This document shows positions 1 to 64,000 of a stretch of DNA of 64,000 nt, in pieces (the stretch's first letter is position 1; each line of letters opens with the position of its first letter). The stretch covers positions 1 to 64,000 of the forward strand of contig PWYW01000056.1 of NCBI GenBank assembly GCA_003567685.1. The letters run 5' to 3'. The DNA comes from Gammaproteobacteria bacterium. GTDB lineage: Bacteria; Pseudomonadota; Gammaproteobacteria; Xanthomonadales; Wenzhouxiangellaceae. Position numbers and translations under genes: made by a program. The notes beneath the pieces were generated by a model. That model made no database searches, was not told where the DNA came from, and saw nothing but the letters and a program-made list of their open reading frames with translations.

Positions 1-1077
1 GCCAGCGGCAGCTTCATCGGTGGCAACAGCATCAATTTCGCCGACTACCTGGGCGAATTCTTTGCCGCCAACAACGCTCGAATCAGCCGCAACGAAGCAC
101 CAGAGATCAACAGCCTGCTGCTGGATGCGATGGGCTCATCGCTGTTGATTGAAGGCCAGGCCAGCGACGCGGACGGTGAGGTGGTGCTGATCGAGCTCGA
201 CATCTCCAACATCGACGCCGCGCCGGTGGCCGTGGACAGCCTGAATGTCATACCTGCTGCTGACGGCCAGTTCAGCGCAACGCTCGACGGCCTGGCTGAT
301 GGACTCTATGAAGTAGCCGCCGTTGCCATCGACAACGAGGGCGCTGAAAGCGCTGTCGTTGCCGCACAGACACGGATAGGCCCCCCACCGCCGGAGCAGC
401 CGCCCACCTTGTCAGATCTCGCCGTGGATGTCGCGGACGACTGCGCCACGGTGTCAGGCACCGTGACCGACGTCAACCAGAATATCCTTTCAGTCTCGGT
501 CTCGTATCGCCAGCAAGCCATTGAGGTGGCCAGCGCAGAAGCCATTGTCGACGGCATCTTTTTCGCTGCCAGCCAATGCGGCCTGCCGGGCGGTGAACTC
601 GAGGCCATCGTGACGGCTATCGACACCACGGACTTGACCGACACCGCGACCATTGCCTTCGAGATTGATGCTGGCCAGACAGGCGACTTCAACTTCCATA
701 TCAACAATGGCCATATCACCTGGGGCTCAGGGTACGCCGCCTGCTACCTGGCTTTCGGTACCAACGAATTCACCATGCGCGAAACAGCGCTGGGTGATGG
801 TCAATGCCACTGGGTAGCCGATGACGATGCTGCCTGCTTCGGCCCCTCGCAAGACTGCTCGCAGCTCGCTGGATCGGGCCCTGAACCAACCCCCGAACCT
901 GGCCCCGAACCTGAGCCCGAACCTGAGCCTGAACCCACCCCGACCTGCTCCTCGGTTGCCGCGTTCAACTACCTCCACCGCGCCGCTGGTCGAGCCTATT
1001 CCACCGGAAGCTTCTGGGCACCGAGCTATTTCAGCCAGGGAGGCGATGACCCCTTCCCGGATCCACCTACGGATTGA
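1..1077 (+). CDS. C-terminal part of a secreted esterase, probably PHB depolymerase family, with Pro/Glu-rich linker and C-terminal Cys-containing domain (5' truncated by window edge)
   Basis: Frame 1 open from base 1 (ASGSFIGGNSINFADYLGEFFAANN...), PEPTPEPGPEPEPEPEPEPTPT linker, terminal domain CSSVAAFNYLHRAAGRAYSTGSF resembling the HxxAGRA domain of PHB-depolymerase-type esterases. Confidence 0.5.
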   Translation, partial: ASGSFIGGNSINFADYLGEFFAANNARISRNEAPEINSLLLDAMGSSLLIEGQASDADGEVVLIELDISNIDAAPVAVDSLNVIPAADGQFSATLDGLADGLYEVAAVAIDNEGAESAVVAAQTRIGPPPPEQPPTLSDLAVDVADDCATVSGTVTDVNQNILSVSVSYRQQAIEVASAEAIVDGIFFAASQCGLPGGELEAIVTAIDTTDLTDTATIAFEIDAGQTGDFNFHINNGHITWGSGYAACYLAFGTNEFTMRETALGDGQCHWVADDDAACFGPSQDCSQLAGSGPEPTPEPGPEPEPEPEPEPTPTCSSVAAFNYLHRAAGRAYSTGSFWAPSYFSQGGDDPFPDPPTD

Positions 1078-1270
1078 ATACCCTTTACAGCCTGGACGGT
1101 GCGGTATGGAAGCTGGGCTCATGCCCCGGCTCTCCCTGAGCACTGGGCGACCAAGCCTGGCCTTCGGTGAGAGACCTGATCACCGGCATCAGGCGTGGTG
1201 CCTTTCCGGGCGATAGACCATTCGGGTAAGGTTGGGGCCGGTTTCTTTCCAACGCGCTTTTAAGTTCAGA

Positions 1271-2290
1271 ATGCCCAACCTTCGCCGGATCGTTGCCCTG
1301 GTATTGTCGTTGCTGATGTTGAACGGCTGCGCCCACTACATTGGGCGGAAAATCGTCGAACCGCCCGACCAGCATGAGTTATTGGCATTGGACCCGTCTG
1401 TCGCGGAGCAGCTGCACGGGCAGTTGTTTTCGAACACGGCACGGTTGGCCATGAGCGATGGCGTCGAGCTGCAGGTTTACTGGATGCCTACCGGCGTCTA
1501 TCCGCACCGATATCAGCTGTCACAAAACGAGGAACGTTTCAATTTGCGTTTCTCCATGTCGCTCTCCGGAGGCCCGCCGCGCAATACCGCGCGCGGCACC
1601 ATCGTTTTGCTGCACGGCTGGCAGGTTGATCACCAGCAGCTGCTTTTGTTCGCCATGGAACTGGGCAACCAGGGCTGGAATTCGGTGCTGGTGGACCTGA
1701 GGGGTCATGGCCAGTCCGGCGGCGAGCACGTGACCTTTGGCGTGCGTGAATCCGAGGACATTGCCTCAGTACTCGACTGGGTGCGCGAGCAACCCGAATT
1801 TGTCGAGCCGCTGGTGGTCATGGGCACCTCGTTGGGCGGCTCGGTGGGCCTGATGGCCGCAGCCCGGCGACCGGTGGACGCGGTGGTGGCCGTCGCGCCT
1901 TTCGCCGACTTCGGCGAGATCCTGCCCAACGGGCTGCAGGTCATGGCACCGGGCTGGATGGGCCCGTGGCTGCAACCGGCGCGGATCGAGCGCGCCCTGG
2001 TTCATGCCGAACAACGGGCCGGCATTCGCATGGCCGACGCGGCACCGATTCTCACCGCCTCGGAAATACAGGCACCGGTGCTGCTGATTCATGGCAAGGG
2101 CGACCGCTTCGTGCCGAAGGCCCAAAGCGAGCGACTGGCAGACAGTCTGCCCAACGCCCGGCTTGAGCTGGTTGATGTGTCGCAGCACGAAGTCTTGCTG
2201 ATTGACCGCGACCGGCTGTTCGACCTGGCCTTGCCCTGGCTGGACGAGGTTGCACCGGCAAGGCCGCCCGTGCCAGAGAACGCGAACTGA
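1271..2290 (+). CDS. alpha/beta hydrolase, putative lipoprotein
   Basis: Lipobox-like LMLNGC after signal peptide; VLLHGW, GHGQSGG, GTSLGG nucleophile elbow, C-terminal D..VP and H. Confidence 0.85.
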   Translation: MPNLRRIVALVLSLLMLNGCAHYIGRKIVEPPDQHELLALDPSVAEQLHGQLFSNTARLAMSDGVELQVYWMPTGVYPHRYQLSQNEERFNLRFSMSLSGGPPRNTARGTIVLLHGWQVDHQQLLLFAMELGNQGWNSVLVDLRGHGQSGGEHVTFGVRESEDIASVLDWVREQPEFVEPLVVMGTSLGGSVGLMAAARRPVDAVVAVAPFADFGEILPNGLQVMAPGWMGPWLQPARIERALVHAEQRAGIRMADAAPILTASEIQAPVLLIHGKGDRFVPKAQSERLADSLPNARLELVDVSQHEVLLIDRDRLFDLALPWLDEVAPARPPVPENAN

Positions 2291-2298
2291 CCGGTCGC

Positions 2299-2332
2299 AA
2301 AAAAAGGGCCGGCGAGGCTGCCCCCGCCGGCC
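2299..2332 (-). terminator. rho-independent terminator downstream of acnD
   Basis: On minus strand GGCCGGCGGGGGCAGCCTCGCCGGCCC followed by TTTTTTT. Confidence 0.75.
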
Positions 2333-2359
2333 GTTCAATCAAGCCACGCCGCTGGCCTG

Positions 2360-4969
2360 TCAGGCCGCTTCGGATTCCTCGAGGAAATCCTGGGCAAAAC
2401 GCTGGAGCACGCCGCCGGCGGAATAGATGCTGACTTCCTCGGCGGTGTCCAGACGGCACTTGACCGCGGCCTCGACGGTCTCGCCGTTGGCCCGATGGAT
2501 AACCAGGGTCAGGGTGGCGCCCGGTGCCGGCTCGCCCTTGACATCAAAGGTTTCGGTGCCGTCGAGCTTCAGTGTCTTGCGATCATCACCGCCGGTGAAC
2601 TCCAGCGGCAAGACGCCCATGCCAATCAGGTTGGTGCGGTGGATGCGCTCGAAGCCTTCGGCCACGATGGCCTCGACGCCGGCCAGGCGCACACCCTTGG
2701 CGGCCCAATCGCGCGAGGAGCCCTGGCCGTAGTCCTTGCCGGCAATGACGATCAACGGCTGCTTGCGCTGCATGTAGGTTTCAATGGCGTCCCACATGCG
2801 CATGACCTTACCGTCGGGCTCGAGCCGGGTCAGTGAACCCTGCTTGACCTCGCCGTCGACCACGGCCATTTCGTTGATCAGCTTGGGGTTGGCAAAGGTG
2901 GCCCGCTGGGCGGTCAGGTGGTCACCGCGGTGGGTGGCGTAGGAATTGAAGTCTTCCTCCGGCAGGCCCATTTTCGCCAGGTATTCGCCGGCCGCGCTGT
3001 CGGCCATGATGGCATTCGACGGCGACAAGTGGTCGGTGGTGATGTTGTCACCCAGCACGGCCAGCGGGCGCATTCCGGTAAGCGTGCGCTCGGCGGCCAG
3101 CGCGCCTTCCCAGTAGGGCGGCCGACGGATGTAGGTACTTTCCGGCCGCCAGTCATACAGCGGGCTGACCTTCTTGATGCGCTTGAATTTCTGGCCGAAC
3201 ATCGGCTCGTAGACCTTGCGGAAGTGTTCGGGCTTGACGCTCTGGGCAACGATGGCATCAATCTCCTCGTCGCTGGGCCACAGGTCTTTCAGCGTGATCG
3301 AATTGCCGTCGGCGTCTTCACCCAGCGCGTCTCTTTCAATATCGAAGCGTACCGAACCGGCAATGGCATAGGCCACGACCAGCGCCGGCGAGGCCAGGAA
3401 GGACTGCTTGGCGTAGGGATGGATGCGGCCGTCGAAGTTGCGGTTGCCCGACAGCACGGCCACCGAGTGCACGTCGCGATCGATGATTTCCTGCTGGATT
3501 TCCGGGTCCAGCGCGCCGGACATGCCGTTGCAGGTGGTGCAGGCAAAGGCGACGATGCCGAAGCCCAGATTTTCCAGCTCTTCAAGCAGGCCGGCCTCTT
3601 CCAGGTACAGGCGAACGGCAATCGAGCCCGGTGCAAACGACGACTTCACCCAGGGTTTGCGCAGCAGACCCAGCTCGTTGGCCTTTTTCGCCAGCAGGCC
3701 GGCAGCAATCACGTTGCGCGGGTTGGAGGTATTGGTGCAGGAGGTGATCGCGGCGATGATCACGGCGCCATCCGGCATCGAACCGTCTTCGGGAATCTCG
3801 TAGGGGCCGGCAATGCCGCTGGTCGACAGCGACGAGGTCGAGACGCGTTTGTGCGGGTTGGACGGGCCGGCGATGTTGCGACCAATCGTCGACAGATCGA
3901 AGCTCAGCACGCGCTCGTAATCGGCGCCCTCGATGTCGTCGGCCCAGATACCGGTGTGACGGGCGTAGTCCTCGACCAGCTTGACGCGGGCCTCGTCGCG
4001 GCCGGTCAGCTTGAGATAGTCGATGGTCTGCTCGTCGATGTGGAACATCGCCGCCGTGGCGCCATATTCCGGGGTCATGTTGGAGATGGTGGCGCGGTCG
4101 CCCACGGTGAGGGTTCGCGCGCCGGGGCCGAAAAACTCCAGCCAGGCACCGACCACGCGTTGCTCGCGCAGGAATTCGGTCAGCGCCAGCACGATATCCG
4201 TCGCGGTAATGCCAGGCTGCGGCTTGCCGGTGAGTTCGACGCCGACGATGTCCGGCAAACGCAGGTAGGAGGCCCGGCCCAGCATGACGTTCTCGGCCTC
4301 CAGGCCGCCCACGCCAATAGCAATAACGCCCAGTGCGCAGACGTGCGGGGTGTGCGAGTCGGTGCCGACCAGGGTATCGGGGAAGGCCACGCTGTCGCGC
4401 ACCTCGACCACGGTGCACATCCGCTCCAGGTTGATCTGGTGCATGATGCCGTTGCCCGGCGGAATCACGTCGACGTTGTCGAAGGCTTCCCTGGTCCAGT
4501 TGATGAAGTCGAACCGGTCGGCGTTGCGGCGTTCTTCGATGGCGCGGTTCTTCTCGAAGGCATCCTTTTCAAAACCGGCGTGCTCGACGGCCAGCGAATG
4601 ATCAACGATGAGCTGGACCGGCACCACCGGGTTGACCGCGGCCGGGTCGCCACCCTTGTCGGCGATGGCATCGCGCAGGCCAGCCAGGTCGACCAGCGCG
4701 GTCTGGCCAAGAATGTCGTGACAGACCACCCTCGCCGGAAACCAGGGGAAATCCAGATCGCGCTTGCGCTCGATGATTTGCCGCAGGCTGTCATCCAGTT
4801 GTTCGGCCGGGCAACAACGCACCAGGTTCTCGGCCAGCACGCGTGAGACGTAGGGCAGCTTGCTCCATGCGCCCGGCGAGAGGGCATCGCAGGCCTCACG
4901 GGCATCGAAGTACGCCAGTTCTGAACCGGGTAGCGTTTTGCGAAAGGGCGAAGTGACATTCATAAGCAT
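2360..4969 (-). CDS. acnD: Fe/S-dependent 2-methylisocitrate dehydratase AcnD (aconitase family)
   Basis: 869 aa; RKRDLDFPWFPARVVCHDILGQTALVDLAGLRDAIADKGGDPAAVNPVVPVQLIVDHSLAVE is AcnD-like rather than AcnA-like; aconitase cysteine motifs present. Confidence 0.9.
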   Translation of the reverse strand: MLMNVTSPFRKTLPGSELAYFDAREACDALSPGAWSKLPYVSRVLAENLVRCCPAEQLDDSLRQIIERKRDLDFPWFPARVVCHDILGQTALVDLAGLRDAIADKGGDPAAVNPVVPVQLIVDHSLAVEHAGFEKDAFEKNRAIEERRNADRFDFINWTREAFDNVDVIPPGNGIMHQINLERMCTVVEVRDSVAFPDTLVGTDSHTPHVCALGVIAIGVGGLEAENVMLGRASYLRLPDIVGVELTGKPQPGITATDIVLALTEFLREQRVVGAWLEFFGPGARTLTVGDRATISNMTPEYGATAAMFHIDEQTIDYLKLTGRDEARVKLVEDYARHTGIWADDIEGADYERVLSFDLSTIGRNIAGPSNPHKRVSTSSLSTSGIAGPYEIPEDGSMPDGAVIIAAITSCTNTSNPRNVIAAGLLAKKANELGLLRKPWVKSSFAPGSIAVRLYLEEAGLLEELENLGFGIVAFACTTCNGMSGALDPEIQQEIIDRDVHSVAVLSGNRNFDGRIHPYAKQSFLASPALVVAYAIAGSVRFDIERDALGEDADGNSITLKDLWPSDEEIDAIVAQSVKPEHFRKVYEPMFGQKFKRIKKVSPLYDWRPESTYIRRPPYWEGALAAERTLTGMRPLAVLGDNITTDHLSPSNAIMADSAAGEYLAKMGLPEEDFNSYATHRGDHLTAQRATFANPKLINEMAVVDGEVKQGSLTRLEPDGKVMRMWDAIETYMQRKQPLIVIAGKDYGQGSSRDWAAKGVRLAGVEAIVAEGFERIHRTNLIGMGVLPLEFTGGDDRKTLKLDGTETFDVKGEPAPGATLTLVIHRANGETVEAAVKCRLDTAEEVSIYSAGGVLQRFAQDFLEESEAA

Positions 4970-5027
4970 TCAGTCCGTAATCTGGGGTCAGACATTAACC
5001 GCTAATGGTACCTCATCGACCCTGTTT

Positions 5028-5849
5028 TCAATCGGGCTGACAGCCCGGACAGCGATACAGGCGACGCCCACTGACCGTGGTCCGCTCGATGGCGCTGTCG
5101 CAAAGGTGGCAGGCCTGACCCTCGCGGTCGAACACGTAGTGCCGGTACTCCCGGCGCGTCCAGCCAGCGCGTTTCAGCGCCAGGGCGCGTTCGGCATCCA
5201 GGGTGATTCCACCGGTCTTGACCGATCGCCACATCAACCGATGGGCGGCCTCGGCCAGCCTTCGACGCCTTCCAGCATCCAGATCGACCAGACGCGAATC
5301 CGGCGGAATGCCGGCCAGGAACAGGATTTCCGAGCGCAGGTAATTCCCCACGCCGGCCAGGAAAGACTGGTCCAGCAGCAACAGACCCAGACGCCGACGC
5401 TGGCCGGGAAATTCGTCGAGCCAGGCGTCTACCTCGTCAACGCCGGCCTCCGAGGAGAGGATGTCCAGCCCGGCACGGGCGATGAAGGGATGAGACTGGA
5501 TCTCGCTGGCAGGGATTACCTCGATGTCGGAAGCGGAATACAGCAGCGCTGACCGGGTTGGCGTGCTGAGCGCCAGTCGCAGTGAGCGGCGCGTGTCCGG
5601 CCGCCGATCCGGTTCGCTGAAACGCCAGCGACCGTAAAGCTGGTTATGGGTATAAATCGCTTCACCCGTCCGGAAGTAAATCATCAGAGCCTTGCCGAGG
5701 GTTGTCACTCGTTCGACCTGGCTATCCGAAAGCGGGGCCTGCCATTTTTTCAGGTGATTGAAGGCGAACCAGACTTCAGTCAGTGGCTTGTCGGCGATGT
5801 CGGCGTGCAACTTGCGCGCCACTCGATACATTTCAGGCCCTTCCGGCAC
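5028..5849 (-). CDS. nei: endonuclease VIII / Fpg-Nei family DNA glycosylase (GTG start)
   Basis: N-terminal (M)PEGPEM, LLLDQSFLAGVGNYLRSEILF, C-terminal zinc finger CHLCDSAIERTTVSGRRLYRCPGCQ. Confidence 0.93.
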   Translation of the reverse strand: MPEGPEMYRVARKLHADIADKPLTEVWFAFNHLKKWQAPLSDSQVERVTTLGKALMIYFRTGEAIYTHNQLYGRWRFSEPDRRPDTRRSLRLALSTPTRSALLYSASDIEVIPASEIQSHPFIARAGLDILSSEAGVDEVDAWLDEFPGQRRRLGLLLLDQSFLAGVGNYLRSEILFLAGIPPDSRLVDLDAGRRRRLAEAAHRLMWRSVKTGGITLDAERALALKRAGWTRREYRHYVFDREGQACHLCDSAIERTTVSGRRLYRCPGCQPD

Positions 5850-5860
5850 GGTTTATCTCC

Positions 5861-5874
5861 TTGACAAATGTCAA
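5861..5874. promoter_or_regulatory. perfect palindrome TTGACAAATGTCAA, possible CRP/FNR-family operator
   Basis: TTGAC-N4-GTCAA spacing; in the nei/nqrA divergent intergenic region, adjacent to the nei RBS. Confidence 0.4.
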
Positions 5875-6015
5875 AGTTATCAGACGGTTCAGTGCTTTCG
5901 CGTCAACATCGCGGAACGTTCACCAACGCCCTCAAACTCTCGGGATCGAGTGGATAAAAAACCGAAATTTTGCGATAATGAACGGCTGAAATTTACTCCT
6001 TCTGGTTAAACCATC

Positions 6016-7368
6016 ATGATCCGTATCAAAAAGGGATTGGACCTGCCGCTGGCAGGAGAGCCCGAACAGCAGATCCACGCTGGCAATTCGGTGCGCAAGG
6101 TGGCGGTGTTGGGTGCCGATTACCCCGGCATGCGCCCAACCCTGCTCGTCAGCGAGGGCGACCTGGTCAAACGCGGCCAGCCGTTGTTCGAGGACAAGAA
6201 AAACCCCGGCGTGATTCACACCGCCCCTGCGGCCGGCCGCGTGCTGGCGATCAATCGCGGGGCCAAGCGATTCATGCTGTCGGTGGTCATCGACACCACC
6301 GAAGGCGGCGGCGACCAAACCTTCGAGCACTGGCGTGAAGGCCTTCAGGCCAGCACCGATAGCGACACGATCCGCAAAGTGCTGATCGAATCGGGCGAGT
6401 GGACGGCACTGCGGACTCGTCCCTACGGTCGCACCCCGGCCGTCGATAGCCAGCCGCAGGCAATCTTCGTGACCGCCATGGACACCAACCCGGTCTGCGG
6501 CGATCCGGATCTGATCATCGGCGAGCAGCAGGACGCTTTCCGCGACGGCTTGCGCGCCTTGTCGACCCAGACCAAGGGCACTGTGTGGGTCTGTCGTCGC
6601 GCCGGCTCAGAGCTCAAGAGCTTTGCCGAAGGCAACATTCGCGAGGAAAGCTTCGCCGGGCCGCACCCGGCCGGTAATGCCGGCACCCACATTCATTACC
6701 TGAACCCGGTCGATCGCAACCGCGAAGTCTGGTCGATTGACTACCAGAACGTGATTGCCATTGGCAAGCTCATGGCCACCGGCAAGCTCTACAGCGACCG
6801 TGTCATTGCCATCGGCGGTCCGCAAGTCAAGTCTCCGCGCCTGGTGCGTGCCCAGTCGGGCGCCAGCGTTGAAGACCTGACTCGCGATGAAATGAAGGAC
6901 GGCAACAACCGCATCGTTGCCGGCTCGGTCTTCAACGGCCACCATGCCAAGGGCCCAATCGCCTTTCTCGGGCGCCTGCACAACCAGGTCACCGTACTGG
7001 CCGAAGGCGAAGAGCGGCAACTGTTCGGCTACCTGTCGCTCGGGCTCAACGACCGCCGCCACTCGTTCATGAACATCTACCTGAACAAGCTGTTCGGCAA
7101 GCGCCCGCTGAACCTGACCGCCTCGACCAATGGCTCCGAGCGCGCCATGGTGCCACTCGGCCACTACGAAGGCATCTTCCCCTTCGACACCCTGCCCGCC
7201 CAGCTCCTGCGCTCGCTGATTGTCGGCGACATGGAGATGGCGGAAAAACTCGGTGCGCTGGAACTGGTCGAAGAAGACCTGGCCCTGTGCTCCTATGTCT
7301 GCGTCGGCAAGTATGAATACGGGCCGATTCTTCGTGACAACCTTGACCGCATTCAAAGTGAGGGTTAA
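6016..7368 (+). CDS. nqrA: Na+-translocating NADH:quinone reductase subunit A
   Basis: MIRIKKGLDLPLAGEPEQQIH; first gene of the nqr operon. Confidence 0.97.
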   Translation: MIRIKKGLDLPLAGEPEQQIHAGNSVRKVAVLGADYPGMRPTLLVSEGDLVKRGQPLFEDKKNPGVIHTAPAAGRVLAINRGAKRFMLSVVIDTTEGGGDQTFEHWREGLQASTDSDTIRKVLIESGEWTALRTRPYGRTPAVDSQPQAIFVTAMDTNPVCGDPDLIIGEQQDAFRDGLRALSTQTKGTVWVCRRAGSELKSFAEGNIREESFAGPHPAGNAGTHIHYLNPVDRNREVWSIDYQNVIAIGKLMATGKLYSDRVIAIGGPQVKSPRLVRAQSGASVEDLTRDEMKDGNNRIVAGSVFNGHHAKGPIAFLGRLHNQVTVLAEGEERQLFGYLSLGLNDRRHSFMNIYLNKLFGKRPLNLTASTNGSERAMVPLGHYEGIFPFDTLPAQLLRSLIVGDMEMAEKLGALELVEEDLALCSYVCVGKYEYGPILRDNLDRIQSEG

Positions 7369-8622
7369 ATGGGACTGAGAACTTACATCGACCGGCGTAT
7401 TTCGCCCCACTTCCACAAAGGCGGCAAGTACGAGCGGTTCTATACCTTCTATGAAATGTTCGACACCATGCTGTACAGCCCGTCGGACACCACCAAGACC
7501 ACGGCCCACGTGCGCGATGGCCTTGACCTGAAGCGGGTGATGATCACGGTGTGGTTCGCCGCGCTGCCGGCCTTGTTCTTCGGCATGATCAACGTCGGCT
7601 ACCAGGCCAACCTGCAGATCAGCGAGTTCGGCTACACGCCGATCGAGGGCTGGCGGATGGACCTGCTGGCGTTGCTCGGGGTGGGTTTCGACCACACTAA
7701 CTGGATCGCCAACCTGATGCACGGCGCGGTGTATTACCTGCCCATCATGATCGTCACCTATCTTGGTGGTTTCATCTGGGAAGGTCTGTTCGCCTGGCGT
7801 CGTGGTCATGAGGTCAACGAAGGCTTCTTTGTCACCGGCATCCTGTTCACGCTGATTCTGCCGCCCACCATTCCGCTGTGGATGGTCTTCCTGGGCATCA
7901 GCTTCGGGGTTGTCGTAGGTAAAGAAGTGTTCGGCGGCACCGGCAAGAACTTCCTGAACCCGGCCCTGACCGCACGCGCCTTCCTGTACTTCGCCTATCC
8001 GGCCTCGATGTCCGGCGATTCGGTCTGGACCGCCGTGGATGGCTTCTCCTCGCCGACGCCGCTGGCCATGGCCGCTACGGGTGATCTGGACTACAGCGCG
8101 GCACTCACCGCCAATGCCTCGACCGCTCCGGAGGTGGATCTGGCGTGGATGCAGACCGCTCTGGGCGGCATACAAGGCTCGATCGGCGAGACGTCCACGC
8201 TGATCATTGCCTTCGGCGCCCTGATTCTGCTGCTGACCAAGATCGCCTCCTGGCGCATCATGCTGAGCGTTTTCCTGGGCATGTTCTTCATGGCCGGCTT
8301 CCTCAACTGGGTGGGCAGCGAAACCAACCCGATGTTTGCCATGCCCTGGTATTGGCACCTGACCATCGGCGGTTTTGCCTTCGGCATGGTGTACATGGCC
8401 ACCGACCCCGTTTCGGCCTCGATGACCAATGCCGGGAAATGGATATTCGGGATACTGATCGGCGTGATGACGGTACTCATCCGCGTGGTCAACCCGGCCT
8501 TCCCCGAAGGCATCATGCTGGCCATTCTGTTCGCCAACCTGTGCGCGCCGCTGATTGACTACCTGGTCATCAAGGCCACCGTGGCCCGGCGAACGAGACG
8601 TCTCCAGGAGTATGCGGCATGA
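7369..8622 (+). CDS. nqrB: Na+-NQR subunit B
   Basis: Multi-TM protein; KEVFGGTGKNFLNPALTARAFLYFAYP; GSIGETSTL. Confidence 0.97.
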   Translation: MGLRTYIDRRISPHFHKGGKYERFYTFYEMFDTMLYSPSDTTKTTAHVRDGLDLKRVMITVWFAALPALFFGMINVGYQANLQISEFGYTPIEGWRMDLLALLGVGFDHTNWIANLMHGAVYYLPIMIVTYLGGFIWEGLFAWRRGHEVNEGFFVTGILFTLILPPTIPLWMVFLGISFGVVVGKEVFGGTGKNFLNPALTARAFLYFAYPASMSGDSVWTAVDGFSSPTPLAMAATGDLDYSAALTANASTAPEVDLAWMQTALGGIQGSIGETSTLIIAFGALILLLTKIASWRIMLSVFLGMFFMAGFLNWVGSETNPMFAMPWYWHLTIGGFAFGMVYMATDPVSASMTNAGKWIFGILIGVMTVLIRVVNPAFPEGIMLAILFANLCAPLIDYLVIKATVARRTRRLQEYAA

Positions 8623-9398
8623 AGGACAAGAACAGCATCAGTAACGTATTGAAAGTTGCCCTGGGGGTTTGCCTGGTGTGTGCGGTGGTGGTTTCCACCG
8701 CCGCCGTCACCCTGCGGCCGCACCAGGAAGTCAACCGGAACGCCTTCCGTCAACTGAACGTGCTGCAGGCGGCCGGGCTTTGGCAGCCGGGCATGAATAT
8801 CGAGCAGGCGTTCGAAAATATCGATCATCGCCTGGTCGATTTCGATACCGGCGAATTCGTTGAGTTCGATGAGTCATTCGACCCGGTTCGCGCAGCCCGT
8901 GACCCGGCCATGAGCCGCCCTCTGGGTGATGACCCGGCTGGCATTGGACGCCGCGCCAACATTGGAGAAGTCTTCATGGCCCGCAATGATGCCGGAGAAC
9001 TGATCCGCGTCGTGCTGCCCATCCACGGCTACGGTCTCTGGTCAACCATGTACGGCTTCCTCGCGCTCGAACCCGACCTCAACACCGTCTCCGGCGTCAG
9101 CTTTTTCGAGCACGGCGAAACGCCGGGCCTGGGTGGTGAAATTGAAAACCCGCGCTGGCAGGAACAGTGGGTCGGCACTCGGCTTCGCGATGACAGCGGC
9201 GATCTGGCGTTCCGGGTCAGCCGTGGCCCAACGCCCTCGGGTGTGTCGGACGCCGACTATCGCATTGATGGCTTGTCCGGCGCCACCATCACCGCCAACG
9301 GCGTGGAAGCCATGGTTCGATTCTGGATGGGCGATGAAGGTTACGGCCCGCTGCTGGCCCGCATGGCCAATGAAACTTCAGCCACGGAGGTGTTCTGA
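8619..9398 (+). CDS. nqrC: Na+-NQR subunit C
   Basis: Covalent FMN motif [24 protein letters not shown]; operon position. Confidence 0.96.
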
Positions 9399-10066
9399 TG
9401 GCCAAATTAAAAACCAAAGACGTGATGTTGGCGCCCGTTTTCGCCAACAACCCGATTGCACTGCAGATTCTCGGCATCTGCTCGGCGCTGGCCATCACCA
9501 CCAAAATGAGCACGACGGTGACGATGTGCCTGGCGGTGATTTTCGTCATGACGCTGTCGAATTTCTTCGTCTCGCTGATTCGAAACATCATCCCGTCGAA
9601 CATCCGCATCATCGTGCAGATGACCATCATCACCACGCTGGTGATCGTGGTTGATCAGTTCCTGCAGGCCTTCGCCTTCCAGCTCTCTCGTGAGCTGAGC
9701 GTTTTCGTCGGACTGATCATCACCAACTGCATCGTGCTGGGTCGCGCTGAGGCCTTTGCCATGCAAAACCCGCCGTTGATCTCAGCGGTTGACGGTTTTG
9801 GTAACGCACTGGGTTACAGCGTGGTGCTGCTGTTCGTCGGCTTCGCCCGCGAACTGTTTGGCTCCGGCTCGGTCTTTGGCATCGAAGTGTTCGCCCTGAG
9901 CACCGAAGGTGGCTGGTACGTGGCCAACGGCCTGATGCTGCTGCCGCCGTCGGCGTTTTTCCTGATCGCGGCTTTCATCTGGGTGCTGAGAACCTTCCGT
10001 ACCGAACAGGTGGAAACCGAAGAGTTCGAGATCAAGCCCAACACCCGCGTCAGCGCGGCGTTCTAA
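9398..10066 (+). CDS. nqrD: Na+-NQR subunit D
   Basis: [30 protein letters not shown]; operon position. Confidence 0.96.
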
Positions 10067-10088
10067 GGGATAGGGAGCGATAACAATC

Positions 10089-10709
10089 ATGCTTGAAGAG
10101 TATCTGAGTCTTTTTGTCCGCGCCGTGTTCGTCGAGAACATGGCGCTAGCCTTCTTCCTCGGAATGTGTACCTTCCTGGCCATTTCCAAGAAGGTGGAAA
10201 CGGCACTGGGGCTGGGCATTGCCGTGGTGGTCGTGCTGACCATTACCGTGCCCATCAACAACCTGGTACTGAACAACTTTCTCGATGAAGGCGCGCTCGC
10301 CTGGACCGGCATTGCCGCCCTCGAGAACGTCGACCTGCGCTTCCTCGGCCTGATGTGCTACATCGGCCTGATTGCCGCGCTGGTGCAAATCTTGGAAATG
10401 GTTCTGGACAAGCACGTTCCTTCGCTATACAACGCGCTGGGCGTCTTCCTGCCACTGATTACGGTGAACTGCGCCATCCTCGGCGCCAGCCTGTTCATGG
10501 TCGAGCGTAACTACGATTTTGGCGAATCCGTGGTGTTCGGCTTCGGTTCCGGCGTGGGCTGGGCACTGGCCCTGGTTCTGCTGGCAGGCATTCGTGAAAA
10601 ACTCAAGTACAGCGACGTGCCGCACGGCCTGCGCGGTCTTGGAATTGTGTTCACGATCACTGGACTAATGTCCTTGGGCTTCATGTCATTTGCCGGGGTG
10701 CAACTATGA
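10089..10709 (+). CDS. nqrE: Na+-NQR subunit E
   Basis: [33 protein letters not shown]; operon position. Confidence 0.96.
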
Positions 10710-11941
10710 TGGGATTTGAGATTGCGGCCGGTGTCGTCATGTTCACCGGCACCGTTCTGGTTCTGGTCGCGATGATCCTGGCGGCTCGCTCGAAGCTGGT
10801 CAGCAGCGGCGATGTCGTCATTGACGTCAACGACGATCCGGAAAAGCAGATCAAGACGCCGGCCGGCAGCAAGCTGCTCGGCACGCTGGCTGATCAGGGC
10901 ATTTTCCTGTCGTCGGCCTGTGGTGGCGGCGGTACCTGCGGCCAGTGCCTGTGCAAGGTACTGGAAGGCGGTGGTGAGGCGCTGCCGACCGAGCGCGAAA
11001 AGCTGAGCCGCGGCGAAATTCGCGAAGGCTATCGCTTGTCCTGCCAGGTCAACGTCAAGCAGGACATGAAAATCGAAGTGCCCGAGGAGTTCTTCGGCGT
11101 CAAGAAAATCGAGTGCACCGTGCTGTCGAACGACAACGTGGCCACCTTCATCAAGGAACTGGTGCTCAAGCTGCCCGAGGATCTGGACGTTGAGTTCCGC
11201 GCCGGCGGCTTCATGCAGTTCGCCATTCCGAAGTTCAAGGCCGAGTTCCGCAACTTCGAGATCGAAGACCAGTATCGCGGTGACTGGGACCACTTCAGCC
11301 TGTTCGATCTGAAGCTGGACAACCCGGAAGACGAAACCGTGCGCGCCTACTCGATGGCCAACTACCCGGAAGAGAAAGGCTTGCTGAAGTTCAACATCCG
11401 CATCGCCACCCCGCCTCCGGGCAAGAGCGATGCACCTCCGGGCGTGGCCTCGACTTTCCTGTTCAATCTGAAGCCGGGCGACCAGGTCACCGTGTTCGGG
11501 CCCTTCGGCGAATTCTTTGCCAAGGACACCGAAAACGAAATGGTCTTCATCGGCGGTGGTGCCGGCATGGCGCCGCTGCGTTCGCACATCTTCGACCAGC
11601 TGCTGCGCCTGAACTCCAAGCGCAAGATCACCTTCTGGTACGGCGCCCGCTCGCTGCGTGAAGCGTTCTACGTGGAAGAGTTCAACGAGCTGGCCGAGAA
11701 GTTCGACAACTTCACCTGGCACCTGGCGCTGTCTGATCCGCTGCCGGAAGATAACTGGGAAGGCTATACCGGTTTCATCCACCAGGTGGCGCTGGATAAC
11801 TACCTGAAAGACCACCCGGCACCTGAAGACTGCGAGTACTACCTGTGCGGTCCACCGATGATGAACTCCGCCGTCCTCAAGATGCTGGATGATCTTGGGG
11901 TGGAACCGGAGAACATTCTGCTGGATGACTTCGGTGGCTAA
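10706..11941 (+). CDS. nqrF: Na+-NQR subunit F
   Basis: 2Fe-2S motif [16 protein letters not shown] domains; C-terminal LDDFGG. Confidence 0.97.
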
Positions 11942-12983
11942 GCGCCTCCCCTTCCAACAGCGGCCCACCGGGCCGCTGTTTGCTATCGGCTTGCTGGTTC
12001 TGGCGCTGGTGCTGGCTGCCTGCAGCCGTGAGCCGGGCTCGATCACGCTGACCGGATCGACCATGGGCACCTACTGGAACGCCCAGATCGCAGCCGTGCC
12101 GCCCGGGCTGAGGGTGACCGATCTTCGGCGCGACATCGAGCGTCAGCTCGAACGCGTCAACGACGAGATGAGCACCTGGCAGGAAGACTCGATCATCAGC
12201 CAGTTCAACCGCGCCGAGGCCGGCGAGCAGTTCACCCTGCCGGCCAGCTTTGCCTACGTGCTGGGCAAGGCGCTGGACATTGCCGAACAAACCGACGGCG
12301 CTTTTGATCCAACCGTCGGCCCACTGGTCAACCTGTGGGGCTTTGGCCCGGAGCGACGGGCCGACGAACCGCCGGCACCCGCCGCCATTGCCGACGCGCT
12401 GGACCGGGTCGGCTGGCAGCGAGTGGATTTCGATCGCGAAACCCGCGTCCTGACCCAGACCGGTGGCGTGTATCTGGACCTGTCCGGCATCGCCAAGGGA
12501 TACGGCGTCGACCGGATATCCGAGCTGCTGCTGTCGCGCGGCGTTCGCGGTTTCCTGGTGGACATCGGTGGCGACATTCGCACCCATGGTGTTCGCGGGG
12601 ATCGCCGCCCGTGGCGAGTCGCGGTCGAGCGACCGATGGCCGGTGAACGCAGTATTCAAACCATCGTCGAACCCGGTGATGCGGCCATGGTGACCTCGGG
12701 CACCTACCGGCAGTTCTTCGAGGCCGATGGCCAGCGTTTCTCGCATACCATCGACCCGCGCACCGGCTACCCGGTGGCGCACCAGGTGGTCTCGGTCACC
12801 GTGATTGCCGAAAACGCCACGCTGGCCGATGCACTGGCCACCGGGCTGGGCGTGCCCGGCCCGGAAGATGCGCTGGCCATTGCCAAAATGCACGACTATG
12901 CCGTGCTATGGTTGCTGTACGTTGATGGCGAAGTCATCGAGCAGTACTCGGATGCCTTCGCCCCGTTTCTGGACCAGGAGTAA
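11925..12983 (+). CDS. apbE: FAD:protein FMN transferase (lipoprotein)
   Basis: LVLAAC lipobox; [33 protein letters not shown]; overlaps the nqrF end. Confidence 0.94.
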
Positions 12984-12986
12984 ACC

Positions 12987-13199
12987 ATGAGCCTGATGGA
13001 CATTCTTCCGCTGGCGCTGATCAGTGCCGCCATCCTTTTTGTTGCGGTTGTAGCCATGGCCATTGGCGCCCTGTCCGGTCGCAAGCCCATTTCGGGCTCC
13101 TGCGGCGGCATTGCCAGCAAAGGCTGCCCCTGTGGCAAATCGGCCGGCGAGCGCTGCGGTGATGAAGACCCGGCCACCCTGCCGGTGATGAACAAGTAG
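12987..13199 (+). CDS. nqrM: Na+-NQR maturation protein NqrM
   Basis: 70 aa, N-terminal TM then GRKPISGSCGGIASKGCPCGKSAGERCGD four-Cys region, directly after apbE. Confidence 0.88.
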   Translation: MSLMDILPLALISAAILFVAVVAMAIGALSGRKPISGSCGGIASKGCPCGKSAGERCGDEDPATLPVMNK

Positions 13200-13221
13200 C
13201 GCCGCTCGACACAGCCTATTG

Positions 13222-13249
13222 AAAAAGCCCGGCATTGCCGGGCTTTTTT
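13222..13249. terminator. bidirectional terminator between nqrM and ppc
   Basis: AAAAAGCCCGGCATTGCCGGGCTTTTTT. Confidence 0.9.
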
Positions 13250-13272
13250 GTGTCCAGGGTGCTGCGGAACGA

Positions 13273-15963
13273 TTAGCCGGTGTTCTGCAGGCCCTGGGCA
13301 ATTCCATGGACGGTCGCCACCAACGCCTGCTCGAGTCGGCTGTCTGCGCGATCACCGGCCCGCCAGCGCGCCAGCAGATCAACCTGGGCCAGGCTCATCG
13401 GATCGATATAGGGGTTTCTGAGCAGAATGGATCGCTTGAGATTCGGATCCTGGTCCAGCAATGCATCCTGACCCTTGAGCTGGCAAATCATTACCTCGGT
13501 GCGGTTGTACTCGGTCTGGATACGGTCAAAGTACTTTTCGCCCAGCGGGCCGGCCAGATCGGCGTAACGGCGAGCAATGCGCAGGTCGGCCTTGGCCATC
13601 GCCATTTCGGCATCTTCGAGCAGGTTCGACAGGAACAGCCAGTCGCGAGCCATGGTCTTGAGCGCGTCTTCGCCGATTTGATCGGCCAGCGCGGCCAGGC
13701 CCGAGCCCAGCCCGAACCAACCCGGCAGGGCGTGCCGGCTCTGGCCCCAGGCGAACACCCAGGGAATGGCCCGCAGGCCGGAAATGCCGGTCTTTTGCGC
13801 CCGAGAGGCCGGCCGCGAACCCATCCGCATGCGCTGGATCACGTCAATCGGCGTGGCATGCATGAAGTAGTCGGCAAAATCGTCTTCGCCGTAAACCAGC
13901 TCCCGGTAGGCCTGGCGCGAGGCATCCGCCAGAGCGGCCATCGACTCATGCCAATCCGAGCGGTCGGCACGGCCGGCGTCGCGGTCGAGCCCTGCCTTGA
14001 TGACCGCCCCCGCGCTCTGCTCCAGATTGCGGACTGCGATCGCACGCAGGGCGAATTTGCGGTGAATGACCTCGCCCTGCTCGGTGGTGCGCAAGTGGCC
14101 GGCCACGGACCCGGCCGGCGCCGCCAGCACGGCGCGATGGGTCTTGCCACCGCCGCGCCCGACCGTGCCACCGCGGCCGTGGAAGAACACCACGCGCAGC
14201 GACTCGGACTGGAACAGCGCGACCAGCTTGCGCTGGGCATCCTGCAGCGACCAGCGCGAGGCCACCATGCCGCCGTCCTTGTTGCTGTCGGAATAGCCCA
14301 GCATGATCATTTGCCGGTCGGCCCGCTGGGCCAGTCGGTCGCGCCAGGCTGGCAGGGCCACCAGGCCTTTCATGACGCCCACGGCAGCCTCCAGGTCGCC
14401 GACCGTCTCGAACAGCGGCACCAGGTCCAGCCGGTCATCACGGATACCGGCCTGACGGGCCATGAACCAGGCGGCCAGCACGTCATCGGCGTTTCGACTC
14501 ATGCTGACGATCAAGGTCGAGATGGCGCCTGACCCAAAACGGTCGTGCGCGGTGGCGGCTGCCTTGAGCAGACGGAAGACCGGATGGTCGTCGTCCTTCG
14601 CTTCCGAGGCGCGGCCAAGCTCATCCAGCAGCGCGTCCTCGCGCTCTTCAACCGGCCGCGAGGTCCAGTCCGGATCATCAAGCTGGCGGGCCACGGCCTC
14701 GTGCAGATCGCCCGAGTCGATTCGCAAATCCAGCGCGGCCATGTGGAAGCCAAAGATGTCGACACGTCGGCGCAGACGCTCAACCGGAAACAAACCGGCC
14801 TGTTGTCCAAGATGCTCGCGCAGACTGGCTTCCACCAATTCAAGATCGCCGCGCAGCTCAGAGGCGTCACCGTAGCCTGCCGATTCGTCGTTCAGCGTCG
14901 CCGCCAGACGGGCATCGACCAGGTAGAAAAACACCCGATATGGCATGTCGGCATGGCGCGACGGCACGGCGGACAGCACCTTGGGCAGCAAGCTGGCGTA
15001 TTCATGGATGCGTGCCCGCAGCCCACCGCTGACGCCAGCCAGGCCCTCGGTCTGGCTAAGCAGGCGGTTCAGGCGTGTGATCTCGCGTCGATAGTTGCCA
15101 ATCACCTGCCGGCGTTGCTCGGCCAGGGTATCCAGCACCGTGTCCGGCCCCACGTTGGGATTGCCGTCCATATCCCCGCCCACCCAGGAGCCAAACCGCA
15201 GCAGGGTCGGCAAATCGCCGGCGTCGAGGCGGACACCAAACACCTGGCGCGCGGCCTCGGCCAGGTTCTCATGAAAGACCGGGGCGACCCGATAGAGCAC
15301 ATTGGCCAGGTAGAAGTGCGCGTGCTCGGCCTCGTCGGCCACGGTCGGCCGGGCGTGAGACTGCTCGGCGGTTTGCCAGGCAATCGTCATTTCCATGCGC
15401 ACCCGGTCAATCAGGCGCTGAGCCTCCTGAGGCGGCATTGACGGATCCAGTCGCTGGACCAGGTAACGGGCCATGCGCTGCTCTTTTTCCAGGATCGACC
15501 GGCGCGTCGCCTCGGTTGGGTGCGCGGTGAACACCGGTTCAATCATCAGCTCGGGCAGGAAGCCGGCAATATCCTCCCAGGACAGGCCGGCGTCCTTGAG
15601 CGAGGCCAGGGCATCGGCCAGGCTGTCGGGCTGGAAGCCCTTCTCTTCTGACTGGTAATCGCGACGGCGGCGAATGCGGTGAATCTGCTCGGCCAGGTTG
15701 ACCATCCGGAACCAACTGGCAAAGGCCCGGGCAAAGGCCGAGGCATCGGCCGGATCCTCGAACTGGCACAGCGGCTGAAGCGCCGAGGTCGGGGCCTCAC
15801 CAGCGCGCCGCTCGATCGCCGTCTGCCGGGCCTCTTCCACCCGGTTGAACAGGCGCTCGCCGCACTGCTCGCGCAGCAGCTCACCCACCAAGCCGCCCAG
15901 CAGGCTGACGTCGTCTCGCAGCGCTTCGTGCTGCGGCGGAAAATCGATTCGTTCGCGTTTCAT
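13273..15963 (-). CDS. ppc: phosphoenolpyruvate carboxylase
   Basis: 896 aa; VFTAHPTEATRR, GWVGGDMDGNPNV-like region, FHGRGGTVGRGGG, C-terminal QNTG. Confidence 0.97.
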   Translation of the reverse strand: MKRERIDFPPQHEALRDDVSLLGGLVGELLREQCGERLFNRVEEARQTAIERRAGEAPTSALQPLCQFEDPADASAFARAFASWFRMVNLAEQIHRIRRRRDYQSEEKGFQPDSLADALASLKDAGLSWEDIAGFLPELMIEPVFTAHPTEATRRSILEKEQRMARYLVQRLDPSMPPQEAQRLIDRVRMEMTIAWQTAEQSHARPTVADEAEHAHFYLANVLYRVAPVFHENLAEAARQVFGVRLDAGDLPTLLRFGSWVGGDMDGNPNVGPDTVLDTLAEQRRQVIGNYRREITRLNRLLSQTEGLAGVSGGLRARIHEYASLLPKVLSAVPSRHADMPYRVFFYLVDARLAATLNDESAGYGDASELRGDLELVEASLREHLGQQAGLFPVERLRRRVDIFGFHMAALDLRIDSGDLHEAVARQLDDPDWTSRPVEEREDALLDELGRASEAKDDDHPVFRLLKAAATAHDRFGSGAISTLIVSMSRNADDVLAAWFMARQAGIRDDRLDLVPLFETVGDLEAAVGVMKGLVALPAWRDRLAQRADRQMIMLGYSDSNKDGGMVASRWSLQDAQRKLVALFQSESLRVVFFHGRGGTVGRGGGKTHRAVLAAPAGSVAGHLRTTEQGEVIHRKFALRAIAVRNLEQSAGAVIKAGLDRDAGRADRSDWHESMAALADASRQAYRELVYGEDDFADYFMHATPIDVIQRMRMGSRPASRAQKTGISGLRAIPWVFAWGQSRHALPGWFGLGSGLAALADQIGEDALKTMARDWLFLSNLLEDAEMAMAKADLRIARRYADLAGPLGEKYFDRIQTEYNRTEVMICQLKGQDALLDQDPNLKRSILLRNPYIDPMSLAQVDLLARWRAGDRADSRLEQALVATVHGIAQGLQNTG

Positions 15964-16146
15964 GGTCGTGCCCGGAATGACAAGTGTCTATGTTACCGCC
16001 TGCCAGGTCGAAGGCCCGCGTGAAGCACGCCGGGAAACCAAAAAACCCTCCTTGCTTACGTCGATACGTCAATGATTGTGCTGTCTGCTTGCATTATGGA
16101 CCTGGCTTAAAGAACTATTGCCCGTCGAGGGCTCTGAGCATCCGGT

Positions 16147-16340
16147 GGCGCCAGGTGCTTCGGGCCGACCGTGGCGTTCGGCTTGGGTGCCAGGTGCAGG
16201 CTCACGAGAGCTGGGCGACCTCGAGATCACACTGTCATAGCTGACGGATTCACGACCTCCTTGAGCACCAATCAAACGGATGGATGCTGAGCGTTACCGG
16301 GAAGCGTCCGCGCCCCGGCCGGCCCGAAGCACCTAACGCC
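16147..16340. ncRNA. candidate structured RNA or DNA element (strand and function unknown)
   Basis: 30-nt arms 16147-16176 and 16311-16340 pair at 26/30 positions; two perfect 4-bp tetraloop hairpins inside (GCTC-acga-GAGC, GTCA-tagc-TGAC); no credible ORF. Confidence 0.4.
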
Positions 16341-16676
16341 CCCTGATGCAGCAGGCTGAAAGATCGCAGGGGGTTGAAACCGCCTTTTCCTCATAACCAT
16401 CAGCGGGGAGTGGTGTTGGCTGATGGCGAGCGCTGGTGCGCGGCGGCGAGCACGCAGTTTCAGCCGCTTCAGGCGCCCGGGACCCGACCAAAAACCAATG
16501 AAAATTCAATGGCCGTGATGGTACTCATTGGCAGCCAAGCTCCCTTGAATTCGCAGAATCGACACCGCCGGATAGCGCCAGCGATCGCCAGCAGCCGGCA
16601 CCTCTCGCCGCCAGCCCCCACCACTCACCGCACCCGAAACGATGTCATGGTCACCGCCGTAATCAGAAAAACCACT

Positions 16677-16750
16677 TGAACGCAGCAACACAGAGGATTC
16701 ATTTGATCCAATCTCCCCCTTCGATTCTTTGCGTCTTTGCGTTTCAGGCT
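16677..16750. repeat. degenerate inverted-repeat element, family A (CGCAAAGACGCAAAG)
   Basis: ttgaacgcagcaacacagaggatt versus the reverse complement of gattctttgcgtctttgcgtttca. Confidence 0.55.
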
Positions 16751-16848
16751 CATTTTGTTTTCAATCGCAAGCTGAAAACCGGATTGACCCACTCGGCATT
16801 TCCTTGGGACCACCGGCAACACGGCAGAAGTCGAGTTACCATCAAACA

Positions 16849-17277
16849 ATGACCAACCCCTCTGAACGCTCGCCATGGCTGCCGCCAGAAGCCGAACTGA
16901 GCGAAAAATTCGTGCTGGCTGGCGGACCGGGCGGGCAGCACGTCAACCGGACCGAAAGCGCTGTGCAGCTTCGCTTCGATGCGGCCAACTCGGATTTCTT
17001 GAGCGAGCCCGTCCGCCAACGCCTGATTCGATTGGCCGGCCAGCGCGCCGATAACCAGGGCGTGATATTGATCGAGGCTCGCAGCCATCGCAGCCAGCAT
17101 CGCAACCGAGAGGACGCGCGTCAACGCCTGGCCAAGCTGATTGAACAGGCCCACCGCAAGCCTCGCAAACGCATCCCCACCAAGCCCAGCCGCTCGGCCA
17201 AGAAAAAACGCCTGGAGGGCAAGCGTCAGCGCAGCCGCATCAAGCAGGCGCGCGGCAAGCCGGGGCTTTCGGACTGA
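16849..17277 (+). CDS. arfB: alternative ribosome-rescue factor ArfB / peptidyl-tRNA hydrolase
   Basis: FVLAGGPGGQHVNRTESAVQLRF (GGQ motif) plus basic C-terminal tail. Confidence 0.93.
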   Translation: MTNPSERSPWLPPEAELSEKFVLAGGPGGQHVNRTESAVQLRFDAANSDFLSEPVRQRLIRLAGQRADNQGVILIEARSHRSQHRNREDARQRLAKLIEQAHRKPRKRIPTKPSRSAKKKRLEGKRQRSRIKQARGKPGLSD

Positions 17278-17356
17278 CGCTGCCTCCCGCTCCCTGATAA
17301 GGCATTACAGCGAGGTGCTATGCTCGGGAATTCGTTCAATCGAGGGAAGCATCACC

Positions 17357-19252
17357 ATGACCAGCACCACCCTGCTACGCCGACTGTGGCCGGCCGGCCT
17401 GATCGCCCTGGCCGGTTTCCTGTCAGCCCCCGTTTCGGCCATCGAAACCAACAAGCCTGTGCTGCTGGGCAAACATTGGGTTGCCATCACCGGCAAGCCG
17501 CAAGGAGCCACGGCGGGCGCCAAGATGTTCATGCAGGGCGGCAATGCGGTCGATTCGGCTGCGGCCATGCTGGCTGTCACCTCAACGATGTGGGACGTGC
17601 TCGGCTGGGGTGGTGAAACCCAGGCGCTGATCTACAACCCCAACACCGGCGAAGTATTGGGCATCAACGGCCTTGGGGTTGCCCCGACCGGCGCCACGCC
17701 CGAGTTTTTCCGCGACCGGGGCATGCTCTACCCGCCCGAGTTTGGCCCGCTGGCCGCCACCACCCCCGGTACGCCTGGCGCCTTGATGATGATGGTGGCC
17801 GAGTATGGCCGGCTGAGCCTGGCCGACGTGCTGGCACCGGCCATCCAGATGGCCGAGGGCTACCCGATCGAGGCCTCGCAGTCGGCCAATATCGAGCGCC
17901 GACGCGAAATTCTTGAGCAGTGGTCCTATTCGCGCAACGTTTTCCTGCCGCACCTGGATGCCGACAACCCCGACCAGCGGGCCGCCCCGGCGCCGGGCGA
18001 GATTTTCCGCCAGCCCGATCTCAAGGCCACGCTGGAAAAACTGGTCGAGACCGAGGCCGAAGCGCTGGCCAACGGCGCCAGCCGCCGCGAAGCCATCTAT
18101 GCCGCCTACGATCGCTTTTACCGCGGCGATATCGCCGAGGAAATGATCCGCGCCATGCAGGAATACGGCGGCATCATGACCGAACAAGACCTCGACCGCT
18201 GGGAAGTGCTGGTCGAAGAGCCCGTGACCGTCAACTATCGCGGCATCGATGTCTACAAGCTGACCACCTGGACCCAGGGGCCGGCCATGCTGCAGGCCTT
18301 GAACATTCTGGAAGGCTTCGACCTTCAGGCGATGGGCTACAACTCAACCCGCTATGTCCATGCCCTGGCCCAGGCAATCAACCTGGCCTTCGCCGACCGG
18401 GATTTCTACTACGGCGACCCCTACTTCCCGCCGGAAGAGCCTATCGAGGGCCTGCTTTCCAAGGAATATGCTGCCCAACGCCGCGAGCTGATCAACTTCG
18501 ACGGCATCATTGAGGAAGTCCGCCCCGGTGACCCCTACCCCTTCCAGGGCGAGACCAATCCGTTTGCCGAATTGCTCGAGGCCTGGACGCCCAAGCCACC
18601 CGACGCCGAAGCGCTGGGCGTGGACGGCTTCCAGGTCAACGTAATGAGCCAGCGCGAGGGCTTCCTGGCCGGAACCACCTCCATCCAGGCCGCCGATGCT
18701 GACGGCTGGGGGGTCTCTGTAACGCCGTCCGGCGGCTGGATTCCGGCCTTCATCGCCGGCAGCACCGGCATTGGCATGAGCCAGCGGATGCAAAGCTTCG
18801 TGCTTGACGAGGCGATCAATCCCTTCAACGTGGTTGAACCGGGCAAACGGCCGCGCGTGACCCTCACCCCTACACTGGCCCTGCAAGACGGCAAGCCGCT
18901 GGCCGCATTCTCCGTTCAGGGCGGTGATTCGCAGGATCAAAACCTGCTGCAGTTTTTCCTGAACATGGTTGAGTGGGGCATGACTCCTCAGCAGGCCGCC
19001 GACGGGCGCGGCAATATCATCAGCTACAACATGCAAAGCTCGTTCGGTGCCCACCAGGCCGAGCCCAACCGCATCGAGGTAACGCCGCTGGTTTCCAGCT
19101 ACAGCGTGTCGGAGCTGCGCGCCATGGGCTATCACGTGGACGTGGTCGAGCGCACCTACAACCCGACCACGGCGATCTGGATCGACCACGAGCACGGTGC
19201 CATGCACGGGGCCGCCAGCGATTACGGTGACGACTGGGGCGTGGCCTGGTAA
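17357..19252 (+). CDS. gamma-glutamyltransferase family protein
   Basis: Signal peptide; GGNAVDSAAAMLAV; GTTSIQAADADGWGVSVT (candidate autoprocessing Thr); GIGMSQRMQSF; KRPRVTLTPTL. Confidence 0.9.
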   Translation: MTSTTLLRRLWPAGLIALAGFLSAPVSAIETNKPVLLGKHWVAITGKPQGATAGAKMFMQGGNAVDSAAAMLAVTSTMWDVLGWGGETQALIYNPNTGEVLGINGLGVAPTGATPEFFRDRGMLYPPEFGPLAATTPGTPGALMMMVAEYGRLSLADVLAPAIQMAEGYPIEASQSANIERRREILEQWSYSRNVFLPHLDADNPDQRAAPAPGEIFRQPDLKATLEKLVETEAEALANGASRREAIYAAYDRFYRGDIAEEMIRAMQEYGGIMTEQDLDRWEVLVEEPVTVNYRGIDVYKLTTWTQGPAMLQALNILEGFDLQAMGYNSTRYVHALAQAINLAFADRDFYYGDPYFPPEEPIEGLLSKEYAAQRRELINFDGIIEEVRPGDPYPFQGETNPFAELLEAWTPKPPDAEALGVDGFQVNVMSQREGFLAGTTSIQAADADGWGVSVTPSGGWIPAFIAGSTGIGMSQRMQSFVLDEAINPFNVVEPGKRPRVTLTPTLALQDGKPLAAFSVQGGDSQDQNLLQFFLNMVEWGMTPQQAADGRGNIISYNMQSSFGAHQAEPNRIEVTPLVSSYSVSELRAMGYHVDVVERTYNPTTAIWIDHEHGAMHGAASDYGDDWGVAW

Positions 19253-19285
19253 AGACCTTGGTAGGAATCCAGCTCGGGGCCGTGC

Positions 19286-20074
19286 TCAGGCCCCGGGCAG
19301 TCGGATCATGCCTTCCAGGTAGGTGACAGCCTGGCCGCGCAACACCACGCGCTCGCCCTGCAGCTCGCAGTCGACCTGACCACTGCGACGCGACAGCTGG
19401 CGGGCGGCCAGCCGCGTCTTGCCCAGACGCTCGGCCCAGTAAGGGGCAAGCTGGCAGTGGGCCGAGCCGGTTACCGGGTCTTCGTTCACGTCCAGCGCGG
19501 GATAGAAGCAGCGACTGACGAAGTCGTCGTCACTGCCGGGCGCAGTAACAATCACGCCGCGCCGGTCCAGCCGCGCCAGGCGGGCGAAGTCAGGCCGCAG
19601 CCCGGCCACCGTATCGGCCGAGTCCAGCACCACCAGGTAATCGGTACCGGCCAGTATCGTTTCGGGCAACACGCCCAGGCCAGGCTCGAGGTCAGCCTGC
19701 GCGACCACCGGCACCGAGGCCACGGCCGGAAAATCCATCGCCAGCAGACCATCCGCTTGCCGCACCACCAGCGGCCCGCTGTTGCTGGCAAAGCGCAGCT
19801 GCGGCGCCGACCACCCGAGGTGCTCAAACAGGACGTGGGCGGCCGCCAGCGTGGCATGGCCGCACAAATCCACTTCTGCCCTGGGCGTAAACCAGCGCAA
19901 TCGAAAGCCGTCGTCAGCAGGCACGAAGAACGCGGTCTCGGACAAGTTATTCTCGGCTGCGATGGCCTGTAGCAAGCCATCACTCAGCCAGGCCTCCAGC
20001 GGCACCACCGCCGCCGGATTGCCCTCAAACACCGCCGAGGCAAACGCATCCACCTGAAAAATCTTCAATTTCAT
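19286..20074 (-). CDS. PhzF family isomerase/epimerase
   Basis: FQVDAFASAVFEGNPAAVVPL; NNLSETAFF; LCGHATLAAAHV; DPVTGSAHCQLAPYW. Confidence 0.94.
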   Translation of the reverse strand: MKLKIFQVDAFASAVFEGNPAAVVPLEAWLSDGLLQAIAAENNLSETAFFVPADDGFRLRWFTPRAEVDLCGHATLAAAHVLFEHLGWSAPQLRFASNSGPLVVRQADGLLAMDFPAVASVPVVAQADLEPGLGVLPETILAGTDYLVVLDSADTVAGLRPDFARLARLDRRGVIVTAPGSDDDFVSRCFYPALDVNEDPVTGSAHCQLAPYWAERLGKTRLAARQLSRRSGQVDCELQGERVVLRGQAVTYLEGMIRLPGA

Positions 20075-20092
20075 CGTTCAAATCCGGTTCTG

Positions 20093-20200
20093 AAAAATCT
20101 TTTGGACGCCAAGCAACGAAGCAACAAAGCAGCGAGGAATTGAAAATCACGCTTGCTCTTCGCGCCTTGGCTGCTTCGCTTCTTTGCGACTTAAAGGTTT
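20093..20200. repeat. inverted-repeat element, family A variant, no ORF
   Basis: atcttttggacgccaagcaacgaagcaacaaagcagcgagg versus the reverse complement of cttcgcgccttggctgcttcgcttctttgcgacttaaaggtt. Confidence 0.55.
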
Positions 20201-20216
20201 TAGACAACCCGCGATA

Positions 20217-21389
20217 TCACCTCTGAAGATCGGCAAGAACGGCGGTGATCATTTGTTCGCAGCGGTCGAGTTCGCGGCGGTCGATGTATTCGTTGGGCTG
20301 GTGGGCCTGGTCGATCGAGCCGGGGCCGCAGACAACGCTGGAGATGCCGGCGCGCTGGAAGCTGCCGGCCTCGGTAGCGAAGGAGACTTCGCCCGGGCCG
20401 CCAGGCTGAACGCCCGGCAGGGCTTGAAGCCAGCGCTCGCAGCGGGCCTGCGGGTCGGGCTTGAGCGGCGGCACTCGGGCCACGGTTCGGGTTTCGACGC
20501 CGGCCGAGGGCGCGAACTCGCGCAATTCGGGCAGCACTTGTTCGTCGATGAACTCCTGCAACGCATCCAGAAGCGCATCAACGTCTTCGTCCGGCAGCGC
20601 CCGGTATTCCCAGAGGAACCGACACTCGGCCGGCAGGATATTGACCGCCGTGCCGCCGGTGATGGTGCCGACCTGGACGGTGGTCCACGGCGGCTCGAAG
20701 CCGCCCTGCCCGGCCTGTTCGCGGCGGGCCATGCCAAGCTGGCGCAAGCGCTCGATGATTCGGGCCGCGGCGAGGATGGCACCGGCGCCGCGATGCGGCT
20801 GGCTGGAGTGCGCGGCCTGGCCGGTGACGACGGTTTCAAACACGTTGATCGACTTGTGCGCCCGCACGATCGTCATCAAGGTCGGCTCACCGATGATGGC
20901 AAAGGCCGGCGGCTGGAAATGGGCCAGGGCATCGTCAACCATTCGGTCCACGCCCAGGCAGCCAACCTCTTCGTCGTAGCTCAGGGCCAGATCAAGCGGC
21001 CGGGCCAGACTGGCCGGGTCCAGTTTTTCCAGGCAGGCCAGCGCCACGGCCGAAAAGGCCTTCATGTCGGCGCTGCCGCGCCCGAACAGCCGGCCATCCT
21101 TCTCGACCAGTTCGAACGGGTTGGTGTGCCAGTCCTGCCCGTCGACCGGCACCACGTCGGTATGGCCCGACAGCACCACGCCGCCGGCGACATCAGGGCC
21201 CAATCGTGCATACAGGTTGGCTTTGCGACGGTCTTCACTCCAGGTGCGGCGACATTGCGCGCCACGCTCGACCAGGAAAGCCTCGACCCAGTCGATCAGC
21301 TCCAGGTTGCTATCGCGCGAGACCGTGGGAAAGGCCACCAGCCGGGCCAACCAGTCTTGTGGGCTTTGCGGCCAGCTGTGGGAGCTCAT
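20217..21389 (-). CDS. argE: acetylornithine deacetylase
   Basis: M20 peptidase: VLSGHTDVVPVDGQDW, GRGSADMKAF, SYDEEVGCLGV. Confidence 0.9.
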   Translation of the reverse strand: MSSHSWPQSPQDWLARLVAFPTVSRDSNLELIDWVEAFLVERGAQCRRTWSEDRRKANLYARLGPDVAGGVVLSGHTDVVPVDGQDWHTNPFELVEKDGRLFGRGSADMKAFSAVALACLEKLDPASLARPLDLALSYDEEVGCLGVDRMVDDALAHFQPPAFAIIGEPTLMTIVRAHKSINVFETVVTGQAAHSSQPHRGAGAILAAARIIERLRQLGMARREQAGQGGFEPPWTTVQVGTITGGTAVNILPAECRFLWEYRALPDEDVDALLDALQEFIDEQVLPELREFAPSAGVETRTVARVPPLKPDPQARCERWLQALPGVQPGGPGEVSFATEAGSFQRAGISSVVCGPGSIDQAHQPNEYIDRRELDRCEQMITAVLADLQR

Positions 21390-22054
21390 CGGCCAGGACT
21401 CCAGCTGCGGGCACCCAGAAAAATCAGCCGCAGCTGCAGGATGAAGTTCTCGGTCATTTCGGTCTCTGCCTGTGCCTGCCCCTCGGGCAGGTCAAGAATG
21501 TCGGTGGCCGCGTTCATCATGGTGGTAACAACCAGGCCGCAGATCAGCGACAGGGTGTCCATCGACAGGCGCGGCATCAGGTTCATGTCACGCATGTCCT
21601 GGGCCATTTCGTTGGCGAAATGGGACTCTTCAATGCGAATGGCCTTGCGAATGGCCGGCGAACCGCCGCCCCGGGCACTGGCGGCAAAGCGGAAGTAGCG
21701 GTGGTTCTGCTTGACGTAGTTCTTGTAGATCAGCACTGAACTGCGCAGCACCTGGGTGGGCGGCAGCCCCTGACGACGCGCTTCGCGCAACAGGCGGCGA
21801 AGGGTAACGCCGGCCGCCTCGACCAGGGCAAGCCCCAGCTCATCAAGGTCGCGAAAATGGCGGTAAAAGGCGGCCGGCACAACGCCGGCCTCGCGGGTGA
21901 CCTCACGCAGACTCAAGGACGAGAAACCGCGCCCGGCCTCCATCAGGTCAAGTGCGGCATCCATCAGCTTTTCCCGCGTGCGCTGCTTCTGTGCCTGGCG
22001 CGTGGAGCCGGCCGGAGCCGATGAAGGCGCGCGTCGCGCCGAGTCAGTCGTCAT
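21386..22054 (-). CDS. fabR: TetR-family regulator of unsaturated fatty acid synthesis (FabR/DesT-like)
   Basis: SSLSLREVTREAGVVPAAFYRHFRDLDELGLALVEAAG matches FabR; divergent from desaturase genes. Confidence 0.85.
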   Translation of the reverse strand: MTTDSARRAPSSAPAGSTRQAQKQRTREKLMDAALDLMEAGRGFSSLSLREVTREAGVVPAAFYRHFRDLDELGLALVEAAGVTLRRLLREARRQGLPPTQVLRSSVLIYKNYVKQNHRYFRFAASARGGGSPAIRKAIRIEESHFANEMAQDMRDMNLMPRLSMDTLSLICGLVVTTMMNAATDILDLPEGQAQAETEMTENFILQLRLIFLGARSWSPGR

Positions 22055-22156
22055 GATTGGTGCTTTTCCTCATCCCTCCAGTATATCGCGGCCCGCGAAA
22101 CCACCCTGCGGCGCGCAGCCGCCCCACTTGACATCCGCGCCAGCCGCCGGGACAAT

Positions 22157-22174
22157 AGTGAACACTCGTTTACT
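22157..22174. promoter_or_regulatory. candidate FabR/DesT operator
   Basis: AGTGAACACTCGTTTACT: palindrome AGTnAAC-N4-GTTnACT between fabR and the desaturase operon. Confidence 0.6.
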
Positions 22175-22186
22175 CAAAGTCGCCAG

Positions 22187-23278
22187 ATGCTTCGAACCGA
22201 TACGCCAACGCAAAAGCGTCGACTGGGCCGCCTGATAGAACCCTTCAACGACAGGGTCGCCTGGGATCTTCTACTTCAGCGCCTGAATCCGACCTGGTCT
22301 GTCGGCGAAATTCGCGCCAGGGTCATTCGGCGGGCTGAAGAAAGCGACGACACTTTCAGCCTTTACCTGCAAGCCAACCGTCATTGGCCCGGCCATCAGG
22401 CCGGTCAGCACCTGCGGCTGCAAGTGGAAATCAATGGCGTGCTGCGCCAGCGCGTGTTCAGTATTTCAAGCGCACCCGGCAAGACCCGCGCCACACGAGG
22501 CCAGCTGCGTCTGACCATTCAGCGCCAGCCCGGCCAGGGCGTTACCGACTGGCTGTATCAGAACGCCCGAGTCGGCCAGGTGTTTACCCTGGGCGCGCCA
22601 GGCGGTGATTTCACCCTGCCTGCCGCCGTGCCGACCAAGCTGCTGATGATTGCCGGCGGCAGCGGGCTTACCCCAATGATGGCCATGCTGCACCACTTGG
22701 CCGAGCGTGGCCATGTCGGCGATATCCACCTGATTCAACTCTGCCGCAAGCCGGCCCAGCGCCTGTTTGCCGTCGAGCTGGACGCACTGGCCCGGCAACT
22801 GCCCGGCCTGACGGTCGATGTACATTTCAGCCACGCCAATGGTCGCCTGAAACTGGAAAGCCTGACTGACCGCGTGCCCGACTTCGACGAGCGGCATACC
22901 CTGCTGTGTGGCCCGAATACGCTGATGGAGCAGGCCATGACCTTTTGGCAAGGTCGCACCACGGCCGGCCCACTGCAAATCGAACGCTTCGCTGCACCAC
23001 GCCCAGCCGGTCAGTCCGGTGGCTTGCTCAGCGTGACCGCCAGCCAATCAGAACAGATGTTCACCCAGATTCCCGGCCAGACCCTGCTGGAATCGGCCGA
23101 GGCAAGCGGCTTGTCACCGGACTATGGCTGTCGCGCCGGGATCTGCCGAACCTGTCTGTGCCGCAAAACCCAGGGCCAGGTGCGCAACCTGATCACGGGC
23201 CTGGCATCCAGCCAGGCCGATGAGTGGATCCAGCTTTGCGTCTCGGTCGCCGAAAGCGACCTGCAGCTCGATCTTTGA
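22187..23278 (+). CDS. ferredoxin reductase / flavodoxin reductase-like electron donor for the desaturase (DesC-like)
   Basis: RVFSISSAPG, GGSGLTPMMAML, plant-type ferredoxin motif CRAGICRTCLC. Confidence 0.9.
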   Translation: MLRTDTPTQKRRLGRLIEPFNDRVAWDLLLQRLNPTWSVGEIRARVIRRAEESDDTFSLYLQANRHWPGHQAGQHLRLQVEINGVLRQRVFSISSAPGKTRATRGQLRLTIQRQPGQGVTDWLYQNARVGQVFTLGAPGGDFTLPAAVPTKLLMIAGGSGLTPMMAMLHHLAERGHVGDIHLIQLCRKPAQRLFAVELDALARQLPGLTVDVHFSHANGRLKLESLTDRVPDFDERHTLLCGPNTLMEQAMTFWQGRTTAGPLQIERFAAPRPAGQSGGLLSVTASQSEQMFTQIPGQTLLESAEASGLSPDYGCRAGICRTCLCRKTQGQVRNLITGLASSQADEWIQLCVSVAESDLQLDL

Positions 23279-23307
23279 CCGCCCCCTTATTTCCGAGGAC
23301 TTTCCAG

Positions 23308-24405
23308 ATGGCCGAAAAAGCCCAGCTTGACCCGCAACAACTCGATGATCTGGCGCGCGAACTTGATGCCCTGCGCACTGAGGTCACTGCTGACCTCGGC
23401 CAGCGCGATGCCGACCATATCCGGCGGATGGTCCGTCGCGCCCAAGGCAGCGCCGTGGCCGGTCGAGGCCTGCTGATGTTCGGCTTCGGCCCGATCAGCT
23501 GGGCGGTTGGCGTGCTGGCCCTGGCCCACGCCAAGATCCTGGAAAACATGGAAATCGGGCATAACGTGATGCACGGCCAGTACGACTGGATGAATGACCC
23601 GACATTGAATTCCAAAACCTACGACTGGGATATCGTCTGCGCCCGCGAGCACTGGATTCATTCGCACAATGTCGAACACCACGACCACACCAACATTCTC
23701 GGCAAGGACCATGACTACGGCTACGGCATGCTCAGGCTCACCCCGGAGCAGCGCTGGCGCCCGTCTGCCCTGCTCCAACCGTTCTGGTACCTGTTGCTGG
23801 CCCTCAACTTTCAGTGGGGCGTGGCCATTCACGACATCAAGCTGGGTCGATTCTTCAAGGGCCGGATGAGCCGCCAGGAACTCAAGCAGCGCTCGCGCCC
23901 CTTCCTGCGCAAGGCCGGCAAGCAATTGTTCAAGGACTACGTGTTCTTCCCCGCCCTGGCCTTCTGGCAGTGGCCGCGGGTACTGCTGGGCAACCTGTGC
24001 GCCAACCTGATTCGCAACCTGTGGACCAACGCGATCATTTTCTGCGGCCATTTCACCGAGGACGCGCAAACCTTCAGCCTGCGCGAAACCCGCGACGAAA
24101 GCCGTGGCCACTGGTATCTGCGCCAGATTCAGGGTTCGAGCAACCTGGAAGGCGGACGCTGGTTCCACGTGTTGAGTGGCCATTTAAGCCATCAGATCGA
24201 GCACCATCTTTTCCCGGACATGCCGGCACCCCGCCTGGCCGAAATCGCGCCGCGCGTGCGCGAAATCTGCCAGCGCTATGGCATTCACTACAACAGCGCC
24301 GGCTTCTGGGCCCAGTACCGCACGGTACTCAAACGCATCTTCGTTCACGCCCTGCCCACCCGGGCGCATCGCAGCCGTGCGCTGCCAGAACCCGACCAGG
24401 GATGA
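23308..24405 (+). CDS. acyl-CoA / fatty acid desaturase (DesB-like)
   Basis: Membrane desaturase His boxes GHNVMH, HNVEHHDHT, HQIEHHLFPD. Confidence 0.93.
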   Translation: MAEKAQLDPQQLDDLARELDALRTEVTADLGQRDADHIRRMVRRAQGSAVAGRGLLMFGFGPISWAVGVLALAHAKILENMEIGHNVMHGQYDWMNDPTLNSKTYDWDIVCAREHWIHSHNVEHHDHTNILGKDHDYGYGMLRLTPEQRWRPSALLQPFWYLLLALNFQWGVAIHDIKLGRFFKGRMSRQELKQRSRPFLRKAGKQLFKDYVFFPALAFWQWPRVLLGNLCANLIRNLWTNAIIFCGHFTEDAQTFSLRETRDESRGHWYLRQIQGSSNLEGGRWFHVLSGHLSHQIEHHLFPDMPAPRLAEIAPRVREICQRYGIHYNSAGFWAQYRTVLKRIFVHALPTRAHRSRALPEPDQG

Positions 24406-24442
24406 AGCGCTGACGGCGTAGCGAATCGGTATACTGGTAGTC

Positions 24443-24721
24443 AAGGAACCTCTGAACAATTCTGCGTGGAGCGCGTTTCAGTCGGAAAAGTCGCAGATCG
24501 TGTGGTGCGACGCGAGTGACAGTAGCCGTCGCTACGGCCGAGTGGCGCAACGCACGAGATGCGGCTTTTCCGGCGAAACCCCTATGGGACGGGCCTCTGC
24601 GGGGTCTCCGCCTCGTTTGGACTCGCTCCTACAAGAATGACCAAACCACGCTCGCCCAAGCCGAGCCGGAGCCTCCCGCAGAGACCCGTCGCGCCCACGC
24701 ATAATTGTTCAGAGGTTCCTT
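24443..24721. mobile_element. MITE-like non-autonomous element with ~32 bp terminal inverted repeats and nested hairpins
   Basis: AAGGAACCTCTGAACAATTCTGCGTGGAGCGCG ... CGCGCCCACGCATAATTGTTCAGAGGTTCCTT; internal inverted repeats GGAAAAGtCGCA/TGCgGCTTTTCC and CTCTGCGGG/CCCGCAGAG. Confidence 0.75.
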
Positions 24722-24750
24722 AAGCAACTTGACCGCCAGGACACTGCGTC

Positions 24751-25728
24751 ATGGGATCCGACCGCCAGAGCGACCGCGAACGCGCCATTCAATACGCCAA
24801 CGCCCGGCTGGACCGGGCTGCCGACCGGCGTGATGACGCCATCTGGCTAAAAGACGCCTGGCAGTCCGGCGAGGCCGGCATCGTGGCCGTTTGGGAGGAA
24901 CAGCACTTGCTGACGATCACGGGCAGCGGGCCCGTTGAAGCCGTCCGCCTGAGCTTGAGCACTTCCTTGCAAGTCTCTCTGGACCAGGCGATTTTTCTTG
25001 GCCTCGAGGCTGACAGTCGGCCGCTGTTTGCCGTCGAGCTGGCGGCGCACGAGGCGCAACGTCTGGCCCAGACCGAAGGCGCCGAGTTTGCCGACCTGCG
25101 CCGTTACGGCCCGCTGTTGAGCCCGCCGGATGCGGGCATCCTGGCCTATGCCAGGGCCATGTTGAACTGGCACCGCAACCATCAGTACTGCGGGCGCTGC
25201 GGATCACCAACGGCCAGCGAACAGGCTGGCCACCGACGACGCTGCCAGAACACGGCCTGCGGGCAGGTGACCTTCCCACGAACCGACCCGGCCATCATCG
25301 TGCTGGTCGAACACCCCGGCAACGACGGCAAGCCGCCACGATGCCTGCTGGGTCGTTCGCCGCGCTGGCCGGCCGGCACGTATTCCACGCTGGCCGGCTT
25401 CGTCGAACCCGGCGAGAGCCTGGAAAACGCCGTGCGCCGGGAAGTTCGTGAAGAGGCCGGCATCCGGGTTGGCGAGGTTCGCTACCTGGCCTCGCAGCCC
25501 TGGCCCTTCCCCGGCTCGCTGATGCTCGGCTTCCAGGCCCAGGCCCTTGACGAAGACATCCAACGGCTGGACGACGAACTGGAGGATGCCCGCTGGTTCG
25601 GCCTCGACGAACTTGCCCAGGCCGGCGAATGGGACGATGGCAGCCCGCTTTGCCTGCCCCGCCGAGACTCGATTGCGCGCTTTCTGATCGAGCAGTGGCG
25701 AACACAGCACGATCAGCGCCGTCGCTGA
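24751..25728 (+). CDS. nudC: NAD+ diphosphatase (Nudix)
   Basis: Zn ribbon YCGRCGSPT...RCQNTACG; Nudix box GFVEPGESLENAVRREVREEAGI; SQPWPFPGSLMLGF. Confidence 0.95.
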   Translation: MGSDRQSDRERAIQYANARLDRAADRRDDAIWLKDAWQSGEAGIVAVWEEQHLLTITGSGPVEAVRLSLSTSLQVSLDQAIFLGLEADSRPLFAVELAAHEAQRLAQTEGAEFADLRRYGPLLSPPDAGILAYARAMLNWHRNHQYCGRCGSPTASEQAGHRRRCQNTACGQVTFPRTDPAIIVLVEHPGNDGKPPRCLLGRSPRWPAGTYSTLAGFVEPGESLENAVRREVREEAGIRVGEVRYLASQPWPFPGSLMLGFQAQALDEDIQRLDDELEDARWFGLDELAQAGEWDDGSPLCLPRRDSIARFLIEQWRTQHDQRRR

Positions 25729-25792
25729 AAACGACGTTTCAAGGGAGAGCGAATATGCGACACTTCCCGACGGTATTCCACCGCCAGCTGCC

Positions 25793-27046
25793 ATGACCGA
25801 GCCCACCGCACCGCCGCCGCAGGGTGATCCACCACAACCCTATGAATCCAGTCGCTACGGCGCGCTGGTACTCAACTTGGGGCGAGCGCTATTGCATGTG
25901 GGCTCGCCGGCTCATCGGCTGGAGTCGGCCATGCAGATCATGGCCGACCGGCTTGGGCTGCGCGCCGAATTCTTTTCCACGCCGACCGCCCTGGTTGTCT
26001 CGCTGGGTGACGGCTCGAAACAGCAAACCTTTCTGGCCCGCTCGGACCCCGGCAGTGCCAACCTGTCGAAACTGGCCGATTTGACCGACGTGATGGACGA
26101 ACTGGCCGCAGGCACGATTGATCCCGAGGAGGCCGATGAACGCGTCCGTGCCATCGACGCGGCCCCGGCACGCTATGGTCCCGGCCTGGAGCTGCTGGGC
26201 TTCGTGGCCCTGGCGCTCGGCGTATCGCACCTGATTGGCGGTGGCCTGAGAGAAACCCTGCTGGCGGGTGTGCTTGGCGTCATCACCGGGCTCACCGTTC
26301 TGTGGCTGCGCCGGCATGCCGACCAATCGCGATTGATTACGCCCATTGCGGCCGCGGTGATCAGTTTTGCAGGCACGCTGTGGTGCGGTTTTGATCCGCA
26401 GACTGCCCTGATGCCTGCTGTCATTGCCGCCATGGTCGCTTTGCTACCGGGCATGGACATGACCACGGCCAGCCGAGAACTGGCGACTGGCCACCTTGTA
26501 TCCGGCGCATCGCGAATGGCCTTCGCGATGATGGTTTTCGCGCTGCTGGCCTTTGGCCTGGTTACGGGAAGCGTACTCGGTCAGGCCCTGATCGGATCGG
26601 TGGAGGCCGTCAATCCGTCACCCAGGCCCGACTGGTTACCGCCCATTTCGGTTGTCGTCGCCTCACTCGGCTTGATGCTGCTGAATCAGGCGCAACAACG
26701 CGATTGGATCTGGATACTCTTCGCCTGCGTGGTTGCCTGGGCTGGAGCCAGCCTGGGAAGTTGGCTGGGTGCCCCCGTGATTGGCGCGTTCATTGGCGCG
26801 CTGGCCGTTGGCCTCACCGGCAACCTGTTCGTTCACTTCACCGGACGACCCGGCTCGATCCTGCACATTCCAGGCCTGATTCTGCTGGTCCCGGGCTCAA
26901 TCGGCCTGCGTTCGCTGACCGCCCTGCTGGGCGATGACGTTCTGTCCGGCATCGAAACCGCCATGCTGGCCGGAATCATTGCGGTGGCGCTGGCGACCGG
27001 CATGATCCTGGCCAGCATCCTGATGCCGCCGAAAAACAAGCTGTGA
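25793..27046 (+). CDS. threonine/serine exporter family protein (ThrE-like)
   Basis: YGALVLNLGRALLHVGSPAHRLESAMQIMADRLGL; ten or so TM segments; PG(M)DMTTASRELATG. Confidence 0.88.
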   Translation: MTEPTAPPPQGDPPQPYESSRYGALVLNLGRALLHVGSPAHRLESAMQIMADRLGLRAEFFSTPTALVVSLGDGSKQQTFLARSDPGSANLSKLADLTDVMDELAAGTIDPEEADERVRAIDAAPARYGPGLELLGFVALALGVSHLIGGGLRETLLAGVLGVITGLTVLWLRRHADQSRLITPIAAAVISFAGTLWCGFDPQTALMPAVIAAMVALLPGMDMTTASRELATGHLVSGASRMAFAMMVFALLAFGLVTGSVLGQALIGSVEAVNPSPRPDWLPPISVVVASLGLMLLNQAQQRDWIWILFACVVAWAGASLGSWLGAPVIGAFIGALAVGLTGNLFVHFTGRPGSILHIPGLILLVPGSIGLRSLTALLGDDVLSGIETAMLAGIIAVALATGMILASILMPPKNKL

Positions 27047-27050
27047 GGCG

Positions 27051-27159
27051 ATGAAAGGTAAAAGGTGAGAGGTAAAATCGCCGGGTGCCGCCTGTCGCTT
27101 CCGGGCGCAGACTGCTAACCTTTTACCTATCACCATTCACCTTTCACCTTTCAAATTTC
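27051..27159. repeat. inverted GGTRAAA-heptad repeat, family B copy 1
   Basis: gatgaaaggtaaaaggtgagaggtaaaa ... ccttttacctatcaccattcacctttcacctttcaaatttcacc. Confidence 0.65.
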
Positions 27160-27162
27160 ACC

Positions 27163-27435
27163 ATGCCCATCGATATCCGCAAAGAACACAACAAGAGCCT
27201 CGAAGAGGCGCAACAAATTGCCGACAACCTGGCCCAGGATCTGGCCGACAAGTTCAGCATCGACTATGGCTGGGAGGGCGATACGCTGGTGTTCCGGCGC
27301 ATGGGTGTGAGTGGCGAGATCGACGTGGACGAGCAGGTCGTTCACGTCAAGGCCCGGCTCGGTTTTTTCCTCTCCTACCTTGAGCCGGCGGTCGAGAAGG
27401 AAATTCATCGTTATCTGGACGAGCATTTTGTTTGA
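27163..27435 (+). CDS. polyhydroxyalkanoic acid system family protein (PHA granule-region type)
   Basis: MPIDIRKEHNKSLEEAQQIADNLAQDLADKFSIDYGWEGDTLVFRR...GFFLSYLEPAVEKEIHRYLDEHF. Confidence 0.85.
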   Translation: MPIDIRKEHNKSLEEAQQIADNLAQDLADKFSIDYGWEGDTLVFRRMGVSGEIDVDEQVVHVKARLGFFLSYLEPAVEKEIHRYLDEHFV

Positions 27436-27470
27436 GGCGGTGAAAAGGAAAAGGTAAAAGGTAAATGGTC
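27436..27470. repeat. single-arm GGTRAAA-heptad repeat, family B copy 2
   Basis: ggcggtgaaaaggaaaaggtaaaaggtaaatggtc. Confidence 0.55.
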
Positions 27471-27559
27471 CGGGCGCTCTCGGGTCGTTATCCAAAGGCT
27501 GGGGGCGATCTGCGATAATGGGAAAATAATTTGTCTTCTTCCATGAATCGAGGTGCGCC

Positions 27560-28729
27560 ATGTCCGACTCCGTTGTTATTGTTTCCGCTCGCCGCACGGC
27601 AATTGGCTCTTTCCAGGGGCAGTTCAGCGCTCTGAAGTCGCCGGAGCTGGGCAGCGCGGCCATTCGCGCGGCGGTCAGCGATGCCGGCATCGACGGCTCG
27701 GATGTCACCGAGGTCATCATGGGCTGCGTGCTGCCGGCCGGCGTTGGTCAGGCACCAGCGCGCCAGGCCGCACTCGGCGCGGACCTGCCGGTCAGCGCTC
27801 ACTGCACCACCATCAACAAGGTTTGCGGTTCGGGCATGAAGGCCGTGATGCAGGCCGCCGATGCCATTCGTGCCGGCTCGGCCAAGGTGGTGGTTGCAGG
27901 CGGCATGGAATCGATGACCAAGGCACCCTACCTGGTCGACCGCGGCCTGCGCATGGGCCACGTCCAGGCCACCGACCACATGTTCTTCGATGGCCTGCAG
28001 AACCCCTACGATGGACAACTGATGGGCCCGCTGGGCGAGATGTGCGCCAGCAAATACCACTTCAGCCGCGAAGACCAGGACGCTTTCTCAAAAGCCTCGG
28101 TCGAGCGTGCCAATGCGGCCCTCGCCGAGGGCCGCTTCGAGGCGGAAATCGCGCCGGTCACGATCAAGAGCCGCCGCGGCGAGCAAGTCGTCGCCACCGA
28201 CGAAGAGCCGCCGCGCTGCAACATCGAGAAGATGCCCGGCCTGCGACCAGCCTTTGCCAAGGACGGCACGATTACGGCCGCCAGCTCGTCGAAAATCTCC
28301 GATGGCGCGGCCGCGATGGTGCTGATGAGCGAAGCCGATGCCGAGGCGCACGGCAGCCAGCCGCTGGCCCGCCTGGTTGCCCAGGCCAGCCACGCCCAGG
28401 AGCCCGAGTGGTTCACCACCGCGCCGGTTGGCGCCATGCAAAAAGTGCTCGACCAGGCCGGCTGGAGCGTGGCCGATGTCGACCTGTTCGAAATCAACGA
28501 GGCCTTCGCCGTGGTCACCATGGCCGCGATGAAGGATCTGGACATCCCGCATGACAAGGTCAACGTCAACGGCGGTGCCTGTGCGCTGGGTCACCCGATT
28601 GGTGCCAGCGGGGCTCGCATCCTGGTCACCCTGATCCACGCTCTCAAGGCGCGTGGCCTGAAACGTGGCGTTGCCTCGCTGTGCATCGGCGGCGGCGAAG
28701 CCACGGCCGTGGCCGTCGAACTGCTCTGA
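27560..28729 (+). CDS. acetyl-CoA C-acyltransferase (thiolase)
   Basis: VSARRTAIGSFQGQFSAL; NKVCGSGMKAVM; INEAFAV; GGACALGHPIGASGARILVTL; SLCIGGGEATA. Confidence 0.95.
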   Translation: MSDSVVIVSARRTAIGSFQGQFSALKSPELGSAAIRAAVSDAGIDGSDVTEVIMGCVLPAGVGQAPARQAALGADLPVSAHCTTINKVCGSGMKAVMQAADAIRAGSAKVVVAGGMESMTKAPYLVDRGLRMGHVQATDHMFFDGLQNPYDGQLMGPLGEMCASKYHFSREDQDAFSKASVERANAALAEGRFEAEIAPVTIKSRRGEQVVATDEEPPRCNIEKMPGLRPAFAKDGTITAASSSKISDGAAAMVLMSEADAEAHGSQPLARLVAQASHAQEPEWFTTAPVGAMQKVLDQAGWSVADVDLFEINEAFAVVTMAAMKDLDIPHDKVNVNGGACALGHPIGASGARILVTLIHALKARGLKRGVASLCIGGGEATAVAVELL

Positions 28730-28734
28730 CCGTC

Positions 28735-29631
28735 ATGTCGTCAGACCGGGTCAGGATTGTTGAGGTTGGCCCGCGGGACGGCCTGCAGAACGAACCCTAT
28801 ACCATCCCGACGCCGGTCAAGATCGAACTGATCGACCGGCTGTCGGCGACGGGCTTGAGCGTAGTGGAGGCGACCAGCTTTGTTGCCGCCCCGGCCATTC
28901 CACAGCTGGCCGATGCCGAGGATGTCTTCACGGGCATCAAGCCCCTGGACGAGGTTCAGTACCCCGTGCTGGTGCCCAACATCAAGGGCTACCTGCGCGC
29001 CCGTCAGGTTGGTGCCAGTCACATTGCGGTGTTCACCGCCGCCTCCGAGGCCTTCAACCGGCGCAACATCAACTGCTCGATCGCCGAATCGCTGGAGCGC
29101 TTTGCGCCGGTGATGGAAGCGGCCACTGCCGACGGCGTCACCGTGCGCGGCTACGTGTCGACGGTGCTGGGCTGTCCTTACCAGGGCGAGGTTGACGTGG
29201 CCGAGGTGGTGCGCGTGGCCCGGGCCCTGTTCGAGGCCGGCTGCGCGGAAATCTCCCTGGGCGACACGATTGGTGTCGGCACGCCGCGCAAGGCCCGGCA
29301 GATGCTTGAAGCCGTGGCTGAGGTCATCCCGATGGACCGGCTGGCCGTGCATTTCCACGATACCTACGGCCAGGCATTGTCAAACATCTACGCCTGCATG
29401 GAGGCCGGCGTACGAGTAATTGACAGCTCGGTGGCCGGCCTGGGTGGTTGCCCCTACGCGCGCGGCGCCACCGGCAACGTAGCGACCGAAGACGTGCTGT
29501 ACATGCTCAACGGGCTGGGCGTGGAAACCGGCGTTGACCTGGAAGCCATGGCCCGCGTCGGCGACTGGATAGCCGGCGAACTCGGCCGCCCCCGCTCCCG
29601 CACCGGCCAGGCCCTGCTCAAACGAAGCTGA
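28735..29631 (+). CDS. mvaB: hydroxymethylglutaryl-CoA lyase
   Basis: VRIVEVGPRDGLQNE; VAVHFHDTYGQALSN-type motif; GLGGCPYARGATGNVATEDV. Confidence 0.95.
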   Translation: MSSDRVRIVEVGPRDGLQNEPYTIPTPVKIELIDRLSATGLSVVEATSFVAAPAIPQLADAEDVFTGIKPLDEVQYPVLVPNIKGYLRARQVGASHIAVFTAASEAFNRRNINCSIAESLERFAPVMEAATADGVTVRGYVSTVLGCPYQGEVDVAEVVRVARALFEAGCAEISLGDTIGVGTPRKARQMLEAVAEVIPMDRLAVHFHDTYGQALSNIYACMEAGVRVIDSSVAGLGGCPYARGATGNVATEDVLYMLNGLGVETGVDLEAMARVGDWIAGELGRPRSRTGQALLKRS

Positions 29632-29640
29632 ACAAGCGGC

Positions 29641-30114
29641 TAACCGCAAAGACGCAAAGGGCGCCAAGAAAAGGCTTTCAAGAATGGCGGATGATTCACG
29701 ATTAAGCTCGGAAAGAACGGCCGCCGATCTGGTTGACAGTGCCGTCAAAGTGCACCGGGCGCTCGGTCCGGGACTGCTCGAATCTGCTTACCAGGGCTGC
29801 CTGGCTCACGAAATGACCGAGCGAGGCTACTCGGTTCAAACCGAGATAATCCTTCCGGTCGACTATGAAGGCATCCAGATTGACCGGGGATACCGAATTG
29901 ATATGTTGGTCAACGATCACCTGATCGTCGAAAACAAATCGGTTTCTGCTCTGACAGATGTGCATAAAGCACAGGTTATTACGTACCTCAAGCTCTCAGG
30001 CCTTCAACTTGGATTTTTGATCAACTGGAACGTTACTTTAATCAAACACGGAATCCAGCGAGTCGCGAACGCTCTTTAATACTTTCCTTTGCGCCCTTCG
30101 CGTCTTTGCGGTTA
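29641..30114. mobile_element. family A inverted-repeat element enclosing a GxxExxY gene
   Basis: Left arm TAACCGCAAAGACGCAAAGGGCGCCAAGAAAAGG (29641-29674); right arm, reverse complemented, TAACCGCAAAGACGCGAAGGGCGCAAAGGAAAGT (30081-30114). Confidence 0.65.
29684..30079 (+). CDS. GxxExxY family protein (PDDEXK_3-type)
   Basis: VHRALGPGLLESAYQGCLAHEM; GYRIDMLVNDHLIVENKSV; HKAQVITYLKLSGLQLGFLINWNV. Confidence 0.93.
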   Translation: MADDSRLSSERTAADLVDSAVKVHRALGPGLLESAYQGCLAHEMTERGYSVQTEIILPVDYEGIQIDRGYRIDMLVNDHLIVENKSVSALTDVHKAQVITYLKLSGLQLGFLINWNVTLIKHGIQRVANAL

Positions 30115-30140
30115 GTGAATCTTTCAAGAGGAATAGTCAA

Positions 30141-30911
30141 ATGGAATTGAACGAGATCAAGGCAGTGGTGACCGGCGGGGTGTCGGGGTTGGGTTTTGCG
30201 GTGGCGCAACGGTTTGTTGCCGATGGCGGCAAGGTGGCGTTGCTGGATGTCAACGAAGACAAGGCGGCCGATGCCGTGGCCGCGCTGGGTGATGCCAACG
30301 CGAGGTTCTTCAGGGTCGATGTCACCAGTGAGGCCGACGTGGTTCGGGTGCTGGGCGAGGCCCGCGACTGGATGGGCGGCATTACCGTGGCCATGAACTG
30401 CGCCGGCATTCTCGGTGCGGGCCGGGTGCTCGGGCGTGAAGCGCCGATGCCGCTGGAAACCTTTTCAAAAACCGTGATGGTCAACCTGGTTGGCAGCTTC
30501 AACGTGGCCAAGGCCGCAGCCGACCTGATGCAACACAACGAGCCCAACGCCGACAACGAGCGTGGTGTCATCATCAATACGGCCTCGGTGGCCGCATTCG
30601 AAGGCCAGATCGGCCAGGCCGCCTACTCGGCCTCCAAGGGCGGTGTGGTCGGCATGACGCTGCCGATGGCCCGTGAGTTCACTCGTATTGGCGTTCGCGT
30701 CATGACCATTGCCCCGGGCGTGTTCCACACGCCGATGGTCGACATCATGCCCGAGCCGGTGCAAAAGGCCCTGGGCGAGTCGATCCCTTTCCCCAAGCGC
30801 CTGGGCAAGAGCGAAGAGTTTGCCGCGCTGGCCGCCCACATCATCGAAAACGCCTATTTCAACGGCACCACCATCCGGCTTGATGGCGCGGTGCGCCTGG
30901 AGCCGAAATAA
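30141..30911 (+). CDS. SDR-family 3-hydroxyacyl-CoA dehydrogenase-like protein (HSD10 type)
   Basis: VTGGVSGLG, NCAGI, YSASKGG, FPKRLGKSEEFAALAAHIIEN. Confidence 0.88.
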   Translation: MELNEIKAVVTGGVSGLGFAVAQRFVADGGKVALLDVNEDKAADAVAALGDANARFFRVDVTSEADVVRVLGEARDWMGGITVAMNCAGILGAGRVLGREAPMPLETFSKTVMVNLVGSFNVAKAAADLMQHNEPNADNERGVIINTASVAAFEGQIGQAAYSASKGGVVGMTLPMAREFTRIGVRVMTIAPGVFHTPMVDIMPEPVQKALGESIPFPKRLGKSEEFAALAAHIIENAYFNGTTIRLDGAVRLEPK

Positions 30912-31315
30912 TGGAAACCTTTGCGGCACTGGAAGCCCACGTCAAGGCCCACCATGACGTGGTTCACGACGAGCCCTTCATGCTCGGGCTGGAGGTGCCG
31001 GTGGGCAAGGATCGCCACCAGAGCGTGTTCCTGGCCGAGCTCAAGGGCAGCGACGGCAAGCGATTCCTGCGCGTGGAAACCACCGTTGCACCGCTGGCCA
31101 ACCATGACCCGGAGAAGTGCCTCCGGGTCAACCTGATGCTGAGAACCGGCTACCTGGCCGTGGGTGACATGGAGGGCGTGGCGTTCCTCAAGCTGTGCGA
31201 GAACATGCTCTACAACAACCTGACCACCGACGCGCTGGACTACATCATCCGCCACATCGCCGAGTTGGGCGACAAGATCGAAGAGACCCTGAACAAAGGC
31301 GGCGACTGGTTCTAA
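30911..31315 (+). CDS. small YbjN-like / sensory-chaperone-like hypothetical protein
   Basis: 134 aa ORF overlapping the SDR stop; alpha/beta character; identity uncertain. Confidence 0.6.
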   Translation: METFAALEAHVKAHHDVVHDEPFMLGLEVPVGKDRHQSVFLAELKGSDGKRFLRVETTVAPLANHDPEKCLRVNLMLRTGYLAVGDMEGVAFLKLCENMLYNNLTTDALDYIIRHIAELGDKIEETLNKGGDWF

Positions 31316-31330
31316 GGCGAAAAGAAGGAC

Positions 31331-31397
31331 TAACCGCGAAGGCGCAAAGAACGCAAAGAAAGGTTTTTCCTTGGCGCTCTTCGCGTCTTCGCGGTTA
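31331..31397. repeat. family A inverted-repeat element without ORF
   Basis: TAACCGCGAAGGCGCAAAGAACGCAAAGAAAGG-ttttt-CCTTGGCGCTCTTCGCGTCTTCGCGGTTA. Confidence 0.75.
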
Positions 31398-31411
31398 GTG
31401 CTTTTCTGATC

Positions 31412-32233
31412 TTACTTTTCGTTGAAAACGTGGATGTCGCGCTGCGGGAACGGAATCGAGCAGCCGGCGTCTTCCAGCGCCACTTTCAGCTGTTCGAGCA
31501 GCTCGCCACGTACCGGCCAGAAATCGCTGGCGTTGACCCAGGGCCTGACGGCAAAATCGACGCTTGAGTCACCAAGCTCCATCACCATAATGGTCGGTTC
31601 CGGATCATCCAGCACTTTTTCGTGTGCCTTGAGCACTTTCTCGATAGTGGCACGGGCAAGCTTCAGGTCATCGTCGTAATGCACGCCAATGATCAGGTCA
31701 ACGCGTCGAGTATCGTAGGCCGAATAGTTGGTAATGGGATTAGACGTGATTGAGCTGTTGGGGACAACCACGTGCCGGTTGTCCGGGGTTTTCAGTTCCG
31801 TCTGGAAAATCCCCACTTTCTGGACCACGCCGGACACGCCCCCCGCCTCGACAAAGTTGCCGCGGGTAAAGGGGTGAAACGCAATGATCATGATGCCTGA
31901 GGCAAAATTGCTGAGCGAGCTCTGCAGGGCAAGTCCAACCGCCAGAGCCAAACCACCCAACACCGCCACCAGCGGGGCAATCTGCACGCCCAGTGAACCG
32001 ACAGCAACCAGGACGACTGTCACCAGCAGCACACTGTAGAGAATATTGCCGACGAAATTGACCAGCAGCTCGTCCATTTCCCGTCGCTTCATCTGGCCAC
32101 GCATCAGGCGAACGATCGCCTTGGCAACCCAGCGGCCAATGATGAAAATCAGAATGGCGGCGATTAGCTGCCAGCTTAGGGCCAACAACGCCAAAGGATC
32201 GATATCGCCCAGTCGTTCAGTCAATGCGTCCAT
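31412..32233 (-). CDS. mscS: small-conductance mechanosensitive channel (MscS family)
   Basis: VGLALQSSLSNFASGIMII; PFTRGNFVEAGGVSGVVQKVGIFQTELKTPDNRHVVVPNSSI. Confidence 0.94.
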   Translation of the reverse strand: MDALTERLGDIDPLALLALSWQLIAAILIFIIGRWVAKAIVRLMRGQMKRREMDELLVNFVGNILYSVLLVTVVLVAVGSLGVQIAPLVAVLGGLALAVGLALQSSLSNFASGIMIIAFHPFTRGNFVEAGGVSGVVQKVGIFQTELKTPDNRHVVVPNSSITSNPITNYSAYDTRRVDLIIGVHYDDDLKLARATIEKVLKAHEKVLDDPEPTIMVMELGDSSVDFAVRPWVNASDFWPVRGELLEQLKVALEDAGCSIPFPQRDIHVFNEK

Positions 32234-32315
32234 GTTGTTTTCCTTTATTAATCAGTAATCAATTAATGCGCCAGAACAGCACGCGGATAGTCCGTTGCCG
32301 AAGCGACATCGGTGA

Positions 32316-33119
32316 TCAATCCTCACCACGATAAGACTTGATGATATACCCGCCGGATTTTTCATCATGCTGAAGCATGAGGAAGCCGTGGGTCTGTGCC
32401 TCCTGTAGCAAGTGATTGAAGTTCTTGAAGCCGTGGTAGCTTTCCGAGAAACCCGGCTTGCGACGTTTAAGCGCCTGCTTGACCATGGATCCCCACACCT
32501 TTTCCTCGGCATCGCGGTCCTCGAACAAGGCCTCAGTCGTTTCCAGTACCAATTCGAAGGCTTCCTGGGCCTTGTCGTCCACGGCTTTTGCTGCGGTCTT
32601 CTTGGCCGACTTTTTCCTGGTCGCCTTCTTGCCTCGGCCTTCAGCCTTTTTCCTCTGATTGCGAATCAAATCGTCATAGAAGATGAATTCGTCGCAATTG
32701 GCCATCAGCAGGTCCGAGGTCGAGCTTTTGACCCCGACGCCGATGACCGTCTTGTTGTTCTCGCGAAGCTTCGAGACCAGCGGCGAAAAATCCGAATCGC
32801 CGGAGATGATCACAAAGGTATCCACGTGCCCCTTGGTGTAGCAAAGGTCCAGCGCATCCACCACCATCCGGATATCGGCCGAGTTCTTGCCCGACTGACG
32901 GACGTGCGGAATGTCGATCAGCTCGAAAGCCGCCTCATGCATGGCTGCCTTGAAGTCGCGGTAGCGCCCCCAATCGCAGTAGGCCTTGCGCACCACGATA
33001 TTGCCCTTGAGCAGCAATCGCTCGAGGACTTTCTGGATATCGAAGGCATCAAAGCGTGCATCCCGCACGCCAAGCGCAACGTTCTCGAAGTCGCAGAAGA
33101 TGGCCAGGTTTCGGGTCAT
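32316..33119 (-). CDS. NYN-domain (PIN-like) protein with probable C-terminal OST-HTH/LOTUS domain
   Basis: AIFCDFENVALG; GKNSADIRMVVDALDLCYTKGHVDTFVIISGDSDFSPLVSKLRE; Lys-rich linker; FSESYHGFKNFNHLLQEAQTHGFL. Confidence 0.85.
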   Translation of the reverse strand: MTRNLAIFCDFENVALGVRDARFDAFDIQKVLERLLLKGNIVVRKAYCDWGRYRDFKAAMHEAAFELIDIPHVRQSGKNSADIRMVVDALDLCYTKGHVDTFVIISGDSDFSPLVSKLRENNKTVIGVGVKSSTSDLLMANCDEFIFYDDLIRNQRKKAEGRGKKATRKKSAKKTAAKAVDDKAQEAFELVLETTEALFEDRDAEEKVWGSMVKQALKRRKPGFSESYHGFKNFNHLLQEAQTHGFLMLQHDEKSGGYIIKSYRGED

Positions 33120-33139
33120 GAAGGCATTCTCGGCAAACG

Positions 33140-33661
33140 TCAGAGCGCCTGGCGAACGGCGCGAAGGAAGGTCTGGAGCAGGCCGGCGATCGTGGGTATC
33201 GAGGCGTGCAGGCTATGGTCGTCGGGCAGCAGATGCAGTGACGCACCAAGCGCACGAGCGAACTTGACACTGCCCTCGGGAGGAACGATGTCGTCCTGCC
33301 AGCCATGAACCACGCAAAGCTGCCCGGTAAGGGGCTGGTAAGCCTCCCGGATAACGCCGCCCGGCACGCGGTCTTCCATGAATAGCGCCGGCGCCATCAG
33401 GAACAAGCCCGCCACTGGCATTTTCTCTGCCGCCGCCAGGGAAACCAGCCCACCGAGCGAGGAACCAACCAGCACGGATGGCTTGGCGTTGGCCGACAGT
33501 CGGGATTCCAGGTGGGCGACCCGACCGTGCGGATCGTCCTGCCAGGGGCGATAGTCCGGCGCTTCGACCTTCCAGCCCTCGTCGAGGGCCAGGGGTGTGA
33601 GCCGGCGAATCTTCTCAGAGCTAGGGCTGGAGAGATGACCGTGACTGAAAATGACCCGCAT
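33140..33661 (-). CDS. small alpha/beta hydrolase (YqiA-like)
   Basis: VIFSHG; VGSSLGGLVSL; VVHGWQDDIVPPEGSV; DDHSLH. Confidence 0.8.
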   Translation of the reverse strand: MRVIFSHGHLSSPSSEKIRRLTPLALDEGWKVEAPDYRPWQDDPHGRVAHLESRLSANAKPSVLVGSSLGGLVSLAAAEKMPVAGLFLMAPALFMEDRVPGGVIREAYQPLTGQLCVVHGWQDDIVPPEGSVKFARALGASLHLLPDDHSLHASIPTIAGLLQTFLRAVRQAL

Positions 33662-34647
33662 CAGTTCAGGAAGCGACCGCAGGCAGACAGGCTCCGGTCA
33701 TTGATTTGCAGGTGAACGGTAATCGGAAACGTCCAGCCAACCATGGTGTCGGTGCAATCGGCCTGTTCCAGGGTCACCTCGGCCAGGTTGCCGGGTGATT
33801 CGGCGCGGTAGCCGGCCTGGTCGGGCAGAATTTCAAGCGTACCGGAGAATTCCAGCTCGGAAACCCCATAATCCAGCACCAGTTCGAGATCCGCCTGTTC
33901 GTGGCGAGCGTGCAGATGCCAGCCCGGCTCGTTGCCGACCGCACGGAAATCCACGCCATCCATCATCGCCTGGGTCCAGGGCGACACCCGGTCGCGCGGC
34001 ACGCAGTCCACGGCGTCGCCATCGGCCAGGGTCAAGCGGGCCTGATCCTGACCGCGAGTCCAGAATTCGACCTCATCGGCCGCATAGCGGGCACCCGAAG
34101 CCGCCGGTTGAAGCTCAAGCTCCAGCAGCGCCCAGGGTAGCGACAGCCTGGCGGATTCGTCACCGTCGAACTGAACATCCAACGCCACTTCGCCACACTG
34201 GAAGGAGTGCCATCCGGCCATCGGCTCATCGCGATCCGGATCGGCTTCGCTGTAGTCAACGCCAGTCAGGCGAATCCTGCCCAACTCCGCTGAATCGGCG
34301 CTTATGGGCACCTCGGCCGCAAAACGTGGACTTCCGTCCGGCAAGAACAGCGTCAAGTGAAGGTGGTAGGTTTTGCCCACCTCCAGCAAGTCAGCAGCCA
34401 CCGACAGGCCGAAGGGATACGGCGGCGCCTCTGGACCCTCGATTCGCTCATGTGCGAGAACCTCACCAGTGGCGTCATCAGCCAACTCGATTTCGAGCGT
34501 CGAACCCGGCGGCATCATGATCCGTTCAAGATAATAGGCCTCTCCGGTGATCTCGGCCCGAGCCTCCGAGGTGAGGGGCTCCTGCGCTGAATCTCCGCCA
34601 CACGCTGCCAGGGCGACAATGGTGAAAAACCATAGCCATCGTTTCAT
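33661..34647 (-). CDS. YbaY-family lipoprotein
   Basis: LAACGG lipobox; ITGEAYYLERIMMPPGSTLEIELAD typical of YbaY domain. Confidence 0.8.
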   Translation of the reverse strand: MKRWLWFFTIVALAACGGDSAQEPLTSEARAEITGEAYYLERIMMPPGSTLEIELADDATGEVLAHERIEGPEAPPYPFGLSVAADLLEVGKTYHLHLTLFLPDGSPRFAAEVPISADSAELGRIRLTGVDYSEADPDRDEPMAGWHSFQCGEVALDVQFDGDESARLSLPWALLELELQPAASGARYAADEVEFWTRGQDQARLTLADGDAVDCVPRDRVSPWTQAMMDGVDFRAVGNEPGWHLHARHEQADLELVLDYGVSELEFSGTLEILPDQAGYRAESPGNLAEVTLEQADCTDTMVGWTFPITVHLQINDRSLSACGRFLN

Positions 34648-34718
34648 CGTTATCCCACCCGCTTTGATTGCCTATGAGGTTATCAAGCTTAACCCATCAA
34701 ATGGGCACTCGACAGGCT

Positions 34719-36665
<1,947 letters not shown>

Positions 36666-36766
36666 GGTGGATCCAGGCTGAGAAATATCCAGCGCAAAGA
36701 GTAGCAAGGAAGCGGCGCCAGCGTCAGTTGTACGAAGGGGCAGTCTTATGCAGGCACGACTAACAT

Positions 36767-39700
36767 TCAGCCGGCGCCGGGCCGGCTGCGCATGGACAGG
36801 CGGTAGAGCAAGGGGATGACGAACAGGGTGAGCAGGGCCGAGACGGTAAGACCCCAGACCAGGGTAACGGCCACCGGGCCCCAGAGCAATGAGCGGCCGC
36901 CCAGGCCTAGTGCCAGTGACAGCAGGCCTGCGATGGTGGTCGCGGTGGTCATGATGATGGGAATTACCCGCCGGCGAGCCGCGTAGATCGTCGCGTGGAG
37001 CGGGCGCATGCCGGCGGACAGACGCTGGTTGGCCGCGTCGATCAACACGATGGCAGCGTTGACGGCGATGCCGGCCAGGGCAATGATTCCGTAGAGCGTG
37101 TACAGGCTTAAGGGATTACCCGACAGCAGCAAACCAAAGACCACGCCGGTGAAGGCCATCGGCACCGTGGCCAGGATCAGCAGCGGCTGGAAGTAGCTGC
37201 GGAACTGGGTGGCCAGGATGAGGTAGATCAGACCCAGTCCAAGCAGGAACAATACGGCCATGGCCTCCAGCGATTCCTCGATGTCATCCAGTTCGCCGGT
37301 GAAATCCAGATCGGTATTCGGGAAGTCGGCGCGCACCTCGTCCCAGGCGGCCAGGATGCGGCGGTTGACTTCGACGGTATTGGTCACGCGCCGGTCGATA
37401 TCGCCTTCCACCGTGATAGTCCGCCGCAGGTTGTAGTGACGGATGACGCCGGGCGCCTCACCGGCCTGCGCGCTGACCAGTCCGCCCAGACGACTGACCT
37501 GCCCATTGGGCAGTACCAGCGGGTCATCGAGGACATCCATCGGATCACCGGGGCGCGGCCGTTCGGCGCGAACGCGCAATTCATAACGATCACCCGCCTC
37601 GCGGGTGAAGCCGACGATATCGCCATCGACATGCAGCCGCAGCAGGCGGGCCAGGGGCTCGGGCGCCAGCCCGGCCTGGGCCAGGGCTTCCCGGTCAAGC
37701 CGCAGCACCAGCTCGGAGCGACCGGGCACCCGGTCGTCGGTAATGTCGCGGGTACCGGGCAGTTCGGCAATCAGCTCGCGCAAACGCTCGGTGGCCCGTC
37801 TGAGCTCGTCGAAATCGTCGCTTCGAACCTTGACGTTGATCGGCTGCTGAGTCGGTGGCCCGCCGGAAATCTGCAGGAAGGCAATGCTGCCGTCGATCGG
37901 CGTCGATTCGACATCAGCGCGCATGGCCTCGATCACCTGGTTGACGTCACGTCGGCCGCGCGGCGGGTTGAGCGACACCACCACCTGTCCGTACTGGTCG
38001 CCGAACAGCGGCTCGACGTCGGTGAACTGGACACCGGCCAGGCTGATCACTGATCGCGCCTCATCGGGCTCCAGGTGCTGGCGGACGCGAGCCTCAACCT
38101 GCTGGACCCGTTCGATGGTGTCGTCCAGCGCCACATCGCCGGGCAGGTCGACCTGTACGTAGAACAGGCGCATCGGGTCGAAGGCGAAAAATTCCAGCCG
38201 CACCAGGCCGGCAGCGACCATGGTCAGGGCGAAGGCAAAACCCAACGCTGAAAGCGACAGGAAACGCCGTGGCCGGCGCATGACATAAACGAGCGAGCGC
38301 ACGTAACGGCGCCGAATGAGCCGGGTCAGTTCGCCTCGCCTATCGCGCCCGGCAGCAGGCGGCTGGTAGCGGCTGTGGACCACCTGGGTCGGCAGCACCC
38401 AGAAGGCCTGGACCAGCGAGATCAACAGCCCTACCGTGACCACGAAGGGCACCACGAACATGAACTTGCCGACGATGCCCGGCAGCAGCATCAGCGGCAG
38501 GAAGGCGGCAATGGTGGTCAGGACCGAGGCAGTCAGCGGCATAGCCACTTCGCCAAAGGCCCGGGTGGCCGCCTGCATGGCCGGCTGGCCCCGCCGCAAG
38601 CGGTAATAGATGGCCTCGACCATCACCACCGACACATCGACCAGCATGCCAAGCACGATCACCACGCCCAGCAGCACGGTGATGTTGAGGGTGAACCCGA
38701 CGGCATACAGCACGGCGAAGGTGCCGGCCACGCACAGGATCAGGCCGCTGCCGACCAGCAGGGCGATGCGGCTGGCCAGGAACAGCCAGCAGACCAGGAG
38801 CACCAGCAACAGGCCAACCACGGCGTTGTTGCGCATGATGTCGATGGCCTCGCGGGTGGCCACGGTCTGGTCGTCGGCCAGCACCAGCGCCAGGCCCTGA
38901 TCAGCCAGTACCGGGTTGCGCCGCTCAATGTAATCGTTGAGTTCGGCAATCAGCTCCAGGGTGTTGGCGCCTGGTCGCTTGGTGACCGACAGCAGAATGG
39001 CCGGGCGGCCCTCGTGGCGCACCAGCTGTTCCGGGATACTGGCACCCAGGCGCATGCGAGCGACCTCATCGAAACGCACCACGCCGCCGTCGACCGGGCT
39101 TGGCAGGGTCAAGCCGGCCAGGGCCTGGGGGTCGATCGAGCGGCCTTCGGCGCGAATCAGCCATTGGCCATGGGCCGTTTGCAGGCGTCCGGCAAAAACG
39201 TCCCGGTACCAGCCCGATGCGGCGTTGGCCAGATCCAGCGCGTTGAGCCCGCGGGCGGCCAGTGCCGCCGGGTCGAACAGCAGCTGCAGCTCCGGCGTGT
39301 TCAGGCCCTGGGCCAGAATCTGGTCGACCGAGCCCAGGCGTTCGAGGTCCTGCCGGGCTCGGCGGGCCAGGCTCCTTAGCGCGTCGTCGTCGGCCTGGCC
39401 CACCGCCAGCACCAGCGCGGTCGGGAAGCCTGAGGAAGAAGTGACCTCGAAGATGTTCGGGTCGCGCGCCTCGGGCGGCAGTTCGTCGTTGACCATGGCC
39501 TGCACTTCCCGCCGCAGGTCGGCCACCCGTCGCTCGAAATCGCGCTGGGAAATTTCCTGGAAGCGGACCAGGATATTGGAGACGTTCTCGCGGCTGCTGG
39601 AGACCACGAAACGCACGTCCTGCAGCCGGGCGATGGCTTCTTCCAGCGGGTCGGTGACCAGCCGCTCGACGTCCTCGGCCGAAGCGCCAGGCAGCACCGT

Positions 39701-39844
39701 GGTCATGTTGATCCAGTTGAAATTGACTTCCGGATCGCGCTCGCGCGGCATCAGCCAGAACGCGGCCAGCCCCATGGCCAGCACCACCACCATGAACACA
39801 TTGGCCAGCGGGTGGTTTGCGTACAGGCGATTGAGCATGCTCAA
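36767..39844 (-). CDS. RND efflux transporter permease (AcrB/MdtBC-like)
   Basis: 1025 aa, RND N- and C-terminal halves; LADDQTVATREAIDIMRNNAVVGLLLV; LYTLYGIIALAGIAVNAAIVLIDAAN. Confidence 0.94.
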   Translation of the reverse strand: MSMLNRLYANHPLANVFMVVVLAMGLAAFWLMPRERDPEVNFNWINMTTVLPGASAEDVERLVTDPLEEAIARLQDVRFVVSSSRENVSNILVRFQEISQRDFERRVADLRREVQAMVNDELPPEARDPNIFEVTSSSGFPTALVLAVGQADDDALRSLARRARQDLERLGSVDQILAQGLNTPELQLLFDPAALAARGLNALDLANAASGWYRDVFAGRLQTAHGQWLIRAEGRSIDPQALAGLTLPSPVDGGVVRFDEVARMRLGASIPEQLVRHEGRPAILLSVTKRPGANTLELIAELNDYIERRNPVLADQGLALVLADDQTVATREAIDIMRNNAVVGLLLVLLVCWLFLASRIALLVGSGLILCVAGTFAVLYAVGFTLNITVLLGVVIVLGMLVDVSVVMVEAIYYRLRRGQPAMQAATRAFGEVAMPLTASVLTTIAAFLPLMLLPGIVGKFMFVVPFVVTVGLLISLVQAFWVLPTQVVHSRYQPPAAGRDRRGELTRLIRRRYVRSLVYVMRRPRRFLSLSALGFAFALTMVAAGLVRLEFFAFDPMRLFYVQVDLPGDVALDDTIERVQQVEARVRQHLEPDEARSVISLAGVQFTDVEPLFGDQYGQVVVSLNPPRGRRDVNQVIEAMRADVESTPIDGSIAFLQISGGPPTQQPINVKVRSDDFDELRRATERLRELIAELPGTRDITDDRVPGRSELVLRLDREALAQAGLAPEPLARLLRLHVDGDIVGFTREAGDRYELRVRAERPRPGDPMDVLDDPLVLPNGQVSRLGGLVSAQAGEAPGVIRHYNLRRTITVEGDIDRRVTNTVEVNRRILAAWDEVRADFPNTDLDFTGELDDIEESLEAMAVLFLLGLGLIYLILATQFRSYFQPLLILATVPMAFTGVVFGLLLSGNPLSLYTLYGIIALAGIAVNAAIVLIDAANQRLSAGMRPLHATIYAARRRVIPIIMTTATTIAGLLSLALGLGGRSLLWGPVAVTLVWGLTVSALLTLFVIPLLYRLSMRSRPGAG

Positions 39845-39857
39845 AGCCGTGCCGTGT

Positions 39858-40868
39858 TCACTCTGCGACGCGAACCCGGTCGCCTGGCGCCAACCGCTGA
39901 CGCCCGCGGTCGATCAACCGCGCATCGGCAGGCAGATCAACAGGATGAGGCCGACCGGCATCGGCACCGGGCAGCTCGAGAAATTCGACCTGTTCACCAT
40001 CGTCGGACAGCAGCAGCACGCCCAATCGACCGTCTCGCTGAAGAATGTAGTCAGGCGGCAAGGCCAGGCGCGGGTCGGTCCAGCGAACCACGCCTTCGCT
40101 GCCGGTCAGAGCCGGGGCGTCGGTAAAGCGCAGGCGGCTTTCGCGTGTACGACTGCCTTGGGCAATCACCCCGGCAACGCGGTCCAGTTCAACGGCATAA
40201 GTGCGCCCGTCGGAGACGAATTCGATGGGCTCGGCAATCGCCAGCCCGGCAGCCAATGCCGGACTGACTGACGACACCACTTCCAGATCAGTCGAAGCGA
40301 CCAGTTCCAGCAGCGCAACACCGGGCGTGGCCAGTGCACCCTGACCAATCAGACGGGCCGTCAGGACACCCTCAAATGGCGCCTTGATACGGGTTCGGTC
40401 CAGCATCAACTCGGCCTGGGCAAGGGCCTGACGGGCAAGCGCTCGCTCGGCAGTGGCCTGGCGCAAAATGGTCTCGGCCTCAAGCTGCTGATCCTCGGAC
40501 ACGAAACGGTCCGGCGCCAGGCGCCGCGCCCGTTCGGCCCGCAAACGGGCAAGATCATGGCCGGCCCCGGCCAGATCAAGCTGGGCCAGCGCCCGCTCCC
40601 GCTCGATGTCAAAACTGCTGGAATCCAGCCGGAGCAGCAGTTGACCAGGCTCGACCGTGTCGCCAACCTCGGCCGCCACCTCAACCACGCGCGCCGTGAT
40701 CTCCGCCGACAGCACCGCCTCGTTGAGACTGATCACCCGGGCGGCCGCCTGACGCTCCAGCGCCACAGCCACCTCGCCGAACGGGCGAACGGTGACGGTT
40801 TCCTGGGCCGCCAGCACAGGTGCCGCAAGGGCAAGAAAAATGGCGGCTATCGCGTGTTTCATCGACAA
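39858..40868 (-). CDS. RND periplasmic adaptor (HlyD/membrane fusion family)
   Basis: LSAEITARVVEVAAEVGDTVEPGQLLLRLDS; RTRIKAPFEGVLTARLIGQGALATPG. Confidence 0.9.
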   Translation of the reverse strand: MSMKHAIAAIFLALAAPVLAAQETVTVRPFGEVAVALERQAAARVISLNEAVLSAEITARVVEVAAEVGDTVEPGQLLLRLDSSSFDIERERALAQLDLAGAGHDLARLRAERARRLAPDRFVSEDQQLEAETILRQATAERALARQALAQAELMLDRTRIKAPFEGVLTARLIGQGALATPGVALLELVASTDLEVVSSVSPALAAGLAIAEPIEFVSDGRTYAVELDRVAGVIAQGSRTRESRLRFTDAPALTGSEGVVRWTDPRLALPPDYILQRDGRLGVLLLSDDGEQVEFLELPGADAGRPHPVDLPADARLIDRGRQRLAPGDRVRVAE

Positions 40869-40899
40869 AGCTTACGCCCTGCCCTGTCAACACAAACGT

Positions 40900-41391
40900 T
40901 CATTCTGACGCCTCGTCCAGGGCCGCCAGCGCTGCCTGATCCAGGCGAAACACCGTCCATTCATCCATCGGGCGGGCGCCGAGCGAGCGGTAGAAATCAA
41001 TCGCCGGCTGGTTCCAGTCGAGAACGCTCCATTCCATCCGTCCACATCCGCGCCGGTGAGCCTCTTGGGCCAAGTGCAACAACAGCGCCTTGCCGATGCC
41101 GCGGCCACGCCAGTCGGGCTTGACGAACAGGTCTTCGAGATACAAGCCCGGACGGGCCAGAAAGGTCGAAAAGTTGAAGAAATACAGGGCAAACCCGACG
41201 GTCTGGCCATCGCACTCGGCCAGCCTGGCGTGAACCAGCGGCTGATCGCAGAACAATTGTTCAGCCAAACGCTCCGGCGTGGCAACGACTTCGTGCTCCA
41301 GCTTCTCGTAACGGGCCAGCTCAACAATCAGCGCCAGCAAGTCGGCCTCGTCACCAGGACGGGCGGCACGGATGAGGAAGGGTTCGTTCAT
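40900..41391 (-). CDS. GNAT-family N-acetyltransferase
   Basis: IRAARPGDEADLLALI; YLEDLFVKPDWRGRGIGKALLLHLA. Confidence 0.92.
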   Translation of the reverse strand: MNEPFLIRAARPGDEADLLALIVELARYEKLEHEVVATPERLAEQLFCDQPLVHARLAECDGQTVGFALYFFNFSTFLARPGLYLEDLFVKPDWRGRGIGKALLLHLAQEAHRRGCGRMEWSVLDWNQPAIDFYRSLGARPMDEWTVFRLDQAALAALDEASE

Positions 41392-41422
41392 GGCAAAAAC
41401 CTGTTCTTGGGTCGGGTAAAGA

Positions 41423-41460
41423 AAAACAGCCCTGGCACCAACGGTGCGCAGGGCTGTTTC
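41423..41460. terminator. strong hairpin terminator downstream of etfA
   Basis: aaAACAGCCCTGGCACCaacGGTGCGCAGGGCTGTTT. Confidence 0.8.
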
Positions 41461-41489
41461 CCAATGTCAGACGCGGCCTGACTGGCCTG

Positions 41490-42428
41490 TCAGACGGCGT
41501 TTTCCAACTCGGGCACCAGCTCGAACAAGTCGCCGACCAGACCCAGGTCGGCAATCTCGAAGATCGGCGCTTCCGGGTCCTTGTTGATGGCGACGATGGT
41601 GCCGGCGTCCTTGATACCAGTGAGGTGCTGGATGGCCCCGGAGATACCGATGGCGAAGTACAGATCCGGCGCGATGATCTTGCCGGTCTGACCCACCTGC
41701 AATTCATTCGGCACGTAACCGGCATCAACCGCCGCCCGCGAGGCGCCAACGGCCGCGCCCATCTTCTTGGCCAGGCTGTAGATGATGGCGAAGTTGTCCG
41801 ACGAGCCCAGCGCACGACCGCCGGAGACCACTACGTCGGCCGACGACAGATCAGGGCCTTCGCCGTCCGAGCCTTCGACCTTGACGAACCGTGTGTGGCC
41901 GGGGTTGCTTGCCTGCGGCGAACGCTCTTCGATGCTGGCCGAACCACCTTCCTCGGCTGCGGCAAACGATGCGGTTCGTATGGTCGCCACCACGGGGCCA
42001 CCGTCCGGTACGCGCACCGTGACGATGGCATTGCCGGCGTAGATCGGGCGCTTGAAGGTGCGCTCGTCGATCACCTCCATGATATCGGAGACCTGGTTGA
42101 CGCCCATCAGCGCTGCGGCCCGCGGCAGCAGGTCCTTGCCGAAGGTGGTCGACGGTGCCAGAACGTGGCTGTAGTCACCCGCCAGGGCGGCCACTTCCGG
42201 CGCCAGGCGCGCGGCCAGCGGATGGGCGAAATCGTCGTGGGCAATGGTCAGCACGCGGCTGACCCCGGCCAGCGCCGCTGCCGACGGGGCCACGGCCGAC
42301 GGATCGGCAGCGAAAACCACCAGGTCGATATTGCTGATGCCCATCTTGAGGGCACCGCTCAGGGTCTTGGCCGTGGCCGGGTTCAAGGCCTGGCCGTCAT
42401 GTTCGGCAATGATCAGAATTCGGCTCAT
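41490..42428 (-). CDS. etfA: electron transfer flavoprotein alpha subunit
   Basis: [87 protein letters not shown]. Confidence 0.97.
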
Positions 42429-43174
42429 TACAGCAGTCCCTTGTTCTTGAGTTCACCCACCAGCTCGGCAACGCTGCCGACCATCTTGCCCCCGCCCCGC
42501 TTGGGCGGCGGTTCGAAGCTGACCGACTCGATGTCGGCGGCGGTTTCAATACCCAGATCGCCGATCGCAACGGTGTCCAGCGGCTTGCGCTTGGCTTTCA
42601 TGATGTCCGGCAGCTTGACGAAGCGCGGCTCATTCAGGCGCAAATCGGAGGTCATCACCGCCGGCAAATCAATCTCGATGGTTTCCAGGCCGGCGTCCAC
42701 CTCACGGGCCACCGTCGCCTTGCCGTCGGCCAGCTCCACCTTCGAGGCGAAGGTAGCCTGCGGACGATCCCACAGCGCGGCCAGCATCTGACCGGTCTGG
42801 TTGCAGTCGTCATCGATAGCCTGCTTGCCCAGGAAAACGATGCCGGGGCTTTCGCGCTCAATCAGCTTCATGAATACCCGCGCGGCCGTCAGTGGCTGGG
42901 TAGCCACCTCAGTTTCAACGTGGATGGCGCGGTCGGCGCCCATCGCCAGACCGGTGCGCAGCTGCTGCTGGACGTCATTGCTGCCAATCGAGCAGACAAT
43001 GACTTCCTCGGCCTCACCCCGTTCCTTGATGCGCAGCGCTTCTTCCAGCGCAATCTCGTCAAAGGGGTTGATCGACATTTTCACGCCGTCGGTCTCCACG
43101 CCGGTGCCGTCGCTCTTGACGCGCACCCGCACGTTGTAATCCACCACTCGCTTGAGGGCGACCAGAATTTTCAT
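42428..43174 (-). CDS. etfB: electron transfer flavoprotein beta subunit
   Basis: MKILVALKRVVDYNVRVRVKSDG; NPFDEIALEEALRIKE; GKQAIDDDCNQTGQMLA. Confidence 0.97.
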   Translation of the reverse strand: MKILVALKRVVDYNVRVRVKSDGTGVETDGVKMSINPFDEIALEEALRIKERGEAEEVIVCSIGSNDVQQQLRTGLAMGADRAIHVETEVATQPLTAARVFMKLIERESPGIVFLGKQAIDDDCNQTGQMLAALWDRPQATFASKVELADGKATVAREVDAGLETIEIDLPAVMTSDLRLNEPRFVKLPDIMKAKRKPLDTVAIGDLGIETAADIESVSFEPPPKRGGGKMVGSVAELVGELKNKGLL

Positions 43175-43248
43175 GCATTACTCCGCGCTTGATTGTTCAG
43201 GTTCCAAGCCCCTCATTGTAGCTGCTGGGGCGTGATCAGATCGGACAT

Positions 43249-44142
43249 TCAAGGCGATGCCAATGCCCGCGCAGCCACTTCGACGGCCTGGCGGTCGAGC
43301 AGAAATACTCCGTCACCGCCGTGGGCAAACTCCAGCCAGACCAAATCCACATGGTCAGCCAGCAAAGCATCCAACGCCTCTGCCGCCTCGCCCACCTCGC
43401 ACACCAGGATGCCGTGACCGGACAAATGCCGGGGCGCCTGTACCAGCAAGCGTCGAACAAGGTCCAGACCATCCGCCCCGGCCTCCAGGCCCAAGCTGGG
43501 CTCATGCAGGAACTCGGTCGGCAAACCCGCCATGGATGCAGTCGGCACATAAGGAGGGTTGGCCAGAATCAGATCGTAGACGGCATCGCCAGCATCGGCC
43601 AGCAAATCGGAGTGTCGGCACCGTACGCGGCTTTCCAGACCGTGCCGGGCGACATTGCGCCGGGCCAACTCAAGGGCGGCGTCACTGATGTCCAGGGCAT
43701 CCACCTCAACCCCCGGCCAATGGCTGGCCAAGGCAATGGCCAGGCAGCCCGAGCCGGTACCGACGTCGACCGCCCGCTTCAGGTCGTTGGCGGCCAACCA
43801 GGGCTCGAAGCCATCCAGGATCAGCTCGGCAATCGGCGACCGCGGCACCAGGACATCCGGCGAGACTTCGAATTCCAGGCCGGCCAGCCACCCCCGACCC
43901 AGCAGGTAGGCCAGTGGTTGACGGGTCTCGATACGCTGAGTCAACAAGCTCTCAATGCGGGCCTGTTCCTCCGTAGTCAGAATACGAGCAAAGGCTTCGC
44001 TGTCGAAATCGGGCGGCAGCCCCAGCGCGGCTGAAGCCAGCCAGCAGGCTTCATCAATGGCATTGTCCGTGCCATGGCCGAAATACACACCGGCCGCATC
44101 CATGCGTCGAGCAGCCAGGCGAATCTGTTCTTCGAGCGTCAT
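43249..44142 (-). CDS. prmB: 50S ribosomal protein L3 N5-glutamine methyltransferase
   Basis: VPRSPIAELI; DVGTGSGCLAIALA; DLILANPPYV. Confidence 0.92.
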   Translation of the reverse strand: MTLEEQIRLAARRMDAAGVYFGHGTDNAIDEACWLASAALGLPPDFDSEAFARILTTEEQARIESLLTQRIETRQPLAYLLGRGWLAGLEFEVSPDVLVPRSPIAELILDGFEPWLAANDLKRAVDVGTGSGCLAIALASHWPGVEVDALDISDAALELARRNVARHGLESRVRCRHSDLLADAGDAVYDLILANPPYVPTASMAGLPTEFLHEPSLGLEAGADGLDLVRRLLVQAPRHLSGHGILVCEVGEAAEALDALLADHVDLVWLEFAHGGDGVFLLDRQAVEVAARALASP

Positions 44143-44268
44143 TGTCGAGGGGCGACCCCACCAGTTGAATGAATCCTCAGTTTACTCGTTCAACAAGGAA
44201 CCGAAGACGGCCAATCCGGTCGGTATGCCTGTCTGCCTCGTTGATCAACCCGCGATATACTCTTGCCC

Positions 44269-44913
44269 ATGAAAAATTCCTCTTTCGAAGCCCGTCAGCA
44301 GGGCCGTGTATTCCTGATTTTCATCGTCCTTGTCCTGGCCATGGGTGCCGGTTTGATCGTTGCCAATCAAATGATCCAACGCACCTCGGACTGGCGCGCC
44401 GCTTCGCTGTTTCCGACACCCAGGGCGCTGTCCGACTTTGAATTGCGTACTGCCGAGGGCGACGCCTTCACTCGAACCAACCTTGAGGGCCAGTGGAACC
44501 TGTTGTTTTTCGGTTTCACCAACTGCCCGGATGTCTGCCCGGACACCCTGGCCATGCTGGCCCAGTCAATGCAGCAACTGGAACTGATGCGTCGCGATGA
44601 AAAACCGCAGGTCGTGTTTGTTTCCGTTGACCCTGAGCGGGACGACGGTGAACTACTCGGCGACTATGTCCGCTGGTTCAACCAGGATTTTGTTGCCGTC
44701 ACGGGCGATGAGGATCAGCTCGAAGCACTCAGCCGTCAGCTTGGCGTGGTCTATTTCTTTGAAGAACCCGACGAGCGAACTGGCTTTTACAACGTTGACC
44801 ATTCGGCTGCCGTTCTCATCGTCGATCCGGAAGGCCGGCTGTTCGGCCGGTTCCCGCATCCGCTGACGCCCGATGACGTGACAGCGGATTTGTTCCAGTT
44901 GACAAGACTCTGA
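44269..44913 (+). CDS. SCO1/SenC family protein
   Basis: GQWNLLFFGFTNCPDVCPDTLAMLAQ; FVSVDPERDD; DHSAAVLIVDPEGRL. Confidence 0.92.
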   Translation: MKNSSFEARQQGRVFLIFIVLVLAMGAGLIVANQMIQRTSDWRAASLFPTPRALSDFELRTAEGDAFTRTNLEGQWNLLFFGFTNCPDVCPDTLAMLAQSMQQLELMRRDEKPQVVFVSVDPERDDGELLGDYVRWFNQDFVAVTGDEDQLEALSRQLGVVYFFEEPDERTGFYNVDHSAAVLIVDPEGRLFGRFPHPLTPDDVTADLFQLTRL

Positions 44914-44986
44914 GTCAACCATGAAGGTGCCTGCACTCCGTCGCGCCTTCTGGCCGAATCCGCCAACCATTCACTGAGCATCGCCC

Positions 44987-45832
44987 ATGCCCAACCTGGC
45001 AGCCCGCTTGATGACCTGGCCGCAGCACTTGCTGCCCAAGCACGCGCTGACCGCGCTGGCCTGGCGTTTATCCTGCGCCGAGACCCGCTGGTTCAAAAAC
45101 GCGTTCATCGGCCTTTTCGTCCAGCTGTTTCGAGTGAATCTGGACGAAGCGGAGCGCTCCCGGATCGACCAGTATCGCAGCTTCAATGATTTCTTCACCC
45201 GTGAACTGAAGGACGGGGCGAGGCCATTGTCTGCCGATAACCATGCTGGCCTGGTAAGCCCCAGCGATGGCACCATCAGCCAACTGGGCCCAATCGAAAA
45301 TGGGCGACTGATCCAGGCTAAAGGCATTGATTACACCGCTGCAGACCTGCTGGGTTCCGATACCTGGGCCGAGCGGTTTGCCGGTGGGCAGTTCCTGACC
45401 ATCTATCTGGCCCCTAGCGATTATCACCGGGTTCACATGCCGATTGATGGACGCCTGATCGGCGAAAACCGCATCCCGGGCGAACTGTTCAGCGTATCTG
45501 CGGCGACGACCCGGGCCGTCCCGGGACTGTTCAGTCGCAATGAGCGCATGGCAGCACTGTTCGACACCGACCGCGGGCCAGTTGCGGTGGTCATGGTCGC
45601 TGCGATGCTGGTGTCCGGGATCGAAACGGTCTGGGGCGGGCCGGTCGACCGACGGCCCGGTGGACAACTCGAGCGACGCCAGCACAACGGGCCATCCCTG
45701 GCACTTGGGGCCGAAATGGGCCGTTTCCACTGGGGCTCGACCGTGATTGTCCTGACGCCGGAAGGCTTTCTGGCCTGGCGGGAATCACTGGCGCCAGGCC
45801 GGCGGATACGCCTGGGCCAGGCGATTACCTGA
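44987..45832 (+). CDS. psd: phosphatidylserine decarboxylase
   Basis: SFNDFFTRELKDGARPL; YLAPSDYHRVHMP; FHWGSTVIVL (autocatalytic LGST-type site). Confidence 0.95.
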   Translation: MPNLAARLMTWPQHLLPKHALTALAWRLSCAETRWFKNAFIGLFVQLFRVNLDEAERSRIDQYRSFNDFFTRELKDGARPLSADNHAGLVSPSDGTISQLGPIENGRLIQAKGIDYTAADLLGSDTWAERFAGGQFLTIYLAPSDYHRVHMPIDGRLIGENRIPGELFSVSAATTRAVPGLFSRNERMAALFDTDRGPVAVVMVAAMLVSGIETVWGGPVDRRPGGQLERRQHNGPSLALGAEMGRFHWGSTVIVLTPEGFLAWRESLAPGRRIRLGQAIT

Positions 45833-45845
45833 GCTTGGAAAAAGT

Positions 45846-46222
45846 GGGAGCCGGCCGATAAGCCGGGTTCTGTCGTGGACAGTCATTCATCTCGATGCGC
45901 TGTCGCCAACGCACTCTAGCAGCCTACCCGGACGCGACGCGGGCAACGTCATGGCGTCCCTATTTGGCCTTGCTTCAAGTGGGGTTTACCGTGCCGCGCC
46001 TGTTGCCAGTCGCGCGGTGCGCTCTTACCGCACCGTTTCACCCTTGCCTGTGCAGCCAAAGCTGCCATCGGCGGTCTGTTCTCTGTGGCACTTTCCGTCA
46101 GGATACCGAAATACCCCGCCCAGGCGTTACCTGGCACCCTGCCCTGCGAAGCCCGGACTTTCCTCCCCGCCTGTCGAGTTCTTTCGAACCGAAGGCGCAG
46201 CGACTGTCTGGCCGGCTCCCGG
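45846..46222 (-). ncRNA. rnpB: RNase P RNA (class A)
   Basis: Minus strand GGGAGCCGGCCAGACAGTCGC...GGAGGAAAGTCCGGGCTTCGCAGGGCAGGGTGCCAGGTAACGCCTGGGCGGGG...GACGGAAAGTGCCACAGAGAACAGACCGCC...AAACCCGGCTTATCGGCCGGCTCCC; 5' and 3' ends pair. Confidence 0.96.
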
Positions 46223-46366
46223 ACGCATTATGACGCAGTCGGGCAGCAAAAAGTTTCCTGACTGCAAGACCGCTTTCGCGTTTGGTCGGCAAAACAACGG
46301 TTGGGGCGTTCGCTGCCAGGCAGCGAGGACTCCATGATCACTGCCGATGTCTTGACCCGTGACGGA

Positions 46367-46792
46367 TCAGCCCTTGGCGTAGCGCTCGGTGAAGAAATCG
46401 GTGGTCTTGGTCAGCGCTTCGCGCCAGTCTTCCCTCAACTGCGGGGTCAAGCGGGGATCGCAGGCCTCGACCGCTTCCAGCAGGCTTTCGCGCCAGTGCA
46501 CATAGAGAGCCGGATCAACCGGCGCATGGCCCTTCAGACTGTGAACATCGGCCATCTGCTTCATTGAGCCTTCGACGATGGTTGAACCGGCAGCAAACGT
46601 CAGTGCAATGCTGATGCCGCGCCTAAGGGCCTTGTTTTGCTGCGGCCAGCGAGTACCAACAAACATTTTCTGGATTCGCTCGTCGCGAGCCAGCAAACGT
46701 TCGTAAAACGACGGGATGAACTGCTTGTCGCGAAGGCATCGTCCGTAGCTGCCCTGCACTGCCTCGAAATTCGCCATGGATTGAGACTTCAT
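46367..46792 (-). CDS. globin-family protein
   Basis: CLRDKQFIPSFYERLLARDERIQKMF; HSLKGHAPVDPALYVHWRESLLEAVEACDPRLTPQLREDWREAL typical of globin F-H helices with proximal His; start may be the downstream Met at 46777. Confidence 0.8.
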   Translation of the reverse strand: MKSQSMANFEAVQGSYGRCLRDKQFIPSFYERLLARDERIQKMFVGTRWPQQNKALRRGISIALTFAAGSTIVEGSMKQMADVHSLKGHAPVDPALYVHWRESLLEAVEACDPRLTPQLREDWREALTKTTDFFTERYAKG

Positions 46793-46859
46793 TGAACCAG
46801 GCGAGAGCGTATCCCAGGACAGCCGCTCCGGAAATGATCTACATCAAGAAAACGATCGC

Positions 46860-47543
46860 TCAGGGCCTGAGAATTCGCAGCCACCACCAGAAATTGACCA
46901 GACCCATCAGCGAGGCCGCGACATAGGTCAACGCTGCAGCCGTCAGTATACGGCGCGCATGCGGCCGATCCTGGGGCTTGAGGTACTCGCCCTTTTCCAG
47001 CAGCGGCAGCGCCCGCCGGAAACTCGCGTCGAATTCGGTCGGCAATGTGGTCAGATGAACCAGAATGCCGGAGGCCAGGGTGGCCAGCCCAACCAGCAGC
47101 ATGATCAATCCAGCGGCCGGCAACCGCAGCGCCAGGATCACGATGGGCATCAAGGCGATCAGGATGACGCCAAAGCGCTGCCACTTCTGCAGGCCCTTGA
47201 CCAGCCGGGTACGCCACACCAGTGGCTGATAGCCATCGGCATGCTGGATGGCATGGCCCACCTCGTGGGCCGCGACCGTAACGGCCGTCAGTGAAGCGGT
47301 GTCGTGATGATCGGGACTCAGACTGACCTGGCGCTTTTCGGGATCATAAAAGTCGCCACCTGGCCCGCCGCGCACCACACCCACATCCTCCAGGCCCAGC
47401 CGGTCGAGCAAATGACGGGCCAACTGGGCACCGGTACCCGGGTAACGATCCCGCGGCTGGGAATAATGCTTCAGCACGCGCTTGATCCAGAATTGCGGCA
47501 GAAAGATAACGGCAGCAATCAGCACCAGAAAGAGGACGATCAT
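46860..47543 (-). CDS. neutral zinc metallopeptidase (YugP family)
   Basis: AHEVGHAIQHADGYQPLVWRTRLV; hydrophobic ends. Confidence 0.9.
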   Translation of the reverse strand: MIVLFLVLIAAVIFLPQFWIKRVLKHYSQPRDRYPGTGAQLARHLLDRLGLEDVGVVRGGPGGDFYDPEKRQVSLSPDHHDTASLTAVTVAAHEVGHAIQHADGYQPLVWRTRLVKGLQKWQRFGVILIALMPIVILALRLPAAGLIMLLVGLATLASGILVHLTTLPTEFDASFRRALPLLEKGEYLKPQDRPHARRILTAAALTYVAASLMGLVNFWWWLRILRP

Positions 47544-48424
47544 GCCGAGTCGTCCTCACTGGTTTGGCTGCGCTGATTATCGGGATGGACCAGCGCCCAG
47601 GCTTGTTGACGGCTGAGACTGCTCAGACCGGCAATCAGCCGAGCCGCCCGGGAAGGCGGCAGCTCTCCGGCCAGCGCCTGGGCCAGCGCGCCAAGCTCGA
47701 CCGTCTGGGGCGGCGTGTCGCTCCCACTGACCATCACGACAGCTTCGCCACGACGCTGATTGGTGTCGCCGTCGACCCAGTCCTTCAACGCAACGAGGGA
47801 GTCGCGGCGGAGGGTTTCATGCAATTTGGTCAGCTCGCGCGCCACGGCAGCAAGCCGTTGCTCGCCCAACGATGCAGCCAGGTCGGCGAGCACTTCGCTC
47901 AGATCACGAGCCGGCACATAGAAAATCAGGGTTCGGGGCTCGCGCACCAGGGCCTGGAGCCGGCGCAATCGGGCGGAGCGTCGAGGGGGAAGGAAACCTT
48001 CGAAACAGAAACGGTCGGATGCCAGGCCAGCGGCCGAAAGGGCAGCAATAGCGGCACAGGCACCCGGCAGCGGGCTGACAGAAAAACCGGCTGAATGGAC
48101 CGCATCCACCAGACGATACCCGGGATCAGAGACCAATGGCGTCCCGGCATCGCTGACCAGGGCGATATTGCTACCCTCTGCTAGGCGAGCAAGCAGCCCC
48201 GGGATAGCCTTTGCTTCCGAATGTTCATTGACACTGACCCACTGCTTGCCCGGCTTGTCCAGACCAGGCAAGCGCCGGGTCATTCGCGTGTCCTCCGCGG
48301 CAATGATCGTCGCCTCGGCCAGTATTTGGCGGGCACGCGGTGTCAGGTCATCCAGGTTGCCGATAGGCGTGGCGACCACATAAAGCGTTCCCGGCTCGAT
48401 GCCGGCCTGAAGCGTCTGTTTCGA
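47540..48424 (-). CDS. rsmI: 16S rRNA (cytidine1402-2'-O)-methyltransferase
   Basis: GTLYVVATPIGNLDDLTPRA; AEDTRMTRRLP; SDAGTPLVSDPGYRLV; FEGFLPPR. Confidence 0.95.
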   Translation of the reverse strand, partial: SKQTLQAGIEPGTLYVVATPIGNLDDLTPRARQILAEATIIAAEDTRMTRRLPGLDKPGKQWVSVNEHSEAKAIPGLLARLAEGSNIALVSDAGTPLVSDPGYRLVDAVHSAGFSVSPLPGACAAIAALSAAGLASDRFCFEGFLPPRRSARLRRLQALVREPRTLIFYVPARDLSEVLADLAASLGEQRLAAVARELTKLHETLRRDSLVALKDWVDGDTNQRRGEAVVMVSGSDTPPQTVELGALAQALAGELPPSRAARLIAGLSSLSRQQAWALVHPDNQRSQTSEDDSA

Positions 48425-48466
48425 CATAACGTCATTGTACTCGGGCATCGTTTATCATCCGTTGCC

Positions 48467-50302
48467 ATGAGACTCTTGATGCCGCTTGTACTCGTGCTGC
48501 TGTTGTCGGCCTGCGCACCCACCACGCCGGTCTTGAGACCCGACCCGGGTAGCGACCCGGGGACGGCGATTGAGGCCTTGTTGCGGGATGGCGAGTACGC
48601 GGAGGCCGCCATGGCGCTGGAGGCCCTGGCCAACGAAGCCAGTTCGGAAGAACAAGCCAACTCATTTCGCCTGCAAGCCGCGCTGGCCTGGCTTGACAGC
48701 GGACATCCCGAACGAGCCGAAGCCGGTCTGCCAGACGAGCGGCTCCTTGCTGCGGATCTGCTCGTTGACTACAACCTGATTCGCGCCGAACTGGCGCTGC
48801 AGCGCGGCGACCTGGCCGAAGCCGGCTGGCGGCTGGCGGCCGGCGTCGATGGCCTGAGCCAGGACCAGGCCAACCGCTTCGCCCGCCTCGAAGCCCTGCT
48901 GACCGAACGCCGGGATGACCCGGCACGGGAGTCACTGCAAGCACTGGAGCAGGCGCTGGCCGACGGTGATTTTGAACCCGAGCTGGCCCTGGCGCTGCTG
49001 ATCGAGCACCCGCAATCGGCCCTGGAAAACCTGTTCCGCCAGCACCAACATCGCGAGAGCCTTCGGCCCTGGATTGACTTGGCGCTGAGCGCTCGCCGTC
49101 ATCTGCTGGACCCTGCCACCCTTGACCGCGCCCTGATTGATTGGCAAGCGCGCCATCCGGCCGTCGGTTTCTCGGCTGCTGACGCGGCTGATTGGCTCAG
49201 CTTGTGGCGGCAAAGCCGGGCGGGGCCCAGGCACCTGGCGGTGTTGTTGCCAGGCGATGGACCACTACGGGCTGCGGGCGACGCCGTGGCCAGCGGACTA
49301 CTGAACGCCTGGTTCGATCTGCCGCCCAACCAGCGGCCGGTGTTGGATTTTCTGCGAATCGATAACACCGCCGACGCCGCCATCGCCGCCTGGTTTGACG
49401 CCCGCGAACGCGGAGCCGATTTCATTATCGGGCCGCTGGAGCGAAGCCAGGTGGACAGGCTGAGCGAGTTGCCCTCGCCGGGCGTGCCGATGCTGATGCT
49501 CAACCACCCCAGCGACCAGGACTGGCCGAATCGTCTGGCGCCCGGCCTGCACGCCTTCGGTCTGGTTCCGGAAGAGGAGGCCGAGTTACTGGCGGTACGA
49601 GCCCTGATGGCCGGACATGAGCGCGTTCTACTCTTGTTCCAGGACAGCGACTGGGGCGAGCGAGTTGGCCGACGCTTCGCTGACGTTTTCCGACTCGGTG
49701 GTGGCCAAATTGTTGACCAGGCCCGTTACAACGCCAGCCAGGTCGACCACAGCGCGCTGCTTGAGGTCGTTCTGGAACTGGACCAGTCCAGCGAGCGCGC
49801 GCGCAGACTCGGCCGTTTGCTTGGCCAGTCCATTGAGAGCGAACCGCAGCGCCGAACAGACATTGACCTGGTCTTCCTGGCCTCTCGAGAGCAGGACGGG
49901 CGTCTGCTTCGTCCACAGCTGCGATTCTTCGGTGCTGGCGATCTGCCAGTGATGGCTACCTCGCAGATCATTGCCGGCGCGCCGGATGCACGCCGCGACG
50001 AAGATCTCGATGGTTTGTACCTGACCCTGCCTCCCTGGTTCCTCGATGACCAAAGCGCCGGGGCCCGCCGCCTGGAAGCTGAACAGAACAACCCGGGCAT
50101 CCGAAACCCGAATTTATCGCGGCTGCACGCCATGGGCATGGACGCCTTTGAAATCGCCCGCTGGATGAACCTGCTGCAAGCCGACCCCGACCTTTACCTG
50201 GCCGGACAAACCGGGGCGCTCAGTATTCCCGGGGCCGCCCGCCTTGAACGCGACCTGCCTCTGGTTCAATTACGCCAGGGTCGCGCTGTAATGGTGCAGT
50301 GA
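48467..50302 (+). CDS. lpoA: penicillin-binding protein activator LpoA (LppC family lipoprotein)
   Basis: LLLSAC lipobox; HLAVLLPGDGPLRAAGDAVASGLLNAW; GADFIIGPLERSQVDRL; downstream yraN-dolP. Confidence 0.9.
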   Translation: MRLLMPLVLVLLLSACAPTTPVLRPDPGSDPGTAIEALLRDGEYAEAAMALEALANEASSEEQANSFRLQAALAWLDSGHPERAEAGLPDERLLAADLLVDYNLIRAELALQRGDLAEAGWRLAAGVDGLSQDQANRFARLEALLTERRDDPARESLQALEQALADGDFEPELALALLIEHPQSALENLFRQHQHRESLRPWIDLALSARRHLLDPATLDRALIDWQARHPAVGFSAADAADWLSLWRQSRAGPRHLAVLLPGDGPLRAAGDAVASGLLNAWFDLPPNQRPVLDFLRIDNTADAAIAAWFDARERGADFIIGPLERSQVDRLSELPSPGVPMLMLNHPSDQDWPNRLAPGLHAFGLVPEEEAELLAVRALMAGHERVLLLFQDSDWGERVGRRFADVFRLGGGQIVDQARYNASQVDHSALLEVVLELDQSSERARRLGRLLGQSIESEPQRRTDIDLVFLASREQDGRLLRPQLRFFGAGDLPVMATSQIIAGAPDARRDEDLDGLYLTLPPWFLDDQSAGARRLEAEQNNPGIRNPNLSRLHAMGMDAFEIARWMNLLQADPDLYLAGQTGALSIPGAARLERDLPLVQLRQGRAVMVQ

Positions 50303-50679
50303 GCACCTTACGCCAGCACCTTGGCGCGGCCGGTGAGCGCGAAGCCGAAGACTTCCTGAACCAACGCGGTCTGACGCTGGTCGAACGAAATTATCAGTGT
50401 CGTGGCGGGGAGATCGACCTGGTCATGCTGGACCGCTCGGATGGCAATATCGAGGTGTTGGTGTTCGTCGAGGTGCGCTTGCGCGGGCGTGGTGCCCACG
50501 CTGACAGCCTGGATAGTGTCGATCGCGCCAAGCAGGGCAAATTGATTGCGGCAGCCCGACACTATTTGATGTCTCACCCCGAGTGGGGAGAACATCCCTG
50601 TCGATTCGATGTCCTTGGCCTGGACCCGGACGCGCACGGCCTGCGCTGGGTGCAACACGCTTTTGAAACCACCGATTAA
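50299..50679 (+). CDS. yraN: YraN/UPF0102 family protein (GTG start)
   Basis: GEREAEDFLNQRGLTLVERNYQCRGGEIDLVMLD; VFVEVRLR. Confidence 0.93.
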   Translation: MSTLRQHLGAAGEREAEDFLNQRGLTLVERNYQCRGGEIDLVMLDRSDGNIEVLVFVEVRLRGRGAHADSLDSVDRAKQGKLIAAARHYLMSHPEWGEHPCRFDVLGLDPDAHGLRWVQHAFETTD

Positions 50680-50700
50680 TCAAGAGTCCCTTCAAACACC

Positions 50701-51333
50701 ATGATCAAATGCAATCCAATTGGTTTTCGCCTCGCCCTGTGCACCTTGCTTCTGAGCCTGCTCGGCGGCTGTGCCGCGATGGTCGTGGGAGGCGCTGCAG
50801 CGACCGGTGCGGCCGTTCATGATCGTCGCAGTGTTGGCACGGTTGTCGATGACAACGTCCTGAGAGTGCGGGTTCGCGACGCACTCTTCGCCCATGAGCA
50901 ATTTGACGGCAGCACCCGGATACGAGTGCTGGTCTACGACGGCTGGGTGCTTCTGGCCGGTGAAGTCATCGACGAGGCGCGCGTCGAACTCGCCACCGAA
51001 CTGGCTCTCGGCGCCGATGGCGTGGTCAAGGTTTTCAATGAGCTTGAGCCCATGACACGGGTCAGCTTGAGCGCCTCGAATGCCGACCGTTGGCTCACCA
51101 CACGGGTCAACACCAGCCTCGCTCAAATCCGTGATCTCCCGGGCTTCGATCCCAGCCGGGTCAAGGCCACTAGCACCCGTGGCGTGGTGTACCTGATGGG
51201 GCTGGTCAGTCAGGCCGAAGCCGAAGCAGCCACTGAACAGGTACGCATGGTCAGAGGTGTTGAACGCGTCGTGACGATGTTTCAGTTCATCGAAGAACAG
51301 CCTCGACCAACGGCCACTCGCCGCCCGGATTAA
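50701..51333 (+). CDS. dolP: dual BON-domain outer-membrane lipoprotein DolP
   Basis: LLGGCAAMVVGGAAATGAAVHDRRSVGTVVDD; two BON domains. Confidence 0.87.
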   Translation: MIKCNPIGFRLALCTLLLSLLGGCAAMVVGGAAATGAAVHDRRSVGTVVDDNVLRVRVRDALFAHEQFDGSTRIRVLVYDGWVLLAGEVIDEARVELATELALGADGVVKVFNELEPMTRVSLSASNADRWLTTRVNTSLAQIRDLPGFDPSRVKATSTRGVVYLMGLVSQAEAEAATEQVRMVRGVERVVTMFQFIEEQPRPTATRRPD

Positions 51334-51336
51334 GCG

Positions 51337-54054
51337 ATGACGAGCGGCCCTGCAGATGACCTGCCGACTCAGATCGAGGCGCTGATCGAAGCACTGCCGG
51401 GCGACGAACCAAAAGACTGGGGGAAAGACTGGTCGCATGACCAGTTCAGCCTGATAAAGCGGCTTGGGCACGGCGGGATGGGGCAGGTATTCCTGGCCCG
51501 CCAGCACCACCCGGTCGAGCGCGACGTGGCGCTCAAGGTCATCCATCACAAGGTCAGCAACCCACTCAATCGCGCCCGCTTCGAGCTTGAGCGGCAAACC
51601 CTGGCACGGATGTCGCACCCGGCGATCGCGCAGGTTTTCGATGCCGGCACCACACCGTCGGGCTATCCGTGGTTCGCCATGGAGTACATCGAAGGTGAAC
51701 GTCTTGATCACTACTGCGCCGGCCGGCGCCTGCCAATCAAGGCGCGGCTGGAGCTGTTCGTTCGGATTTGCCGTGGCGTCCAGCATGCCCACCAGAAAGG
51801 GGTCATTCACCGTGATCTGAAGCCGGGCAACATCCTGGTCACCGAAATCGACGGTGAGGCGATGCCGCGCATCATTGATTTTGGTATCGCCACCAGCAAC
51901 GACAGCGGCCAGGAAAATACCGGGATTGGCACGCCTCAGTACATGAGCCCGGAGCAACTGGACCCGGCTCGCGGCGACATCGATACGCGCAGCGATGTTT
52001 ACTCGCTGGGCGTGATCCTGCACGAACTGCTGGTGGACCAGCCGCCACTGGGGCGCAGCCTGTACCAGGAGCGCGACACCACGACCCTGGCTGCTCGTCT
52101 GGTGGCCAGTCAGCCACTGCCTGCGCCATCGATGACACTGAGCCGAGGCAGCGCGCGGGCTGCGCGGCTTGCCGAGCGTCGCCGCATGCGGCCGGGCTCG
52201 CTACGCCGTTCACTGCGGGGCGATCTGGATGCCATCACGCTCAAGGCGCTGGCCGTCGACAAGGACCAGCGTTACGCCTCAGCCGGCGACCTGGCCGCCG
52301 ACATTGAACGGGCACTGGGCCATCACCCGGTCATGGCCCGACCGGCCACGGGCTGGTACCGAAGCCGGCGGTTTGCCCGACGGCATGCGCTGGCGCTGGG
52401 TAGCGCCAGCCTGATCACGCTGGCCCTGCTGGTTGGCCTCGGTGCCGCCCTGTTTGGCATGCTCGAAGCCCAACGGCAGTTCGAGCTGGCCCAACAGCGG
52501 CAGACCGAACTGGTCCAGGTGTCGGCCTTTCAACAGTCAATGCTGGAAGGGATCGACCTTCAAAGCATGGGAAGTGGGCTGATCAGCGCCTTGCGCGAGC
52601 AAACCGATCTGACTGACGACGGCGAAGCGCTGCTCAGCCAACTGCGGGCGCCCGACCTGGCCCGGGGCCTGGTCGCCGACCATATCCTTGAACCCGCCTG
52701 GGACACCATTGTCGCAGAGTTCTCCGGGCAGCCCTTGCTCAAGGCTGATCTGCTCGAAAGCCTCTGGCAGGTTCATCATGCGATGGGCTCGATAGAGCCG
52801 CAGGTTGCGCTGGCGCGACGCGTCCTGGAGCTCCGAACGGATCATCTGGAGCCAACCGATCGGCTACGCCTGCGAGCGCAGCAACATCTGGGCCAGGCGC
52901 TTTACGCCAATGGCCAGTTCGACCCCGCCGTTGAACTGTTCGAAGAGCTGGTTACCCAGCTGGCCGAACTGGACGGAGAAGACTATTTCCGCGACCGGAT
53001 CTCTGCCCAAACCTCGCTCGGTAATGTTCTGGTTGATTCACGGGCCACCTCACGGGCAACGGCACTGGCCGACGACACTCTGGAAGAGGCACGACTCAGG
53101 CTCGACCCGCTGGATGAGCACTATCTCGATGCACTGGCCGGACGCGGCTACGTGCGCATTCGCTCGGGCAACATCGAGGGTGCCCTGCACGACTACCTGG
53201 CGCTTGCCGACGGCCGCGGTCAGATTCTCGAGGCTGGCGACCGCCGGCTGATCCAGGCACGCATGAATATTGGCGGCATTCTGGGTGCCTTGGGCCGGCA
53301 CGACGAGGCTCTGGCCATGGACCAGGAAACCCTCGACCTGATCGAGCGGCATTTGGGCCGTAACCATCCGCACGCGCACCGCATCATGAACAACATTGCC
53401 GCCCATCTGATTCACCTCGACCGCCTGGACGAAGCCGTTGACCTGCTGGAGCAAACCGTCCAACTCAGAACCGAATCGCTGGGGGCCTTGCACCCGGATA
53501 CCCTTCGCACCCAACTCAACCTGGGCAGCCTGAGCATTCGTCTGAATGCATTCGAACAGGCTGAACGCCTGATTGCCAAGGTTCTGGATGAACGACGGCG
53601 GCTGTTGGGCTATACCCACCGCGACACGCTACACGCCAAGGAGCTGCTGGCCGATGTGCTGATCAAGCAGGGCCGAGCCGATGAGGCCCTGCCGCTGGCC
53701 GAAATCGCCTACCGCGAGCGCCGGTCCCAGATGGGAGAACGGCATGCCCTTACCGGGGTGGCTGCCAACTATCTGGGACAGGCCCTGCTCGAACTTGATC
53801 GGCCCGACGATGCGCTGCCGATGATTACCCTGTCAGCCGAAATCAGCCGGGACAGTCTGACTGAGGACCATCGCGGTCGCCTGCGGCGGCATCTGACGCT
53901 CTACCAGGTTCTGGGCCGCCTCGGCGAGTGCGAAAAAGCCGGAGCAGTGAGAGACCAACACCTGACGCTGTTGGAATCCAGCGCCGCCGATGAGGCGGGT
54001 TCCCTGGCCGGGCTCAGGGACGATTTGCGCCAGACCGAACACTGCACGAGCTGA
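51337..54054 (+). CDS. eukaryotic-like Ser/Thr protein kinase with TM and TPR repeats
   Basis: LGHGGMGQVFLA, VALKV, VIHRDLKPGNILV, IIDFGIA, MSPEQ; TM ALALGSASLITLALLVGLGAALFG; TPR-rich C-terminus. Confidence 0.95.
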   Translation: MTSGPADDLPTQIEALIEALPGDEPKDWGKDWSHDQFSLIKRLGHGGMGQVFLARQHHPVERDVALKVIHHKVSNPLNRARFELERQTLARMSHPAIAQVFDAGTTPSGYPWFAMEYIEGERLDHYCAGRRLPIKARLELFVRICRGVQHAHQKGVIHRDLKPGNILVTEIDGEAMPRIIDFGIATSNDSGQENTGIGTPQYMSPEQLDPARGDIDTRSDVYSLGVILHELLVDQPPLGRSLYQERDTTTLAARLVASQPLPAPSMTLSRGSARAARLAERRRMRPGSLRRSLRGDLDAITLKALAVDKDQRYASAGDLAADIERALGHHPVMARPATGWYRSRRFARRHALALGSASLITLALLVGLGAALFGMLEAQRQFELAQQRQTELVQVSAFQQSMLEGIDLQSMGSGLISALREQTDLTDDGEALLSQLRAPDLARGLVADHILEPAWDTIVAEFSGQPLLKADLLESLWQVHHAMGSIEPQVALARRVLELRTDHLEPTDRLRLRAQQHLGQALYANGQFDPAVELFEELVTQLAELDGEDYFRDRISAQTSLGNVLVDSRATSRATALADDTLEEARLRLDPLDEHYLDALAGRGYVRIRSGNIEGALHDYLALADGRGQILEAGDRRLIQARMNIGGILGALGRHDEALAMDQETLDLIERHLGRNHPHAHRIMNNIAAHLIHLDRLDEAVDLLEQTVQLRTESLGALHPDTLRTQLNLGSLSIRLNAFEQAERLIAKVLDERRRLLGYTHRDTLHAKELLADVLIKQGRADEALPLAEIAYRERRSQMGERHALTGVAANYLGQALLELDRPDDALPMITLSAEISRDSLTEDHRGRLRRHLTLYQVLGRLGECEKAGAVRDQHLTLLESSAADEAGSLAGLRDDLRQTEHCTS

Positions 54055-54101
54055 TCCCCGCGCCACAACCGCCATCGTGGCGGCCGTCGCCGATGGACCA
54101 C

Positions 54102-54599
54102 TCAGACCAGCCACCACAGGAACGGGGCCAGAACGGCCAGGCTGAATAGGGCGGCGATGATGTCGTCGATCATCACCCCGAAGCCGCCGTGGACGCGCCG
54201 GTCCAGCCAGCGAATCGGCCAAGGCTTGATCACGTCGAAAAAGCGAAACACCAGGAAGGCTGCCAGCCACCAGGCCCAGTGGAGCGGCACGAACACCAGC
54301 ACCAGCCACATCGCCACGAATTCATCCCAGACAATGCCGCCGTGGTCGTGCACGCCCAGCTTCTGCCCGGTCCACTCGCAAATCACCACGCCAATTGCAA
54401 AACTCAAGGCAATAATCAGAAGGCTCCAGGCCAGCGGCAACTGAACCAGCGCCAGGGCCGGAACCAGGGCAGCAACGGTGCCCACCGTACCCGGCGCTTT
54501 CGGGCTGAGCCCACTGCCCAGGCCAAAGGCCAGAAAAGCCGACGGCGTGGCCAGGGCCAGGCGATTCAACTCGGCCTGATCAGGACCTTGCGGTTTCAT
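54102..54599 (-). CDS. pgpA: phosphatidylglycerophosphatase A
   Basis: GLGSGLSPKAPGTVGTVAALV; HDHGGIVWDEFVAMWLVL; FRFFDVIKPWPIRWLDRRVHGGFGVMIDDIIA. Confidence 0.95.
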   Translation of the reverse strand: MKPQGPDQAELNRLALATPSAFLAFGLGSGLSPKAPGTVGTVAALVPALALVQLPLAWSLLIIALSFAIGVVICEWTGQKLGVHDHGGIVWDEFVAMWLVLVFVPLHWAWWLAAFLVFRFFDVIKPWPIRWLDRRVHGGFGVMIDDIIAALFSLAVLAPFLWWLV

Positions 54600-55570
54600 G
54601 GTGTCGACTCCCTTGCCGTGACCGGCGGTGACAGGAAATGATCCCAGCCAGAGCGGTCGAATTCAAATGCCTGGCCCTGCTCATCCAGACAGCGAAGCTG
54701 GCCGCTGTCATTGACCTGGCCGATGACGCTCCAGGCAAGACCGGCCGCCTGGCAGCAGGCTCGCGCCTGCTCGATCCGGTCGGGCGCCAGGCTCATGACC
54801 AGTTCGTAATCGCTGCCGCCGGTCAGCTGTGCTTGCCAACGGGCGCGGTGCTCTGGCAGCGCGCTCATCAGAGCCGGACTGGCTGGCAAATCGGACAGCT
54901 GAACGGTCGCGCCCTGCCCCGGTCGCAGCAGGTGAGCCAGATCCGCCAGCAGGCCATCCGACACATCCGCCGCACTGCTAAGCCAGGGCGCCAGTTGACG
55001 CGCAATGTCGACACGGGGCTCCGGGCGCTTCCAGCGCTCGATCAAGGCCAGTGGTGCCGCATGGCCCAAAGCCAGCCCGGCGGCTGCCTCACCCGGCACA
55101 CCGGTTACCGCCAGGCAATCACCAGGGCGGGCCTGCCCGCGCCGCAAAAGACCGGCGGGATCGGCCTCACCGAGCGCCTGAACCGTAATGCTGAGCGGGC
55201 CCGAAGACATATTGCCGCCAACCAGAAGCGCACCAAAGCGTTCAGCCAGCGGCAAAAATCCATCGAGGAAGGCGTCCAGCCAATCGGGATCGGCGGCTGG
55301 CAGGGTCAAGGACAACAGCAGCCAGCGCGGGCGTGCCGCCATGGCCGCCAGATCGCTCAGGTTGGCCGCCAGGGCCAGATGGCCGATATCGGCTGGCGCC
55401 CAGTCAGGCAGGAAATGGCGACCCTCGACGAGGGTGTCGGTGGTGGCGACCAGGGCCTGGCCTGGCGTCGGCAACAGTGCTGCGGCATCGTCGCCAATGC
55501 CCAGCAAAACGCTGGAATCGGATCCGACGCGCTGTCGAATCCGATCAATCAGGTCAAACTCACCCGTCAC
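54596..55570 (-). CDS. thiL: thiamine-phosphate kinase (likely GTG start)
   Basis: LGIGDDAAALL; TDTLVEGRHFLPDW; DVSDGLLADLAHLL. Confidence 0.93.
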   Translation of the reverse strand: MTGEFDLIDRIRQRVGSDSSVLLGIGDDAAALLPTPGQALVATTDTLVEGRHFLPDWAPADIGHLALAANLSDLAAMAARPRWLLLSLTLPAADPDWLDAFLDGFLPLAERFGALLVGGNMSSGPLSITVQALGEADPAGLLRRGQARPGDCLAVTGVPGEAAAGLALGHAAPLALIERWKRPEPRVDIARQLAPWLSSAADVSDGLLADLAHLLRPGQGATVQLSDLPASPALMSALPEHRARWQAQLTGGSDYELVMSLAPDRIEQARACCQAAGLAWSVIGQVNDSGQLRCLDEQGQAFEFDRSGWDHFLSPPVTARESTP

Positions 55571-56036
55571 CGCGTTGTTCGAGCTGGCGTTCCAGAACTC
55601 TGACTTGCTCGGCCAGTCGGTCAAGCACGCTGTTGACGAAAGTGTGCGCCTGCTCGGCGCCGAATCGGTGGGTCAGTTCTACTGCCTCATCGATCACCAC
55701 GCGATGCGGAATCTCGGGGTGGTGGATCAGCTCGCAGGCGCCAATTCTAAGGATCACCCGCTCCATCTGGTCGATACCGGCCACCGAACGCTGCAGGAAC
55801 GGCGCAACCGCTTCATCAAGCGCGTCGCGATGGTGGACCACCTCGCGAACCAACGTCTCGAAGTAAGCCTGGTCGACGCCATCGAAGCTTTGCTCTTCGA
55901 CGAACTGGCCGATGATGGACGCTGCCGAGTCGTCATTCAGCTGCCATTGGTACAGAGCCTGAAGCGCTCGCCGCCGAGCGCGCCGGCGGGGCTCGAAGGG
56001 GTGCTCGGGTTTGCGTCCGCGCGATCTACCCGACAT
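55560..56036 (-). CDS. nusB: transcription antitermination factor NusB
   Basis: RRRARRRALQALYQWQL; ERVILRIGACELIHHPEIPHRVVIDEAVELTHRFGAEQAHTFVNSVLDRLA. Confidence 0.95.
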   Translation of the reverse strand: MSGRSRGRKPEHPFEPRRRARRRALQALYQWQLNDDSAASIIGQFVEEQSFDGVDQAYFETLVREVVHHRDALDEAVAPFLQRSVAGIDQMERVILRIGACELIHHPEIPHRVVIDEAVELTHRFGAEQAHTFVNSVLDRLAEQVRVLERQLEQRGDG

Positions 56037-56496
56037 TGGCCAGACCTGCCTTGAACTCGATCATGTCCAGTACGGCCATGGCCGCCTCGCGCCCCTTGTC
56101 CTTGCGGGTCGGGTCGGCACGTTCTTCGGCCTGTTCCCCGTTTTCCGGCGTCAGGACGCCGAAGCCAACGGGGGTGCCGGTGTCCAGGCCCAACTGCATC
56201 AACCCGCGCGCGCATTCGCCGCTGATGAATTCAAAGTGGGCGGTTTCGCCGCGAACCACCGCGCCGAGGGCAATCACGCCGTCGTAGCGGCCGGTGTCGA
56301 GCAGCTGGCGACAGGCCAGCGGCAATTCCCAGGCGCCCGGCACGGGAAAGGTCTCAAGATGAGCCGACTGCAGGCCGGCCTCGACCAGCGCAGCCCGGGC
56401 GCCCTGCTCCAGCATGCCCGTAATGCGCGGGTTGAACTGGGCCACGGCCATGGCGATACGCAGGCCCTGGCGGTTGACCGATGATTCAGTACTCAT
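56026..56496 (-). CDS. ribH: 6,7-dimethyl-8-ribityllumazine synthase
   Basis: VPGAWELPLACRQLL; VIALGAVVRGETAHFEFIS. Confidence 0.95.
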   Translation of the reverse strand: MSTESSVNRQGLRIAMAVAQFNPRITGMLEQGARAALVEAGLQSAHLETFPVPGAWELPLACRQLLDTGRYDGVIALGAVVRGETAHFEFISGECARGLMQLGLDTGTPVGFGVLTPENGEQAEERADPTRKDKGREAAMAVLDMIEFKAGLANVG

Positions 56497-57629
56497 GCGT
56501 CTTCATGCTCTCCTTCCGGAACCACGTACTCGGTGATTTCCAGGCCAAATCCGTTCAGGGCGTGCAGCCGGCGCGGCGCACCAAACACCTGCATGCGACG
56601 AATGCCCAGCTCGGCGATGATCTGGGCGGCAATGCCGTAGCTACGAAGCTCGCGGGCGGCGCGATCCTTGCCCGATTCAGGCTCGGAGGCCCGGGCGGCC
56701 GATCGCAGCAGGCCCGACAGGCGGCTTTCATCGTCCTCATCATAGCCGAGAACCAGCGCCAGGCCGCGACCGCGCCGGTCGATGTCGGCCAGCGCCGCAT
56801 CCAGCGGCATGCCAAAGGACGGCTCGGTAATGCCCAGCACATCGCCCAGCAGCTCCGGCACGTGCACGCGCACCGGGAAGGGCTGCTCGGGATCGATCTC
56901 GCCCCGGATCAGCGCCCAGTGCAGCTTCTGGTGAATACGGTCGCGGAACGCGCGAAGCTCGAAGGGGCCATGGGCGGTTCCCACGGTCTGGCTGTGAATG
57001 CACTCAACGTTCTGCTCGGTACCCAGGCGGTAGCGAATCAGGTCGGCCACGGTGCCGATTTTCAGCCCGTGCTCCTTGACGAAGGTTTCCAGTTCCGGCC
57101 GACGGGCCATGGTGCCGTCTTCGTTGAGAATTTCGACCAGCACGCCGGCCGGCTCCAGACCGGCCAGCAGGGCCAGGTCCATGCTCGCTTCGGTGTGACC
57201 GGCTCGGGCCAGCACGCCACCCGGCTGGGCCATCAGCGGAAACACGTGGCCCGGCTGGTTCAGATCGAAAGGTGTGGCGTTCGGGGCCACGGCCGTTCGG
57301 ATGGTATGCGCCCGGTCGTAAGCCGAGATGCCGGTGGTCACGCCTTCGGCCGCCTCGATCGAGACAGTGAAATTGGTCTGGTGATGGCGGTCGGTATCGC
57401 GCACCATCAGCTCCAGGCCAAGCTGCCGGCAGCGCTCGCGGGTCAGGCTCAGGCAAATCAGACCGCGCCCGTAGCGGGCCATGAAGTTGATATCTTCCGG
57501 CCGGGTCAGGCTGGCGGCCATGATCAGGTCGCCTTCGTTTTCGCGATCCTCATCGTCGAGCATCACGACCATCTTGCCGGCCCGGATATCGGCGAGGATG
57601 TCTTCTATGGAATCAAATTGCATGTTCAA
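56493..57629 (-). CDS. ribBA: 3,4-dihydroxy-2-butanone-4-phosphate synthase with GTP cyclohydrolase II-like domain
   Basis: VMLDDEDRENEGDLIMAA; GFTEASMDLALLAGL-type motif; degenerate GCH-II C-terminal half. Confidence 0.92.
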   Translation of the reverse strand: MNMQFDSIEDILADIRAGKMVVMLDDEDRENEGDLIMAASLTRPEDINFMARYGRGLICLSLTRERCRQLGLELMVRDTDRHHQTNFTVSIEAAEGVTTGISAYDRAHTIRTAVAPNATPFDLNQPGHVFPLMAQPGGVLARAGHTEASMDLALLAGLEPAGVLVEILNEDGTMARRPELETFVKEHGLKIGTVADLIRYRLGTEQNVECIHSQTVGTAHGPFELRAFRDRIHQKLHWALIRGEIDPEQPFPVRVHVPELLGDVLGITEPSFGMPLDAALADIDRRGRGLALVLGYDEDDESRLSGLLRSAARASEPESGKDRAARELRSYGIAAQIIAELGIRRMQVFGAPRRLHALNGFGLEITEYVVPEGEHEDA

Positions 57630-58222
57630 ACCCGCTTGTCGAGCAAGCGTTCCATGTAACGGGCCAGCAGATCGACCTCGTAGTTGACGGTATCCCCTTC
57701 GGCCAGTTCACCCAAGGTGGTGACCTGAAGCGTGTGAGGAATGATATTGACTTCGAATTCAGACGCATCGACGTCATTGACGGTCAGGCTGACGCCATCG
57801 AGCGTCACCGAACCCTTGGACGCCACGTAGCGGGCCAGCTCATCGGGCACGCGGAAGCGAAGCCGCCAATTATCGCCCAGTGACGTGAGGGTCACCAGCC
57901 TGGCCAGGCCATCCACGTGACCGGTGACCAGATGACCGCCGAGGCGGTCGCCGACGGCCAGCGCCGGCTCCAGGTTGACGCGACTGCCCACCTTGAGACG
58001 GCCGAGGCTGGTTCGGGCCAGGGTCTCGCCGGACAAATCGGCACTGAATCCGCGATCATCGATTTCCAGCGCGGTCAGGCAGCAGCCGGCCACGGAAATG
58101 CTGTCGCCGGTTTGCCACTCGGCGGGCTTGAGATCGGGACACTCAATGCGAAGCCGGGCACCATCGTTTTGCGGTGTCAGGCTGACCACCGTTCCAAGGG
58201 ACTGCACAATTCCAGTAAACAT
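57626..58222 (-). CDS. ribE: riboflavin synthase alpha chain
   Basis: MFTGIVQSLGTV; ISVAGCCLT; GGHLVTGHVDG; GSVTLDGVSLTVNDV. Confidence 0.95.
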   Translation of the reverse strand: MFTGIVQSLGTVVSLTPQNDGARLRIECPDLKPAEWQTGDSISVAGCCLTALEIDDRGFSADLSGETLARTSLGRLKVGSRVNLEPALAVGDRLGGHLVTGHVDGLARLVTLTSLGDNWRLRFRVPDELARYVASKGSVTLDGVSLTVNDVDASEFEVNIIPHTLQVTTLGELAEGDTVNYEVDLLARYMERLLDKRV

Positions 58223-58339
58223 TTGATTGACCTGTAATGATTATTCAACCGGCCCGGCAACGAAAACCCTATGGGGTTCGTCGCCCGCCATTCGCGGCCC
58301 CGGCCAGACGGTGACCGGACAATCCATTGACTTGCCCGG

Positions 58340-59443
58340 TCAACGCACGTCGCCAGCGCCGATTACGCGGTAGCGGTCGCGCCAGTCCGGACCGAACGAG
58401 CGTCGCTCAATCAACTCTAGGTGGAGGCGGTCGGCGAATTTTTCCATCCCCGGCAGCGCCAGCAGCGGGCGACCCCGGCCAATCAGTACCGGGGACTGGT
58501 AGACCAGCAGCTCATCCACCAGGCCGCCGGCCATCAGGGCGCCGGACAGCGTCGGCCCGGCCTCGACGTGCAACTCGTTGACGCCGCGCTCGGCCAGGCC
58601 CTCAATCAGTTGAACCAGATCCAACCGTTCGCCCGCCGCTGGAACCGGCCACCATTCCACGCCGGGGCGATCCCAGGGCGGCGCTGCCTGGCTGGCCACC
58701 AGCACCGGCCCCGGGCAATCCAGCAGCCGCGCCGTGGCCGGCAGGCGACCGCGACTGTCGGCGATCACCCGCAGCGGTTGCCTGACCGTCTCTGTCTCCC
58801 CAGCGCCCAGACGAACATTCATCTGCGGATCATCGGCCAACACGGTCTCGATGCCGGTCAGCACCGCGCTGGCGCGAGCACGCCAGTGCTGGACATCCTG
58901 CCGGGCAGCCGGCCCGGTAATCCATTTCGACTGGCCATCCGCGCCTGCCGTGAAACCGTCCAGACTGGCCGCCAGCTTGACGCGCACCCAGGGCCGACCT
59001 CGTTCGAAACGCTGGATAAACCCGATATTCAAGGTCCGGGCCGCATCGGCCATCAGCCCGGTGCGCACCCTAACGCCGGCTGCTTGCAGACGCTCAAGCC
59101 CGCAGCCGGCATTGGCCGGAAAGGGATCAACCACTGCCGCGACCACCTCGCTGACGCCAGCGGCCAAAAGCGCTTCGGTGCAAGGCGGGGTCCGGCCATG
59201 ATGGTTGCAGGGTTCCAGCGTCACATACGCGGTGGCACCACGGGCCTGCTCGCCGGCCTCATGCAGGGCGTTGACTTCGGCGTGCGGCAGACCGGCCGCC
59301 TTATGCCAGCCGGCGCCAACAATCTCACCGTTGCGCACCAGCACGCAGCCGACGCGCGGGTTGGGATCGGCCGTGTAGAGACCGCGCTCGGCCAGTTGCA
59401 GGGCCAAAGCCATATACCGGTGATCATCGGCGCTGAAGGTCAT
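58340..59443 (-). CDS. ribD: bifunctional diaminohydroxyphosphoribosylaminopyrimidine deaminase / reductase
   Basis: DHRYMALALQLAERGLYTADPNPRVGCVLV; HAEVNAL; TLEPCNHHGRTPPC; reductase domain. Confidence 0.94.
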   Translation of the reverse strand: MTFSADDHRYMALALQLAERGLYTADPNPRVGCVLVRNGEIVGAGWHKAAGLPHAEVNALHEAGEQARGATAYVTLEPCNHHGRTPPCTEALLAAGVSEVVAAVVDPFPANAGCGLERLQAAGVRVRTGLMADAARTLNIGFIQRFERGRPWVRVKLAASLDGFTAGADGQSKWITGPAARQDVQHWRARASAVLTGIETVLADDPQMNVRLGAGETETVRQPLRVIADSRGRLPATARLLDCPGPVLVASQAAPPWDRPGVEWWPVPAAGERLDLVQLIEGLAERGVNELHVEAGPTLSGALMAGGLVDELLVYQSPVLIGRGRPLLALPGMEKFADRLHLELIERRSFGPDWRDRYRVIGAGDVR

Positions 59444-59453
59444 CGGCAGCGGC

Positions 59454-59978
59454 TCAGGCCGAACCCGAATGCTCGTCGTCGGACTCGTCCAACAGCGGAA
59501 TCTGGCGGCGATCGATGGTGCCGGGATGCTCGCGCTCCAGCCGCTCGATTTCTTCGCGGAAGGCCTGCACGTCTTCGAAGCGACGATAGACCGAGGCAAA
59601 CCGCACATACGCCACCTGGTCCAGGCCGGCCAGTTCGTTGGCCACCCAGTCGCCAATCTGCTGGCTGGAAATCTCGGGTTCTTCAAGCATGCGCACCTGG
59701 CGCAGCAGCTTGCGAATGGCCCGCTCGACCTCCTGGGTCTCGACCGGGCGTTTTTCCAGCGCCTTGATCATGCCGCGACGGAGCTTGTCCTCGTCAAAGG
59801 CCTCACGCGAACCGTCGGACTTGATCACGTTAGGCGCCTTGAGCGCCGGACTTTCCAGGGTATTGAACCGCGCCCCGCATTCACCGCACTCGCGCCGCCG
59901 CCGAATCTGCAGACCATCGGACGTCAAACGCGAGTCAACAACCCGCGTGTCGGTGTGATGGCAGAAGGGGCACCACAT
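59454..59978 (-). CDS. nrdR: transcriptional regulator NrdR
   Basis: MWCPFCHHTDTRVVDSRLTSDGLQIRRRRECGECGARFNTLE. Confidence 0.97.
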   Translation of the reverse strand: MWCPFCHHTDTRVVDSRLTSDGLQIRRRRECGECGARFNTLESPALKAPNVIKSDGSREAFDEDKLRRGMIKALEKRPVETQEVERAIRKLLRQVRMLEEPEISSQQIGDWVANELAGLDQVAYVRFASVYRRFEDVQAFREEIERLEREHPGTIDRRQIPLLDESDDEHSGSA

Positions 59979-59985
59979 GGTTCAG

Positions 59986-60098
59986 GCGGTAAAAAGTAAA
60001 AGGTGAAAAGTGAGGGGGCAAGAAACGGGAGAAAACTCCCCCCCCATGCCCAGGCCTTTGGTCCTTTTACTTTTCACCTCTTGCCTCTTACCTTATTT
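59986..60098. repeat. inverted GGTRAAA-heptad repeat, family B copy 3
   Basis: ggcggtaaaaagtaaaaggtgaaaagtgaggggg ... ggtccttttacttttcacctcttgcctcttacctta. Confidence 0.65.
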
Positions 60099-61352
60099 TT
60101 TGTACACCGGATACTTCCGGCACAGTTCAAGGGCGGCTTCGCGGGCACGGGTTTCGGCGGCTTCGTTACCCAGGTCGTCGAGCACGTCGCAAATCAGGCC
60201 GGCCAGCACCTGGCAGTCGTCGGGCTTGAAGCCGCGGGTGGTGATCGCCGGGGTGCCGATGCGCAGGCCAGAGGTAACAAACGGCGAGCGCGGCTCACCC
60301 GGCACGGTGTTCTTGTTGACCGTGATGTTGGCCCGGCCGAGGGATTCCTCGGCATCCTTGCCGGTGATGTCCTTGTCGATCAGGTCGACCAGGAACAGGT
60401 GGTTGTCGGTACCGCCGGACACCACCTTGTAGCCGCGCTGGATCAGCGTATCGGCCATGGCCCGGGCATTGTCGATGACCTGCTGCTGGTAAGCCTTGAA
60501 CCCAGGCTCGAGCGCTTCCTTGAAGGCCACGGCCTTGGCCGCGATCACGTGCATCAGCGGGCCACCCTGGCAGCCGGGGAATACCAGCGAATTGAATTTC
60601 TTGGTGATCGACTCATCGGTGCCGGCCGACAGGATGATGCCGCCGCGCGGGCCGCGCAGGGTCTTGTGGGTGGTCGAGGTCACCACGTGGGCATGCGGCA
60701 CCGGGCTGGGGTAGACACCCGCCGCGACCAGACCGGCAACGTGCGCCATGTCGACCAGGAAATAGGCACCTACCTCGTCGGCAATTTCGCGCATCCGCGC
60801 CCAGTCCACCACGCGCGAGTAAGCCGAGAAGCCGCCGATCAGCAGTTGCGGTCGATGCTCGCGGGCCAGGTCGGCCATGCGCTCATAGTCGATCTCGCCC
60901 GTCTGGCGGTTAAGTCCGTAATGAACGGCATTGAAGATCTTGCCGCTGAAGTTGACCTTGACGCCATGGGTCAGGTGCCCACCCTCGGACAAGTCCATGC
61001 CCAGCATGGTGTCGCCGGGCTTGAGCAGGGCCAGAAACACGGCCTGGTTGGCCTGGGAACCCGAATGCGGCTGAACATTGGCGTAGTCGGCACCAAACAG
61101 CTGCTTGACTCGTTCGATGGCCAGCTCTTCGGCCTGGTCGACGTACTCGCAACCACCGTAATAGCGGCGGCCCGGATAGCCCTCAGCGTACTTGTTGGTC
61201 AGCACCGAGCCCTGGGCTTCCATGACTCGCGGACTGGCGTAGTTCTCCGAAGCGATCAGTTCAACGTGGTCTTCCTGGCGCTGCTCTTCGGCGCCGATGG
61301 CGCGGGCCAGTTCATCATCGAATCCGGCAATCGTGTAGCTGCTGTCGAACAT
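60093..61352 (-). CDS. glyA: serine hydroxymethyltransferase
   Basis: [65 protein letters not shown]. Confidence 0.98.
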
Positions 61353-61396
61353 GGATCGCTTCCTGCCTGAATTAAAGCGTGAATTTTATCATCTTG

Positions 61397-61789
61397 CTAT
61401 TCAGAAAGCTCACGAGACTCTCCGCTTCGTCGGCGCCTGTCGGACTCATCGCCCCCCCAGGGAAAGCGACCCTCGATCTCCAGATGCAGGGCGAAAACCA
61501 GGAAAGTTCGTATGACAATGATGATGGCCAGCATGATCACGTTGTCCATCGTGTATTCGACGGCCACGGTCTTGATGATGTCGGCGGCGACCAGGAACTC
61601 CAGCCCCAGAATCAAGCCACGCACACTGCGCCGTCGATAGTCCACGTAGGACTGGTGGGTGGTCCAGCGGCCCAGGTGACGCAGGAACACGACGGTGGCA
61701 AAAACAAAGCCGCCGAGCATGACAAGAATGCCTACCGCTTCGAGCACGTAGACCAGAAGCTCGACCATTTCAATGAATTGTTGGACCAT
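61397..61789 (-). CDS. DUF1622 family membrane protein
   Basis: 130 aa; GLILGLEFLVAADIIKTVAVEYTMDNVIMLAIIIVIRTFLVFALHLEIEG. Confidence 0.85.
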   Translation of the reverse strand: MVQQFIEMVELLVYVLEAVGILVMLGGFVFATVVFLRHLGRWTTHQSYVDYRRRSVRGLILGLEFLVAADIIKTVAVEYTMDNVIMLAIIIVIRTFLVFALHLEIEGRFPWGGDESDRRRRSGESRELSE

Positions 61790-61845
61790 GACCCGCTCCC
61801 TCTGGGTAACCAGAGACTGAGTCTACCCCCTCCCGGGCCTGATCC

Positions 61846-62982
61846 TCAGCTGCCAAGTCGGTTGACGCGCCTCAGATCACCCTGTACCTGCGGCAGTGCC
61901 AGCAGTCGTGGATTCATCACCCGGAACCACAGCGGTGGTAGCCAGGCCAACAGGAACATGCCGAAATAGCCGCTGGGCAGGGCCGGTGCGTCGGGCATGT
62001 CACGCAGCGACTGGTAGCGCAGCCCCGGGTTGGCATGGTGGTCGGAATGACGCTGCAGGTGAAACAGCAGCAGATTGGACAGGCGATGGTTGCTGTTCCA
62101 GGAATGGTGCGGCTGGCAACGCTCGTAACTGCCGTCGTCGAGACGACGTCTGAGCAGGCCATAGTGCTCAACGTAGTTGGCACTGGTTAGCAGGAACCAG
62201 GCCACCAGGTGGTGGATCAGTAAAAACACGATGGTCATTGGCCCGAACAACAGGACCAGCGGCAGCTGTATGGCCAGAGCAAGCAACCACCCCTGTAACA
62301 GGCTATTTGAGAATGACCCGCGGGATAGCCCGCGACGGGCCAGCCGGCGAGACTCGATGGCCCAGGCACGACCGACACCGCCCGGCATCTCGCGGAGGGC
62401 AAACCGGTAGATGGACTCATTCATTCGGGCGCTGGCACAGTCTTCGGGCGTGGCCACGTCGCGATGGTGACCGAAGTTGTGTTCGATGGTGAAATGACTA
62501 TAGAACGGCACGGCCAGGGCCAGTCGGGCGAACCACTGGTCGGGACCACTACGGTGATGGCCCATTTCATGCGCCGTGTTGACGGCCACACCAGCGGCCA
62601 GCCCAGCCACGACCGCCAGCAAGAGCCATTCCCCCAGGGACAGATTGGCGGTTGCTGCATAGGCGACGGAGACCACGAAAGTCACCAGGTGGAGAGGAGC
62701 CGTGACCCAGGTCAAGCGACGGAAAAAGTGATCCTCATTCAGCATCGGGATTTGCTCGGCGACGGGCGTGGAGGGATCCTGGCCCAGAATCGCATCAAGT
62801 ACGGGAACCAGGCCAAACGTCAGCAGCAAGGGCAAGCCGAGCCAGAAAGCCTGTCCGGTCGACCAGTGCAGGGTGATTGCATAGACGGGAAACAAGGGGT
62901 AGACCACAGACAGTAGCCAGAGGTAGCGTTTCGGTTGACTGCACTGGTCAAGACCGACGGAATATCGCGGCGCGTTCAGCAT
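61846..62982 (-). CDS. alkB: alkane 1-monooxygenase (AlkB family)
   Basis: His motifs NTAHEMGHH, IEHNFGHHRDVATPEDCASAR, LQRHSDHHANP; start chosen at MLNAPRYSVG. Confidence 0.93.
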   Translation of the reverse strand: MLNAPRYSVGLDQCSQPKRYLWLLSVVYPLFPVYAITLHWSTGQAFWLGLPLLLTFGLVPVLDAILGQDPSTPVAEQIPMLNEDHFFRRLTWVTAPLHLVTFVVSVAYAATANLSLGEWLLLAVVAGLAAGVAVNTAHEMGHHRSGPDQWFARLALAVPFYSHFTIEHNFGHHRDVATPEDCASARMNESIYRFALREMPGGVGRAWAIESRRLARRGLSRGSFSNSLLQGWLLALAIQLPLVLLFGPMTIVFLLIHHLVAWFLLTSANYVEHYGLLRRRLDDGSYERCQPHHSWNSNHRLSNLLLFHLQRHSDHHANPGLRYQSLRDMPDAPALPSGYFGMFLLAWLPPLWFRVMNPRLLALPQVQGDLRRVNRLGS

Positions 62983-63046
62983 GACAATCGCTCGGGTAAT
63001 GGAGCCAGACCTCAGTATTGACTTGCAACACCCACCCTTGAAGTGT

Positions 63047-63069
63047 AAAAGATGACAATCTTTTGTCAT
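63047..63069. promoter_or_regulatory. overlapping palindromes in the alkB/araC intergenic region
   Basis: AAAAGAT-gaca-ATCTTTT (63047-63064) overlapping ATGACA-atcttt-TGTCAT (63052-63069). Confidence 0.45.
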
Positions 63070-63079
63070 TTTCTGCCAA

Positions 63080-64000
63080 ATGCACACTGCCAAGCGAGAA
63101 AAGAATTCGTCAGCGCGCGTACCCGCCAGTTACCTGGTCAACATTGCGGCGCATTTGTTGCCCGATCGCGACGACTTGGAACGCCTGTTGACGACCGTCG
63201 GACTGCCAGCAAACCCGGGGGAATCTTCCACCTTGGGAACCAGCCAGTTGCTCGAGGCGATCGCCTGGCTGGACGCTCGCGCGCCGCGCGGCTGGCATAT
63301 CGAGGCCAGCCTGCAGCTGGATGCCAGCCAACACGGGGCGGCAGGGCTGGCTGTCGTCACGGCGCCAGAGGTCGATCAGGCGCTAGACGCGCTGGTCAGC
63401 TTCGAAAGCCTGAGAGCGCCCTGGAGCGTGCTCAGACAACGGCGATCTCGCGAGCTGAACTGGTTGATCACGGCGAGCCAACTGCCGGATCAAGGCCCGC
63501 GCGAACTGCTGACCGAGATGACTGTTCTGGCCCAGTTCAGCCTGCTTGGGCAGCTCGGGCCGAGTGTTCGCTCCCAATTGCAACTGGTCCTGCCCGTGCG
63601 CTATCGGCCCTGGGAGTCTCTGCTCCATCAGGCGCTGGGATCACGCCTGCGATTCGAAGGAAAGGAGCACAAGATCGGAATCCCCCTTGACCAACTGAAC
63701 ATGCCTTGTCTTTTGCGTGACCCCCGGCTGCACGCGATTGCCTGTCAACGATGCCGGGACGATCTGGTAGAGCGCCATGGGCTTGGCCCTTTGAGCCAGC
63801 AGGTTTATCAACGCCTGATGGAAACGAACAGCAGGCAGCCTCCTTCGCTCGAGCGCCTGGCCCGGCAAACCGGACTCTCGTCCCGCACCCTGACCCGGCG
63901 ACTCAAGGCAGAAGGAAGCAATTGGCGAATACTCAGGGAAAAAGCCCTGAGCCTCCTTGCCGCCGCTGCTTTACGAGAAGGGCGCGAAACAATTGGCCAG
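63080..64000 (+). CDS. AraC-family transcriptional regulator (3' truncated by window edge)
   Basis: Open frame to the window end: MHTAKREKNSSARVPASYLVNIAAHLL...SLERLARQTGLSSRTLTRRLKAEGSNWRILREKAL (AraC HTH); absent from the ORF track because it has no stop. Confidence 0.9.
   Translation, partial: MHTAKREKNSSARVPASYLVNIAAHLLPDRDDLERLLTTVGLPANPGESSTLGTSQLLEAIAWLDARAPRGWHIEASLQLDASQHGAAGLAVVTAPEVDQALDALVSFESLRAPWSVLRQRRSRELNWLITASQLPDQGPRELLTEMTVLAQFSLLGQLGPSVRSQLQLVLPVRYRPWESLLHQALGSRLRFEGKEHKIGIPLDQLNMPCLLRDPRLHAIACQRCRDDLVERHGLGPLSQQVYQRLMETNSRQPPSLERLARQTGLSSRTLTRRLKAEGSNWRILREKALSLLAAAALREGRETIGQ

Follow-up and report, generated by a model that had tools for sequence, protein, structure and literature searches.

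Two described systems come closest to the cassette reported here. In REPIN-RAYT systems, short repeats are paired in inverted orientation across a variable spacer and occur as many ORF-less intergenic copies, the enzyme is present in few copies per genome and its gene is not carried by mobile plasmids, there is no fixed target duplication, and the repeats may outlive the enzyme (PMC8049555). The GxxExxY cassette is alike on each of these points, and the repeats that flank its gene are indeed found as many ORF-less two-arm copies. The enzymes, however, differ: that of REPIN-RAYT is an HUH/Y1 tyrosine transposase (PF01797), whereas the GxxExxY protein is a predicted PD-(D/E)XK nuclease; the ORF described here is not of the HUH/Y1 type, its own genome is without a Y1_Tnp match, and a Y1 transposase is often lacking from genomes rich in GxxExxY arms. 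Moreover, the GxxExxY arms, unlike REPIN repeats, are heptad arrays with a spacing of 8-10 bp and of a type that varies between cassettes of the same genome.

The second system is the 23S IVS of Coxiella burnetii (PMC4990558). About 430 bp in length, this selfish element carries an S23p ORF and heptamer repeats, and its ends form a stem of 28 bp. The shared layout is that of one small ORF between inverted, stem-forming ends, with heptamer repeats adjoining the ORF (PMC4990558). The IVS differs in that it encodes a four-helix-bundle protein, lies inside rRNA and has tandem 7-bp repeats, whereas GxxExxY cassettes encode a nuclease and lie between protein genes, here between mvaB and an SDR gene.

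Repeats similar to the arms have been described in Geobacter metallireducens, where three tandem TCTCCGTS repeats make up the 'class 2 predicted global regulator binding sites' (PMC2700814); TCTCCGTS is the reverse complement of CACGGAG, one of the heptads of the GxxExxY arms, and the sites form opposite-strand pairs at variable distance. They are presented as IHF/HU-type regulator sites of one genome, and the available text of that account contains neither GxxExxY nor mobility nor other arm types (PMC2700814). As far as that text goes, the repeats alone were already noticed in Geobacter, in 2009, without the gene.

Homing endonucleases, Cas4 and lambda exonuclease have in common with GxxExxY a single-domain nuclease with the E/D/ExK and QxxxY motifs; unlike homing endonucleases and Cas4, the GxxExxY cassette is without an intron, intein or CRISPR context. 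To our knowledge, the homing endonuclease, Cas4 and lambda exonuclease families are not characterised by cognate repeat arms flanking their genes. A search of the open-access literature (subscription papers lay outside it) for GxxExxY, PF13366, PDDEXK_3 and the arm strings returned no account of armed cassettes.

Judged by these analogies, REPIN-RAYT is the nearest known system in behaviour, and the Coxiella 23S IVS the nearest in layout. Because the defining enzyme feature of both fails here, we rate the pairing of a nuclease with heptad arms as a kind of its own; if the kind were defined by behaviour, the GxxExxY cassette would be a REPIN-RAYT variant. Our preferred reading, to which we assign a probability of roughly 55%, is that the locus is a REPIN/RAYT-like repeat system driven by an unrelated PD-(D/E)XK nuclease, which would act on the arms. 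It is apparently an undescribed, small and widespread DNA element that spreads. The GxxExxY family is itself very widespread, and its packaging between cognate arms gives a first concrete lead to its function and links it to many dispersed intergenic repeats that were catalogued as regulator sites or left unexplained.

The cassette and its gene

The cassette, of about 475 bp, is part of the 64,000-nucleotide stretch of DNA that was analysed (the window), and its parts are given in Table 1. The heptad unit is C-R-C-N-R-A-K, three to an arm, with linkers of 1-3 bp. The original prediction of a GxxExxY ORF bracketed by inverted arms is borne out by the arms themselves and by profile matches to TIGR04256 (134.7 bits; cut-off 35) and PF13366 (130 bits; cut-off 22). 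Its description of the arms as tandem arrays of cGCAAAG-type units holds for the heptad units but not for a strict 7-bp tandem, the true period being 8-10 bp; the ORF-less arms that it placed at three further positions are all present, the last two in degenerate form. The copy with the cassette's own arm type folds as DNA into an almost perfect hairpin (-26.5 kcal/mol, z -6.4), and subtype CGAAGCAACAAAGCAGCGA is also that of the arms of loci L063 and L064.

Table 1. Coordinates of the cassette and of related two-arm elements in the window
Feature	Position	Strand	Description	Basis
Left arm	29641..29674	+	TAAC-type end, then heptads CGCAAAG, CGCAAAG, CGCCAAG	sequence, heptad scan
GxxExxY gene	29684..30079	+	131 aa, predicted PD-(D/E)XK nuclease superfamily, RecB/Cas4-like QxxxY motif	profiles, model, Foldseek
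Right arm	30081..30114	-	left arm inverted, 30/34 identical	
ORF-less two-arm copy (REPIN-like hairpin)	31331..31397	.	arm type as in the cassette	
ORF-less two-arm copy	20093..20200, ends approximate	.	related subtype (CGAAGCAACAAAGCAGCGA)	
Degenerate two-arm remnant	16677..16750 (coordinates of the original prediction)	.		

In the alignment of the family, the G..E..Y motif is invariant, as are E33, D73, K85, Q97 and Y101, and E83 is conserved above 90%. Such a set, E33/D73/E83/K85/Q97/Y101, is expected of a PD-(D/E)XK nuclease of the RecB/Cas4 type. The predicted structure (pLDDT 95) has Cas4 SSO0001 as its best Foldseek match (E 2.8e-3, probability 0.99, TM about 0.5); lambda-type exonucleases are also among the best solved-fold matches, and no close sequence relative was found among solved structures. 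The predicted fold, together with the catalytic acids and the lysine, places the GxxExxY protein in the PD-(D/E)XK superfamily. With dN/dS values of 0.02-0.15 in comparisons of close pairs, the ORF is under strong purifying selection, which means that a working protein is being maintained. At L042, L043, L071, L227 and L233, some GxxExxY matches lie inside long open frames (450-620 aa) that may be fusions or may have arisen by chance, and at L120 (717-1181) a 154-aa ORF, possibly other cargo, lies between arms of its own next to the GxxExxY gene.

Where both neighbours agree in orientation, that of the GxxExxY gene is the same in 43 loci and opposite in 2 (p 6e-11), a bias consistent with expression by read-through from host operons; it may have arisen because the ORF probably depends on such read-through. 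This extreme co-orientation could also mark an RNA-level selfish element like the 23S-rRNA IVS, in which the arms pair as a stem once transcribed, the insert is cut out of the host mRNA or isolated from it, and that RNA is what the protein acts on. The RNA fold of the whole cassette is strong (z -6.0), the four-helix-bundle (S23) family is found here with the same layout (see below), and the Coxiella IVS of the S23 family is excised by RNase III (PMC4990558). We nonetheless judge an RNA-level element distinctly unlikely, as the predicted fold resembles the DNA nucleases Cas4 and lambda exonuclease, RNA stems alone leave the genomic spread unaccounted for, and read-through dependence explains the co-orientation equally well. 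A known structured RNA was rejected: the cassette has no Rfam match.

Arm pairing and arm type across GxxExxY genes

The presence of arms was scored by aligning the 250 bp upstream of a gene to the reverse complement of the 250 bp downstream, with a score of at least 16, a threshold chosen after a first look at the data, taken as a pass. Three samples were used. Every full-length GxxExxY gene in 101 related genomes made up the first, in which 43 of 47 genes passed; the shuffled flanks had a mean score of 9.6 and a maximum of 17. The second consisted of 80 loci among the matches listed in a scan of the genomes of 84,980 species, for which a closer subset of the family was the query, the broad 19-sequence alignment being too divergent; this sample favours one protein subgroup. 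Among the matches listed, 66 of the 77 usable loci passed, 55 of the 77 still did so at a stricter score of at least 20, and arms were found in at least 16 of the 17 phyla sampled, archaea included. The third sample, from 398 genomes of the same phylum, gave 46 passes for 55 genes. Pooled, 155/179 GxxExxY genes (87%; for the second sample, among the matches listed) have arms no more than 250 bp away. For control ORFs from the same loci the figure was 8/210, or 7/209 once one ORF that its sequence identified as a second GxxExxY gene had been dropped. Because of this difference (155/179 versus 7/209), the pairing of arms and gene is not due to chance; the packaging of GxxExxY genes between arms is confirmed as real and general, and the enrichment implied by the original prediction is present.

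The arms vary strongly in type among cassettes (CACAGAG, CGCAGAT, CGCAAAG, CACCGAA, CACGAAT and others). Within one element, heptad positions 2, 5 and 7 agree at 95-98%, and position 4 at 81%. A tree of 142 proteins requires only 5 changes at position 7, compared with a mean of 30.6 and a minimum of 27 in 200 shuffles; the changes at positions 2, 5 and 4 number 24, 25 and 36, against shuffled means of 46.9, 41.8 and 47.4, respectively. In genomes with multiple cassettes, agreement at positions 2, 5 and 7 was 0.90 with the cassette of the nearest protein elsewhere but 0.48 when cassettes sharing a genome were compared (p 9e-7). These comparisons show that the arm sequence tracks the GxxExxY protein lineage. 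The 80-locus set is biased to one subgroup, with position 7 almost always G among the matches listed, and coupling between bacterial classes was assessed on a set of cassettes from other classes. There, the coupling of positions 2 and 5 to the protein fades, and because position 7 alone stays well coupled (0.81 versus 0.47 expected; other-class cassettes versus order relatives), the finer arm code turns over quickly. The arm types represent a ready-made specificity code to decipher.

That arm type follows the GxxExxY lineage argues against a passenger role, in which the arms are spread by another enzyme (RAYT or IS200 TnpA) and GxxExxY was merely captured, a view suggested by the resemblance of the two-arm hairpin copies to REPINs. 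No Y1_Tnp match was found in the genome of the window or in the arm-rich relatives G002, G003, G024, G025 and G051; across the relatives, arms and Y1_Tnp are if anything anticorrelated, and the flanks of Y1_Tnp genes hold other palindromes, none of them heptads. We regard the passenger account as largely refuted and give it hardly any credence.

ORF-less copies, gain and loss

Allowing at most one mismatch, the 5' end of the arm has 25 matches in the 2.74-Mb genome of the window and 1 in the reversed control; most of the 25 belong to about 11 further ORF-less two-arm copies, and the genome has a single GxxExxY gene. The genome-wide search proposed with the original prediction turned up tens of two-arm copies without an ORF per genome; most lie between genes, and their spacers vary. 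They may be non-autonomous derivatives of the cassette, as the original prediction has it, but the interiors of most of them, checked by eye, hold no trace of a GxxExxY gene, and some genomes keep arms without the gene. Near-identical dispersed copies with the ORF were not found within any one genome, only a tandem pair. At L058 (G068, C111), three GxxExxY genes lie in tandem at a spacing of 426 bp, two of them identical in DNA, with an in-frame stop.

Arms were counted in the 101 relatives with CRCRRAG-type and CRCRGAT-type patterns, for which reversed-pattern controls were almost always zero. At least three arms were present in 30 of the 36 genomes with GxxExxY, compared with 10 of the 65 without (p 1.6e-11). 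GAT arms occurred in 13 of the 15 genomes with a GAT-type protein and in 11 of the 86 others (p 2.5e-8), and the non-GAT arm type likewise matches its protein type (p 2.3e-12); the genome of the window has 11 CRCRRAG-type matches and zero of the GAT type. The 10 of 65 genomes that keep at least three arms without a GxxExxY match run counter to our preferred reading, as do six GxxExxY genomes with fewer than three arms by the two patterns used, the fading coupling of positions 2 and 5 between classes, and the failure to find near-identical dispersed copies with the ORF. Most of the genomes are metagenome assemblies, some of them incomplete, so that a few may only seem to lack the gene.

On the preferred reading, a REPIN/RAYT-like system driven by the nuclease, the GxxExxY protein would recognise the heptads of its own arms, presented as arm hairpins or as paired heptad arrays; a nick or break would follow, and repair or replication would then copy the element. 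In this manner the protein would help two-arm elements to be copied, whether or not they contain the ORF. New copies would land in intergenic sites and in the loops of older elements, a spread that comparison of genomes shows. If the nuclease does drive the repeats, the elements would rank among the smallest genetic units known to spread themselves, as a counterpart of REPIN-RAYT that uses a different enzyme.

G002, G007, G018, G020 and G023 lack the cassette at the mvaB-SDR junction, in agreement with the original prediction that it was inserted there. Other relatives have CGCAAAG-armed cassettes with intact ORFs at this junction; G016 and G025 have it in frameshifted or truncated form, and a single arm is all that is left of it in G005 and G014. 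In G006 and G022 its place is taken by a CACCGAA cassette with a protein of a different subfamily, beside a leftover CGCAAAG arm. Empty and occupied alleles also both exist at the rmlB-rmlA junction (names read from sequence), where G003 and G010 carry a CACAGAT cassette and the other readable relatives have none; one of these is G011, with 88% identity in the flanking gene. At one intergenic site (L273/L274/L276), three nested two-arm elements were found in G003, two in G010 and G011, and none in G002 and G006. The middle CGCAAAG pair is missing on both sides in G010 and G011 while the innermost element is kept; simple block insertion does not explain such paired gain or loss of arms around an intact inner element. 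In G003, CACGGAA or CACCGAA elements are repeatedly nested in the loops of CGCAAAG elements.

The swapping or nesting of cassette types at one junction, as at mvaB-SDR, would also suit a homing-type selfish gene, whose nuclease cuts arms or ORF-less elements in another allele or genome copy, repair then copying the ORF-bearing cassette by gene conversion, with the repeats spread by another route. The intact catalytic set and the match of arms to protein type are as homing would have them. Homing alone, however, would not create ORF-less copies at tens of unrelated sites per genome, and no junction showed a clear pair of ORF-less and ORF-bearing alleles that share a type; we consider homing unlikely. 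Host regulation, according to which the arms are regulator binding sites (in DNA or RNA) and GxxExxY is a domesticated, autoregulated protein, fits less well than a selfish element with the patchy presence, the empty sites, the nesting, and the observed replacement and decay. Although the protein is under purifying selection and the Geobacter authors, in the available text, took similar paired repeats for global regulator sites (PMC2700814), the arm types differ among the cassettes of one genome, and host regulation seems to us very unlikely.

The inverted repeat extends about 5-7 bp outside the first heptad. In 90 elements there was no fixed target duplication, no offset or length having a consistent excess over mispaired flanks, and a DDE insertion sequence or MITE was rejected for want of a target-site duplication of fixed length. 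Phage or plasmid cargo was rejected from the near-absence of the family from phage records (0 matches in 50,697 with two queries, and 1 confirmed viral contig) and from mobilizable plasmids (8 of 72,556 plasmid records match, none mobilizable). Cassettes recur at the carA-carB junction (L029, L034, L035, L037, L043 and L052) and at sufC-adjacent junctions (L028, L042 and L047; gene names read from sequence), in different genera and sometimes with different arm types and proteins, which makes these junctions insertion hot spots.

A second heptad-armed family

Four-helix-bundle (TIGR02436) genes of the same genomes, taken as a negative control, came out positive, with arms of another type: inverted arms were found for 22 of 26 (L353-L382, 30 loci), and these are strict 7-bp tandem units such as GGGGACC or AGGTTTC. 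This points to a broader class of small-gene cassettes with heptad arms. It is possible, at slightly less than even odds in our estimate, that the two unrelated protein families belong to an unrecognised class of selfish cassettes found across bacteria and archaea. In such a class, with at least these two protein types, GxxExxY (spacing 8-10 bp) and S23p (strict 7 bp), a small protein would co-evolve with inverted tandem-heptad arms, and ORF-less two-arm copies would be dispersed by neither a DDE nor an HUH route and would tend to nest in the loops of older elements. In the window, 7-bp tandem units (AAAGGTA...TTTCACC) at 27051-27163 make up an ORF-less element with two arms immediately upstream of a PHA_gran_rgn gene, and a further 7-bp array lies just downstream of it at 27443-27469, leaving the host gene between arms that are probably of the four-helix-bundle type.
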